Assembly (NCBI GenBank): GCA_003022385.1
Contig: PYGV01000013.1
Location: 1-44,906, forward strand
DNA: 44,906 bases
From: a filamentous cyanobacterium CCP3
GTDB taxonomy: Bacteria > Cyanobacteriota > Cyanobacteriia > Phormidesmidales > Phormidesmidaceae
Direction of reading: 5' to 3'
Position 1 is the stretch's first letter; each line of letters begins with the position of its first letter. Of this stretch, positions 1 through 44,906 are shown piece after piece. Position numbers and translations under genes: made by a program. The notes beneath the pieces are model-generated. The model saw only the letters and a list, made by a program, of their open reading frames with translations. It did not search any database and was not told the origin of the DNA.

Positions 1-97
1 TTGGACTGCCGCATTGAGTTCTCCAGGGTCGTTACATTCTCATATTGAGACTGCTATGAGTTTTCTGCACCACCAAGCCCAATCATCTAGTATCTTT

Positions 98-418
98 TCA
101 CTGCCCTCCCACTAGCGACATCCCCATCCCAATGAATGCCAGCACTCCCGCCACAATCATGATGACGGCGGGCATGGCTTTGCGAGTTTGCAGCCAGCGG
201 CGAATGAAAACCACGACAAGAGCTGCGGTGACTCCCATCGCCAGACCCGCTCCTGCTGGAACACCGGCCTGCCATAGCCAGGCTCCAAACAGCAGCAATG
301 CAGCACTGAATAGTCCGCTAATCAACGACACCTGGCTACGGGCCTGGGCATAGCCAATCAGGCCGCCGATCGCAGATAGGGCAGCGTAGGCGATCGCATA
401 CAGGGCTCCAGTAGGCAT
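98..418 (-). CDS. TMEM14 family small membrane protein
   Basis: A 106-residue protein made almost entirely of four hydrophobic segments (roughly residues 4-24, 30-48, 54-71 and 80-102), rich in Gly and Ala. Segment 1 ends in GGLIGYAQARSQ and segment 3 is followed by RRWLQTRKAMPA. This pattern, with a short basic loop before the last helix, fits the TMEM14/UPF0136 family, whose plant relatives (FAX proteins) help fatty acids leave plastids. In cyanobacteria the role is not settled, though a fatty-acid export role has been proposed for the family. The gene stands alone on the minus strand, divergent from the polysaccharide cluster. Family call is from pattern recognition only; no catalytic residues are expected. 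Confidence 0.8.
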   Translation of the reverse strand: MPTGALYAIAYAALSAIGGLIGYAQARSQVSLISGLFSAALLLFGAWLWQAGVPAGAGLAMGVTAALVVVFIRRWLQTRKAMPAVIMIVAGVLAFIGMGMSLVGGQ

Positions 419-956
419 AGCAGTTTGCAGAGTAAGAATACCCTCAGGCTAGCGAGGTTTATGTGCCTGCACAACCCAACAACGCTCTAGTACCGTAACC
501 TCTCAACAACTGCGATTGCGGCAGGTTCCCTTTTTACGGAACTAATTCTGTGTTAAGCAACACTTTTTAGAGCAATACTTAACAGCTTTTGGCGAACCAG
601 GAACCAAAAGCGACTAATTTTAGTCATCCTTAAACTGGTATCTATCGAAAGGTAGACATCTGCCAATTTCCTCCCAGGAGATATTTGTGAAGGAAATATA
701 AAGATGAGAATCTTCTCATGATTTCGCTAGAACAGCCGTGTTAGCTTCCCTTTAAGTAAAAGGACGCTTGCAACTCTCTGTAAGCCTCGAAAAACAATGC
801 TTCCTAACGTCACCTATCATTTCCCAAGTCGTGATCGAAGGGGTTTCGTTTGTCCAAAATTGCTTTTGCTGAGCAGGTTTGGTGTACTAGCAAACTCCTT
901 GATTGATTTTCTTCAAGGTATATGCATATGTATGTATTCTTAGGAATCGCGTGTTC
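419..956. other. Intergenic region with a run of small hairpins
   Basis: This 538-base spacer lies between two divergent genes and has no convincing coding sequence. Between about 585 and 785 several short inverted repeats follow one another: 585-592 with 604-611 (8 bp), 612-616 with 621-625 (5 bp), 641-646 with 651-656 (6 bp closing a GAAA tetraloop), 681-686 with 694-699 (6 bp), 704-710 with 713-719 (7 bp, 2-base spacer) and 766-772 with 779-785 (7 bp). It is more AT-rich than its neighbours and probably contains the promoter and leader of the polysaccharide cluster. Function unknown. Confidence 0.4.
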
Positions 957-1979
957 ATGATTTTCAGTTCAGGCAATGCATCAGGGCTTTCTAGCATTTC
1001 TGTTATTATTCCTGTTTACAACGGCGGCGAGAGTTTCCGACGTTGTCTTGACAGCCTCAAACAGTCCAGTCGACAGCCCGATGAAATCATTGTGGTGGCC
1101 GATGGCGACACCGATGGCTCGTGGGAGGTGGCGAAAGAGTTTGGGGCCACGGTCTTTCGCTACGACTCACCTGGTGGGCCAGCCCGGGCGCGTAACCAGG
1201 GGGCTAAGCTAGCCCACGGAGATATTCTATTTTTTGTTGATGCCGATGTTACGGTGAACCGCGACACCGTTTTCAGCGTCGAAAAAGCCTTTCAACAAGA
1301 TGTCAACTTGGCAGCGCTGATTGGCTCCTACGATGATCAGCCAGGGGCCGACAACTTTCTATCGCAGTACAAAAATTTATTTCACCATTACACCCATCAG
1401 GTGTCCTCCGAAAAAGCTTCGACCTTTTGGGGGGCCTGCGGGGCCATTCGTACCGATGCCTTCAAGGCCGTAGGCGGGTTTGATGAGCGCTACCGTAAAC
1501 CCTGCGTTGAAGATATTGAACTCGGCTATCGGCTCAGGCGCGATGGGTACACCATCCGCCTGTGCAAGCACATTCAGGTCAAGCACCTGAAGTGCTGGCA
1601 GCCCGTGTCGCTGCTGCGGGCCGAGATTTTCTACCGCGCTCTGCCCTGGACGGAGCTCATTCTGACCCAGAAACAGCCGATGAATGACCTCAACCTCGAT
1701 CGGACTAACCAACTCAGCGTTGTGCTGAGTTTTGTATTGCTGGGCTGCCTGGTACTCGGATTGGTGAATCCCTTCCTGTGGATCGTGGCGATCGCCACCA
1801 TGATCGCCCTGTTAGTCGTTAACCAGCGGGTTTATCGCTTCTTCTTGCACAAGCGAGGGGCGCTATTTACGCTCAGAGTAATTCCCTGGCACTGGTTTTA
1901 CTTTCTCTATGGCGGCGCAGCCTTTGCCTATGGTGTGGCAACCTACCGACTGCGGCAATTTTCTACCTTTACAAATTAG
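957..1979 (+). CDS. Family 2 glycosyltransferase, membrane-anchored
   Basis: GT-A fold family 2 glycosyltransferase, about 340 residues, transferring a sugar from a nucleotide donor to a growing surface glycan at the inner face of the plasma membrane. The nucleotide-binding start ISVIIPVYNGG, the VADGDTDGS segment, ARNQGA and the metal-binding VDAD (about residues 94-97) are visible, followed by the acceptor-side EDIELGYRLRRDG. The C-terminal 100 residues hold two or three hydrophobic segments, so the enzyme is membrane-bound. A TTG at 903 would add 18 residues; I prefer ATG 957, which has AGGA at 940-943 and puts the first catalytic strand near the N terminus. It is the first gene of a long co-directional cluster. 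Donor and acceptor cannot be read from sequence. Confidence 0.88.
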   Translation: MIFSSGNASGLSSISVIIPVYNGGESFRRCLDSLKQSSRQPDEIIVVADGDTDGSWEVAKEFGATVFRYDSPGGPARARNQGAKLAHGDILFFVDADVTVNRDTVFSVEKAFQQDVNLAALIGSYDDQPGADNFLSQYKNLFHHYTHQVSSEKASTFWGACGAIRTDAFKAVGGFDERYRKPCVEDIELGYRLRRDGYTIRLCKHIQVKHLKCWQPVSLLRAEIFYRALPWTELILTQKQPMNDLNLDRTNQLSVVLSFVLLGCLVLGLVNPFLWIVAIATMIALLVVNQRVYRFFLHKRGALFTLRVIPWHWFYFLYGGAAFAYGVATYRLRQFSTFTN

Positions 1980-2043
1980 TCGCCTGTCGCCAATAATCTA
2001 GCGTTGATCCGTGCAGCTATCACAAATTTTGGGAGTTAAATTA

Positions 2044-3531
2044 ATGCAGACTTTACCCGTAGTCATTATTGGTGGTGGACCAGCTGGCCTGACCGCAGGT
2101 TATGAGCTGATGAAGCACGGCAAAAAGTCAGTTGTATTAGAAAAAGCCGATAAAGTAGGCGGTATTTCTCGCACCGAAACCTACAAGGGCTACCGCTTTG
2201 ACATTGGTGGCCACCGCTTTTTTACTAAAGTTGGCGAAGTACAAGCGGTTTGGAAAGAGATTTTGGGCGATGACTTCATTCAAACGCCGCGCCTGTCGCG
2301 CATCTACTACGACAACAAGTTCTATGACTATCCGCTGTCGTTAATGAAGACGCTAAAAAACCTTGGTCCTGTGACCAGCGCGCTGATTTTGTTTAGCTAT
2401 CTCAAGGCCAAAGGCCACAAGTATCTAAACCCCGGCTTTGAAGCCGAAACCTTTGAAGAATGGGTAATCGACTGCTTTGGTGAGCGGCTCTATCGCATTT
2501 TCTTCAAGACCTACACCGAGAAGGTTTGGGGCATTCCCTGTAGTCAGATTCGGGCTGACTGGGCGGCCCAGCGCATTCAAAATATGTCGCTCAAGCAGGC
2601 CGTAATCAACGCCATTTTTGGTAGCCAAAACGCTAAAAGCCTGATCAAAAAGTTTGACTACCCCCGCCTCGGTCCCGGCATGATGTGGGAGCGCTGTCAG
2701 GAACTACTCGATCGCCATGGTTCGCCGGTACACCTCAATACCGAGGTGGTGCGGGTTGAGCGTGAAGGCAACCGCATTACTAAGGTGGTGGCAAAAAAAG
2801 GTGACCTCATCCTTGATGTTGTGGGCGAGCATTTCGTCAACTCCATGCCCATTTCTCTGTTGTTAAACCGCCTCGATCCACTGCCTCCTGAAGAGGTACT
2901 AGAGGCGGCTCGAGGTTTGAAGTACCGCGATTTCTTAATTGTGTCGCTGATTGTCAACAATCCCGACCTCTTTCCTGACAACTGGCTGTACATTCACAGC
3001 CCAGAGTTCAAGGTGGGGCGGATTCAAAATTTTAAGAACTGGAGCCCAGAAATGGTGCCCGACCCCAGCAAAACCTGCCTGGGCATGGAATATTTTTGCA
3101 GCGAAGGCGATAACCTCTGGGAAATGCCCAACGAGAAGCTGATTGAGCTGGCCGCTGAGGAAATTACCCGTCTGGGCCTGGGCGTGAAGCGTGAGGATGT
3201 GGAAGACGGCTGCGTAATTCGTCAGTTTAAGGCCTACCCGGTATACGACGGCGAGTACCGTAAGCATCTCCAGGTGCTGGAGGATTATATTCGCGGCTTT
3301 GAGAATCTTCAAACCGTAGGCCGCAACGGCATGCACCGCTATAACAACCAGGACCACTCTATGCTGTCGGCCCTGCTAGCAGCCAAAAATATTGTGGGCG
3401 AAAACCACGACATCTGGAATATCAACGTTGAGCGCTCGTACCACGAGAACTTTACCGACCAAGAGTGGTCAAAGCTAAAACCCAGTGGTGAACTCGTGCC
3501 TGCTGGCTCGTCACTCTCAAGCGCCGCCTAG
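2044..3531 (+). CDS. FAD-dependent oxidoreductase, UDP-galactopyranose-mutase-like
   Basis: A 495-residue flavoprotein. The N terminus has a Rossmann dinucleotide site (GGGPAG, residues 10-15) followed by VVLEKADKVGGISRT and FDIGGHRFFTK, the arrangement found in the UDP-galactopyranose mutase / protoporphyrinogen-oxidase-like superfamily. Near the C terminus MHRYNNQDHSMLSA probably closes the flavin pocket. ATG 2044 is chosen because GGGAG at 2031-2035 is well spaced; a GTG at 2011 would add 11 residues. At about 495 residues it is longer than classical Glf (about 370-400), so it is probably a related subfamily rather than UGM itself. Lying between glycosyltransferases, it most likely modifies or isomerises a sugar or lipid-linked intermediate of the same glycan. 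Substrate is unknown. Confidence 0.85.
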   Translation: MQTLPVVIIGGGPAGLTAGYELMKHGKKSVVLEKADKVGGISRTETYKGYRFDIGGHRFFTKVGEVQAVWKEILGDDFIQTPRLSRIYYDNKFYDYPLSLMKTLKNLGPVTSALILFSYLKAKGHKYLNPGFEAETFEEWVIDCFGERLYRIFFKTYTEKVWGIPCSQIRADWAAQRIQNMSLKQAVINAIFGSQNAKSLIKKFDYPRLGPGMMWERCQELLDRHGSPVHLNTEVVRVEREGNRITKVVAKKGDLILDVVGEHFVNSMPISLLLNRLDPLPPEEVLEAARGLKYRDFLIVSLIVNNPDLFPDNWLYIHSPEFKVGRIQNFKNWSPEMVPDPSKTCLGMEYFCSEGDNLWEMPNEKLIELAAEEITRLGLGVKREDVEDGCVIRQFKAYPVYDGEYRKHLQVLEDYIRGFENLQTVGRNGMHRYNNQDHSMLSALLAAKNIVGENHDIWNINVERSYHENFTDQEWSKLKPSGELVPAGSSLSSAA

Positions 3532-3552
3532 AAGCATTAGCGAGGAAGCGCC

Positions 3553-4476
3553 ATGAGTGGGTCCAAATCTCCCTTTGTTTCAGTGATTATTCCTGTCTTT
3601 AACGACGGGGATCGGCTGCGGCTGTGTCTAACGGCCTTAGCCCAGCAAACCTACGCGCGATCGCGCTTCGAAATCATCGTGGTTGACAACGGCTCCGATG
3701 ATTTGAATCTCGTTAAAGATCTGGTGGCTGTTTACGACAACGCCACCCTGGCTGTAGAGCCCCTACCTGGTTCCTACGCGGCGCGTAATCGGGGACTGGG
3801 GTTGGCCAAGGGAGAGGCGATCGCCTTTACCGATGCCGACTGTATTCCAGCTACGGACTGGCTGGAGCGAGGGGTGGCGCGACTGCGCCAAGATCCCAAC
3901 TGTGGACAGGTGGTGGGTCGGATCAATTTGTTTTTTGCCGATCCCCAGCGACCGACAGCGGTCGAGCTCTACGAGAGCCTGACGGCGTTTCCCCAGGAGC
4001 GGCTGCTGCGAGAGCAGCACGGCGGCGCTACCGCCAATGTGCTGACCTGGCGACGGGTGATCGATCGGGCGGGTTGCTTTGATCCTCGGCTGAAGTCAAA
4101 CGGCGACTTGGAGTGGGGCCGACGGGTGTTTGAAGCCGGGTTTCAGCAGGTCTACGCCGATGATGTACAGGTCGGCCACCCGGCGCGGCGATCGCTGGGG
4201 GAGTTACATAGGCGCACGGTGCGGCTAGCGGGTGGCTACTACGATGTCCAGCTCAAACAGGCTAAGTCTTTGGGGCAGCGCCAGTGGGTGTTTGTGCAGG
4301 CTTTGCTGCAAAACCTGGTGCCACCAGTGTTTTTCGTGGTCAACGCCTTTGGTGACAAGCGGCTTAACAACCTAGCCCAAAAACTCAAGGTGTCGTCGGT
4401 GATGGTGATGGTGCGCTACATCAGCGCTTGGGAAACCCTGCGACTTAAATTTGGCGGAGCATCCAGTCGGAACTAG
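3553..4476 (+). CDS. Family 2 glycosyltransferase
   Basis: A 307-residue GT2 enzyme. It shows VSVIIPVFNDGDRLRLCL at the N terminus, IIVVDNGSDD, YAARNRGLGLAKG and the metal-binding FTDADC (about residues 93-98). The acceptor side has NGDLEWGRRVFEAGF, the usual place of the catalytic base (ED or DLEW type). The C terminus has a moderately hydrophobic stretch (about 245-265) but no clear multi-pass region. It starts 21 bases after the flavoprotein stop and ends 8 bases before the GT4 gene, so it is translated within the same operon. Role: addition of one sugar residue to the exported polysaccharide; specificity unknown. Confidence 0.88.
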   Translation: MSGSKSPFVSVIIPVFNDGDRLRLCLTALAQQTYARSRFEIIVVDNGSDDLNLVKDLVAVYDNATLAVEPLPGSYAARNRGLGLAKGEAIAFTDADCIPATDWLERGVARLRQDPNCGQVVGRINLFFADPQRPTAVELYESLTAFPQERLLREQHGGATANVLTWRRVIDRAGCFDPRLKSNGDLEWGRRVFEAGFQQVYADDVQVGHPARRSLGELHRRTVRLAGGYYDVQLKQAKSLGQRQWVFVQALLQNLVPPVFFVVNAFGDKRLNNLAQKLKVSSVMVMVRYISAWETLRLKFGGASSRN

Positions 4477-4484
4477 GGAAAGTT

Positions 4485-5810
4485 ATGCGCATTGCATTTT
4501 TGGTCGCTGATTTTCCGTGTCTATCGGAAACCTTTGTACTCAATCAAGTAACGGGACTGCTCGATCGCGGCCATGAGGTTGATATTTACACCAATCGTGT
4601 GGGTGATTGGGCCGTCTCGCATCCCGATGTGGGTCGCTATCGTCTGTGGGAGCGTACCTACCCTATGCCGGAGGTGCCCCAGAACTATCTCTGGCGGTTG
4701 GTGCAGGGTCTATGGCTGGGGCTAAAAGTGAGTTTTCGCGCTCCAGGATGGGTGGTGCGATCGCTCAATCCGTTTACCCATGGCGAGCAGGCGCTCAATC
4801 TGTGGCTGCTCTACACGGCAGTAGCGCTGGTGGGTCGGCCCCGGTCCTACGATATTATTCACTGCCAGTTTGGCACCCAGGGGTATCGGGGGCTAGCCTT
4901 TAAACGGCTGCTGCGGCCAACCCCTCGGCTACTCCTGATGTTTCGCGGCTTTGACATCAGCCGCTACGTGCGGGAAGGGGGCGATCGCGTTTATCAACAG
5001 CTCTTTCAGCACGTCGATTACTGTCTGGCCAACTGCGACTTTTTTCAGCAGCGGGTCTTGGCCCTGGGCTGGCCAAGCGATCGCATTGCGGTTCATTTCT
5101 CAGGTCTAGATGTCAAAAAATTTACCTTCCGGTCGCGACAGCTAGAGCCAGACCAGCCTGTTCGCATTGCGACAACAGGCCGTCTCGTGGAGAAAAAAGG
5201 GCTTGAGTTTGCCATTCGAGCCGTAGTTCAGCAGGCCCATCGCTATCCAAACCTGACTTATACCATCATCGGGGATGGCCCCCTCCGGTCTGCCCTGCAA
5301 CAGCTCATTGTCGATTTGCGAGCTGACTCATACATTCACCTGGTGGGCTGGAAAAATGAGGCCGAGATCGTCGCCATTCTTGACACATGCCACCTGTTTG
5401 TCGCCCCCAGCATTACGGCTGCCGACGGCAACCAGGATGCCCCCATCAATGTCTTAAAGGAAGCAATGGCTATGGGGCTGCCGGTGCTAAGCACCTATCA
5501 CGGTGGCATACCCGAGCTTGTTGAGGACGGTATATCAGGGTTTCTAGTACCGGAACGCGACGCTGATGCTCTGGCTGAACGCCTGGGCTATCTGCTCGAC
5601 CATCCAGAGCGATGGCCCGAACTCGGCCTGGCTGGACGGCAGTTTGTAGAGCGTCACTTCGATATGCAAATGCTCAACGACCGACTGGTGCAGGTGTACG
5701 ATCGGCTGCTGGCTCCGGTTAATCGATCGGGGCCTCGCTCCAGCGATCGCACCCATCTACCTACCCCCTCGCTACCCTCGTCTATGCGTCCTGCCTCGGT
5801 AGAGAAATAG
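4485..5810 (+). CDS. Family 4 glycosyltransferase (GT-B)
   Basis: A 441-residue retaining GT-B glycosyltransferase. The N-terminal acceptor domain begins MRIAFLVADFPCLSETFV, a pattern typical of colanic-acid-type (WcaL-like) GT4 enzymes. The C-terminal donor domain contains ATTGRLVEKKGLEFAI (donor phosphate loop), IIGDGPLR, and the EX7E-type segment EAMAMGLPVLSTYHGGIPE followed by DGISGFLVPERD. The last 30 residues are low-complexity Pro/Ser and probably disordered. GGGAAAGTT just before ATG 4485 gives a modest ribosome binding site, and the gene follows its neighbour by 8 bases. It adds an alpha-linked sugar in the surface glycan pathway; the exact donor cannot be inferred. Confidence 0.88.
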   Translation: MRIAFLVADFPCLSETFVLNQVTGLLDRGHEVDIYTNRVGDWAVSHPDVGRYRLWERTYPMPEVPQNYLWRLVQGLWLGLKVSFRAPGWVVRSLNPFTHGEQALNLWLLYTAVALVGRPRSYDIIHCQFGTQGYRGLAFKRLLRPTPRLLLMFRGFDISRYVREGGDRVYQQLFQHVDYCLANCDFFQQRVLALGWPSDRIAVHFSGLDVKKFTFRSRQLEPDQPVRIATTGRLVEKKGLEFAIRAVVQQAHRYPNLTYTIIGDGPLRSALQQLIVDLRADSYIHLVGWKNEAEIVAILDTCHLFVAPSITAADGNQDAPINVLKEAMAMGLPVLSTYHGGIPELVEDGISGFLVPERDADALAERLGYLLDHPERWPELGLAGRQFVERHFDMQMLNDRLVQVYDRLLAPVNRSGPRSSDRTHLPTPSLPSSMRPASVEK

Positions 5811-5819
5811 GAGTAACCC

Positions 5820-6815
5820 ATGACCGAACCTCTTGTCACCCTTGTTGTTGTACCCCGCGAGCGATTTAGCTACGCTCAAACCTCGCTGGAGAGCATCTAC
5901 GCCCACACGCAGCTGCCGTTTAAGCTAGTGTACGTAGACGGCAACTCGCCCCGCAAGCTGCGCCACTACCTCGAAGAACAGGCCCTAGAAAAGGGCTTTA
6001 AGCTGATCTGCACCGAGCACTACCTCTATCCCAACCAGGCCCGTAACCTGGGCCTGCAGGCTGTCGATACCAAATACCTGGTGTTTGTCGACAACGACGT
6101 GGTGGTGTCGCCGGGCTGGCTCAAGGCCCTGGTCACCTGCGCTGAGGAGGCTGACGCAGCCGTTGTCGGTCCGCTGATGTGCCAGCATGAGCCGATTCAC
6201 GCCGAGGTACACTTTGCCGGGGGGCAATCCCACGTGTGGGTCGACAAGCTCGGTCGCCGCCGCCTGCGAGAAAAAATGTTTCACCAGGGCAAAACGGTAG
6301 ACGAAATTCGCCCTAGCCTCGATCGCACCCCGACTGAACTAGCCGAGTTTCACTGCGTGCTGGTGCGGCGATCGCTGTTTGATCAGATTGGCCCCCTCGA
6401 CGAGGCCATGCTCAACACCAAAGAGCACCTCGATTTTTGCATGCTCGTGCGCGAAGCAGGTCACACCGTCTACTTTGAACCTGCCTCGCTGGTGACCTAT
6501 GTACCCGGTCCACCCCAGGAGTGGGCTGATGTGCACTACTACATGCTGCGCTGGAGCAACCGCTGGACCCTAGAAAGCCTGCACCGCCTGCGCGACAAGT
6601 GGAACCTGGCTGAGGATGGCTACTTCAAAACCAAATACAAAAAGCTGGGCTGGCGACGCTACGGCACCCTGATCTATCCCTTTACCCAAAAACTAACCTT
6701 TGGCGCCGGTAGCCACCTGCTGGCGCGGGCGATCGCCAAAACCGAACATGGTCTCAACCGCTACCTCACCCACCGGCACCACACGACAAAGGCCAACACC
6801 AACAAATATTCCTAG
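5820..6815 (+). CDS. Family 2 glycosyltransferase, divergent
   Basis: A 331-residue GT-A enzyme. The N terminus (LVTLVVVPRERFSYAQTSL) lacks the usual SVIIPxYN string, but LVYVDGNSPRKL, NQARNLGLQ and the metal site FVDNDVVV (about residues 90-97) are clear, and TKEHLDFCMLVREAG supplies the acidic acceptor-side motif. The C-terminal 90 residues are basic and not membrane-spanning. The start ATG 5820 has AGGAG at 5810-5814, overlapping the GT4 stop codon, which supports translational coupling. The Val-Pro-Arg-Glu-Arg opening marks a GT2 subgroup that I cannot assign to a known donor. Confidence 0.84.
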   Translation: MTEPLVTLVVVPRERFSYAQTSLESIYAHTQLPFKLVYVDGNSPRKLRHYLEEQALEKGFKLICTEHYLYPNQARNLGLQAVDTKYLVFVDNDVVVSPGWLKALVTCAEEADAAVVGPLMCQHEPIHAEVHFAGGQSHVWVDKLGRRRLREKMFHQGKTVDEIRPSLDRTPTELAEFHCVLVRRSLFDQIGPLDEAMLNTKEHLDFCMLVREAGHTVYFEPASLVTYVPGPPQEWADVHYYMLRWSNRWTLESLHRLRDKWNLAEDGYFKTKYKKLGWRRYGTLIYPFTQKLTFGAGSHLLARAIAKTEHGLNRYLTHRHHTTKANTNKYS

Positions 6816-6875
6816 GGGATAAAAATCCTCTCAGCCGAGCCAACCGCTGCGATCGTTGATGGAGTTGCCGAGCTA

Positions 6876-7721
6876 ATGTTGCCTGAACTGATTTACACCC
6901 CCGATAGTCTGCTGCGTCGCCCCCGGTTTTTGCTGTGGACGATGTGGCGAGATCTGCTGGCCTCCCGCGAGCTGGCCTGGCGGCTGATGGTGCGCGACAT
7001 TAGCGCCCAGTACCGGCAGGCCGCCCTGGGTATAGCCTGGGCCTTTATTCCGCCGATCGCGATGGCGGTGGGCTTTACCCTGGCCAAAGATGCCAATGTT
7101 TTCACCGTCGGTGAAACCGATATTCCTTACCCGGCTTTCGTCATGTTTAATACGGCCCTGTGGCAAACCTTTGTGGATGCCGCTACCGGGCCGGTGCAGG
7201 CGGTGATCATAGCAAAGCCTATGCTGGCGCGGGTCAACTTTCCGCGCGAGGCGATCATCTTGGCCAAGCTGGGGGAAGTGGGCTTTAACTTTGGCATCAA
7301 GCTGATCTTGATTGTGGGGCTGTTTTTGTTCTTTCGGGTGCCAGTGAGCTGGACGGTGATCTTGGCCCCGGTGGCGCTGATTCACCTGGTGCTGCTGGGC
7401 ACGCTGGTTGGCATTTTGCTGGCCCCCATCGGCGTGCTCTACCAGGACGTGTCGAAGAGCCTGAATATGATCATGGGTTTCTGGTTGTTTTTGACGCCGG
7501 TCATCTACCCCGTGCCCACCGAGGGTGCCTTTGGCACGCTGGTGGCCTTCAACCCCGTGGCACCGCTGCTGGTCACCACTCGCGAGCTGGCCACCACCGG
7601 GGTGCTGACGGAGGCGGTGAGCTTTTGGGTGGTGAGCGGCCTCACGCTGCTGGGTCTGCTGCTCACCTGGATCGGGTTTCGCATTGCCATGCCGTACGTC
7701 GTTGAGAGGGTGACGTCATGA
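6876..7721 (+). CDS. ABC-2 type polysaccharide export permease (Wzm-like)
   Basis: A 281-residue integral membrane protein with about six hydrophobic segments. The N-terminal cytoplasmic part includes LAWRLMVRDISAQYRQAALG, the amphipathic interface helix characteristic of ABC-2 polysaccharide and lipopolysaccharide exporters (Wzm/TagG/KpsM). The C-terminal half has YQDVSKSLNMIMGFWLFLTP and FNPVAPLL, also typical of this family. Its ATG follows the preceding glycosyltransferase by 60 bases, and its stop overlaps the next start by four bases (ATGA at 7718-7721), so it is co-translated with the ATPase. Together they move a finished, lipid-linked glycan from the cytoplasm to the periplasm. No Wzx flippase or Wzy polymerase occurs in the cluster. 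Confidence 0.93.
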   Translation: MLPELIYTPDSLLRRPRFLLWTMWRDLLASRELAWRLMVRDISAQYRQAALGIAWAFIPPIAMAVGFTLAKDANVFTVGETDIPYPAFVMFNTALWQTFVDAATGPVQAVIIAKPMLARVNFPREAIILAKLGEVGFNFGIKLILIVGLFLFFRVPVSWTVILAPVALIHLVLLGTLVGILLAPIGVLYQDVSKSLNMIMGFWLFLTPVIYPVPTEGAFGTLVAFNPVAPLLVTTRELATTGVLTEAVSFWVVSGLTLLGLLLTWIGFRIAMPYVVERVTS

Positions 7722-9055
7722 CCATACGGCTCAGTACTGAATCACTAACGGAATCGTTTATGGCCACTCCTGCATCCGATAGTCAGCTTGTGATTTCGGT
7801 GGAGGGGGTGTCGAAGAAGTTTTGCCGCGACCTGAGGCGATCGCTCTTCTATGGTGTGCGTGATATTGCCGCTGACCTCACTGGCGGCAGGCCCCACAGC
7901 GATCGCCTCCGGCCCCAGGAGTTTTGGGCGCTCAAAGACATCAGCTTTCAGCTGCACAAGGGGCAGGCGGTGGGCCTGGTGGGCAGCAACGGGGCGGGCA
8001 AAAGCACCCTGTTGCGCATCATCAGCGGCCTGATCAAACCCGACACGGGCCGGGTGCGGGTGCGCGGACGGCTGGCCCCGCTGATTGCGCTGGGAGCAGG
8101 GTTCAACCCAATTTTGACCGGGCGCGAAAATATCTACGCCAACATGTCGATTTTGGGCCTCACCACCCAGCAGATTAAGCAGCGCTTTCACGAGGTGGTC
8201 GAGTTTGCCGAAATTGAAGAGGCCATCGACGCTCCGGTGCAAACTTATAGCTCAGGGATGGCGGCGCGGCTGGGGTTTGCCTGCGCCATCTACACCGAGC
8301 CCAATATTTTGCTGATCGACGAGGTGCTGGCCGTGGGCGACGCCCGCTTTAAGGCCAAGTGCTACCGCCGCCTCTACGAACTGCGCCAGCGAGGGGTGGC
8401 CTTTATTTTGGTCAACCACAACTCCCAGGCCATTCTCAACATCTGCGACCAGGCTATTTACCTGACCAGGGGGGCGCTGGTGGCCCAGGGCGAGGTCAAC
8501 GCGGTGGTCGATCAGTACGAGCGCGACCTGTTTCTCAACAGCATCGAGCGATCTGAAAACCGCATGGTGTTTCCGCCCAAAGCCGCCGAGGAGAGCAACG
8601 GCGTTGATTTTCGCGACCTGTTCTTTCGCGACGGCAACGGGCAGCCGACTCAAACCCTCTCGACAGGTGAACCCCTGAGCTTGTGCGCCGTCTGCGAGGC
8701 TCACGATAGCTATAGCGGAGTGGCCCTAGATATTCGCATTGTCAAAGTGGGCGGCATTGAGAGCGGTGGCAACATTTTGTCGCTACGGGGACAAAACGAC
8801 GATACCTTCTTCCAGCTGTCGCCGGGGCTGGCAGAAATTCAACTCCAGCTGCCCTACCTGGGTTTGGTACCGGGGGTGTACAGCGCTCAGATTCGCCTGC
8901 GCAAAGACGCGGTTTACACCTTTGATGTGATTGAGTCGTTTCGCTTTACGGTGATATCGAAGCAAAACGTCAATAAATGTCAGTTTTATCAGCCGCGCAG
9001 CTGGGCGCTGGTGCCAGTGGTAGCGCCCGTGTCTGCTGGGCAGCCGCTGCCCTAG
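7718..9055 (+). CDS. ABC polysaccharide exporter ATPase with C-terminal glycan-binding-like domain (Wzt-like)
   Basis: A 445-residue ATPase partner of the Wzm-like permease. Walker A GSNGAGKST (residues 89-97), signature YSSGM (176-180) and Walker B ILLIDE (196-201) are intact, and NHNSQA carries the switch histidine. RENIYANMSILG is typical of O-antigen/teichoic-acid exporters. After residue 280 there is a separate beta-rich domain of about 150 residues like the Wzt C-terminal domain, which in characterised systems recognises the capped non-reducing end of the glycan. The annotated start overlaps the permease stop (ATGA); a second ATG at residue 15 (7760) is possible. The domain suggests that export is coupled to a specific chain end made by genes in this locus. 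Confidence 0.93.
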   Translation: MTIRLSTESLTESFMATPASDSQLVISVEGVSKKFCRDLRRSLFYGVRDIAADLTGGRPHSDRLRPQEFWALKDISFQLHKGQAVGLVGSNGAGKSTLLRIISGLIKPDTGRVRVRGRLAPLIALGAGFNPILTGRENIYANMSILGLTTQQIKQRFHEVVEFAEIEEAIDAPVQTYSSGMAARLGFACAIYTEPNILLIDEVLAVGDARFKAKCYRRLYELRQRGVAFILVNHNSQAILNICDQAIYLTRGALVAQGEVNAVVDQYERDLFLNSIERSENRMVFPPKAAEESNGVDFRDLFFRDGNGQPTQTLSTGEPLSLCAVCEAHDSYSGVALDIRIVKVGGIESGGNILSLRGQNDDTFFQLSPGLAEIQLQLPYLGLVPGVYSAQIRLRKDAVYTFDVIESFRFTVISKQNVNKCQFYQPRSWALVPVVAPVSAGQPLP

Positions 9056-9111
9056 GGCTGGGCGGTTAGTTTGAGTCAACTTTAGGAAGCATTAGACAGA
9101 AGGGTTAGACC

Positions 9112-10029
9112 ATGCAACCTCAGCTCAGCGTTATTATTCCAACCCACAATCGGCCTCATCTGCTGCCGTTGGCGGTGCGCAGTGCCCTGCAGCAAACCTA
9201 CGCCGAACTGGAGGTGGTGGTGGTCGACGATGCCTCTGACCCGCCCGTACAGCTGCCAGCCGATCCCCGCGTACGAATCCTTCGCCTCGACCCAGGGCGG
9301 GGTGGGGCCGGAGCGCGTAATGCGGGCACCGAGGCGGCGCGGGGCCGCTGGGTGACCTATCTCGACGATGACGACGTGCTGCTGCCCCACATGGCGGCAG
9401 TGTCGATCGCGGCCCTGGAGGCGGCCCCCCAGACGGCGTTTCCAGTAGGGGTATTGTCAGGCCTTAACAAAGTGAATGAGCACGGCGAGGTGCTGTTGAC
9501 CCGTTTGCCCCCCGCCCACTGTCCTAAGGGTGACCACTTTTTTTTAGAAGAGCCCGAGCCAGGGCGATCGCCCCACACTAAGCAAACCCTGGTGGTGGAG
9601 CGCGAGGTGGTGCTGGCGATTGGCGGCTGGGATGAAACCTTTCGGTCGCGGGTGCATTCGGAGTTCTTTTTGCGGCTCAACCCGGCCTGTACGCTGATAG
9701 GGTTGCCCACGGTCACCTACCACCTGCTGACTCACACGGGCACCCGGGTGTCGGGCAACCCCAAGCTGCGCCAGGAGAGCTTTAACCAGCTAATTGAAAA
9801 GCATCGGGCCGCCTTTGAGGCTCACCCCAAAATGTTTGCGGAGTTTGTCTATAAGCACGCCCAAACCTCCTATGCGATGGGGCAGACTAGCGCGGCGCTG
9901 ACCCACTTGCTCTGGGCACTGCGGCTGCATCCGCGACATATTAGCGCGATTGCAGCTCACACCGCGATTGACCAGATGAGGCAGAGTCTGCGGCTAATAA
10001 CGCCGACCCGAGCACTACCATCCGCCTAG
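9112..10029 (+). CDS. Family 2 glycosyltransferase with helical C-terminal tail
   Basis: A 305-residue GT2 enzyme starting LSVIIPTHNRPHLLPLAV. VVVVDDASDPP, GGAGARNAGTEAARG and the metal site YLDDDDVL (about residues 83-90) are all present; acceptor-side SRVHSEFFLRL replaces the common GEDxxF motif. The last about 75 residues are helical, with YKHAQTSYAMGQTSAALTHL resembling a tetratricopeptide helix pair. ATG 9112 has AAGGG at 9100-9104. It lies 56 bases after the exporter ATPase and is followed by a 360-base non-coding gap before the next glycosyltransferase. It adds a sugar to the glycan; specificity cannot be read. Confidence 0.86.
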   Translation: MQPQLSVIIPTHNRPHLLPLAVRSALQQTYAELEVVVVDDASDPPVQLPADPRVRILRLDPGRGGAGARNAGTEAARGRWVTYLDDDDVLLPHMAAVSIAALEAAPQTAFPVGVLSGLNKVNEHGEVLLTRLPPAHCPKGDHFFLEEPEPGRSPHTKQTLVVEREVVLAIGGWDETFRSRVHSEFFLRLNPACTLIGLPTVTYHLLTHTGTRVSGNPKLRQESFNQLIEKHRAAFEAHPKMFAEFVYKHAQTSYAMGQTSAALTHLLWALRLHPRHISAIAAHTAIDQMRQSLRLITPTRALPSA

Positions 10030-10391
10030 GCACGGTCGACCGTGGTTATCTTGCTCGCCCCGCTATCAATGGCGGGAGACTACACAAAGGCTTAATTGAA
10101 GAACGGTCTATGATTATCAATATTCTAAATCTGAGCGAGCCAATAACTCTGTGGAAGCAGGTGGTGAGTTCTGTCATCGCTGGGGCCAGGGTGGTCAAAC
10201 TATTTGGTCTGCTACGGGGGCGATGTGTTGATAGAGAGCAGCGCCCACTACAGACTACCCCACCAGCATCCGGGGAGGTGGGTCTGGCGTCAGTCAAAGA
10301 CGCTGCAGTGCCGCTGGTCGTCCCCCTTGGCTAACGGCAACCAACTCAAACCCCGCTATCCTCACCTGCCGACTTCTAACCCGCTATAACC
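10030..10391. other. Non-coding gap within the polysaccharide cluster
   Basis: A 362-base stretch between two glycosyltransferase genes that are otherwise tightly packed. It begins, one base after the stop codon, with a perfect 14-bp palindrome CACGGTCGACCGTG (10031-10044), followed by a weak stem (10059-10063 with 10072-10076). A 74-codon plus-strand ORF (10110-10334) has no ribosome binding site and no recognisable family, and I do not call it a gene. The stretch may hold an internal terminator or promoter, or the remains of a lost gene. Confidence 0.4.
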
Positions 10392-11309
10392 ATGAGCCAT
10401 CCCGTTCCAGTGTTCTCTATTGTCATACCGACCTACAATCGGCCCGATCGCCTGGCGAGCTGCCTGCAAAGCCTGACTCAGCTGAGCTCTCCCCGCGATC
10501 GCTTCGAGGTAATTGTGGTGGACGACGGCAGCAGCTCGCCCATCGCCCCGGTGGCAGAGCCCTTTAAGGCAAGCCTCAACCTCACCCTGCTGCGTCAAAA
10601 CAACAGTGGTCCCGCCTGCGCTCGCAACACAGGAGCAGCCCAGGCCCAGGGGCAGTATCTGGTGTTCACCGACGACGATTGCCAGCCCTACCCCGATTGG
10701 CTCACGGCGCTAGAGACGGCGCTGCACGAGCAGCCCACGGCGCTGGTAGGTGGCTACACCGTCAATGCCCTGCCTGAGAACCTGTTTTCAACCGCCAGCC
10801 AGCTCCTGATCGACTACCTGTACGACTACTACAACAGTCGTCAGGCGCCCAGTTTTTTTGCCTCCAACAACTTTGCGATGGCTACTGAGCAGTTCCGCCT
10901 GAGCGGCGGGTTCGACACCTCCTTTCCGCTAGCGGCGGGCGAAGACCGTGAGTTTTGCGATCGCTGGCTGCAGCTGGGGCTACCCCTGGCCTACGCGCCC
11001 GCGGCCAGGGTCAGGCACACCCACCACCTGTCGCTGCGGCAATTTTGGCGACAGCACTTTAACTATGGGCGAGGAGCCTACTGCTTTCACCAGGTCAGGG
11101 CGCGCAGAATTGACCAGCAGGTGAAGGTGGAGCCGCTGCGGTTTTATTGGCAGCTGCTCACCTACCCCCTCTCGCGCCAGCCTCAGATTCAGGCCATGAT
11201 GCTGTCGGGGCTGCTATTTTTATCTCAGGTGGCCAACGTCGCCGGTTTCTTTTGGGAGCGCAGTCAGCAGAAGGCCACTGCTACCCCAACTCCGGCGGCT
11301 CCCTGCTAA
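10392..11309 (+). CDS. Family 2 glycosyltransferase
   Basis: A 305-residue GT2 enzyme with a complete catalytic core: FSIVIPTYNRPDRLASCL, FEVIVVDDGSS, NNSGPACARNTGAAQA and the metal site FTDDDCQPYPDWL (about residues 93-105), then FPLAAGEDREFCDRWLQLG carrying the acidic base (about 176-195). The C terminus has one hydrophobic segment (about 265-285, ending FFWER) that may anchor it to the membrane. ATG 10392 has no clear ribosome binding site; the upstream gap suggests that its expression may be separate from the preceding genes. It probably works on the same glycan as its neighbours. Confidence 0.88.
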   Translation: MSHPVPVFSIVIPTYNRPDRLASCLQSLTQLSSPRDRFEVIVVDDGSSSPIAPVAEPFKASLNLTLLRQNNSGPACARNTGAAQAQGQYLVFTDDDCQPYPDWLTALETALHEQPTALVGGYTVNALPENLFSTASQLLIDYLYDYYNSRQAPSFFASNNFAMATEQFRLSGGFDTSFPLAAGEDREFCDRWLQLGLPLAYAPAARVRHTHHLSLRQFWRQHFNYGRGAYCFHQVRARRIDQQVKVEPLRFYWQLLTYPLSRQPQIQAMMLSGLLFLSQVANVAGFFWERSQQKATATPTPAAPC

Positions 11310-11397
11310 AGTCTGAGGCCAAAGCTGCCCTGGGCCTTCAACTTAACTTAATGCCTGACTAGCTGTTTTCTTCTGAGTTTAGGGGGCTTTTTCCACC

Positions 11398-12606
11398 ATG
11401 AAACTGCAATCCTTTAGCCATTCCCAGCAAAAGATTTTGTTTCTGGGCGGCATTACCGCCATCTATTTGGCCATTGTCGCCTGGCTCGATTTTTTGCAGG
11501 GTCCGCCCTACTGGGATGAAGTCAATTTTTGGAAGTCGAGCCTGACCTTTAGCGATAGCCTGCTGCCGTCGCTGGCTGACCTAAGGGAGTATCACAGCCT
11601 AAATACTCCCCTACCCTTCATGATTTTTGGGTTTTTAGAGTACCTGTTCAACCAGGGCATGGTGACGGGGCGATGGCTCAATTTAATTTTGTCTTTGGGC
11701 ATTGTGGCTACGATTGGCTGGCCCAGCAGGCAAAAGGGTGGCCGGGCCATTTTATGTTTGATTGGCCTATTTTTGTGCCCGTATTTTTTGTTTCTCAGCG
11801 GTCGGCTCTATACCGAAATGGTCGCCTGCACCTGGGTGCTGCTGGGGTTTGTGGCCTATGTGCGCGATCGCCACTGGGTGAGCTGCCTGGCCTTTGTGCT
11901 AGCGATTTCTTCGCGGCAGTATATGCTGGCGTTTCCAATGGCGATCGCCACCTACGAGTTTTTAGCGATCGCCAATCAGTATCGCCAGGGGCAGCCCGTG
12001 AGCCAGGACCAGCACCAGCGATGGGTGGCTCCGGCCCTGGCCAGTCTGTCGTTTTTGGGCTGGGTGGCGCTATTTGATGGTCTCGCTCCCTCCAGTGCGA
12101 TCGTCTCCCATGCCCCCAAAGTCCAACAGAGCACCCTGGCGTTGACCCCTGGCGGTATGGTCAACTTTTTAGCCTTTGTAGGAGCCTATATCGTCATTCC
12201 AGAATGGCTGCTGTTTCGCCCCGTCCATCCTCTAGAATCTCTGCGTAAAAATCAGAAAAAATGGCTGCTGATTGCGGGCGGTCTGCTCATGTTTTGCCTG
12301 ATCTTTCCGCCCCTCGATACTCCCTACGGCAACATGGGCAAAGTGGCTGAGCTGCTGCCTTTCTACGCCTTAAACCTGGCCATGTTCTACGGTTTGGCCT
12401 TGCTTACCTGCCTGCGATTTGCCAAGCCAGATCTACTGTTTTGGATCGTAGCCTTTAACGCCCTAATTATGATGAAAGCGATCCCCTGGGATCGCTATGT
12501 GCTGCCGCTGGTGGTCGCCTTTTGGTATCTCAAGTCGATCCATTATCCCGAAACCCAGCCCGACGCCGCCCCATCCCCGGTCGATCCGGCCCCCCGGCCC
12601 GTTTAG
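11398..12606 (+). CDS. Multi-pass GT-C-like membrane glycosyltransferase
   Basis: A 402-residue protein with about nine or ten hydrophobic segments. Soon after the first helix it has GPPYWDEVNFW (about residues 36-46), an acidic WDE motif in the first external loop as seen in GT-C enzymes that use polyprenyl-phosphate sugars (mannosyltransferase, ALG10 or ArnT-like groups). Further conserved-looking loops are ISSRQYML and PWDRYVLPL. The C-terminal 20 residues are Pro-rich and hydrophilic. In a locus with an ABC exporter, it may decorate or extend the glycan outside the membrane. It is the last gene of the cluster. The GT-C label rests on topology and the acidic loop; the specific family is uncertain. 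Confidence 0.65.
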   Translation: MKLQSFSHSQQKILFLGGITAIYLAIVAWLDFLQGPPYWDEVNFWKSSLTFSDSLLPSLADLREYHSLNTPLPFMIFGFLEYLFNQGMVTGRWLNLILSLGIVATIGWPSRQKGGRAILCLIGLFLCPYFLFLSGRLYTEMVACTWVLLGFVAYVRDRHWVSCLAFVLAISSRQYMLAFPMAIATYEFLAIANQYRQGQPVSQDQHQRWVAPALASLSFLGWVALFDGLAPSSAIVSHAPKVQQSTLALTPGGMVNFLAFVGAYIVIPEWLLFRPVHPLESLRKNQKKWLLIAGGLLMFCLIFPPLDTPYGNMGKVAELLPFYALNLAMFYGLALLTCLRFAKPDLLFWIVAFNALIMMKAIPWDRYVLPLVVAFWYLKSIHYPETQPDAAPSPVDPAPRPV

Positions 12607-12695
12607 CTCACGGTCTTTGCCACCACCGCTCCTGTTCTGGGCTCAGCCCTTAGCTGGCCCCAGGCAGGTGCACTCAGATATAGCTGTAGCCAATC

Positions 12696-12765
12696 GGGCT
12701 AGGACGTTTGTCAGACAAGCGTTCAAGCGTTCAAACGTTTTTAGGCTTGAAGGATGTCCTAACCC
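12696..12765. repeat. MITE-like element with imperfect inverted ends
   Basis: GGGCTAGGACGT (12696-12707) and ATGTCCTAACCC (12754-12765) are inverted repeats matching at 10 of 12 positions. Inside are nested short inverted repeats (ACGTTTG 12704-12710 with CAAACGT 12732-12738) and a tandem AAGCGTTC. Imperfect direct copies of CAGGTG-N-ACTC flank it near 12665 and 12764. This looks like a small non-autonomous element or its relic, but no transposase copy is in the window to compare with. Confidence 0.4.
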
Positions 12766-12881
12766 AGGTGACTCTGACTATATACCGTCAAACAGGCCGA
12801 GTTCACTTTGGCCTCAAGTCTCTTGTCGGCCAGCTTCGCCAAGGCCAAAGGTCGATCTGGCGGTTCCAGGGCTCACACTAA

Positions 12882-12927
12882 ACACCGTTAGGATGCTGGT
12901 AGTTTAGTCTACCGGCATCCTCACGGT
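12882..12927. terminator. Long stem-loop between convergent genes
   Basis: CACCGT (12882-12887) pairs with ACGGTG (12922-12927), and GGATGCTGGTAG (12890-12901) pairs with CTACCGGCATCC (12908-12919) with one G-U wobble on the plus strand. That gives an 18-bp stem with a 2x2 internal loop and a six-base apical loop. It has no T tract on either side, so it may be a convergent transcript end, an RNA-stabilising hairpin or a repeat. Position between convergent genes favours transcript-end function. Confidence 0.45.
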
Positions 12928-12953
12928 GAGCCTGTTGTCGCTAGCGATTACAT

Positions 12954-13229
12954 CTAGAGCACGCCCAGATTGGCCAGCCCCAAAATAGCCCCGGCCCCTA
13001 GCAAATGACCAAAGCTGGTGGTGCCCAGCAGGGCAGGCAGCCCCATGCCACCAAAAAATTCAGGGGAGGGCAGCGACGGCTTCGCGTCGGGAATCTGAAT
13101 GGTGAACCGGCCAATGGCGATCGCCAAAATGTTGCAGACAATCATCACAGCGGCCACCTTAGGACTCCAGGCAGCCGTGTGGGGAACCGTAGCTAAAAGA
13201 GGTAGAAATGCCAATGTACCAGCCTCCAT
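12954..13229 (-). CDS. psaK: Photosystem I subunit PsaK
   Basis: A 91-residue thylakoid membrane protein. WSPKVAAVMIVCNILAIAIG (about residues 21-40) is the first helix. The second half has PEFFGGMGLPALLGTTSFG followed by HLLGAGAILGLANLG, the hallmark PsaK signature. PsaK sits at the edge of the photosystem I core, binds chlorophyll and carotenoid, and is involved in energy coupling of antennae to PSI. The length is normal for cyanobacterial PsaK. The gene is monocistronic on the minus strand and diverges from the 141-codon gene at 13374. The ATG has no obvious ribosome binding site. Confidence 0.93.
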   Translation of the reverse strand: MEAGTLAFLPLLATVPHTAAWSPKVAAVMIVCNILAIAIGRFTIQIPDAKPSLPSPEFFGGMGLPALLGTTSFGHLLGAGAILGLANLGVL

Positions 13230-13373
13230 AAAATGCAGTGGGTCGACAAGTCACTTGCCTAGGCCTACTTTTCCACGACGCCAGGAAATTCTGTCGGCTG
13301 CCGTTGCAAGACTTTACAATTAGTAGAGCAAGGCCTGAGCTGGCCGTTAAATCACAAGGTAAAGCGACCTGAT

Positions 13374-13799
13374 ATGGAACGAGGACTTCTCTGGCTGCCC
13401 CTGCTAGCGGTGTTTATCGGTTTGGCCTGGGCCGGCTGGCACGAGTACCACAAGGTGCAGGCCTACGAAGCCTGGGCGGCCCAGTTCGATCGCAGTAAAT
13501 ACGACATTAAAGCCATGCTGGGGCAGCAGGGCGATTACCTAACCTGGGGCCGCCCGACTCGCCAGGGCCCCATCAATCTCACCACGCTGTCGCTCCAGAC
13601 CATTACCGACCTGCGGTTAGAGATCAACGGCCAGCCCGTGGTTGACGGGGCCCAGCCCGCCAAAGGGAGCGTTGAGCTAGCCTTGGCAACAGCCAGCGGC
13701 GAAACCTACCGAATTCCCTTTACCGACAGTGATCTAGCGCAGCGCTGGGAAAAAGCGTTGCATCAATCGCTACAGGCGCTAAAATCGGCATCAGCCTAA
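13374..13799 (+). CDS. Conserved-looking small membrane-anchored protein of unknown function
   Basis: A 141-residue protein with one N-terminal hydrophobic segment (about residues 5-21) and then a soluble domain on the far side or in the cytoplasm. The sequence after the anchor (AWAAQFDRSKYDIKAMLG, then YLTWGRPTRQGP and LRLEINGQPV) looks like a compact alpha/beta domain, with a C-terminal helix. I do not recognise the family. It precedes ftsQ by 114 bases on the same strand, so it may be co-transcribed with the division genes, but there is no direct evidence for a role in division. Confidence 0.7.
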   Translation: MERGLLWLPLLAVFIGLAWAGWHEYHKVQAYEAWAAQFDRSKYDIKAMLGQQGDYLTWGRPTRQGPINLTTLSLQTITDLRLEINGQPVVDGAQPAKGSVELALATASGETYRIPFTDSDLAQRWEKALHQSLQALKSASA

Positions 13800-13913
13800 A
13801 GGCGGCCGGGGTTAGGAAGGGCCAATTACGCGAGTATAAGCCCCTTCGTGCCCCTGATCCCGCGTTTTGTGGCAGCTCCGATCGCCGGGCTCCGCCAAGC
13901 CCTTCCCCATGCC

Positions 13914-14762
13914 ATGACCCGCGTTTCTCCCCTTTCCCGTGACGAACTCAAGAGCCGCCGCCAGAGCCTCAGGCGGCGGCGGCGCATTTCTATTAGTCAG
14001 GCGCTGTGGCGATTTTGGGCCCTCTCGGGGCTGACGGCCGCCATTTTTTGGGGCGCTACCCGCCCGGTGTGGCTGATCCACAACCCGGCTCAGATCAACG
14101 TCAGCGGCAACCACCTGCTCAGCGATGAGGCGGTCCAAAACCTGGTGCCGCTTCAGTATCCTCAGGTGCTAATGAAGGTTGAGCCAGAGCGGTTGGCCCG
14201 CCAGCTGCGCGATCGCGGCCCTATCGTCAGGGCCGAAGTCACTCGGCAGCTGCTGCCGCCCCGTCTGAACGTCCGGGTCGAAGAGCGCGTGCCGGTGGCG
14301 GTGGTGCTACCCGTCGGCAACGGCGATCGCACCGCTGACAATCAGTACCTACAGGCCGGGTTTCTCGACGCTCACGGGGCCTGGATGCCCCTCTCTAGCT
14401 TCGGCATTGGCAGCGCCTCGCCGCAGTTGCCCACCCTCCAGCTGCGCGGGATTCAGCCCCAGTACCAGCGCTACTGGCCCCAAATCTACGAAACCATTGT
14501 CAACAGCCCGGTTGCCATTACTGAGATCGACTGGCACGATCCCAACAACCTGGTGCTAGAAACCGCCCTCGGCACGGTCTACCTTGGCCCCTACAGCCCA
14601 GAGCTAGAGCAGCAGCTGGCCACCCTCGATCGCATGCGCAACTTGCCCAACCAGCTCACCGAGACCGAAGTCGCCCGCATCGATCTCAGCAACCCCGATG
14701 CACCCTCCATAGCTGTGGTCGATACCGATGCCCCATCGACAGAACCCACCCCCCAACCCTAA
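13914..14762 (+). CDS. ftsQ: Cell division protein FtsQ/DivIB
   Basis: A bitopic division protein of about 282 residues. A very basic N-terminal cytoplasmic tail (SRRQSLRRRRR) precedes one transmembrane helix (about residues 26-46), followed by a POTRA domain beginning INVSGNHLLSDEAVQNLVP and running through RAEVTRQLLPPRLNVRVEER, then the beta domain. FtsQ links early and late divisome proteins at the septum. ATG 13914 is preferred because it places the basic tail at the start as in other cyanobacterial FtsQ; a GTG at 13848 would add 22 residues of atypical sequence. The gene lies directly upstream of ftsZ, the usual cyanobacterial order. Confidence 0.9.
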   Translation: MTRVSPLSRDELKSRRQSLRRRRRISISQALWRFWALSGLTAAIFWGATRPVWLIHNPAQINVSGNHLLSDEAVQNLVPLQYPQVLMKVEPERLARQLRDRGPIVRAEVTRQLLPPRLNVRVEERVPVAVVLPVGNGDRTADNQYLQAGFLDAHGAWMPLSSFGIGSASPQLPTLQLRGIQPQYQRYWPQIYETIVNSPVAITEIDWHDPNNLVLETALGTVYLGPYSPELEQQLATLDRMRNLPNQLTETEVARIDLSNPDAPSIAVVDTDAPSTEPTPQP

Positions 14763-14828
14763 GCTACTGAGGGTCTTGGCCCGATGAAAAACAGCCCTCA
14801 GCCCTATGCTGCGTTGACGGAGATAGTT

Positions 14829-14856
14829 TTGACTCAAAATTGACTCAACATATTCT
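14829..14856 (+). promoter_or_regulatory. Possible ftsZ promoter
   Basis: TTGACT (14829-14834) and TATTCT (14851-14856) are separated by 16 bases and lie about 170 bases before the ftsZ start. A second TTGACTCAA copy follows at 14840, making a tandem direct repeat (TTGACTCAAAA/TTGACTCAACA). Prediction from sequence only. Confidence 0.35.
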
Positions 14857-15027
14857 TGCAGGGGCGTTTATTTTTGGGGTTTCAGTGGTTAAATCAGTAG
14901 TTTAAGACTTGCCAACGCGATTTGGTTTTTTCCAGCGAAGTACTCTATAGTTGTCTAGAATCAGCCGGGGCTTAGATTTCAGGACTTAGGTGCTATCTTC
15001 GGTTATCTAGTACGGGTAATTAATATA

Positions 15028-16377
15028 TTGTCTACGGCCTTAACTTCTATGCTCCCCGACGACCCCCACGGCAATGGTGCTGGCCACAGCGGCGCTGACT
15101 ACGAGGCTTATTCGTCTCATCAGGCAGAATCTGTCCCCTCCGATCCGCGCTCGTCGGCTGATGCTGTGACCGCTTTCGCTAGCCCGTCTAACCCGTTTAG
15201 CCACGGCGAGCGTAACTCCAGTCAACCCCACAATGCCAGAGCTATGCCCGGAGAAACGTACACCAACAACACGGCTTTGCCCAGTAGCGTCGCCCGCATT
15301 AAGGTGATTGGGGTTGGCGGCGGCGGCTGCAACGCCGTCAACCGCATGATTAGTAGTGGCCTGGCGGGCATTGAGTTTTGGTCGGTCAACACCGATGCCC
15401 AGGCCCTTGATACCAACACCATGACCAACAGCCTGCACATTGGTCAGAAGCTGACCCGTGGGCTAGGCGCAGGGGGCAACCCAGCCATTGGCCAAAAAGC
15501 CGCTGAAGAGTCGCGCGAAGAAATTGCCGCCGCCCTGGAAGAGTCCGATCTGGTGTTCATTACGGCCGGCATGGGCGGTGGTACCGGCACGGGCGCCGCC
15601 CCCATCGTGGCCGAAGTGGCCAAGGAAGTGGGCGCGTTGACCGTGGGTGTCGTCACCCGGCCCTTTACCTTTGAGGGGCGTCGCCGCATGAACCAGGCCG
15701 ACGAGGGCATTGCGGCGCTCCAGGGACGAGTTGATACGCTCATTATTATTCCCAACGACAAGCTGCTGTCGGTGATCTCTGAGCAAACTCCGGTGCAGGA
15801 GGCGTTTCGCACCGCTGACGATATTCTGCGCCAGGGGGTGCAGGGCATCTCTGACATTATTACGATCCCCGGTTTGGTCAACGTTGATTTTGCCGACGTG
15901 CGGGCAATTATGGCCGATGCGGGCACGGCGCTGATGGGTATTGGCATGGGGTCGGGCAAGTCGCGGGCGCGAGAAGCGGCGATCGCGGCAATCTCATCCC
16001 CACTGCTAGAGTCTTCCATAGACGGGGCCTCTGGGGCCGTGTTCAACGTAACCGGTGGCTCCGATCTCACCCTCCACGAAGTCAACGCCGCTGCCGAGAT
16101 CATCTATGAAGGCGTTGATCCCAACGCTAACATCATCTTTGGGGCCGTGATCGACGAGCGCATGCAGGGTGAGGTGTGCATCACCGTGATTGCCACTGGC
16201 TTTAACAACCGGGCTGGCGCGCAGCCTGAGCTCGACGTGGCTCGTGTCACCCCCTTCAAGCGAAGTCTATCAACTCCACCCATTACCCCTCCGGCCAGCA
16301 GTGGCTCCAGCGGTCTGGGGGCAGGGCTAGATATTCCTGAGTTTTTGCAGCGGCGACGGCCTAACAACAACCGCTAG
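15028..16377 (+). CDS. ftsZ: Cell division GTPase FtsZ
   Basis: Tubulin-like GTPase that polymerises into the division ring. After a variable, Ser/Pro-rich N-terminal extension of about 85 residues (typical of cyanobacteria), the GTPase core starts [18 protein letters not shown]. The tubulin signature [10 protein letters not shown] and the T7 synergy-loop region ([19 protein letters not shown]) are intact. The C-terminal peptide [13 protein letters not shown], which binds membrane tethers, is present after a short linker. The start is uncertain: TTG 15028 gives 449 residues, ATG 15049 gives 442; neither has a good ribosome binding site. The stop TAG at 16375-16377 overlaps the next gene's start region. 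Confidence 0.97.
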
Positions 16378-17201
16378 TGATGACCACGCCGCCTCCCTGG
16401 CCTGCGGCCCTCACCATCGCTGGCTCTGACAGCGGCGGTGGGGCTGGTATTCAGGCCGACCTGCGCACCTTTGCCTTCCACTGTATCCACGGGGCCAGCG
16501 CCCTCACCTGCATCACCGCGCAGAATACCCTAGGGGTGGCGCGGGTCGATGCGCTGCCGCCCGAGGCCGTCATCGCTCAGATCGAGGCTGTTACTGGTGA
16601 TATTGCGGTACAGGTGATCAAAACCGGCATGTTGCTCAACCAGGGCATTATTCAAGCTGTGGCTCAGGCTCTAGCCTCGCTGCCTCAGGCCATTCCGGTG
16701 GTGGTCGATCCGGTGATGGTGTCGCGCACCGGGGCACAGCTGATTGACGATGACGCGATCGCCACTCTCACCCGCCGGCTCATTCCCCAGGCCCACGTGC
16801 TCACGCCCAACCGCTATGAAGCCCAATTGCTCAGCGGCTTAGAGATTTCAACGCTGGCAGATATGGAAGCCGCTGCCCGCCGCATCCACCAGCTCGGTCC
16901 TCAGGCGGTGCTGGTCAAGGGGGGAGGAATGGCTGCTCAGCTCCGCAGCACCGATGTCTGGTTTGACGGGCGTGAGGTAGTGGTTCTAACTACAGAGGTG
17001 GTCGAGACCACCCATACCCACGGCACGGGCTGTACGCTGTCAGCCGCGATCGCCGCCAACCTGGCTTTGGGTAAAGCCCCCCTGACTGCCGTCAGAGCGG
17101 CCAAAGACTACGTCACTAGCGCCCTCAAGCACGCTCTGGCGATCGGCCAAGGCCAGGGGCCCGTCGGCCACTTCTTCCCGCTGCTAGTTGACCGACCGTA
17201 G
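16377..17201 (+). CDS. thiD: Hydroxymethylpyrimidine/phosphomethylpyrimidine kinase ThiD
   Basis: A 274-residue ribokinase-family enzyme that phosphorylates HMP and HMP-phosphate to HMP-diphosphate in thiamine biosynthesis. Visible motifs are AGSDSGGGAGIQADLRTF near the N terminus, DPVMVSRTGAQLIDDDA in the middle, LTPNRYEA and the C-terminal anion-hole/ATP motif HGTGCTLSAAIAANLA. Two adjacent starts occur: GTG 16377, overlapping the last base of the ftsZ stop, and ATG 16380 two bases after that stop; ATG 16380 is more likely. The overlap suggests translational coupling with ftsZ. The stop codon lies inside a dispersed repeat (17198-17232). Confidence 0.93.
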   Translation: MMTTPPPWPAALTIAGSDSGGGAGIQADLRTFAFHCIHGASALTCITAQNTLGVARVDALPPEAVIAQIEAVTGDIAVQVIKTGMLLNQGIIQAVAQALASLPQAIPVVVDPVMVSRTGAQLIDDDAIATLTRRLIPQAHVLTPNRYEAQLLSGLEISTLADMEAAARRIHQLGPQAVLVKGGGMAAQLRSTDVWFDGREVVVLTTEVVETTHTHGTGCTLSAAIAANLALGKAPLTAVRAAKDYVTSALKHALAIGQGQGPVGHFFPLLVDRP

Positions 17202-17232
17202 GGTGCATTCGCGCTAGCAATGCACCTGGCTA
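17198..17232. repeat. Dispersed GTAGGGTGCATT hairpin repeat
   Basis: GGTGCATT (17202-17209) pairs with AATGCACC (17219-17226), with outer GTAG (17198-17201) and CTAC (17229-17232). It resembles the widespread cyanobacterial GTAGGGTGCGTTA-type palindromic repeats, and part of it recurs near 32497. The thiD stop codon is its first TAG. Confidence 0.5.
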
Positions 17233-17263
17233 CTGCCGACGGCCGTGCAATTGATTTACCCCA

Positions 17264-17794
17264 TCACGAGGTCGGCGGCTGGGGCCAGACCGAATCCCAG
17301 TCGGGGCAGTGGCGTTCTTCTGCGGGGCCAAAGGGGTGCATGGCGCACACCAGGGTGTTGCCGCCGTAGGTCTGACCGCAGAAGTTGCGGCAGCCCACGC
17401 AGGCCGGGTAGTTTTGCAGCAGCGGCTCAACGGTGCTGTTGATCGGGCTGGAGACCTCCTCAAACCACTGGTCAACCCCCGACAGGCCGGTCACCAACGG
17501 CCCCAAAATCTCGTCAAGCTGATCGACGACATCATCGAGCCGCGAATTGAGCGTCAATCGCCAGGGCGCCGCTACGTGGTTTAGCTCATCCACAATGCGA
17601 TCGATCTCCGGGTCGATCGCCTCCTGCACCTGCTCTGCCCACTGATCGGTCGTCTGTATCAGGGCATCTGAGGCGTGGACCAGCTGCTCAGTAAAGTCAT
17701 CCAGCCAGCGCTCAGTGTCTTCGCTCAGCTGCTGGGTAAAATCCTGTACAGCAGTACCAAAGGCATTAAAAAATTGTTTCGACCAGTCATCCAT
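17264..17794 (-). CDS. Coiled-coil protein with C-terminal Cys cluster
   Basis: A 176-residue acidic protein. Residues 1-115 are almost wholly helical and heptad-like (DDWSKQFFNAFGTAVQDFTQ onward, many Trp/Phe/Leu). The last 50 residues contain CxxCx3Cx10Cx12C within ACVGCRNFCGQ, LVCAMHPFG and RHCPDWDS, suggesting zinc or iron-sulfur binding. I recognise the Cys-tail style from uncharacterised cyanobacterial proteins but know no function. It starts 4 bases after the stop of the phasin-like gene (17799-18173), so the two form an operon with the 124-residue gene first. The pairing suggests that both act together, possibly through helical bundles. Confidence 0.8.
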   Translation of the reverse strand: MDDWSKQFFNAFGTAVQDFTQQLSEDTERWLDDFTEQLVHASDALIQTTDQWAEQVQEAIDPEIDRIVDELNHVAAPWRLTLNSRLDDVVDQLDEILGPLVTGLSGVDQWFEEVSSPINSTVEPLLQNYPACVGCRNFCGQTYGGNTLVCAMHPFGPAEERHCPDWDSVWPQPPTS

Positions 17795-17798
17795 AGGG

Positions 17799-18173
17799 CT
17801 AGTTACTCGACTTACGCTTGAGGTTTTCTAGTTCTTGGCGCAGCGCCGCCACTTGACTGCGCAGCGCCTCCGTCTGGGGGTCGACAGCGCTGGGCGGGTC
17901 GTCATCTAAAATTTCGATGGGGCGCGGCTGCGGCAGGTTGTCTGTAGCGTTAGCACTGCTAGCTGCCGTATTCTGGGCCCGGTTGACCATGTCGTTGACG
18001 AGGCGCTGAGCTTCTTCGGCGGTAATTTCACCGCGGGCTACCAGCTCATTCACCAGGGTTTGCGATTGCTCTCGCAAGTCTTTGAAGGTATCGCCCGCCT
18101 TTTCCCCAGCGTAGGAGGCTACCCCAACCCCCAAATAAAACGCTTTTTTAACCACGTCTCCGAAACCAGCCAT
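17799..18173 (-). CDS. Phasin-like / PhaF-like small helical protein
   Basis: A 124-residue protein. It opens with a short hydrophobic helix (DVVKKAFYLGVGVASYAGEK), then DLREQSQTLVNELVARGEITAEEAQRLVNDM, matching the phasin/PhaI-PhaF-like superfamily also annotated as poly(hydroxyalkanoate) granule-associated. A Pro-rich linker (QPRPIEILDDDPPS) leads to a C-terminal heptad coiled coil. Members are often stress- or granule-linked, but no PHA synthase is in this window, so the name is structural only. GGAGACC before the ATG at 18173 gives a good ribosome binding site. It is first in a two-gene operon with the Cys-cluster protein. Confidence 0.75.
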   Translation of the reverse strand: MAGFGDVVKKAFYLGVGVASYAGEKAGDTFKDLREQSQTLVNELVARGEITAEEAQRLVNDMVNRAQNTAASSANATDNLPQPRPIEILDDDPPSAVDPQTEALRSQVAALRQELENLKRKSSN

Positions 18174-18323
18174 AGCCAGCGGTCTCCTTTTCGCGCTGCA
18201 ACTGACCTAGCGTATCAGCCGCAGAGCCAGGTGCCCAGGAGCAATGCCGCCCCTATCATGGGTGAAACCCGTCGCCGTCTCTCGACTAACCTGGGGAGAA
18301 GACGCCAAGCGGCCAAAACGCAA

Positions 18324-18420
18324 AAGACCCGGAGTCCACGCCTGTCACAAGCATCCCGTAATGCTGCTACCTTCCGGTCCTGACATGATTTGGGCGTTGC
18401 GACCGCATGGGTCCGAGTCC
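18324..18420 (-). ncRNA. ffs: Signal recognition particle RNA, small bacterial type
   Basis: The minus strand reads GTCAGGACCGGAAGGTAGCAGC (split for clarity: GTCAGGACCGGAAGG then TAGCAGC), the near-universal SRP RNA domain IV core that binds Ffh, at about 18365-18386. The ends pair: GACTC (complement of 18415-18419) with GGGTC (complement of 18326-18330), followed inward by GGA/UCC and CCAUGC/GCGUGG. A TTTT run follows on the minus strand (18322-18325). The length of about 96 nt is that of the small bacterial form. It diverges from the HD-domain gene and shares its promoter zone. Confidence 0.95.
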
Positions 18421-18425
18421 TCTTT

Positions 18426-18431
18426 ACTATA
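18426..18431 (-). promoter_or_regulatory. -10 box of the SRP RNA promoter
   Basis: On the minus strand TATAGT (complement of 18426-18431) ends 5-6 bases before the predicted RNA 5' end at 18419-18420. The matching -35 region, about 17 bases further (around 18449-18454, TGGTTG on the minus strand), lies within the first codons of the divergent HD gene and is weak. Confidence 0.5.
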
Positions 18432-18443
18432 ACACTCCCCTCC

Positions 18444-19055
18444 ATGACCAACCAACGGCTTCAGCAACAAATCGCCTTTGTCGTCGAGATCGATCGCCTC
18501 AAGCAGGTCTGGCGCCAAACCCAGCTGATGGATGCCTCGCGCCGTGAGAATAGCGCCGAGCACTCCTGGCACCTGGCCATGATGGTGCTGGTGCTGGCTG
18601 AATACGCCCCAACCGGGGTCGACCTGCAGCGCGCCATCCATCAGGTGCTCATCCACGACCTGGTCGAAATCGATGCGGGCGATACCTTTTGTTACGACAT
18701 CGCTGGCCATAACGATAAAGCCGATCGCGAGCAGCGAGCCGCCGATCGCATTTTTGGGCTGCTGCCCACCGCAGGCGAGATGCAGACCGAGGCGGATGGC
18801 GATCGCCTGCGCCAACTCTGGAATGAGTTTGAGGCTCAGGCTACCCCCACCGCCCGCTTTGCCGCCGCCCTCGACCGCCTTCAGCCCCTGCTGCACAATT
18901 GGCAAACCGGCGGCGGCACCTGGAAGCAGCACGGCATTTGCCGCGCTCAGGTCATGCAGCGCATGGCCCCGGTTGAAACGGGTGCCCCAGAACTATGGCC
19001 CTTTGTGCTGCAGGTGGTTGAAGACTCCGTGGCGGCTGGTTATTTGCGGCCCTAG
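18444..19055 (+). CDS. HD-domain phosphohydrolase (YfbR-like)
   Basis: A 203-residue HD-superfamily protein. NSAEHSWHLAMMVLVLAEY supplies the first metal-binding His, HDLVEIDAGD the His-Asp pair and following acidic residues, and AAALDRLQPLLHNW the distal Asp. This order fits the YfbR/HDDC2 group, which hydrolyses deoxynucleoside 5'-monophosphates with divalent metal. A longer reading frame starts at 18390, but it would overlap the SRP RNA gene; ATG 18444 gives the right N terminus (MTNQRLQQQ), 24 bases from the RNA 5' end. Role in nucleotide pool balance is a family inference. Confidence 0.85.
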   Translation: MTNQRLQQQIAFVVEIDRLKQVWRQTQLMDASRRENSAEHSWHLAMMVLVLAEYAPTGVDLQRAIHQVLIHDLVEIDAGDTFCYDIAGHNDKADREQRAADRIFGLLPTAGEMQTEADGDRLRQLWNEFEAQATPTARFAAALDRLQPLLHNWQTGGGTWKQHGICRAQVMQRMAPVETGAPELWPFVLQVVEDSVAAGYLRP

Positions 19056-19153
19056 GAGTTTTATGCCCTGGCCTGCTTTATGCGTAGCGACAAGGAAATG
19101 TCCCCGTTGTTGCCCTGAAGATAACCGAGGGCTGAGGGAAGTCGTTTGTTCTT

Positions 19154-19230
19154 TGGGCAGGCTACGCCAACGTGAAACGTCTCCCGAAGGGAGAGACCCC
19201 GTTCGAGTGCCGGTGGGAACGCGCCCAGGC
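19154..19230. repeat. Degenerate dispersed repeat with hairpins
   Basis: The spacer between convergent genes contains GGCTACGCCAACGTGAAACG followed by CTCCC-GAA-GGGAG (19181-19193), and outer GGGC/GCCC complementarity (near 19155 and 19220). The text resembles cyanobacterial dispersed repeats built from GGGAGACGCTACGCCAACG units. It may double as the transcript end of the HD gene or the hetZ-like gene. Confidence 0.35.
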
Positions 19231-19231
19231 G

Positions 19232-20368
19232 CTAACCTTCCCCCTGGGTGCGGAGCTCCTGAGCTCGCAGGTAAAGCTGCACCCACTGAGCCTGAATTTG
19301 CCTATTCTTGAGCCCCAGGCGGCGGGCCAGGGCCTCAGTAGGTTGCCCTTCTCTATAGGTCGTTAAAATCGCCTGTTCTTCGGGGGAAAGGCCTTGCCAG
19401 TAGTGATCCCACTGGGTGGGGGTAAGGCCAAAGTTGTGCTCTTGTAGCGAGGTCTTGAGCCAGCCCAACACCATCGCGGGCTGCTCGCGCAGAGCAAAGA
19501 TGCGAACCGCATGGTAGCTGACTTTTTCGCGCAGACGATAGACCTGCTGCACCGGCATACCCAGGCTTTGAGCAATTTGGTCTTGGCTCAGCCCTTTGAG
19601 GTGTAGCTCTAGCCAGCGGGCGGCCGTGTCATCGAGGTTGCGGCTGAGGTAGTTGACAAACGAGGTCTTAACCTGGTGCCGCATGCCCTGCTGCTCTAGC
19701 TCATTTTGTTCTTCCTGGTACTGGTTCCAGGCTTCTACATCGAGCAGACTGAGCGAGTCTTCGCTGTCACCGGGGGCAATTTCATCAGAGACCAGGCGAA
19801 TCAGTTCGCCGGTCGGCACCTGGGTCATGCCGCCTTTCTGGCTGCGCCGCAGGTAGTTGACAAAGCGATAGATGATCAGGGGCTGATTGCGGATGGGGCG
19901 CAGGCAGTATTCTTCGATGCTGGCCAGCATCAGCAGGTTGCGCAGGCGTGAGTTTTGGGTGCAGGTGGCGATCCACTTGAGCTGCTGGGCCAGGTGGCGA
20001 TCGCTGCGCATCATCTCCTGAATCACCTCTTGAATCACATCGACCACCGATCGACGGCGATCGCGGCTCAGAGAGATCCAGGTCTTAATCTTGTTGCGAA
20101 TTAGAAATAGACTGCTCAGCCGTTTGATCAACCGCTGATAGCCCTGGTCGGGGCTGACCCCCCAGTAGCGCTGCTGCAAAATGCGATAGCGGTACTCAAT
20201 CGCCTGACGGGCGATCGCCAGATCAGCCTCTGCCAGATCGGCCAATCGCTCAGGAGACTCCCCCAGCAGCCAGCTGACAATGCTCTGACACACAGACTGA
20301 GGCTGATCAGGGAAATCTTCTCGTAAGCGGGATAACCAGTCCTCCGCTATGGTGTCTGCCCTGGCCAT
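19232..20368 (-). CDS. HetZ-family regulatory protein
   Basis: A 378-residue protein with two helix-turn-helix-like stretches resembling sigma region 4: GLSQDQIAQSLGMPVQQVYR (about residues 262-281) and PTEALARRLGLKNRQIQAQW (about 347-366). The C-terminal pattern MVLGWLKTSLQ, then FGLTPTQWDHYWQGLSPEEQ and the final HTH match HetZ, a DNA-binding regulator of early heterocyst differentiation in Anabaena, and its relatives found also in non-heterocystous cyanobacteria. The N-terminal half is helical with no other domain recognised. In this organism a heterocyst role cannot be assumed. It is convergent with the HD gene and divergent from the sugar transferase. Confidence 0.72.
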   Translation of the reverse strand: MARADTIAEDWLSRLREDFPDQPQSVCQSIVSWLLGESPERLADLAEADLAIARQAIEYRYRILQQRYWGVSPDQGYQRLIKRLSSLFLIRNKIKTWISLSRDRRRSVVDVIQEVIQEMMRSDRHLAQQLKWIATCTQNSRLRNLLMLASIEEYCLRPIRNQPLIIYRFVNYLRRSQKGGMTQVPTGELIRLVSDEIAPGDSEDSLSLLDVEAWNQYQEEQNELEQQGMRHQVKTSFVNYLSRNLDDTAARWLELHLKGLSQDQIAQSLGMPVQQVYRLREKVSYHAVRIFALREQPAMVLGWLKTSLQEHNFGLTPTQWDHYWQGLSPEEQAILTTYREGQPTEALARRLGLKNRQIQAQWVQLYLRAQELRTQGEG

Positions 20369-20806
20369 GCCATCAATCCTTTTCGCGTGTTCTGGGTTGG
20401 CTGTAGGCTTATCTTAATATCAGTTCCCTTCAGACTCACGAATTAGGGCTGTTTTTAGCTCAGTTATTCTGCTGAGGGTATCACCCCTCAAAAGCTTCAC
20501 GCAAATTTTATGATCACTGCTCTTCTAGAAAGTTTCTGCAAAGGGCGATTTATTGCAGCCCAATTTATTCTAGTTGGGCTGATAGTGAACACATACCTCC
20601 GTGTGTACTTATACCCGGGGTTATTGTGATAATCATTACACTAAGTCCATCGCAGCTCCAGTACTATTCAGCTAGGGTTAGCTCCATTCGGCACCCGTGT
20701 TACAAAAAGCACAGAGCTGCTTAATCCATTGGGGTATTCACGGTTGAGTCAGTATAAAATTTTCAGAAATACTTAGAGCACACGCGTTTCGTCAACAGGG
20801 TCTACC
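20369..20806. other. Divergent regulatory spacer
   Basis: This 438-base spacer separates the divergent hetZ-like and sugar-transferase genes. It is AT-richer than flanking genes and carries a CRP/NtcA-like palindrome at 20625-20640 (listed separately). No ORF in it is credible. Confidence 0.45.
20625..20640. promoter_or_regulatory. CRP/NtcA-like operator candidate
   Basis: TGTGATAATCATTACA is an imperfect palindrome matching the CRP-type TGTGA-N6-TCACA at 9 of 10 defined positions, and the NtcA-type GTA-N8-TAC at 5 of 6. It lies 166 bases before the sugar-transferase ATG. It also resembles part of a Fur box (GATAATCATTA). Which regulator, if any, binds cannot be told. Confidence 0.38.
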
Positions 20807-21475
20807 ATGCTATCCCTCCGCCCAGACAGTTCCGGAAATGTTGCCCCAGACATCTCCGTAGTTATTATTCATCCTTCTGCTAAGTGCCTTATTAAGCGAT
20901 CTATCGATATTTTGGGTGCCCTGGTGGGCCTAGCTATTCTAAGTTTGATTGTGATACCGGTAGCCTTAGCGATTAAATTAGACAGCCCTGGCCCAATTTT
21001 TTATGCCCAGAAGCGCTATGGTCTCCAGGGGCGGCCCTTCACCATCTGGAAGTTTCGCTCAATGGTGCAAAATGCCGACTTCCTTAAGCAAACCGTTTCT
21101 AATCAAGCCCAAGGCCTCATTTTCAAAAACGAAAACGATCCTCGTATTACTCGGGTTGGCCGCCTGCTGCGCAGAACCAGTCTCGATGAGTTTCCACAGT
21201 TCTGGAACGTTCTTAAGGGCGACATGAGCCTAGTGGGTACTCGTCCGCCGACCGAAGATGAGGTTTCGCGCTATAGTCCCCACCACTGGCGGCGGCTTGA
21301 GGTCAAGCCGGGCATGACGGGGCAGTGGCAGATCAGCGGGCGATCGGCGATTAAAGATTTTGAAGAAATCGTGCACCTCGACCTGCAGTATCAGGCTGTC
21401 TGGTCACCCCTGTACGATCTGCAGGTGATTGTAAAAACCATTACGGTCTTGTTCGATCGCAGGGGGGCTTACTAA
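20807..21475 (+). CDS. Initiating sugar-phosphate transferase (polyprenyl-phosphate)
   Basis: A 222-residue monotopic phosphoglycosyl transferase (bacterial sugar transferase family). One membrane segment (about residues 32-57) is followed by [26 protein letters not shown], the catalytic Asp-Glu in [20 protein letters not shown], and GTRPPTEDE and [14 protein letters not shown]. It lacks the large N-terminal multi-helix region of WbaP-type enzymes. Such enzymes load the first sugar-1-phosphate onto undecaprenyl phosphate to begin a surface glycan. It stands alone, but is a good candidate for the priming step of the 957-12606 polysaccharide locus, which has none. Confidence 0.92.
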
Positions 21476-21556
21476 AGCCCTCGCTCTGGCCACCTCAACG
21501 ATTCACGGCTGATCCAGCCCCCCCGAGCTGCCCCAATTGACTAAAAGTGGTCCGAT

Positions 21557-21632
21557 GTAAGTTCAGGTTGAGTGCAGCGTGACCCAATGCCAGTAGCGGT
21601 TTCACTGGGTTCCGCTACGCCAACTAACCTAC
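21557..21632. repeat. Degenerate copy of a dispersed palindromic repeat
   Basis: Read on the minus strand this segment begins GTAGGTTAGTTGGCGTAGCG and ends in TCAACCTGAACTTAC, matching the organisation of the cleaner copy at 32147-32210 (GTAGG..GGGTT..AACCCA..TTGGGT..CAACC..TAC). Strong local pairing occurs: GTAGCGG (21593-21599) with CCGCTAC (21612-21618), and alternative CCAGT/ACTGG. It lies between the ends of the convergent sugar-transferase and proB genes. Confidence 0.45.
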
Positions 21633-21685
21633 GGCGAAATAAGGGTTTCAAGAGGTTTGTCGGTCAACCAGCCGGTGACCATGCC

Positions 21686-22834
21686 TTACAAATTGCCAGG
21701 ACTATCCGTATCCGCTGCAATCACCAGATTGTCGCGGTGAACCACGGTATCGGCCCCGGCATAGCCCAAAATCTCAGCGATATGCTCCGATCGCCGGCCT
21801 AGAATGCGCTGTAGCTCTGAGGCGTTGTAGTTGACAATACCGCGGGCGATGTCGGCTCCGCTGGCGCTACAGATCACCACCGCATCCTGGGCCTCAAAGT
21901 CGCCCTCAATATGGGTGATGCCCGCGGCGAGCAGCGATTTTCCCCCGTTTAGAATAGCCTTGGTGGCTCCCTGGTCGAGATGAAGACGTCCAGCAGGAGC
22001 GAGGCCAGCGGCAATCCAGCGCTTGCGGGCCGGGCTGGGCTGGGGCCGGGGCGCGAACTGAGTGCCTACGGCTTCTCCAGCCAGAGCTTTGACAACGTTT
22101 TGGGGTTGACGACCATCGGTAATAACCGTGCGCACCCCAGCGGTAGTGGCAATTTGGGCCGCCTCTAGCTTAGTCAGCATGCCGCCAGTACCCCAGGCTG
22201 ACCCCTGGCCTCCGGCGACCGCCTTAAGAGCCTGAATGTCTGCCAGGCAATCGATCGCAATAATCGGCTCGGCTCCGGGGTTAGAGCGGGGATCAGCGGA
22301 ATAGAGGCGATCGACATCGGTGAGCAAGAATAGCCACTGAGCACCAATCAAACTGGCAACCAGGGCCGATAGGGTGTCGTTATCGCCAAACTTGAGTTCT
22401 TCTACGGCCACGGTGTCGTTTTCATTGACGATGGGAATTACCCCCAGCTGCAGAAGCTGGCGAAAGGTGCGGTAGCTGTTGACGTAGCGCGATCGCTGGG
22501 CCAGATCGCTGCGGGTCAGCAGCACCTGAGCAATGGGCTGATTGAGTGCCGAAAACAGGTCGTCATAGATTCGCATAAGGCGGCCCTGCCCCACGGCAGC
22601 TACAGCCTGCTTCATGGCCAGAGTTTTGGGGCGATCGCTCAACTGCAGCCGCCTGCAGCCAATGCCCACGGCCCCCGATGACACCAGCACCACCTGGTGC
22701 CCCTGCTGCCGGAGTGTACAGAGGGTTTCCACCAGCGCCGCCAGGGTAGAGAGGGCAAACTGGCCCGCCCCACCGCCGGTCAGGCTAGAGGTACCAATTT
22801 TCACCACCAGAGTTTGAACTGGGCTCACGGTCAA
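21686..22834 (-). CDS. proB: Glutamate 5-kinase ProB
   Basis: A 382-residue enzyme that makes gamma-glutamyl phosphate, the first step of proline synthesis. The amino-acid-kinase domain covers about residues 1-255: [12 protein letters not shown] at the N terminus, [36 protein letters not shown], and [22 protein letters not shown] domain follows (about 275-365; [19 protein letters not shown] to [12 protein letters not shown]). Kinase plus PUA is the usual full-length bacterial form. It is the last gene of the minus-strand run that begins with the GNAT gene, but a terminator-like hairpin upstream (22958-22996) suggests its own promoter. Confidence 0.95.
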
Positions 22835-23179
22835 CCATCACCCCTCAAGAAGATAGCCCTGGCAGTATAGCAACCCCCCTGGGGCAGGTTGCACCGCCCA
22901 TTGCCCTAACTCTTAAGCAACGTGAAGCAGCGAGGGTCAGGTGAGCGATCGCGCCCCAAAAAACTTTGGGTGTCAACCCCAAGGCCGACACCCAAAAATG
23001 GCTTATTAAGTTAAAGGCCTTTATAAACTGGCCCCTCTTTATCTGTACCCAATATCGCAGCATTTTTCAGGTATCAAATTAACTCTAATGTTTTCTTTAT
23101 ATTTTCCTGCGCAACGTTTCTCGTCTATTTGTTGCGGTTTGTAAAGTGCTCAACGTGCGTATGCGATACCACTCAGCGT
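22835..23179. other. Spacer upstream of proB
   Basis: This 345-base region separates yqeG from proB on the minus strand. It contains a good intrinsic terminator for yqeG (22958-22996) and, between it and proB, one HIP1 octamer. The 23000-23179 part is AT-rich with no credible ORF. Confidence 0.5.
22958..22996 (-). terminator. Intrinsic terminator downstream of yqeG
   Basis: On the minus strand TTGGGTGTC pairs with GACACCCAA (22987-22995 with 22966-22974; 9-10 bp, 12-base loop), followed within two bases by a run of six T (complement of 22958-22963). It is about 185 bases beyond the yqeG stop. Confidence 0.65.
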
Positions 23180-23689
23180 CTAAAGCGTCACCCCCAAATA
23201 TTGGGAGATGATCACCTCCAGGGAGCGCAGGGGAGAGGTACGCACAACCTGATTGAGGTCAGGCATCGGGCTAACCAAAATTGTGAACAACCCGACCCGG
23301 TTGCCAGCTAGAACGTCGGTGAACAGGCGATCGCCCACCATGGCTACCTGATTGGCGGGCAGGTCCATAGCCGCCAGGGCCAGCTTCAGCTTGCGGCCCG
23401 AGGGTTTGCCAGCGCTGGTCAGATAGGGCACCTCTAGCAGGTCTGCAATGCGGCTAATGCGAGGGGCATTAATGTTGTTGCTCACCAACCACACCGAGGC
23501 TTCGGCCTTGATGTGATTCATCCAGCGGGCCAGGTCGGGGTTGGTCTCCGCCTGACGCAGGGGCACCAGGGTATCGTCCACATCTAAAATCAGTCCCCTA
23601 AGGCCGTGACGAGCCAACAAATCTGGAGAAATGCTGAGAACGTTTCCCCTCAGAACTAAGTCGGGTTGTAGCAGGCGAGAAAAAGACAT
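23180..23689 (-). CDS. YqeG-family HAD phosphatase
   Basis: A 169-residue HAD-superfamily (class IIIA) protein of the YqeG group. The nucleophile motif is LILDVDDTLVP (Asp-x-Asp), motif II is WLVSNN, and motif III/IV is GKPSGRKLKLAL with MVGDRLFTDVLAGNRVG. Plant and bacterial relatives include the mitochondrial phosphatidylglycerolphosphate phosphatases, so a role in PG synthesis is possible but unproven here. The start at 23689 (MSFSRLLQPDLVL) is preferred over 23719 because related proteins begin there. It follows mltG in a minus-strand gene run. Confidence 0.88.
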   Translation of the reverse strand: MSFSRLLQPDLVLRGNVLSISPDLLARHGLRGLILDVDDTLVPLRQAETNPDLARWMNHIKAEASVWLVSNNINAPRISRIADLLEVPYLTSAGKPSGRKLKLALAAMDLPANQVAMVGDRLFTDVLAGNRVGLFTILVSPMPDLNQVVRTSPLRSLEVIISQYLGVTL

Positions 23690-23816
23690 AGTGAAATCAT
23701 GAGCCCCAAAGGCCAGCATAATCTAGATTGGAGACCTGTGGGCGTGAGGAGCGATCGTAGATTCCCCATGCGGCCTATATTTGAGCCACCTAAACACCAG
23801 GCTTACTCCTTAGCGG

Positions 23817-24878
23817 CTAGTTGTCGATAGCGGCTCGAATCGCATCGCGGGCGGCCTCGTGCTCAGCTAAGGTGCGACTAAATACATGGGTACCGTCGTA
23901 GCGGGCCACAAAATATAGGTAGTCAGTGCTGGCTGGGGTCAGGGTAGCCTCAAGACTGGCTTGGCCAGGGCTGGCGATCGGGGTCGGTGGCAGACCGGGA
24001 TTGATATAGGTGTTATAAGGTGAAGGCATACCCACCTGGGTCCAGGTGAGGGGCTGCTCCTTGGTCTGGGTAATGCCCAGGCCGTACTCAACGGTGGGGT
24101 CGGCCCCCAGGGGCATATTTTGCTGCAGGCGGTTCGTAAATACCCCAGCAATAATCCCTCGCTCATCGGGAACTACAGATTCTTTTTCCACAATGCTGGC
24201 GAGCGTAGCCCAGTCCAGCAGCGATAGGTCAGTATTGGCCTGCTGGTAGAGCGGTAGTGCCACTGTTTCAAAGCGCTGCAGCATAGCGTCTACGACAGCT
24301 TCAGGGGTGACGCCTTCCTTGGGTAGCTGGTAGGTATCCGGAAACAAAAATCCCTCCAGGTGAGGAACTGTGCCGGGCAACCAGGGGTACTGATCCTTGG
24401 GAATTTGCTCTGTAGCTGCCAAAAAGGCATTGGCCGAAAAGAGTCCAGCTTCCTGAAAATAGGCGGCCATTTGCCTGCGGTTCCAGCCCTCGGGAATTGT
24501 AAACGAGGTTTGCACCACCTGACCACTGCGAATAGTTTCAGCAATAGTGGTCATAGAGTCGATGGGACTAAGGGCATAGGTGCCCGCCTGAAACCCAGCT
24601 TCAGGGTTTTGCCAAGCCTGCCAGCGTGACCATAGCTTCCAAGCCAGCGCCGAACGAATTAGGCCAGCCGCCTCCAGGTCTTGCCCAATCTGCTGCCCCG
24701 GAGTGCCCGGCGGAATTTGAATCTGCACGATCTGAGCCGCCGTTTCAGCGGTGTTGTCACTTACGGGCCGATTGGCCCAACTCCACCAGGCCCAGCCCTG
24801 CCAGGCTGCTGCCCCTGTAGCAAGGGGCAGCAGCAGACCCAAAAAACTCCACCGAACCCAGCGTGAACCCTTAGTCAT
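23817..24878 (-). CDS. mltG: Endolytic murein transglycosylase MltG
   Basis: A 353-residue inner-membrane enzyme of the YceG family that cuts nascent glycan strands and sets their length. A signal anchor (about residues 9-30) is followed by a LysM-like subdomain (IQIPPGTPGQQIGQDLE) and the catalytic domain. FLFPDTYQLPKEG, LASIVEKES with the predicted catalytic Glu231, ADPTVEYGLG, and SPYNTYINPGLPPTPIASPG are all conserved. Length matches other MltG proteins. The gene follows the DUF3727 gene (start 25603) by 161 bases and precedes yqeG, an arrangement I recall from other cyanobacteria. Confidence 0.94.
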   Translation of the reverse strand: MTKGSRWVRWSFLGLLLPLATGAAAWQGWAWWSWANRPVSDNTAETAAQIVQIQIPPGTPGQQIGQDLEAAGLIRSALAWKLWSRWQAWQNPEAGFQAGTYALSPIDSMTTIAETIRSGQVVQTSFTIPEGWNRRQMAAYFQEAGLFSANAFLAATEQIPKDQYPWLPGTVPHLEGFLFPDTYQLPKEGVTPEAVVDAMLQRFETVALPLYQQANTDLSLLDWATLASIVEKESVVPDERGIIAGVFTNRLQQNMPLGADPTVEYGLGITQTKEQPLTWTQVGMPSPYNTYINPGLPPTPIASPGQASLEATLTPASTDYLYFVARYDGTHVFSRTLAEHEAARDAIRAAIDN

Positions 24879-25039
24879 AAGCTTTAATCGGGATAACCGT
24901 TACCGGGGCCGTCTGTATCGTCGTCCATATCCTAGACGCCCAAAGCATATTCCAGCTCAAAAATTTTTCCTTTAGCTCAAAACGCGACCCGTTGGGCCTG
25001 TTGTCATAAACTTCTGGTTAGTATTGAGGTGAAACACTC

Positions 25040-25603
25040 TTACTCTAATAGATCAAACAATTTTTCTTCCAAGCTGCCGCGAATCAGCTGAAACTCTTCG
25101 GGGGTCACGACCTCTAGCGTTCCACTGCTGTTGCGGTTGGCAAAAATTAGTAAAGGATCGAGGGGAGTACACAGGGTGTATTCTTCGTCTTCGTAAAAAC
25201 AGGTGGCTAAAATTTGAAACTCTTCGGTGATAGGATTTCCTGCTTCATCGAGTTCATCGAGTTCGAGGGTGAGGCAGTTGTCCTCTTCAGCTTCGGGGAG
25301 TTCTCCGGCGGCGGTCAGCGTAATGGCGGTGCGCTGTAGCATCAGGTTTTGCTCAGCCAGCACGGCCTTAGCCGTCAAAAAAATTTGATCGATATCCTCG
25401 TCCTCGACGTCCATCAAGATGTCGTCATCGTCATCGCCCTGCTGCCAGACAAAGATCTCAATTGGGGCATCGATGGGCAGCAGCAGCAGGTATTCGCGGC
25501 CATTGAGCTGAAAGCTTTGCTCCACCTGGCAGGGCAAAAACCGCCCGGCATCGTCGGTAAGAACGACGGCTGACTCATCGATGGGTTGGGTATTATCCGC
25601 CAT
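25040..25603 (-). CDS. DUF3727/DUF1292-like acidic protein
   Basis: A 187-residue strongly acidic protein. The N-terminal half has DAGRFLPCQVEQSFQLNG and YLLLLPIDAPIEIFVWQ followed by a run of Asp (about residues 56-62). The second half has CLTLELDELDEAGNPI, EEFQILATCFYEDEEYTLC and TPLDPLLIFANRN, the DUF1292/DUF3727 pattern. The family is found in cyanobacteria and chloroplast-bearing lineages and its function is unknown. It lies between ruvX and mltG on the minus strand, and GAG about 10 bases before the ATG is the only ribosome-binding hint. Confidence 0.85.
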   Translation of the reverse strand: MADNTQPIDESAVVLTDDAGRFLPCQVEQSFQLNGREYLLLLPIDAPIEIFVWQQGDDDDDILMDVEDEDIDQIFLTAKAVLAEQNLMLQRTAITLTAAGELPEAEEDNCLTLELDELDEAGNPITEEFQILATCFYEDEEYTLCTPLDPLLIFANRNSSGTLEVVTPEEFQLIRGSLEEKLFDLLE

Positions 25604-25716
25604 GAAGCCACTCTTTTTCTGAATAACCAGGTGCGGACAACGGGGCCGCAGCCCAGCATGAACACTGAACGGTTTTATCAGAATATCCCATCCTGTTACG
25701 TCTATTGGCGACGACC

Positions 25717-26142
25717 TCAGGACGAGCGGCGTTCGTCTAGCCAGCGCTGCAAAATAATAGCGGCGGCTTTGCGATCGACCAGGGCTTTTTCGTGGGCGAC
25801 AGAATGACCAGCAGCCCGCATCAGCTGCTCAGCTTCCACCGAACTCAGTCGTTCGTCTACATAGATAACCGGCAAACCCAGCGCCTGCCCTAGCCCGCCC
25901 GCAACCTTACGCACCTGGCGGGCCTGAAAGCCTTCTTCGCCATCCATGGTCAGCGGCAGACCCACGATCAGCACCTCCACCCGTCGAGCCGAGACAATTT
26001 GCTGAAGATCGGCGACTAGTTCGGCAAAGGAGCGCCGCTGAAGGGTTGTTAGCCCAGTGGCAATCAGACCGGTACCGTCGCAGCCCGCCACGCCAATGCG
26101 CCTGCGGCCAATGTCTAACCCCAAAGCGGAAACAAGCGTCAT
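25717..26142 (-). CDS. ruvX: Putative pre-16S rRNA nuclease / Holliday junction resolvase YqgF
   Basis: A 141-residue RNase H-like nuclease. The first acidic residue is in ALGLDIGRRRIGVAGCD, the second in IVGLPLTMDGEEG, and the C-terminal catalytic segment is DERLSSVEAEQLMRAAG with VDRKAAAIILQRWLDER. The family trims 16S rRNA 5' ends in bacteria and was first named from Holliday-junction homology. The protein has the typical length. It lies 28 bases after the GNAT gene stop, so the two are probably co-transcribed, and is followed by the DUF3727 gene. Confidence 0.92.
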   Translation of the reverse strand: MTLVSALGLDIGRRRIGVAGCDGTGLIATGLTTLQRRSFAELVADLQQIVSARRVEVLIVGLPLTMDGEEGFQARQVRKVAGGLGQALGLPVIYVDERLSSVEAEQLMRAAGHSVAHEKALVDRKAAAIILQRWLDERRSS

Positions 26143-26170
26143 AGCGCTGTAGTCATAGAACCGACAAGGC

Positions 26171-27391
26171 CTAGCGATCGCCCTCAGGGCCAGGGATATC
26201 GGCGCTGCCCTCGGACTTCTGCGGCCCCAGCACTGGCCAGCGGTCGGCCGACCAGGTCATGCGACCGGGAATAGGCTTGCCGGCGGGCTGTAACCCGGTC
26301 AACACGTCGGATAGCTGCAGTCCTTCTAGGGATAGGTGGCGAGCCTCGCGCACCTTGTGCCACACCGATCGCGACAGCAGCAGCGCATGGGACTCAGGAA
26401 TCGCCTGAATTTGGGTAAAACAGGCCTCGCGCTCGGGCTGGTAGTCAAGGGATGTCAGCCGCAGAGACTGAGCCGGGAAGGGCTGCAAAATTTTGACCAT
26501 CTGCGTCATCAGCTCTGGATAGAGCCAGGTGTAAGCCGGATGCACCGTCAGCCCGGCCGTATGCGGCTGCTTGCCATCGCGGGAAATAGCGAGTTTGAAC
26601 TGGCCAATGGCGGCCTTGCGCTGCTGCTCAAAGACGTAGGCGCTGACCGTTTCAACCTGGTTGACCAGGCGATCGGTGGTGGCGCTGACGGTACTCAGTA
26701 GTCCCGTCTTGAAGTCTTGTATTTGGTGATCAAACACCTGCCTAACCAGGGGCGGCATAGACGCCGTATCGAGCTGGTAGAGCAGCTGGGCGTCAGCGTT
26801 GCTGATGGGCAGCAGGTTGGGCAAATCGGGCTCGCGCTGAGCCAGGGCGGCAATTTGCTCGGGCGGCAGCGCCCAGTAGGTGATCTGAGCCAGGGGCTGA
26901 AATCCGTTGAAGCGATAGAGAGCCAGGGCCGATTTGTAGCTGACATCTACTTCTATCATCCAGGTTCTGGCTTCCCACACGGCCTCAAACCCGTGGCGCA
27001 GCAGCCGCGAACCGACATCCATGTAGCCCGAGGTATCTGGAGCAGCGGAGTCGGCCAGGGCGCGACGATTGATTATCACCTGCTCAACCCGCCAGGTGCT
27101 GCGAGTCTGGTTGAACGGGGAGACTTGAATCAGACCGACCAGGCTTTTTTGGCGCTCAGCTACAAAGGTAGTTTGGCTCTGCTGCTGTACCGGACGGGGC
27201 AGCCAGCTCATGACCTTAAGCGGGCCGTACCATCGCCGCTGAAACTCGAGCCATGACACCATGGCCTCGGCGGCATCGCGATCGCCGCCAGCCTCCAGAT
27301 CGTCTGGCTGCCACTGCTTGAGGTCGTCTAAATCGCGGTACTGCAGTGGCCTTACCGTCAGGGTTGGGCCAGGGGTCATCATCGGTGCCAT
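26171..27391 (-). CDS. GNAT-family N-acetyltransferase, two-part protein
   Basis: A 406-residue protein. Residues 10-185 form a GNAT-like domain: LTVRPLQYRDLDDLKQW, then an internal beta strand pair QKSLVGLIQVSPF and a C-terminal IEVDVSYKSALALYRFNGF, which is the usual acetyl-CoA-domain end. Residues 190-406 look like a second, diverged GNAT-type half (HTAGLTVHPAYTWLYPELM and the LRLTSLDYQPE strand). Substrate is unknown. The N terminus has three Met within five residues (27391, 27382, 27379), so the exact start is uncertain. It heads the minus-strand run with ruvX 28 bases downstream. Confidence 0.75.
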   Translation of the reverse strand: MAPMMTPGPTLTVRPLQYRDLDDLKQWQPDDLEAGGDRDAAEAMVSWLEFQRRWYGPLKVMSWLPRPVQQQSQTTFVAERQKSLVGLIQVSPFNQTRSTWRVEQVIINRRALADSAAPDTSGYMDVGSRLLRHGFEAVWEARTWMIEVDVSYKSALALYRFNGFQPLAQITYWALPPEQIAALAQREPDLPNLLPISNADAQLLYQLDTASMPPLVRQVFDHQIQDFKTGLLSTVSATTDRLVNQVETVSAYVFEQQRKAAIGQFKLAISRDGKQPHTAGLTVHPAYTWLYPELMTQMVKILQPFPAQSLRLTSLDYQPEREACFTQIQAIPESHALLLSRSVWHKVREARHLSLEGLQLSDVLTGLQPAGKPIPGRMTWSADRWPVLGPQKSEGSADIPGPEGDR

Positions 27392-27670
27392 AGGATCTCA
27401 AAGATCTGACCTGTATGCCGTCATCCTAGCCGATTTTCCCAATTTCCACACCGAATCTCCACCCGGCGGGCCCGCCGCCTGCCGCCTGTAGAGCCGACAT
27501 TTTTTTCTCTTTTGCGAAGCCTGAGACAGGGCAGCCACCCAAAAATTCACCGTTTACAAAACTTATGATTTAAGCGACGATTGCAACTATAGTTATCAAC
27601 AGCACATGGGCGCAGCGGGTGAGCTGAAGCTGAGCTACAGTAGCCCGACAATCAGTATCTAGGACTTACC

Positions 27671-28591
27671 ATGAGAAATCTTTTAGCCATCGAGCGGTTT
27701 TGCCTGTACGGTCATATCATCGCTATGGCCTTTGGTCTGGCAGGATTACTGTGGGTGGTGCCCCACCCTGGCATCCTAGATTACCTGCCGGCCGGGCACA
27801 CTATGTTTCGGTGGAGCATGGCTGGTGGCGGTGTCGGCTACATTTTGCTGGGCACTCTGGCGGTTGCTCTATATGCCTACCGCACCTTAGGCCTGGGTAC
27901 TCTGCTGACCTTTGCGATCGCAGCCATCGGCATCTCCGTCACCAGCGAGCTGTTGGGCACCAGCACCGGCTTTCCCTTTGGCCACTACAGCTACCTCAAC
28001 GGGCTGGGCTACAAAGTGGCCGGGCTCGTGCCGTTTACGATTCCGCTGTCGTGGTTTTATCTGGGGTTGGCATCCTTTTTGCTGGCTCGCAGCGGTCTGG
28101 CGGCGGGCGGTGGCCCCGGTCGCTACGGCTGGGCGCGATCGCTGGCGGCGGTGCTGCTGGGCTCTGTGCTGCTCACCTCCTGGGACTTTGTGCTCGACCC
28201 GGCCATGAGTCAGACCGCGCTGCCCTTCTGGTACTGGCACCAGCCTGGCGCTTTCTTCGGTATGCCCTATCAAAATTTTGCGGGCTGGCTGGGGACAGGA
28301 ATCGTGTTTATGGGCGTGGCCCTGGGGCTGTGGAAGGCCTTCAAGTTTTCTCCCGAGCTGGATCAGGCTCAGCTCACCCTGCCTTTAGTGGTATACCTGT
28401 CCAACTTTGGTTTCGCTCTGGTCATGAGCCTAGCGGCTGGTTTTTACGTTCCCATTGTCCTAGGTATTTTGACGGGGGCACTGCCTGCTGTGCTGTGCTG
28501 GCGCGCGACCGCCCAGGAGAGCCTGGCCCATGTGGTCCAGCCCGCCCAGGTGGTTGAACCCGTGAATTCGGCCAAGGTAGCTTTGAAGTAG
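27671..28591 (+). CDS. cruF: Carotenoid 1',2'-hydratase-like CruF
   Basis: A 306-residue integral membrane protein with about eight hydrophobic segments, matching the carotenoid-biosynthesis family PF04240. Visible conserved parts are SELLGTSTGFPFGHYSYLNG, VPFTIPLSWFYLG, TSWDFVLDPAMS and WYWHQPGAFFGMPYQNFAGW. In Synechococcus sp. PCC 7002 CruF hydrates the 1',2' end of gamma-carotene derivatives on the way to myxol. The gene is followed on the same strand by cruG after 115 bases, the usual partnership. ATG 27671 lies near AGGACTTACC, a weak ribosome binding site. Confidence 0.9.
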   Translation: MRNLLAIERFCLYGHIIAMAFGLAGLLWVVPHPGILDYLPAGHTMFRWSMAGGGVGYILLGTLAVALYAYRTLGLGTLLTFAIAAIGISVTSELLGTSTGFPFGHYSYLNGLGYKVAGLVPFTIPLSWFYLGLASFLLARSGLAAGGGPGRYGWARSLAAVLLGSVLLTSWDFVLDPAMSQTALPFWYWHQPGAFFGMPYQNFAGWLGTGIVFMGVALGLWKAFKFSPELDQAQLTLPLVVYLSNFGFALVMSLAAGFYVPIVLGILTGALPAVLCWRATAQESLAHVVQPAQVVEPVNSAKVALK

Positions 28592-28706
28592 CACCAACTC
28601 TCGGCTTTTCATCAGGGCTGACTATTTTTGACATCGATACATGATGAAGGGCTGATTTAAGCGGCCAATTCATACCCTATTAGTCTGACTGATTTGAGGT
28701 ACTCCC

Positions 28707-29915
28707 TTGCCCGCTGATGTGGCTGCTCCGTTTCCCTGGTTGAGTGCTGTGGCGGTGGTGCTCCTGGTTGTGCAGGTGCCAATGGTGGCGGTTCTGCTAT
28801 CGCGTCTGTTTCAGGGGCCTTTTCGCCGTCCGCCTCTGGCTCCAGAACCCCCTACCCTTGAGCAACTCGGTGCTGTATCTGTGGTGGTTCCTACGCTCAA
28901 CGAGGCCCACCGTTTGCGCCCCTGCCTGGAGGGTCTGACTCGCCAAAGCTACGAACTGCGCGAGGTGCTAGTTGTCGACAGTCGCTCTACCGATGGCACT
29001 CAGGCGGTAGTCAAGGCCTACCAGGCTGATGACCCTCGCCTGCGGTTGCTCGAAGACGACCCGCTGCCCCAGGGCTGGGTCGGTCGTCCCTGGGCCCTAG
29101 ACTACGGCTTTCGCCACACCGCCGCCGCTAGCACCTGGGTTTTGGGCATTGATGCCGATACTCAGCCTCAGCCTGGTCTGGTAGCCGCCCTGGCTAAAGC
29201 CATGGAGACCGAAGGCTACGATCTGGTATCGCTGGCGCCTCGATTTATCCTCAAGTATCCCGGCGAATTTTGGCTGCAGCCGGCTCTGTTGATGACGCTC
29301 GTCTATCGCTTTGGCCCCGCTGGCAGCCCCAGCGGGGCACCCCAGCGGGTGATGGCCAATGGTCAGTGCTTTATGGTGCGGCGATCGCTGCTAGAGCAGC
29401 TCGATGGGTACCGGTCTGCCTCGGCGTCGTTTTGTGACGACGTTACCCTGGCTCGCTGCGCCGCTGCCCAGGGCGCGAAAGTTGGCTTTTGGGATGGTAG
29501 TCGTCTGCTCAAGGTGCGCATGTACGAGGGCATGGCCGAAACCTGGCGCGAGTGGGGCCGATCCCTCGACCTCAAAGATGCGGCCTCCGCTGCTCAAGTG
29601 TGGTGGGACTTCGCTTTTTTAGCCCTGGTGCAGGGGCTGCCCTGGGCACTGGTGCCAGGGCTGTGGCTGGTGCAGCAGGGGGCTCCAGCAGACTGGTCGC
29701 GGCCACTGCTGCTGCTGTGGGCCATAAACCTGGGCCTGCTCGTCATGCGAGTTGGCCTGCAGGCTGCTGTTGCCTCAGCCTACGACCTGCGCGGGGTACC
29801 CGGAGCCTGGGCCTTTTGGCTGTCGCCACTGGCCGACCCGGTGGCCGTTGTGCGGATTGGCCTGTCTTCGCTGCGGCGGCCTACCCAGTGGCGAGGGCGA
29901 CAGTATTCGACCTAA
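28707..29915 (+). CDS. cruG: Carotenoid glycosyltransferase CruG
   Basis: A 402-residue membrane-anchored GT2 enzyme. An N-terminal hydrophobic segment (about residues 12-32) precedes VSVVVPTLNEAHRLRPCL, LVVDSRSTDGT, and the metal-binding GIDADTQPQP; MANGQCFMVRRSLLEQLDGY and DDVTLARCAAAQGAKVGFWD form the acceptor side. Two or three C-terminal hydrophobic segments anchor it. CruG attaches the sugar to the 2'-hydroxyl of myxol-type carotenoids. TTG 28707 is used as start because GAGG at 28696-28699 is well spaced. It immediately follows cruF, which strongly supports the specific assignment over a general GT2. Confidence 0.85.
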   Translation: MPADVAAPFPWLSAVAVVLLVVQVPMVAVLLSRLFQGPFRRPPLAPEPPTLEQLGAVSVVVPTLNEAHRLRPCLEGLTRQSYELREVLVVDSRSTDGTQAVVKAYQADDPRLRLLEDDPLPQGWVGRPWALDYGFRHTAAASTWVLGIDADTQPQPGLVAALAKAMETEGYDLVSLAPRFILKYPGEFWLQPALLMTLVYRFGPAGSPSGAPQRVMANGQCFMVRRSLLEQLDGYRSASASFCDDVTLARCAAAQGAKVGFWDGSRLLKVRMYEGMAETWREWGRSLDLKDAASAAQVWWDFAFLALVQGLPWALVPGLWLVQQGAPADWSRPLLLLWAINLGLLVMRVGLQAAVASAYDLRGVPGAWAFWLSPLADPVAVVRIGLSSLRRPTQWRGRQYST

Positions 29916-29942
29916 AAAAACTGCCTGAGAATTCAGCTCAGG
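29914..29942 (-). terminator. Compact intrinsic terminator for the CYTH gene
   Basis: On the minus strand CCTGAG (complement of 29937-29942) pairs with CTCAGG (complement of 29924-29929), followed by CAG and a run of seven T (complement of 29914-29920). The CYTH stop codon (29938-29940) is inside the stem, and the cruG stop (29913-29915) overlaps the T run. Confidence 0.75.
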
Positions 29943-30408
29943 TAACCCAGGTGCTGTACGGATGGCGCGCCAGGTTGGAGTTCTGGTAGCGGAGGTCGTA
30001 GGTGACTTCTGCCCCAACCCACTCGGGGAGATCCACGGTTTGGTCGGGGCTAGTCAACTCTACTTCGGCGACAATCAAACCTCGGTTGTCGCCCCAAAAC
30101 TCGTCTATTTCCCAAACTACGTCGCCCAGGGGCAGGCGGTAGCGAGTTTTTTCAACTAAGGGAGGGGTGCAGAGAGTCGCCAGAATGACCTGAGCGTCTT
30201 CTACAGGGATAGGGTATTCAAATTCAGGGCGCACTAAACCTACGGCGGGGCCTTTGAGGGTGAGATACGCGCGATCGCCCGCCTGACGTACCCTCACCGT
30301 CCGGGCATCCTGGGTGGGAATGTAGCCCTGGCGCATGACCTCACCCAGCGCAGCGCGACGCCAGCTGTCACCTACCACCAAAAACTTCCGCTCAATCTCC
30401 TGGCCCAT
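29938..30408 (-). CDS. CYTH-domain protein (triphosphatase/adenylate-cyclase fold)
   Basis: A 156-residue protein beginning MGQEIERKFLV, the ExExK signature of CYTH triphosphate tunnel enzymes. Further motifs are GYIPTQDARTVRVRQAG, AYLTLKGPAVG, RPEFEYPIP, KTRYRLPLG, WEIDEFWGDNRGLIVAEVEL, placing all tunnel-lining charged residues. Bacterial single-domain CYTH proteins of this length commonly hydrolyse inorganic triphosphate; adenylate cyclase (class IV) is also possible. It lies 28 bases after the sds gene on the same strand. Its stop is inside the terminator hairpin shared with the convergent cruG end. Confidence 0.93.
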   Translation of the reverse strand: MGQEIERKFLVVGDSWRRAALGEVMRQGYIPTQDARTVRVRQAGDRAYLTLKGPAVGLVRPEFEYPIPVEDAQVILATLCTPPLVEKTRYRLPLGDVVWEIDEFWGDNRGLIVAEVELTSPDQTVDLPEWVGAEVTYDLRYQNSNLARHPYSTWVT

Positions 30409-30436
30409 CGTTCTGGCCCTTAGTCAATAGGTTGCT

Positions 30437-31408
30437 TTAGGAAATGCGCCGCAGCACATAGCTGGTTAGATCTTGCAGCGCCTGACGAGCGGCGGAGGGC
30501 GGCAAGTGTTCTAGACAGGCGGCGGCCTGACGCGCGTGGTGGGCGGCCAGATCGCGCGATCGCCCGATGCCGCTGCTGCAGTGCACCAGTTCAATCGCCT
30601 GATCAAAGTCAGCCGCCTCAGAAAACTCTCGCTCAATCAGGGTGGTGAGAAAGGGGTGCTCTGCCATGGCATAGAGCACCGGCGCTGTCAGGTTGCCGCT
30701 CTTGAGGTCAGAGCAGGCGGGCTTGCCCAGCACCTCGTCAGAGCTGGTGAAGTCGAGGATGTCATCGACGATTTGAAAGGCCAAGCCCAGATGGCGACCA
30801 TAGTCGTAGAGCTGCTCAATCGCCGTCTCAGGCATTTCGCTGAGCACGCCAGCCGCCTTGGCGCTGTTGGCCATCAGTGAAGCGGTTTTGAAATAGCTCT
30901 TATCTAAATAAGCGTCGATGGAGAGGCTGGTATCAAAGCGGTTTAGCCCCTGCTGAATTTCGCCCTCGGCCAGATCCATAATCACCTGGGAGAGCAGCTT
31001 GACAACTCGCAGGTTGTCGAGGTTGGCCAGGTACCACGACGACTGAGCAAACAAGAAGTCTCCGGCCAGCACCGCAATACGGTTGCCAAAGCTGCTGTGT
31101 ACGGTAGGTACCCCCCGCCGCAGACTGGCCTCATCGACGACGTCGTCATGGACCAGGCTGGCGGTATGAATCATTTCGGTAATTTCGGCCAGGCGACGGT
31201 GCTTAGCCGTGATGTCTTGCCCCGGCAGGGTGGCCTTGGACAACAGCAGCACAATGGCCGGGCGCAACCGCTTGCCTCCAGCCCCAAACAAGTGTTCTGC
31301 CGCCGCCGACAGAATGGGATGCCTCGTCCCAACTAACCCCTTTAGGTTTTGGGTCATTTGGTCAAGGTCGGACTCAACCGGCGCGAAAAGAGAAGTTACT
31401 GAAGTCAT
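30437..31408 (-). CDS. sds: Solanesyl diphosphate synthase (long-chain polyprenyl synthase)
   Basis: A 323-residue all-trans prenyl transferase. The first Asp-rich motif is LVHDDVVDEASLRRG and the second is FQIVDDILDFTSSDE; GAGGKRLRPAIVLLL and SFGNRIAVLAGDFLFAQS are also typical. The enzyme supplies the C45 side chain of plastoquinone (and so of photosynthetic electron carriers). ATG 31408 (MTSVTSLFAPVE) is preferred over the TTG at 31420. The small residue upstream of the first Asp motif is consistent with a long product, but chain length is an inference. CYTH gene follows after 28 bases. Confidence 0.93.
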   Translation of the reverse strand: MTSVTSLFAPVESDLDQMTQNLKGLVGTRHPILSAAAEHLFGAGGKRLRPAIVLLLSKATLPGQDITAKHRRLAEITEMIHTASLVHDDVVDEASLRRGVPTVHSSFGNRIAVLAGDFLFAQSSWYLANLDNLRVVKLLSQVIMDLAEGEIQQGLNRFDTSLSIDAYLDKSYFKTASLMANSAKAAGVLSEMPETAIEQLYDYGRHLGLAFQIVDDILDFTSSDEVLGKPACSDLKSGNLTAPVLYAMAEHPFLTTLIEREFSEAADFDQAIELVHCSSGIGRSRDLAAHHARQAAACLEHLPPSAARQALQDLTSYVLRRIS

Positions 31409-32002
31409 GGACCCCGGCAAGAGCGGTAAAGTTACGAATTTTTACATATTCTATCGTCATTCTAAGGCAAGCCCGGAAAGAGTATTCGTAAAAGCCAGAG
31501 CTTTTCTCGGGCTGTAGACCTTAAACTCTGCTCTGGCAGCGGTTTTGCTCTATGGCTAAAACCTTTGAAACGACAGCATCATGGCGATCGCTGCCGCGAT
31601 CGCAGCAGCGCGTGGAGAAGGCTAAGGTCAATCTTGAGGATGGCCTAAATTTATACCCGTTTGACTTTCAGATTGGCCTCTCGGCTTGAGAATCCCGTGG
31701 TAGACTAAAATTAAGAATTTCTCAAGACAACAGGCAAGTTTTAGACGGCTGCTTTAGCTCGGTTATTGCTTGTTTACTACTTTGAGTCGATCTCGGCGCT
31801 GGGCGGTTTTTCCACCTGTTTTCTGAGCGCCAGGTCGTTTTTATACGGTCTAAGGGTGAGTTATCTCGCCCCAAATAGTCGTCGGGCAAAGTTCCTTCTC
31901 TAGAGAAGGGATAGGTTTGCGCATCCTTTCGGCTGCTGCTAAATCCAGCTTGCCCACCCAACGTTGCCGGGCTCTATTGCTTACTTACTACCTCTGTTGA
32001 CC
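31409..32002. other. Spacer between sds and a small membrane ORF
   Basis: A 594-base region between divergent transcripts. It holds a 45-codon plus-strand ORF (31552-31689) with HIP1 octamers within its sequence and no clear ribosome binding site; I do not call it a gene. A perfect 16-bp palindrome CCTTCTCTAGAGAAGG lies at 31894-31909. The remainder is pyrimidine-rich without credible ORFs. Confidence 0.4.
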
Positions 32003-32122
32003 ATGACTTACGCTTCCTCCTTATGGGTTATTCCACTGCTGGCGATCGTTTATTTACTGGTGGTCTATGGTGCGCTGCTGCTGGCTAAGTATGCCAGTAC
32101 CTCACGCCGCACCGAAGGCTAA
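32003..32122 (+). CDS. Candidate 39-residue single-pass membrane protein
   Basis: ATG 32003 to TAA 32122. The predicted product has a short N terminus (MTYASSLWV), one hydrophobic helix (about residues 8-29, IPLLAIVYLLVVYGALLLA) and a basic, Ser/Thr-rich tail (KYASTSRRTEG). Such proteins in cyanobacteria are often small photosynthetic or respiratory complex subunits, but this one does not match PetG/L/M/N, PsaI/J/M or the Psb low-mass subunits that I can recall. There is no strong ribosome binding site. Length, topology and clean helix make it a plausible gene too small for routine gene finding; function unknown. Confidence 0.5.
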   Translation: MTYASSLWVIPLLAIVYLLVVYGALLLAKYASTSRRTEG

Positions 32123-32146
32123 GTACGTGGGTTGGCCAATTCAAAT

Positions 32147-32210
32147 GTAGGATGGGTTAGCGATAGCGTAACCCATGCGGGCGTTGGGTTTCGTGCCTCA
32201 ACCCAACTAC
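32147..32210. repeat. Dispersed cyanobacterial double-hairpin repeat
   Basis: Starts GTAGGATGGGTTAGCG and ends AACCCAACTAC, with outer GTAG/CTAC. Hairpin 1: ATGGGTTA (32152-32159) with TAACCCAT (32169-32176). Hairpin 2: GTTGGGTT (32183-32190) with AACCCAAC (32200-32207). This is a common type of intergenic palindromic repeat in cyanobacteria; a degenerate copy is at 21557-21632. Confidence 0.65.
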
Positions 32211-32467
32211 ATCGACTTATATTTAATTGCGATTGCCTACTTGCCAAAGGCTAAACGGTGAAGAGTATTTCATCTCTACAAACGTCTCCTTTGTGGCGGC
32301 AAATTCGCCCTGCTGGGCCTGCTGCGGTAGAACTCTGATTTGAGCTAGAACACCCTAAGGCCGCTTCGGGATTCGTCGTCAACCGTAGCCGCAATCCTGA
32401 CTTACTCACTACTGCTACGCCCGGCCCATAAACCAGCCTGGGCTCCGTCAAGGATCAAATTATGTCA

Positions 32468-32494
32468 GGGAGGCTATCCCAAGCATAGCCTCCC
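32468..32494 (-). terminator. Stem-loop downstream of murI
   Basis: GGGAGGCTAT (32468-32477) pairs perfectly with ATAGCCTCCC (32485-32494), a 10-bp stem with a 7-base loop, 31 bases after the murI stop on the minus strand. No T run follows, so it may act as a processing or stabilising hairpin rather than a classic terminator. Confidence 0.45.
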
Positions 32495-32496
32495 TC

Positions 32497-32517
32497 AGGG
32501 TGCATTGCTCGCGCAAT
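32497..32517. repeat. Partial GGTGCATT repeat
   Basis: AGGGTGCATTGCTCGCGCAA resembles the repeat at 17198-17232 read from its other strand (GGTGCATTGCTAGCGCGAAT). Inner ATTGC/GCAAT can pair. It lies 8 bases from the murI stop. Confidence 0.4.
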
Positions 32518-32525
32518 AACGTCCC

Positions 32526-33371
32526 CTAACCCTGGGGCTGAACGGCTAGCTCCGGCAGGCGAACTTGGCTAACTTTGGGCTGATGACCGAGCCACTGTAC
32601 GGCAAGTCGCTTAAAGTCGACCGCCGACCCGCTGACGTAAAACTCCGTGGACCAGGCCGGAACACTGCTGCGCAGTCCGAGAGCATCGAGTTCTTGAGCG
32701 GCAGCGGCCACCATTGATACAGCCGGGTCAACGTACTGCATTGTGCTGGGCAAAATTGACGTCAGCACCGGAGCCAGGTGAGGATAGTGGGTGCACCCGT
32801 ATACCAGCGTGTCGATGTTGGCTGCTACCAGCGATCGCAAGTAGGTAGCCGCAATTTGCTGAGCCTGGGGGGTGGTGATCTGGTTTTGCTCAACCAGGGG
32901 CACAAACTTAGGGCAGCCGACCTCCCACACCTGACAGGTCGGTGAAATTTCCTGAATGGCGTTGGTGTAGGCCTGGCTGTTGACGGTGGCCTGGGTCGCG
33001 ATTACCCCAACGCGCTTCCCCCTGAGCGCTGCCGCCTGCGCCCCTGGCCGAATGAGCCCCAGCACCGGAAATGGAAACTCGCCCTGCACCTGGTCAAGGG
33101 CCAGAGCTGAACTCGTGTTGCAGGCCATCATCACCATCTTGACGCCCTGCTCAGCCATCCAGGTCAAGATTTGGCGGACAAAGTAGAGAATCTCTTCTGG
33201 CGATCGCGATCCGTAGGGCAGCCGCGCCGTGTCGCCAAAATACAGCACCGACTCGTTGGGAAGCTGTCGATAGATTTCGCGCAGCACCGTCAGGCCGCCT
33301 ACCCCACTGTCAAAAATGCCGATAGGAGCAGGTCTCGTGGTCAGCAGACGGTGATTCAGCCCGTAGTTCAT
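32526..33371 (-). CDS. murI: Glutamate racemase MurI
   Basis: A 281-residue cofactor-independent racemase producing D-glutamate for peptidoglycan. APIGIFDSGVGGLTVLREI carries the substrate Asp-Ser, followed by YFGDTARLPYGSRSPEEI. The two catalytic cysteines are visible in MMACNTSSALAL and LVYGCTHYPHLAPV. Length is typical. ATG 33371 has no strong ribosome binding site; the family usually starts about 10-15 residues before the DSGVGG motif, which fits. The gene is divergent from the sigma factor gene across a 1-kb spacer. Confidence 0.95.
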   Translation of the reverse strand: MNYGLNHRLLTTRPAPIGIFDSGVGGLTVLREIYRQLPNESVLYFGDTARLPYGSRSPEEILYFVRQILTWMAEQGVKMVMMACNTSSALALDQVQGEFPFPVLGLIRPGAQAAALRGKRVGVIATQATVNSQAYTNAIQEISPTCQVWEVGCPKFVPLVEQNQITTPQAQQIAATYLRSLVAANIDTLVYGCTHYPHLAPVLTSILPSTMQYVDPAVSMVAAAAQELDALGLRSSVPAWSTEFYVSGSAVDFKRLAVQWLGHQPKVSQVRLPELAVQPQG

Positions 33372-33941
33372 GGGTACTTATGTCTATATAATGAAAAAAT
33401 AATCTCACTGAGTCTACCGGGTTTAGGCAGATTTCGGTTGGGGTTTTTAGACTGATTTTGGTGCCAGTTCTGAGACGGGGTGAGCGTAACTACCAACCCC
33501 TGAGAAGGCGTGCTGCTGCACAACGCACCGAGATCACAAGCTAGGCCCAGCGGGAGGCCAGAGTCCGCCCGCCAGGGTTTGTAGTATGGCGTCCACGCCG
33601 CCATAGAGCTGCCATATCGCCGACACACCGCTGTTATATGGTTCCGATACGTTGATATCGAGGGATCTTGATCTAAGCTGCCCAAGCTAATTGTCCAGGG
33701 GGCGATCGCTGACCTAGTTAGTCAGGTTCGGTTTTCCCAGGGGGGAAGCCCCATTGGACAAAGCGATGAGGTCCGGCATTATCTATATAGACAAAGGTTC
33801 TGCCCGGTGTGGCTACTTAAGTCTGATGATTCTGGAACTGACACATCTGATGCAGACCATTACGCAGGAGCTAGCTACTCTAAACCATGGAAACAAAGGC
33901 GAGTCCCTAGCCGTCAAACAGGCAACTACAACTTGTAACAC

Positions 33942-33970
33942 TTTACGCAACTCGAAAGTTGTTATATTCT
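33942..33970 (+). promoter_or_regulatory. Possible distal promoter of the sigma factor gene
   Basis: TTTACG (33942-33947) and TATTCT (33965-33970) are spaced by 17 bases. A small hairpin CAACT-CGAA-AGTTG (33948-33961) sits in the spacer. It would give a leader of about 440 bases before the sigma gene. Weak consensus match. Confidence 0.25.
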
Positions 33971-34114
33971 GAAGGAGTAAACTCATAATGCCTTCGAGTT
34001 TGAGCCTAGGGGTTGACCTCGGCGCTTTACTCAACCTGCTTTTTCACGACTCAGGCTGTCGGCCTCAGCGCTGGTGCTCTTAGCTGCTTCTCCTAGAGTC
34101 ATTGCCTCGCTCAG

Positions 34115-34144
34115 TTGCTTCACCTCGATAGAGGTGCGTTGCAA
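34115..34144 (+). other. Stem-loop in the sigma factor leader
   Basis: CACCTC (34121-34126), loop GATA, GAGGTG (34131-34136), extended by TTGC (34115-34118) with GCAA (34141-34144) across an internal loop. A second hairpin (34160-34177) follows 15 bases later, with overlapping alternative pairing TCCTGA/TCAGGA. Confidence 0.4.
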
Positions 34145-34421
34145 GTGATTAATTTAATCCTGATCTTTAAGGATCAGCTCAGGAAATTATAGGACGCTGG
34201 TTTTGAATGAGTTGGGCACCGATGAGAGATGCAGCGTGCCCGCTCTCGGTTTCACCCACAGTTAGCAGGTTAGCTCAGTTCTGCAGAGTCAGCCATTCTT
34301 TGGATTTCAGGTATTGAGAACGGGTTCTATCGGGTCACCATTGCTTCAATTTTTTGACTTTCAGGTTTCTAGGGTTTCGGTTTCGGCGTATTCGCACTGT
34401 CAGTGGAGGAAAGGTTAATTT

Positions 34422-35405
34422 ATGGCTAAGACAAAGACACGCACAATAAAAAGTAAGCCCCTCTACAGTGCTGACGCTGTAAGAACCTACCTCCATGAGA
34501 TTGGTCGGGTGCCCCTGTTGACCCACGAAGAAGAAATTATCTTCGGTAAACAGGTGCAGTCCTACATGGCGCTGCTAGAGCAAAAGGATGGCCTGGCGGA
34601 GTCTCTAGACCACGAGCCCAGTCAGGCCGAGTGGGCTGAGGCGGCCGGGCTGAGCGAAGAGCAGCTCGACCAAGTCGTTCGCCAGGGTGAGCGAGCCAAG
34701 CGCAAAATGATCGAGGCCAACCTGCGCCTGGTCGTTGCGATCGCCAAAAAGTACCAGAAGCGTAACCTGGAGTTTCTCGATCTAATTCAGGAAGGCACCC
34801 TGGGGCTGGAGCGCGGCGTTGAGAAGTTTGACCCCACCAAGGGCTATAAGTTCTCAACCTACGCCTACTGGTGGATTCGCCAGGCGATTACTCGCGCGAT
34901 CGCCCAGCAGGCGCGCACCATTCGCCTGCCCATTCACATCACCGAAAAGCTCAACAAGATCAAGCGTGTGCAGCGCGAGCTGTCTCAGCAGCTGGGCCGC
35001 AGCCCCAACGCCAACGAAATTGGCGAAGCGCTGGAGCTAGAGCCGAAGCAGATTCGCGAGTTTTTGGTGCTGGCGCGGCAGCCGATTTCTCTGGATGTGC
35101 GCATTGGCGACAACCAGGATACCGAGCTGCAAGAGCTGCTTGAAGACGATGGCATTTCGCCCGAAACCTTCACCGCTCAGGAGTCGCTCAAGCAGGATAT
35201 TCGCAACCTGCTCTCTGAGCTTACCCCTCAGCAAAAAGAAGTGATTACCCTCCGCTACGGCTTAGAAGACGGCAACGAGCTGTCGCTGGCCAAGGTGGGC
35301 AACCGCATGAACATCAGCCGGGAACGGGTGCGCCAGCTCGAGCAGCAGGCCCTCAAGCACCTGCGCCGCCGCAAGGCCACGATGCACGGCTACATCGCCA
35401 GCTAA
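34422..35405 (+). CDS. Group 2 sigma-70 family RNA polymerase sigma factor
   Basis: A 327-residue sigma factor with regions 1.2 to 4.2. Region 1.2 is [20 protein letters not shown]; region 2 is [20 protein letters not shown] then [20 protein letters not shown] and [20 protein letters not shown] (-10 recognition and melting); region 4 is [20 protein letters not shown] with [18 protein letters not shown] (-35 recognition). It lacks the long N terminus and full length of the primary factor SigA, so it is a SigB/C/D/E-type alternative factor used in stress, dark or nutrient responses. Which one cannot be decided. AGGAAAGG at 34408-34415 serves ATG 34422. A long structured leader precedes it. Confidence 0.93.
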
Positions 35406-35460
35406 TCGGCTGCCGCCAATTTCTTGCCCCTCAGTTCCGGATGCTCTGTGTCCAGCGCTG

Positions 35461-35478
35461 GGGGCATTTTTATGCCCC
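35461..35478 (+). terminator. Hairpin downstream of the sigma factor gene
   Basis: GGGGCAT (35461-35467), loop TTTT, ATGCCCC (35472-35478). The T run is in the loop and none follows, so termination is uncertain; it begins 55 bases after the stop codon. Confidence 0.4.
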
Positions 35479-35600
35479 TGGCTACGACCCTTGTTCAGTG
35501 CCCTTGACCTTCAAACGGAGGCCGCTAGAACGCCGGTTCCGCATTCGCTGCCCCTTCAAGGATCTACATTGGAATGTTCGTCAGCGGCTTTGCCCCGTAA

Positions 35601-35627
35601 CCTGAGCGGCAGAGCCGCAAACTCAGG
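35601..35627 (-). terminator. Hairpin downstream of the diguanylate cyclase gene
   Basis: CCTGAG (35601-35606) pairs with CTCAGG (35622-35627), and CGGC (35607-35610) with GCCG (35614-35617). The element lies 77 bases beyond the minus-strand stop at 35704. No T run. Confidence 0.3.
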
Positions 35628-35703
35628 GTGCCCAGACGGAGCCAGGGCACCAGGATAGGACTGTCGTTTGGGTACTGTACCGCTGCTCCGGACAGGTACT
35701 CAC

Positions 35704-37455
35704 TTACGCGATTTGACCAACGCTGTAAAGCCAGGTTTCGGCCTGGGTTTGGTTACGGCCTGAGTGCTTCGCTCGATAGAGAGCCTGGTCAGCTTTGCTA
35801 ATCAGATCGTTGATGTGGGGTAGCGGCGTGTTTGGGTCTGGGTTAGCGGGCCAGCACGACAGCCCCACGCTGGCCGTAATTGAGAGCGGGTCGCTGCCGC
35901 TGTCGAAGGGGGTGGCTGCAATGACCTGGCGCAGCCGCTCCGCTCCGCTCCAGGCCTGGGTCTGGTCGGTCTCAGGCATCATGAGAATAAATTCTTCGCC
36001 GCCGTAGCGGGCTAAAATATCGCTCTGGCGCAGGTTGGCTTTAATCCGCAGGGCAATGTCGCGCAGCACGGCATCGCCCGCTAGGTGGCCGTAAGTGTCG
36101 TTGATGACCTTGAAATGGTCAATGTCAACCATGAGCAGGGTGACGGGGCGATTGCAGCGGGCCGATCGCGCCAGTTCCTGGCTGGCTAGCTCAATGAAGT
36201 GACGGCGGTTGTAGACGTGGGTGAGCGAATCGCGCATGGCTAACTCCTCCAGGGCGGTTTGGGCAGCTTTGATCTCGGTAATGTCCTCGACGGCTCCCTC
36301 GTAGTACTGAATGGTGCCGGTGGCATCGGCGATCGCCCTGGCTACCACCCGTACCCACAGGTTGCGGCCGTCTGATCGCAGTAGATTTAGCTCGCAGTCC
36401 TTCAGGGTGCCTGCCTGCCCCAGGTAGTCTCGCCAGAGCATGGCCTGAGCCCGATCGCTCACCGGACTGCTGGGCTGAATAGGGCTAGCCTGCAAAAGAT
36501 CTGCGATCGTGTCAAAGCCAAAGATGCTCAGCAGTGCTGGGTTGCCATCGAGAGGTCGCCCCTCGACGCTAAAGCGGCACAGCCCAATCGGTACTTGGTG
36601 AATCAGGCTGCGGTAGCGAGATTCTGATGCTTTTAGCTGGTCGGCCACCCGTCGGGCAGCGGTAATGTCGTGCAGAAAGGTGACCAGGGCCGGGTGATTG
36701 CGAATATCTACGGCAATGACGTAGATTTCAACCGCAATGATTTCGCCTGTCCGACCCAAAAGCTGCCCCTCCTCGGGGCCAGAAAAGGTCTGGCCCAGGG
36801 CGCTTAAATCGTGTTCTGGAGCCAGCGTGACCAGGTCGGCAAGGCTCAACGCTTTGAGATCCTGGCTGCTGTAGCCAATCCACTGTATTAGGCGCGGGTT
36901 GCCGTAGACCAGCCGGTTGTTTTGAAAAACAGCCACCCCCACGTTGGCCTGCTCTACGATCGATTGAAACAGCAGCAGCGCTTCACGCCCCTGCTCCAAT
37001 AGCCTTGGATAGCTCTGGATAGCCCTGGCCGTCGAACCGCCTGCATCGCCTGCATGGCCAGAGGCTGAACCGAGGGGTGAGAGAGGTGAGTCTAGGCTGT
37101 CTCGCAGACCTTCAGCAGCTTCTAAGTGGTGTAGGGCCAGCTCAAAACAGGCCATCGACTTGTAGGTTTGAGCCAGCTGGCGGTGGCACTCGTAGAGATC
37201 GTTGAAGCTGTGCTGCTCTAGGGCAATGGCGATCGCCTGCTGAATGGACGCCACCGACAGCGACGGTTGCCCCTGCTCCAGGTGGGTATATCCCAACCGC
37301 TGTAGGGCCAAAACCTGGGCTGTGGGATGACAGCTTTGCTGGGCTAGACGTAGGGCTTGCTCGAAGGCGGCTAGGGCCTGGATGTAGTTGCCCCGGGCTA
37401 AAAAGTCTTCGCCGCTGCTCAGCCAGTTAGCGACTTGAAAGGGAAGTGGAGGCAT
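35704..37455 (-). CDS. Diguanylate cyclase with TPR and two PAS domains
   Basis: A 583-residue cytoplasmic signalling protein. Residues 1-115 contain tetratricopeptide-like repeats (GNYIQALAAFEQALRLAQQ, QPSLSVASIQQAIAIALEQ, and a third), then two PAS domains (about 160-275 and 285-400, the second ending IQYYEGAVEDITEIK). The GGDEF domain (about 405-575) has the active-site RYGGEEFILMMPETD, an upstream RQSD inhibitory site, and DIDHFKVINDTYGHLAGD. Intact motifs predict c-di-GMP synthesis with product inhibition. No transmembrane segments. Input is unknown; TPR plus PAS suggests protein and small-molecule or redox sensing. The small 91-codon gene follows upstream on the same strand. Confidence 0.93.
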   Translation of the reverse strand: MPPLPFQVANWLSSGEDFLARGNYIQALAAFEQALRLAQQSCHPTAQVLALQRLGYTHLEQGQPSLSVASIQQAIAIALEQHSFNDLYECHRQLAQTYKSMACFELALHHLEAAEGLRDSLDSPLSPLGSASGHAGDAGGSTARAIQSYPRLLEQGREALLLFQSIVEQANVGVAVFQNNRLVYGNPRLIQWIGYSSQDLKALSLADLVTLAPEHDLSALGQTFSGPEEGQLLGRTGEIIAVEIYVIAVDIRNHPALVTFLHDITAARRVADQLKASESRYRSLIHQVPIGLCRFSVEGRPLDGNPALLSIFGFDTIADLLQASPIQPSSPVSDRAQAMLWRDYLGQAGTLKDCELNLLRSDGRNLWVRVVARAIADATGTIQYYEGAVEDITEIKAAQTALEELAMRDSLTHVYNRRHFIELASQELARSARCNRPVTLLMVDIDHFKVINDTYGHLAGDAVLRDIALRIKANLRQSDILARYGGEEFILMMPETDQTQAWSGAERLRQVIAATPFDSGSDPLSITASVGLSCWPANPDPNTPLPHINDLISKADQALYRAKHSGRNQTQAETWLYSVGQIA

Positions 37456-37520
37456 AGATGAACGAGCGTGAGAAAAGGAGCAGGGGCTAAACTACAGGGC
37501 TGAACCGGAGCCGGTACTGC

Positions 37521-37796
37521 TTAAAACTCACCCGTAATGCGCTTCTCAAACTCTTGGCGCACCGACTCTGCAATGGCGATCGCTTCAGGGTAGATATCGG
37601 CGTGGGATTCTTTGAGCCAGGCAAGCAAGCGGCTAAACTGGGCGTTGCGCAGCTCCAGGTCGGCCTGAAAGATGGAGGCGGTGGCCATGTGCTGAGCATA
37701 AGTAGGCGAATGCCCCTGCCTCACAAACTGGGCTGTCAAGGCCACAAGGGCTTCCTTGCGAACATCGGGCTGGCTTGAAGCCATCGGAAATTCCAT
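37521..37796 (-). CDS. Small conserved-looking hypothetical protein
   Basis: A 91-residue helical protein (MEFPMASSQPDVRKEALV start; later YAQHMATASIFQADLELRNA and AIAIAESVRQEFEKRI). I recognise no family. A longer frame begins at 37895, but its first 33 residues look non-coding; ATG 37796 has AGGAG (complement of about 37808-37812) upstream. It lies 65 bases before the diguanylate cyclase gene on the same strand, so it may be co-transcribed with it and could be a partner protein, though nothing in the sequence shows that. Confidence 0.6.
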   Translation of the reverse strand: MEFPMASSQPDVRKEALVALTAQFVRQGHSPTYAQHMATASIFQADLELRNAQFSRLLAWLKESHADIYPEAIAIAESVRQEFEKRITGEF

Positions 37797-38410
37797 GGTG
37801 CAGTTTCTCCTGGGGTACAACAACTCCTCAGCGGCAACCAGTTCTACCGTCCAAGTCTTTTGCCTAGCATGCCCACCTGCCAGTGCCCATCCCAATTTGC
37901 AAGAAAAAGTAACTCTATACTCGGCGGTGACTGATGGTCTGCCAACACCCCACAGGCGGCAGGCTTAATCAAATCAACGCCCAAATGAATGACAATCGAC
38001 AGTTCCCTCTGCTGGCTCGCCCTACCGTTAACCTGTCACCGCTGAGTTGAAATGTCTAAACTGGACAGGGGCTTATCAAGTCACTGGTTCTAAGGGCTGC
38101 CCAACGGTCAATCGCCTCCGTTGTTTGACAGGATTCGTTCTGTGGCCGCAAACCTGATTGACTTGTGATCAAGGTCCCCGCTTCTTGATGACGTGCCAGG
38201 TTACAAAACTTCGTGAAAAAGCTGTGGTCGGCTAACAGAGTTGAAGCAAATCAAAAGTTTCTCAAGCCCAGCCAGCTCCGCCCTTTAGCATGCAGAGAGA
38301 CATGGCTAATGATTTTTTGGCCCTGGCAGTTAATTCGCAAGTTCTAGGTGCATGTCCTTAACATCGACAAAGTCCTGCACCTTTCGCAACATCTCCGCAG
38401 GAGAGTAGCC
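37797..38410. other. Divergent spacer upstream of coxB
   Basis: A 614-base spacer between the minus-strand small gene and coxB. It contains a hairpin CAACGG/CCGTTG (38102-38107 with 38118-38123) and several AT-rich stretches, but no credible ORF. A GTG-initiated frame from 38348 enters coxB, but is better explained as leader. Confidence 0.4.
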
Positions 38411-39442
38411 ATGAAACAAATTCCCGCCCCCTTTTGGACGCTGGTTCTCGGTATCGCAGTCACCCTGATAAGTCTGTGGGTGGGGCAAAATCACAATCTG
38501 CTGCCGGTGCAGGCCTCAGAGCAGGCACCGCTAGTCGATGATCTCTTTGACGTGATGGTCACCATTGGCACCGCTCTGTTTATTGTGGTGCAGGGCGCGA
38601 TCGTCTACTCGCTGATTCGCTTTCGCCGTCGCGAGGGCGACGACACCGACGGTCCCCCGATCGAGGGCAACCTGCCGCTAGAGGCTTTCTGGACCGCTAT
38701 TCCCAGCATTATTGTGGTGGGCCTGGGGCTTTACAGCGTCGTTGTGTTTCAGGAGATGGGCGGTTTTTCGCCGGGTGGGCACCACGGCCACGGCGCTATG
38801 GTCGCGATGGCTCCGCAACAGTCGGTGATCGATGTAGCCCCGCTGCTGGCTCAGATGGGCCCCGGTGAGAATGTCGATGCCGATGTCTACTCTAAAACTC
38901 AGGTATACGGTTTTGGGGCCAGTCCGCTGATGCAGCTCAACCAGCCCGACGTAACGGTGAATGTGACCGGCATGCAGTACGCCTGGATCTTTCGCTATCC
39001 CGACACGGGCATTACCGACGGTGAGCTGCACGTGCCTGTCGGTAAAGACGTTCAGCTCAACATTGAGGCCCAGGACGTGATTCACTCCTTTTGGGTGCCG
39101 CAGTTTCGTCTCAAGCAGGATGCCCTGCCCGGTGAACCCGCTGAGCTGCGCTTTGTCGCCACCCGCGAGGGTACCTATCCGGTGGTTTGTGCTGAGCTAT
39201 GTGGCGCGTACCACGGCGGTATGCGCACTCAGGTAATTGTTCACTCCCCCGAAGACTATGCCGATTGGGTCGCCAGCCGAGTAGCCTCAGCAACTCCCAC
39301 AACAATGGTGGCTCAGCCTTTAGAAGACGCTACCAGCGCTGAGTACCTAGCCGCTATTGCTCCCGATTTGGCAAAATCTCCGGTACAAATTGCCCAGATG
39401 GACCAAGCTCAAATGGCTCACGGAGCCGCCCAGAGCCCTTAG
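38411..39442 (+). CDS. coxB: Cytochrome c oxidase subunit II (CoxB/CtaC)
   Basis: A 343-residue subunit that receives electrons at a dinuclear copper centre. It has an N-terminal membrane segment (about residues 5-23), a second (45-70) and a third (90-110), then a periplasmic/lumenal cupredoxin domain. The CuA ligands are visible in HSFWVPQFRLKQD and CAELCGAYHGGM (Cys-x3-Cys-x3-His-x2-Met). A His/Gly-rich loop (GGHHGHGAM) lies between the membrane part and the cupredoxin. ATG 38411 has GGAG at 38400-38403; an upstream frame from 38348 is not preferred. It is the first gene of coxBAC. Confidence 0.94.
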   Translation: MKQIPAPFWTLVLGIAVTLISLWVGQNHNLLPVQASEQAPLVDDLFDVMVTIGTALFIVVQGAIVYSLIRFRRREGDDTDGPPIEGNLPLEAFWTAIPSIIVVGLGLYSVVVFQEMGGFSPGGHHGHGAMVAMAPQQSVIDVAPLLAQMGPGENVDADVYSKTQVYGFGASPLMQLNQPDVTVNVTGMQYAWIFRYPDTGITDGELHVPVGKDVQLNIEAQDVIHSFWVPQFRLKQDALPGEPAELRFVATREGTYPVVCAELCGAYHGGMRTQVIVHSPEDYADWVASRVASATPTTMVAQPLEDATSAEYLAAIAPDLAKSPVQIAQMDQAQMAHGAAQSP

Positions 39443-39532
39443 CTCTACTTTGGCTGGAGGTTCAACTATCTCTTCAACCAATTTTCTCTGGGTTCGCCAC
39501 AGTTTTTATCGCCCTTTAGCAAGACCCAATTT

Positions 39533-41209
39533 ATGGCTCAAGCAGATGTTTCCATCAAACCCACAGAGGTGCAGGGTGGCCACGGCCATCCTGATAAGTG
39601 GAAATGGTACGACTACTTCACCTTCAACGTTGACCACAAGGTCATTGGGATTCAGTACCTGGTGACGTCATTTTTGTTTTACCTGGCGGGCGGCTTTATG
39701 GCGGTGCTGATGCGCACCGAACTGGCTACCCCTGACTCTGACTTTCTCAGCCCCGATTTGTACAACGCCTTTTTGACCAACCACGGCACGATCATGATCT
39801 TTCTGTGGATTGTGCCAGCGGCAATTGGGGGCTTTGGCAACTTCCTGATTCCGCTGATGATTGGGGCGCGGGACATGGCTTTCCCCAAGCTCAACGCCAT
39901 TGCCTTTTGGCTCAACCCCCCGGCGGGTGCGGTGCTGGCCGCCAGCTTTTTCTTGGGCGGTGGGGCCCAGTCGGGGTGGACCTCGTACCCGCCCCTGAGC
40001 GAAATTACCGCCAACCTGCCCCAAACCCTGTGGTGTGTGGCCCTGGTGATGGTGGGTACCTCATCCATTCTGGGCTCGGTGAACTTTTTGGTCACCATCT
40101 GGAAGATGCGGGTGCCCAGCATGGCCTGGGATCAGATGCCGCTGTTTTGCTGGGCCATGGTGGCGACGTCGATTTTGGCGCTGTTTGCCACGCCGGTGCT
40201 GGCGGCGGCGCTGATTTTGCTAACCTTTGACATCAACTTTGGTACCTCGTTCTTTAAACCCGATGCGGGCGGCAACGTGGTGGTGTACCAGCACCTGTTC
40301 TGGTTTTACTCGCACCCGGCGGTGTACCTAATGATTTTGCCCATCTTCGGCATCATGTCGGAGGTGATTCCGGTACACGCGCGCAAGCCGATTTTTGGCT
40401 ATAAAGCGATCGCCTATTCGTCTCTCACCATTTGCCTAGTGGGGCTGTTTGTGTGGGTGCACCACATGTTCACCAGCGGCACCGCGCCCTGGATGCGAAT
40501 TTTCTTCACCATCTCAACGCTGATTGTGGCGGTGCCCACGGGGGTAAAGATCTTTAGCTGGGTGGCAACGCTGTGGGGCGGCAAAATTCGCTACACCACC
40601 GCCATGCTGTTTGCGGTGGGGCTGCTGTCGATGTTTGTGTTTGGCGGTCTCAGCGGCGTTACCCTGGGGGCTGCGCCCTTTGATATTCATGTGCACGACA
40701 CCTACTACGTGGTGGGCCACTTCCACTACGTGCTGTTTGGTGGGTCGGTGTTTGGTATTTACTCGGGTATCTACCACTGGTTCCCCAAAATTACCGGGCG
40801 CATGCTGAATGAGCCCCTGGGCAAGGTGCACTTTGTGCTGACCTTTATCGGCACCATTCTCACTTTTACTCCCATGCACCAGCTGGGGATGCAGGGCATG
40901 CCCCGCCGGGTAGCCATGTACGACCCGCAGTTCGCCGACCTGAATCAGCTGGTTACCGTTGGGGCCTATATTCTGGCGGTTTCGGTGATTCCTTTCTACT
41001 TCAACGTGATCTGGAGCTGGAGATCCGGTAAAGAGGCTGGCCCCAATCCCTGGAATGCCCTAACCCTGGAGTGGACCACCGACTCACCGCCGATTATCGA
41101 GAACTGGGAGGTGCTGCCGGTGCTGACCCACGGTCCCTACGAGTACGGCATGGACAAGGTCGACCAGGTGGGTCCAGCGGGAGAGCCCACTGAGGCAACC
41201 CAGGCATAA
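39533..41209 (+). CDS. coxA: Cytochrome c oxidase subunit I (CoxA/CtaD)
   Basis: A 558-residue, 12-helix haem-copper oxidase catalytic subunit. Low-spin haem ligands are in FLTNHGTIMIFLW and VVGHFHYVLFGG; the CuB/crosslinked-Tyr motif is FYSHPAVYLMILP and the following CuB His pair is WVHHMFTSG. The Glu usual at the end of the D proton channel (HPEVY) is replaced here, with the YSHP form typical of the A2 subgroup of haem-copper oxidases. It is the main aerobic terminal oxidase in thylakoid or plasma membrane respiration. It starts 90 bases after coxB with no strong ribosome binding site. Confidence 0.96.
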   Translation: MAQADVSIKPTEVQGGHGHPDKWKWYDYFTFNVDHKVIGIQYLVTSFLFYLAGGFMAVLMRTELATPDSDFLSPDLYNAFLTNHGTIMIFLWIVPAAIGGFGNFLIPLMIGARDMAFPKLNAIAFWLNPPAGAVLAASFFLGGGAQSGWTSYPPLSEITANLPQTLWCVALVMVGTSSILGSVNFLVTIWKMRVPSMAWDQMPLFCWAMVATSILALFATPVLAAALILLTFDINFGTSFFKPDAGGNVVVYQHLFWFYSHPAVYLMILPIFGIMSEVIPVHARKPIFGYKAIAYSSLTICLVGLFVWVHHMFTSGTAPWMRIFFTISTLIVAVPTGVKIFSWVATLWGGKIRYTTAMLFAVGLLSMFVFGGLSGVTLGAAPFDIHVHDTYYVVGHFHYVLFGGSVFGIYSGIYHWFPKITGRMLNEPLGKVHFVLTFIGTILTFTPMHQLGMQGMPRRVAMYDPQFADLNQLVTVGAYILAVSVIPFYFNVIWSWRSGKEAGPNPWNALTLEWTTDSPPIIENWEVLPVLTHGPYEYGMDKVDQVGPAGEPTEATQA

Positions 41210-41320
41210 GGGTGTGGGATCACCGTCAGTGAGCTCTTGGTGATCCCCACCGCCTGCTTGTCTCCCGACCTTCTCTACTCACCTCTGCTCACTCACCTGC
41301 CCTTTACCCTCTGATAGCTT

Positions 41321-41938
41321 ATGCAAGGCGCGATTGACTCTACTACCGCTGCGGCCAATGGCCACGCCGTAGCCGCCCACGAAGAGCACCAGGATTTGCG
41401 GGTGCTGGGACTGATTACCTTTCTGGCCTCAGAATTTTTGATGTTCGCGGGCTTTTTTGCGGTGTTTTTAGTGTTTCGCGGCAGTGCTGCCGAATGGCCG
41501 CCGAAAGAGACCGAGGTGGAACTGCTGCTGCCCGCCGTCAACACGCTGATTCTGGTGTCGAGCAGCTGGGTGATCAACCTGGGCACTAAGGCCATCAAGA
41601 AGAATGACCTGGCCGGTATGCGCAAGTGGTTTGGTATCACCGCCGCCATGGGCGCGGTCTTTCTGGCCGGGCAGGTGTATGAGTATATGAACCTGGGCTA
41701 CGGCCTCAAGACCAACCTGTTCAGCAACTGCTTTTACCTGACGACGGGCTTTCACGGGGCGCACGTGTTTATCGGGCTGGTGCTGATTTTGGGTGTGCTG
41801 TGGCGATCGCGCCGCGCTAACCACTACACCGATATCACCCACACTGGCCCTGAGATGGCCGAGATCTACTGGCACTTTGTGGACGTGGTGTGGATTGTGC
41901 TGTTCACCCTAATTTACCTGCTAACGTTGCTGAATTAG
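41321..41938 (+). CDS. coxC: Cytochrome c oxidase subunit III (CoxC/CtaE)
   Basis: A 205-residue membrane protein with five hydrophobic segments. LGLITFLASEFLMFAGFFAV, SSSWVINLGTKAI, FYLTTGFHGAHVFIGLVLIL and YWHFVDVVWIVLFTLIYLL are the conserved subunit III helices. Subunit III stabilises the oxidase and its proton uptake. The N-terminal two helices found in mitochondrial subunit III are absent, which is normal in bacteria. It follows coxA after 111 bases and is followed within 20 bases by a strong terminator, marking the operon end. Confidence 0.95.
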   Translation: MQGAIDSTTAAANGHAVAAHEEHQDLRVLGLITFLASEFLMFAGFFAVFLVFRGSAAEWPPKETEVELLLPAVNTLILVSSSWVINLGTKAIKKNDLAGMRKWFGITAAMGAVFLAGQVYEYMNLGYGLKTNLFSNCFYLTTGFHGAHVFIGLVLILGVLWRSRRANHYTDITHTGPEMAEIYWHFVDVVWIVLFTLIYLLTLLN

Positions 41939-41955
41939 ACGCGCTAAAAGCTGTA

Positions 41956-41990
41956 GAGCCCCGGATTCTCAGAGAATCCGGGGCTCTTTT
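41956..41990 (+). terminator. Strong intrinsic terminator of coxBAC
   Basis: GAGCCCCGGATTCTC (41956-41970) is complementary to the following GAGAATCCGGGGCTC, giving a long GC-rich stem, followed by TTTTGT. It begins 18 bases after the coxC stop. Confidence 0.9.
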
Positions 41991-42033
41991 GTAGGTTCTG
42001 CTTACGAGGAGTAGACTCTATTCGAGTCTAGAG

Positions 42034-43203
42034 CTATTTCTCTAGAGCCGTAAAGCGCTCTTTGGGAATTACCCCATGAATGCCCTTGACGATATCTACT
42101 ACCTGAGACACCTCAAAGTCGATATCGGCACTGCCGTAGAGCAGCGCATCGGCTTTGGTCAACCCGTACTTCTCGTTCATGATCCGCAGGTACTCGCGCA
42201 CCGACTTCTTCATCGCTTCGTTGAGGTCAACATCGAGGCCAACGGCAATCCAGGCGTCTTCAGTTTCCCCCATGGGCGCGGGTAGATCCATATCTTTGTG
42301 GAGAACCAGCTCAAAGGTGGGGGTCAGCGAGCATTCGATCGCAGTCAGTGCCACCTCGCCATTGCCCTGGGCGCAGTGGGGATCGCCGGAGTAAAACAGC
42401 GCCCCCGGCACCTGCACCGGCAGGTACAGGCTGCTGCCCCGGCCCAAGTGCTTGATGTCAACGTTGCCGCCGTACAGACCGGGAGGCACCGAGTTGACAG
42501 AGTCTTCTGGGTCAGCAGGCACGACGCCCATCAGGCCCATGAAGGGCTTCAGCGGAATCTCTAGATCGGGTAAGCCATTGGATGGCCTGAAGATACCAAT
42601 CTCTTTCTCGGCATCAATAGGAATGATTTTGGTGTAGATCGGGGCGTCGTTTTCGGGATATTCCCCTGGCAGTGAGCCCCTACCGTGGCGGTTGGAGATG
42701 ACGCCGTAGGGGACGCGGTACTCGATGTCGATGGTTTTGATTTCGAGCACATCGCCGGGTTCGGCGTCTTCAACGTAGATGGGCCCGGTGATGACGTGGG
42801 GACCAGGCCCTGATTTGGGCACCGTGCCTTTAATGGTGATCTGATCGGGCAGAATGTCGTCGGCTTTGATGCCCCCGCCGGTTAAGAACTCAACGGTGTC
42901 GCCCTGGTCGGCCAGAATGCCCTCGTGGGAAACGGTTTCCATGCGAATGCGATCGCCCGATTTGACCGTCAGAATCGGCTCGCTGTCGGGCTTAAACAGC
43001 TCACCCCAGATCACGTTGCCGGGTACCGACTTGACCTCATAGGTCTCGACCTGGGCGGTAGCGGGGGCAAACCACCCCGACCAGGCCGTTGCCACCAGCA
43101 AACACACACCGACTCCACTGACGAGCTGTAGCAGCCGCTTTGACGATCTCAGGGACGGCTGCCGCTTGATGCGCTTGAACAATTTCATAGACTTAACGAC
43201 CAT
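42034..43203 (-). CDS. Exported acetamidase/formamidase family protein
   Basis: A 389-residue amidohydrolase of the FmdA/AmdA family, which releases ammonia from formamide or acetamide. A basic N terminus and hydrophobic stretch ending ATAQ (cleavage near residue 51) give a signal peptide, so the enzyme is predicted outside the cytoplasm. Family motifs include GDRIRMETVSHEG, GPIYVEDAEPGDVLEI, PLKPFMGLMGVVPA, PPGLYGGNVDIKHLGRGSSL, and FYSGDPHCAQGNGEVALTAI. Starts: ATG 43203 or ATG 43188 (MKLFKR). A perfect GTA-N8-TAC NtcA-type site is centred about 55 bases upstream of ATG 43203. Adjacent gene upstream is a FAD-SLH protein on the same strand. Confidence 0.88.
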   Translation of the reverse strand: MVVKSMKLFKRIKRQPSLRSSKRLLQLVSGVGVCLLVATAWSGWFAPATAQVETYEVKSVPGNVIWGELFKPDSEPILTVKSGDRIRMETVSHEGILADQGDTVEFLTGGGIKADDILPDQITIKGTVPKSGPGPHVITGPIYVEDAEPGDVLEIKTIDIEYRVPYGVISNRHGRGSLPGEYPENDAPIYTKIIPIDAEKEIGIFRPSNGLPDLEIPLKPFMGLMGVVPADPEDSVNSVPPGLYGGNVDIKHLGRGSSLYLPVQVPGALFYSGDPHCAQGNGEVALTAIECSLTPTFELVLHKDMDLPAPMGETEDAWIAVGLDVDLNEAMKKSVREYLRIMNEKYGLTKADALLYGSADIDFEVSQVVDIVKGIHGVIPKERFTALEK

Positions 43204-43250
43204 AAAAACCTGACCAGAAACAAGTGAACAGGTTTTCAGGCGTTGGAATT

Positions 43251-43264
43251 GTAATGCGCATTAC
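43251..43264 (-). promoter_or_regulatory. NtcA-type binding site upstream of the amidase gene
   Basis: GTAATGCGCATTAC is a perfect 14-bp palindrome and an exact GTA-N8-TAC, the consensus for the cyanobacterial nitrogen regulator NtcA. It lies 48-61 bases before ATG 43203 of the acetamidase/formamidase gene. About 22 bases downstream the expected TAN3T -10 box is not well matched (TTCACT), so activation from the classic position is not certain. Location and product are consistent with nitrogen control. Confidence 0.6.
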
Positions 43265-43332
43265 CTAAAATGCAGCAGAACAGGGCAAATGCTCGGGTAT
43301 TGCCGCTAGAAACAGGTGCTAAACCCAACAGG

Positions 43333-44906
43333 CTAGAGTTGTAGCCGTCCCTTTAGCACTTCGTAGAGCACGCGGGAGAGTTCGCGGCGCTGTAGATTCT
43401 GGCGATCGATGGGAGTGCGGCCAAAGGCTTTGTCGTAGACCTCAGGCATGGCCCGCTTGACCAAAAACGACAGCTGTTCGCGGGTAATGGGGGTATCAGG
43501 AGCAAAGCGGCCTTTGCCAACTCCGGAGATCATGCCGTGGGCGTAGAGCGTTTCGATCGGCATGTAGGCCCAGTGCTTTCCTGGCAGCACATCGCTAAAG
43601 CTAGGCTGATCGGGCAGGGTGGTAGGCAGCTTGAGCGCGTTGACCAGGGCGGTGGCGACAACGGCACGGCTGACCGGGGCGTAGGGCTTGAAGCTCAGGC
43701 TTCTGGGATCGTCGCTGCGCACAATGGCCGCCGCCGCCAGCACCTGAATGGCTTCAAAGTCGGGGTCGTCGTGGCTGACGTCGTTGAACCAGAAGATGGG
43801 AATGCCGTTGCGGGCCATAAAGCCCTGAATCTTGCGGATGTGCTTTTCTTCGCTGGCCAACACCCGAGGCTCTAGCCCGGTCCAAACCGAGAATACCGCT
43901 AAAAACCCGCTAGCCTCACCGATCGCCCACTCCATTGGGTGCATGCGGTAGGCGGCATTGGTAATGTGGGTGGTGCCAATGCTCTTGGCCGACAGCACCA
44001 AACCATCGGTATCTCTGGGCACTAGCGACCCCAGCGGTAGGCTAAAGGGCAGAGCCACCACATCTTTACCCTTGGGGCTGACGTGGCCCTTGGCGTCGTT
44101 GCCGTGCAGATCGAGGTAGTGGTACTGGCCAATGCCCACCGAGTCGTCGAAGCAGCGGGCGCGCGCCTGGTCGGGGAAGAAGGTTTCGGCCACATCCTCG
44201 TGGCGAATGGTGGTGAGGGCAATGCCGCGTCGCGCTTCGCGGATGTAGGGTTCGAGAGCAATGCCGTCGTGAGTCCAGGTGAGGTCGCCGCGCGGTTTGA
44301 GGTCGGCGGCCCCATGGGTTTGCAGGTAGTGGACGTAGGCCTGGGTCCGCTGCCGCGCCCGCTGAATGTGCAGTTTGCGCTCGTCGCGGCTGACCCCCAC
44401 CAGCCGACCGGGGCGGTAGTCGTTGCCGCAGCAAAAGGCGCGGTTGGGCTCGCTAGAGGTGCCCCAGTTGAGCACCGCCACGTCGCCAGGGAGAACTTTT
44501 TTGTCGTGGCTGTGCGACCGGAGCAGCCGCCGATAGCGAAAGATGCCGAAGTCGCTGAAGAAATCCCACTTTTGCCATTTGTCGGGCTTAGCTTTTGTCC
44601 AGAAGTGGTGGGTGAATTCTTTCAGGCCAATCCAGCTCTCGGTTTCAAAGCCGCTGGGTTTACCGATCGCAACTCCCTTGCCCCGCGCCGTGTGCTCGAC
44701 CACCACATCGAAGGTAATCGACTGCTGGCACTGGGGCCGGGCATCCTCGGGTAGAATGGCTTCGCCAGTCTCGTGGCGGGCCTCCTGCCCCACTCGCGAA
44801 GGAATGTTGCCGACCTCCAGCAGGTCGCCCAGATCGGTGGCCTCGACGGTGACTTTGGCGCTGACGGTAAAGGTGTGGCCTGTCTGCGCATCGCGAAAGA
44901 TGACCC
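43333..44906 (-). CDS. FAD-dependent oxidoreductase fused to S-layer homology sequence (5' end cut off)
   Basis: The frame is open from the window edge (44906) to the stop at 43333, about 523 residues, so the true start and the Rossmann FAD site lie outside. Visible N-terminal text contains VEATDLGDLLEVG, then GETGEAILPEDARPQ-like sequence, EPYIREARRGIALTT, DTDGLVLSAKSIGTTHITN and RMHPMEWAIGEASGFLA, as in FAD_oxidored (PF12831-type) proteins. From about 180 residues before the end, PSFSDVLPGKHWAYMPIETL then GMISGVGKGRFAPDTPITRE is a canonical S-layer homology repeat, preceded by a second, weaker one. SLH tethers proteins to the cell wall, so the enzyme is probably on the cell surface. Substrate unknown. 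Confidence 0.82.
   Translation of the reverse strand, partial: VIFRDAQTGHTFTVSAKVTVEATDLGDLLEVGNIPSRVGQEARHETGEAILPEDARPQCQQSITFDVVVEHTARGKGVAIGKPSGFETESWIGLKEFTHHFWTKAKPDKWQKWDFFSDFGIFRYRRLLRSHSHDKKVLPGDVAVLNWGTSSEPNRAFCCGNDYRPGRLVGVSRDERKLHIQRARQRTQAYVHYLQTHGAADLKPRGDLTWTHDGIALEPYIREARRGIALTTIRHEDVAETFFPDQARARCFDDSVGIGQYHYLDLHGNDAKGHVSPKGKDVVALPFSLPLGSLVPRDTDGLVLSAKSIGTTHITNAAYRMHPMEWAIGEASGFLAVFSVWTGLEPRVLASEEKHIRKIQGFMARNGIPIFWFNDVSHDDPDFEAIQVLAAAAIVRSDDPRSLSFKPYAPVSRAVVATALVNALKLPTTLPDQPSFSDVLPGKHWAYMPIETLYAHGMISGVGKGRFAPDTPITREQLSFLVKRAMPEVYDKAFGRTPIDRQNLQRRELSRVLYEVLKGRLQL

Follow-up and report, generated by a model that had tools for sequence, protein, structure and literature searches.

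The window, i.e., the whole stretch of DNA analyzed here (44,906 nucleotides, contig PYGV01000013.1 of the filamentous cyanobacterium CCP3, a relative of Nodosilinea), carries a gene of the FmdA_AmdA family whose product begins with a signal peptide, and 5' of this gene lies GTAATGCGCATTAC, an exact GTA-N8-TAC palindrome. An earlier note on this DNA had pointed to the palindrome as a binding site of the nitrogen regulator NtcA; its sequence, coordinates, and spacing have all been confirmed, and it lies 48-61 bases 5' of the first in-frame ATG (43203). The features of the locus, all on the minus strand, are as follows.

42034..43203 (-): gene for the FmdA_AmdA-family hydrolase, an ORF of 389 aa; first in-frame ATG 43203, likely start ATG 43188
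42037..43053 (-): mature enzyme domain with the acetamidase/formamidase fold, assigned by AlphaFold and Foldseek
43054..43188 (-): predicted signal peptide, MKLFKRIKRQ...FAPATA followed by Q, with a basic n-region, a KD15 peak of 2.33, and an AxA site
43216 (-): predicted transcription start, placed 41.5 bases from the box centre (43257.5) according to class II NtcA geometry (PMC3898017)
43223..43228 (-): TTCACT, a -10-like hexamer (TTN3T) separated from the NtcA box by exactly 22 bases, from ortholog promoters
43223..43238 (-): conserved 16-base block TGAAAACCTGTTCACT (TGAAAA-N2-TGTTCACT), overlapping the -10 and strongly conserved at most alignment columns
43251..43264 (-): predicted NtcA box GTAATGCGCATTAC, an exact match to GTA-N8-TAC; GTA and TAC are kept in orthologs and N8 is variable

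The start codon was reconsidered by using orthologs. Among the Nodosilinea relatives, L008, L051, and L053 have a stop codon in frame before codon 6, and in others the frame is shifted there; therefore, the start shared by the relatives is codon 6, giving MKLFKRIK at ATG 43188, which is probably the true start rather than 43203. The distance of 48-61 bases given in the earlier note is thus correct when counted from ATG 43203, while it becomes 63-76 bases from the ATG supported by orthologs.

Upstream of the amidase gene, positions 43333-44904 (-) encode an FAD-dependent oxidoreductase fused to an S-layer homology domain, a conserved upstream neighbour in Nodosilinea. Because this neighbour is on the same strand, the box serves no divergent gene. 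In Nodosilinea the amidase gene is flanked on one side by the FAD-oxidoreductase/SLH gene and on the other by a cytochrome oxidase cluster that converges on it. In the window, the gap between the oxidase and amidase genes contains a near-perfect hairpin with 16-base arms followed by TTTT (41955-41987), which is likely a terminator.

When judged on the window alone, the box is not beyond chance: GTAN8TAC was observed 7 times against 3.2 expected, and the window contains six perfect 14-base palindromes. Abundance of this kind is what would be expected if GTAATGCGCATTAC had arisen by chance or served some unrelated dimeric regulator as its operator. Across the genome, the pattern GTAN8TAC-N20-24-TAN3T gave 56 matches and its reversed control 82; since there was no enrichment, no list of the NtcA regulon has been drawn for this genome. 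The box is significant because it is conserved among orthologs.

Besides Nodosilinea, about ten cyanobacterial genera have orthologs of the amidase. All six bases of GTA-N8-TAC were found in 17 of the 21 ortholog promoters and five in three more (at least five in 20/21), and the spacing from the box to TTCACT is exactly 22 bases in 20 of the 21; L014 has a weaker box and a 23-base spacing. The N8 part drifts between promoters while GTA and TAC stay. Among the promoters outside Nodosilinea, GTA, TAC, and GTTCACT carry 1.2-2 bits of information, and the middle of N8 and most of the spacer carry little. Depending on the ortholog, about 60 to 400 bases separate the box from the start of the alignment, and therefore the promoter has been kept as a unit. 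With GTA and TAC held at a fixed spacing and the inner palindrome lost, chance is ruled out by the conservation and another dimeric regulator by the lost symmetry, so that either origin of the palindrome is highly improbable.

A blind scan for the composite element was done with the pattern GTANNNNNNNNTACANNNNNNNNNNNNNNAANNNNGTTCACT against 388 genomes of the class. Matches were found in 19 genomes, one in each (the reversed control pattern gave four matches), and in all 19 loci an amidase ortholog is located directly downstream. The element is absent in 7 of the 27 other orthologs (L005, L013, L023, L025, L026, L028, and L045). The first of these, L005, is the ortholog of Nodosilinea LEGE 06152 (95% identity) and begins at a contig edge; its upstream sequence (1-135) differs, possibly by an insertion, and has no NtcA box.

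The canonical class II layout consists of GTAN8TAC at -41.5 and a -10 box of TAN3T (PMC3898017). Like the class II promoters of glnA, urtA, nirA, and ntcB, the amidase promoter has GTA-N8-TAC, a 22-base spacer, a -10-like hexamer, and a predicted centre at -41.5. Unlike them, its predicted -10 is TTCACT, i.e., TTN3T rather than TAN3T, with the 22-base spacing conserved, and an additional conserved TGAAAA-N2-TG precedes it. The hexamer is TTCACT in 20 of the 21 ortholog promoters and TTGACT in L027. Deviations such as TTN3T have been listed for nitrate genes (PMC9430850), and a second case, GTAGCCTGCTATAC-N23-TTAAGT, was found 5' of this genome's own ntcA gene (C508:9188-9230); TTCACT may therefore fit as a -10 box. 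A profile search showed a single clear NtcA in the genome (L077, 385 bits against the NtcA_cyano cut-off of 245); its whole length aligns with the NtcA of 8h3v, and also with that of 3la2, and it is near-identical. The regulatory claim is thereby raised from a motif match to a predicted conserved class II NtcA promoter, and the NtcA control proposed in the earlier note appears well supported by phylogenetic footprinting, the class II geometry, and the near-identical NtcA. No link between NtcA and an acetamidase was found in our literature search.

The ortholog alignment shows tighter conservation of TGAAAA-N2-TGTTCACT than the -10 box of an NtcA promoter requires. From genus to genus, GTTCACT and the AA at -7/-6 vary hardly or not at all, less than the NtcA half-sites do and less than TAN3T would need, and TGAAAACCTGTTCACT occurs nowhere else in the genome within two mismatches. 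Both observations could be accommodated by a two-input promoter, in which NtcA activates and TGAAAA-N2-TGTTCACT is read by another factor or by a special sigma factor, and expression would need nitrogen shortage and a second signal. We consider this somewhat unlikely: no symmetrical operator is kept throughout, a block shared with no other gene of the genome gives no sign of a regulon, and strict constraint on a core promoter is the simpler explanation. An inverted-repeat reading of the block (TGAA-N6-TTCA) was rejected, since its symmetry is broken in part of Nodosilinea. The over-conserved block at the -10 poses a concrete, small question about NtcA promoters.

The signal peptide described in the earlier note is borne out by its conservation in orthologs. 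Judged by simple hydropathy rather than by SignalP, the cyanobacterial orthologs of full length that were inspected start with a basic n-region and a hydrophobic stretch (15-residue peak 1.8-2.6), and most of them also have an AxA-like site. Similar N-termini are present in relatives from Bacillota, Acidobacteriota, Acinetobacter, and Melainabacteria; no such segment was seen in the stretch inspected for the short forms L060-L065 and for L042, L046, and L070. The amidase is thus probably exported, as its N-terminus and those of its orthologs suggest. A lipoprotein reading was discarded, since Cys34 sits in VGVC and there is no lipobox. The same genome has a second FmdA_AmdA paralog, L001 (G000:C519:28602-29720), which scores higher and whose N-terminus is hydrophobic as well; no NtcA box was found for it in the stretch scanned, a weak negative, as that stretch was set from the L001 alignment start.

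The earlier note had regarded a location outside the cytoplasm as unusual for such enzymes, and this part was not supported. In a tree of 28 rows, 25 members from several phyla look exported, and the closest solved relative has been deposited as a Tat-signal protein. A branch of this tree separates the three cytoplasmic forms from the exported ones; with long branches meeting near the root, the grouping is read without a direction of change. Since the exported look extends across the clade and to the paralog, predicted export is a property of the clade and no oddity of this gene.

The protein scores 109.8 bits with Pfam FmdA_AmdA (PF03069; gathering cut-off 27), and its closest solved relatives by sequence are 3b9t, 2ii1, 3tkk, 5ubu, and 2f4l. 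The AlphaFold model of the mature chain has a pLDDT of 93.6, and its top Foldseek matches are 3b9t, 3tkk, 2ii1, 2f4l, 5ubu, and 2wkn (E-values of 1e-18 to 1e-32), significant E-values going to structures of the family only. The residues common to the sampled family include GGN.D and GD.H..QG.GE; in the mature chain, D224, H226, and E233, which are conserved across that sample, are all intact. The protein resembles 3b9t, an exported FmdA_AmdA member of Methylobacillus flagellatus, in fold, family score, conserved motifs, and export signal; it differs in sequence, with about 27% identity in the structural alignment, and in size, 3b9t being the larger protein with 484 aa, and the CCP3 amidase lacks a clear twin-arginine motif, whereas 3b9t was deposited as a Tat-signal protein. 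From family and modelled fold, release of ammonia from amides is plausible.

The score with the formamidase FmdA equivalog NF045496 is 71.6 bits, far below the curated cut-off of 500, and therefore neither formamide nor acetamide need be the substrate. The exported protein might instead hydrolyse some other amide, cyclic or N-acyl, and would then free nitrogen as one result among others. Besides the low equivalog score, this reading draws on a (+)-gamma-lactamase within the family (PMC5353710; structure 2wkn) and on the common neighbour of the gene, which is a zinc-type CDF transporter and not an amide transporter. Predicted NtcA control speaks for a nitrogen role, and the family-conserved residues, including the three named above, are intact; we regard a substrate other than simple amides as unlikely.

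We consider it likely that this is a nitrogen-scavenging gene, activated by NtcA from a class II promoter and encoding an exported hydrolase which releases ammonium from a small amide. Under nitrogen shortage, with 2-oxoglutarate rising, NtcA would bind GTAATGCGCATTAC, centred about 41.5 bases 5' of the transcription start, and recruit RNA polymerase at the TTCACT -10-like box, i.e., class II activation. Translation of the transcript would give a precursor destined for the periplasm. There the folded FmdA_AmdA-type hydrolase would free ammonium from a small amide, and the ammonium could be taken up, e.g., by the Amt transporters of the genome (three homologs). In Arthrospira, FmdA rises under nitrogen limitation (PMC4509649). 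The fmdA of Arthrospira PCC 8005 is likened here by family, as a cyanobacterial acetamidase/formamidase-family gene, and by this analogy its induction supports a nitrogen role for the family in cyanobacteria.

The NtcA site kept across about ten genera suggests that the amidase is made to scavenge amide nitrogen outside the cytoplasm, and that these filamentous cyanobacteria may use such nitrogen when starved. The NtcA regulon predicted for cyanobacteria of the Leptolyngbya type gains a probably exported hydrolase of organic nitrogen, and the footprint is strong enough for direct testing.

In 9 of the 17 loci outside Nodosilinea, a CDF transporter gene is located 3' of the amidase ortholog on the same strand, with gaps from 23 bases up. 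The spacing is 30-150 bases in several loci, which suggests co-transcription and perhaps a metal link. A more elaborate proposal is that the clade of exported amidases, often CDF-adjacent, is controlled by a gene-specific dual input, in which the NtcA class II site is fused to a 16-base -10 element read by a second factor, possibly coupling the supply of metal in the periplasm to nitrogen scavenging; we regard it as doubtful. The CDF genes are of the zinc type (ZitB-like) in L012 (3678-4922), L022 (3688-4776), L026 (3663-4391), and six other loci, and an exonuclease III gene is present further downstream in four loci.
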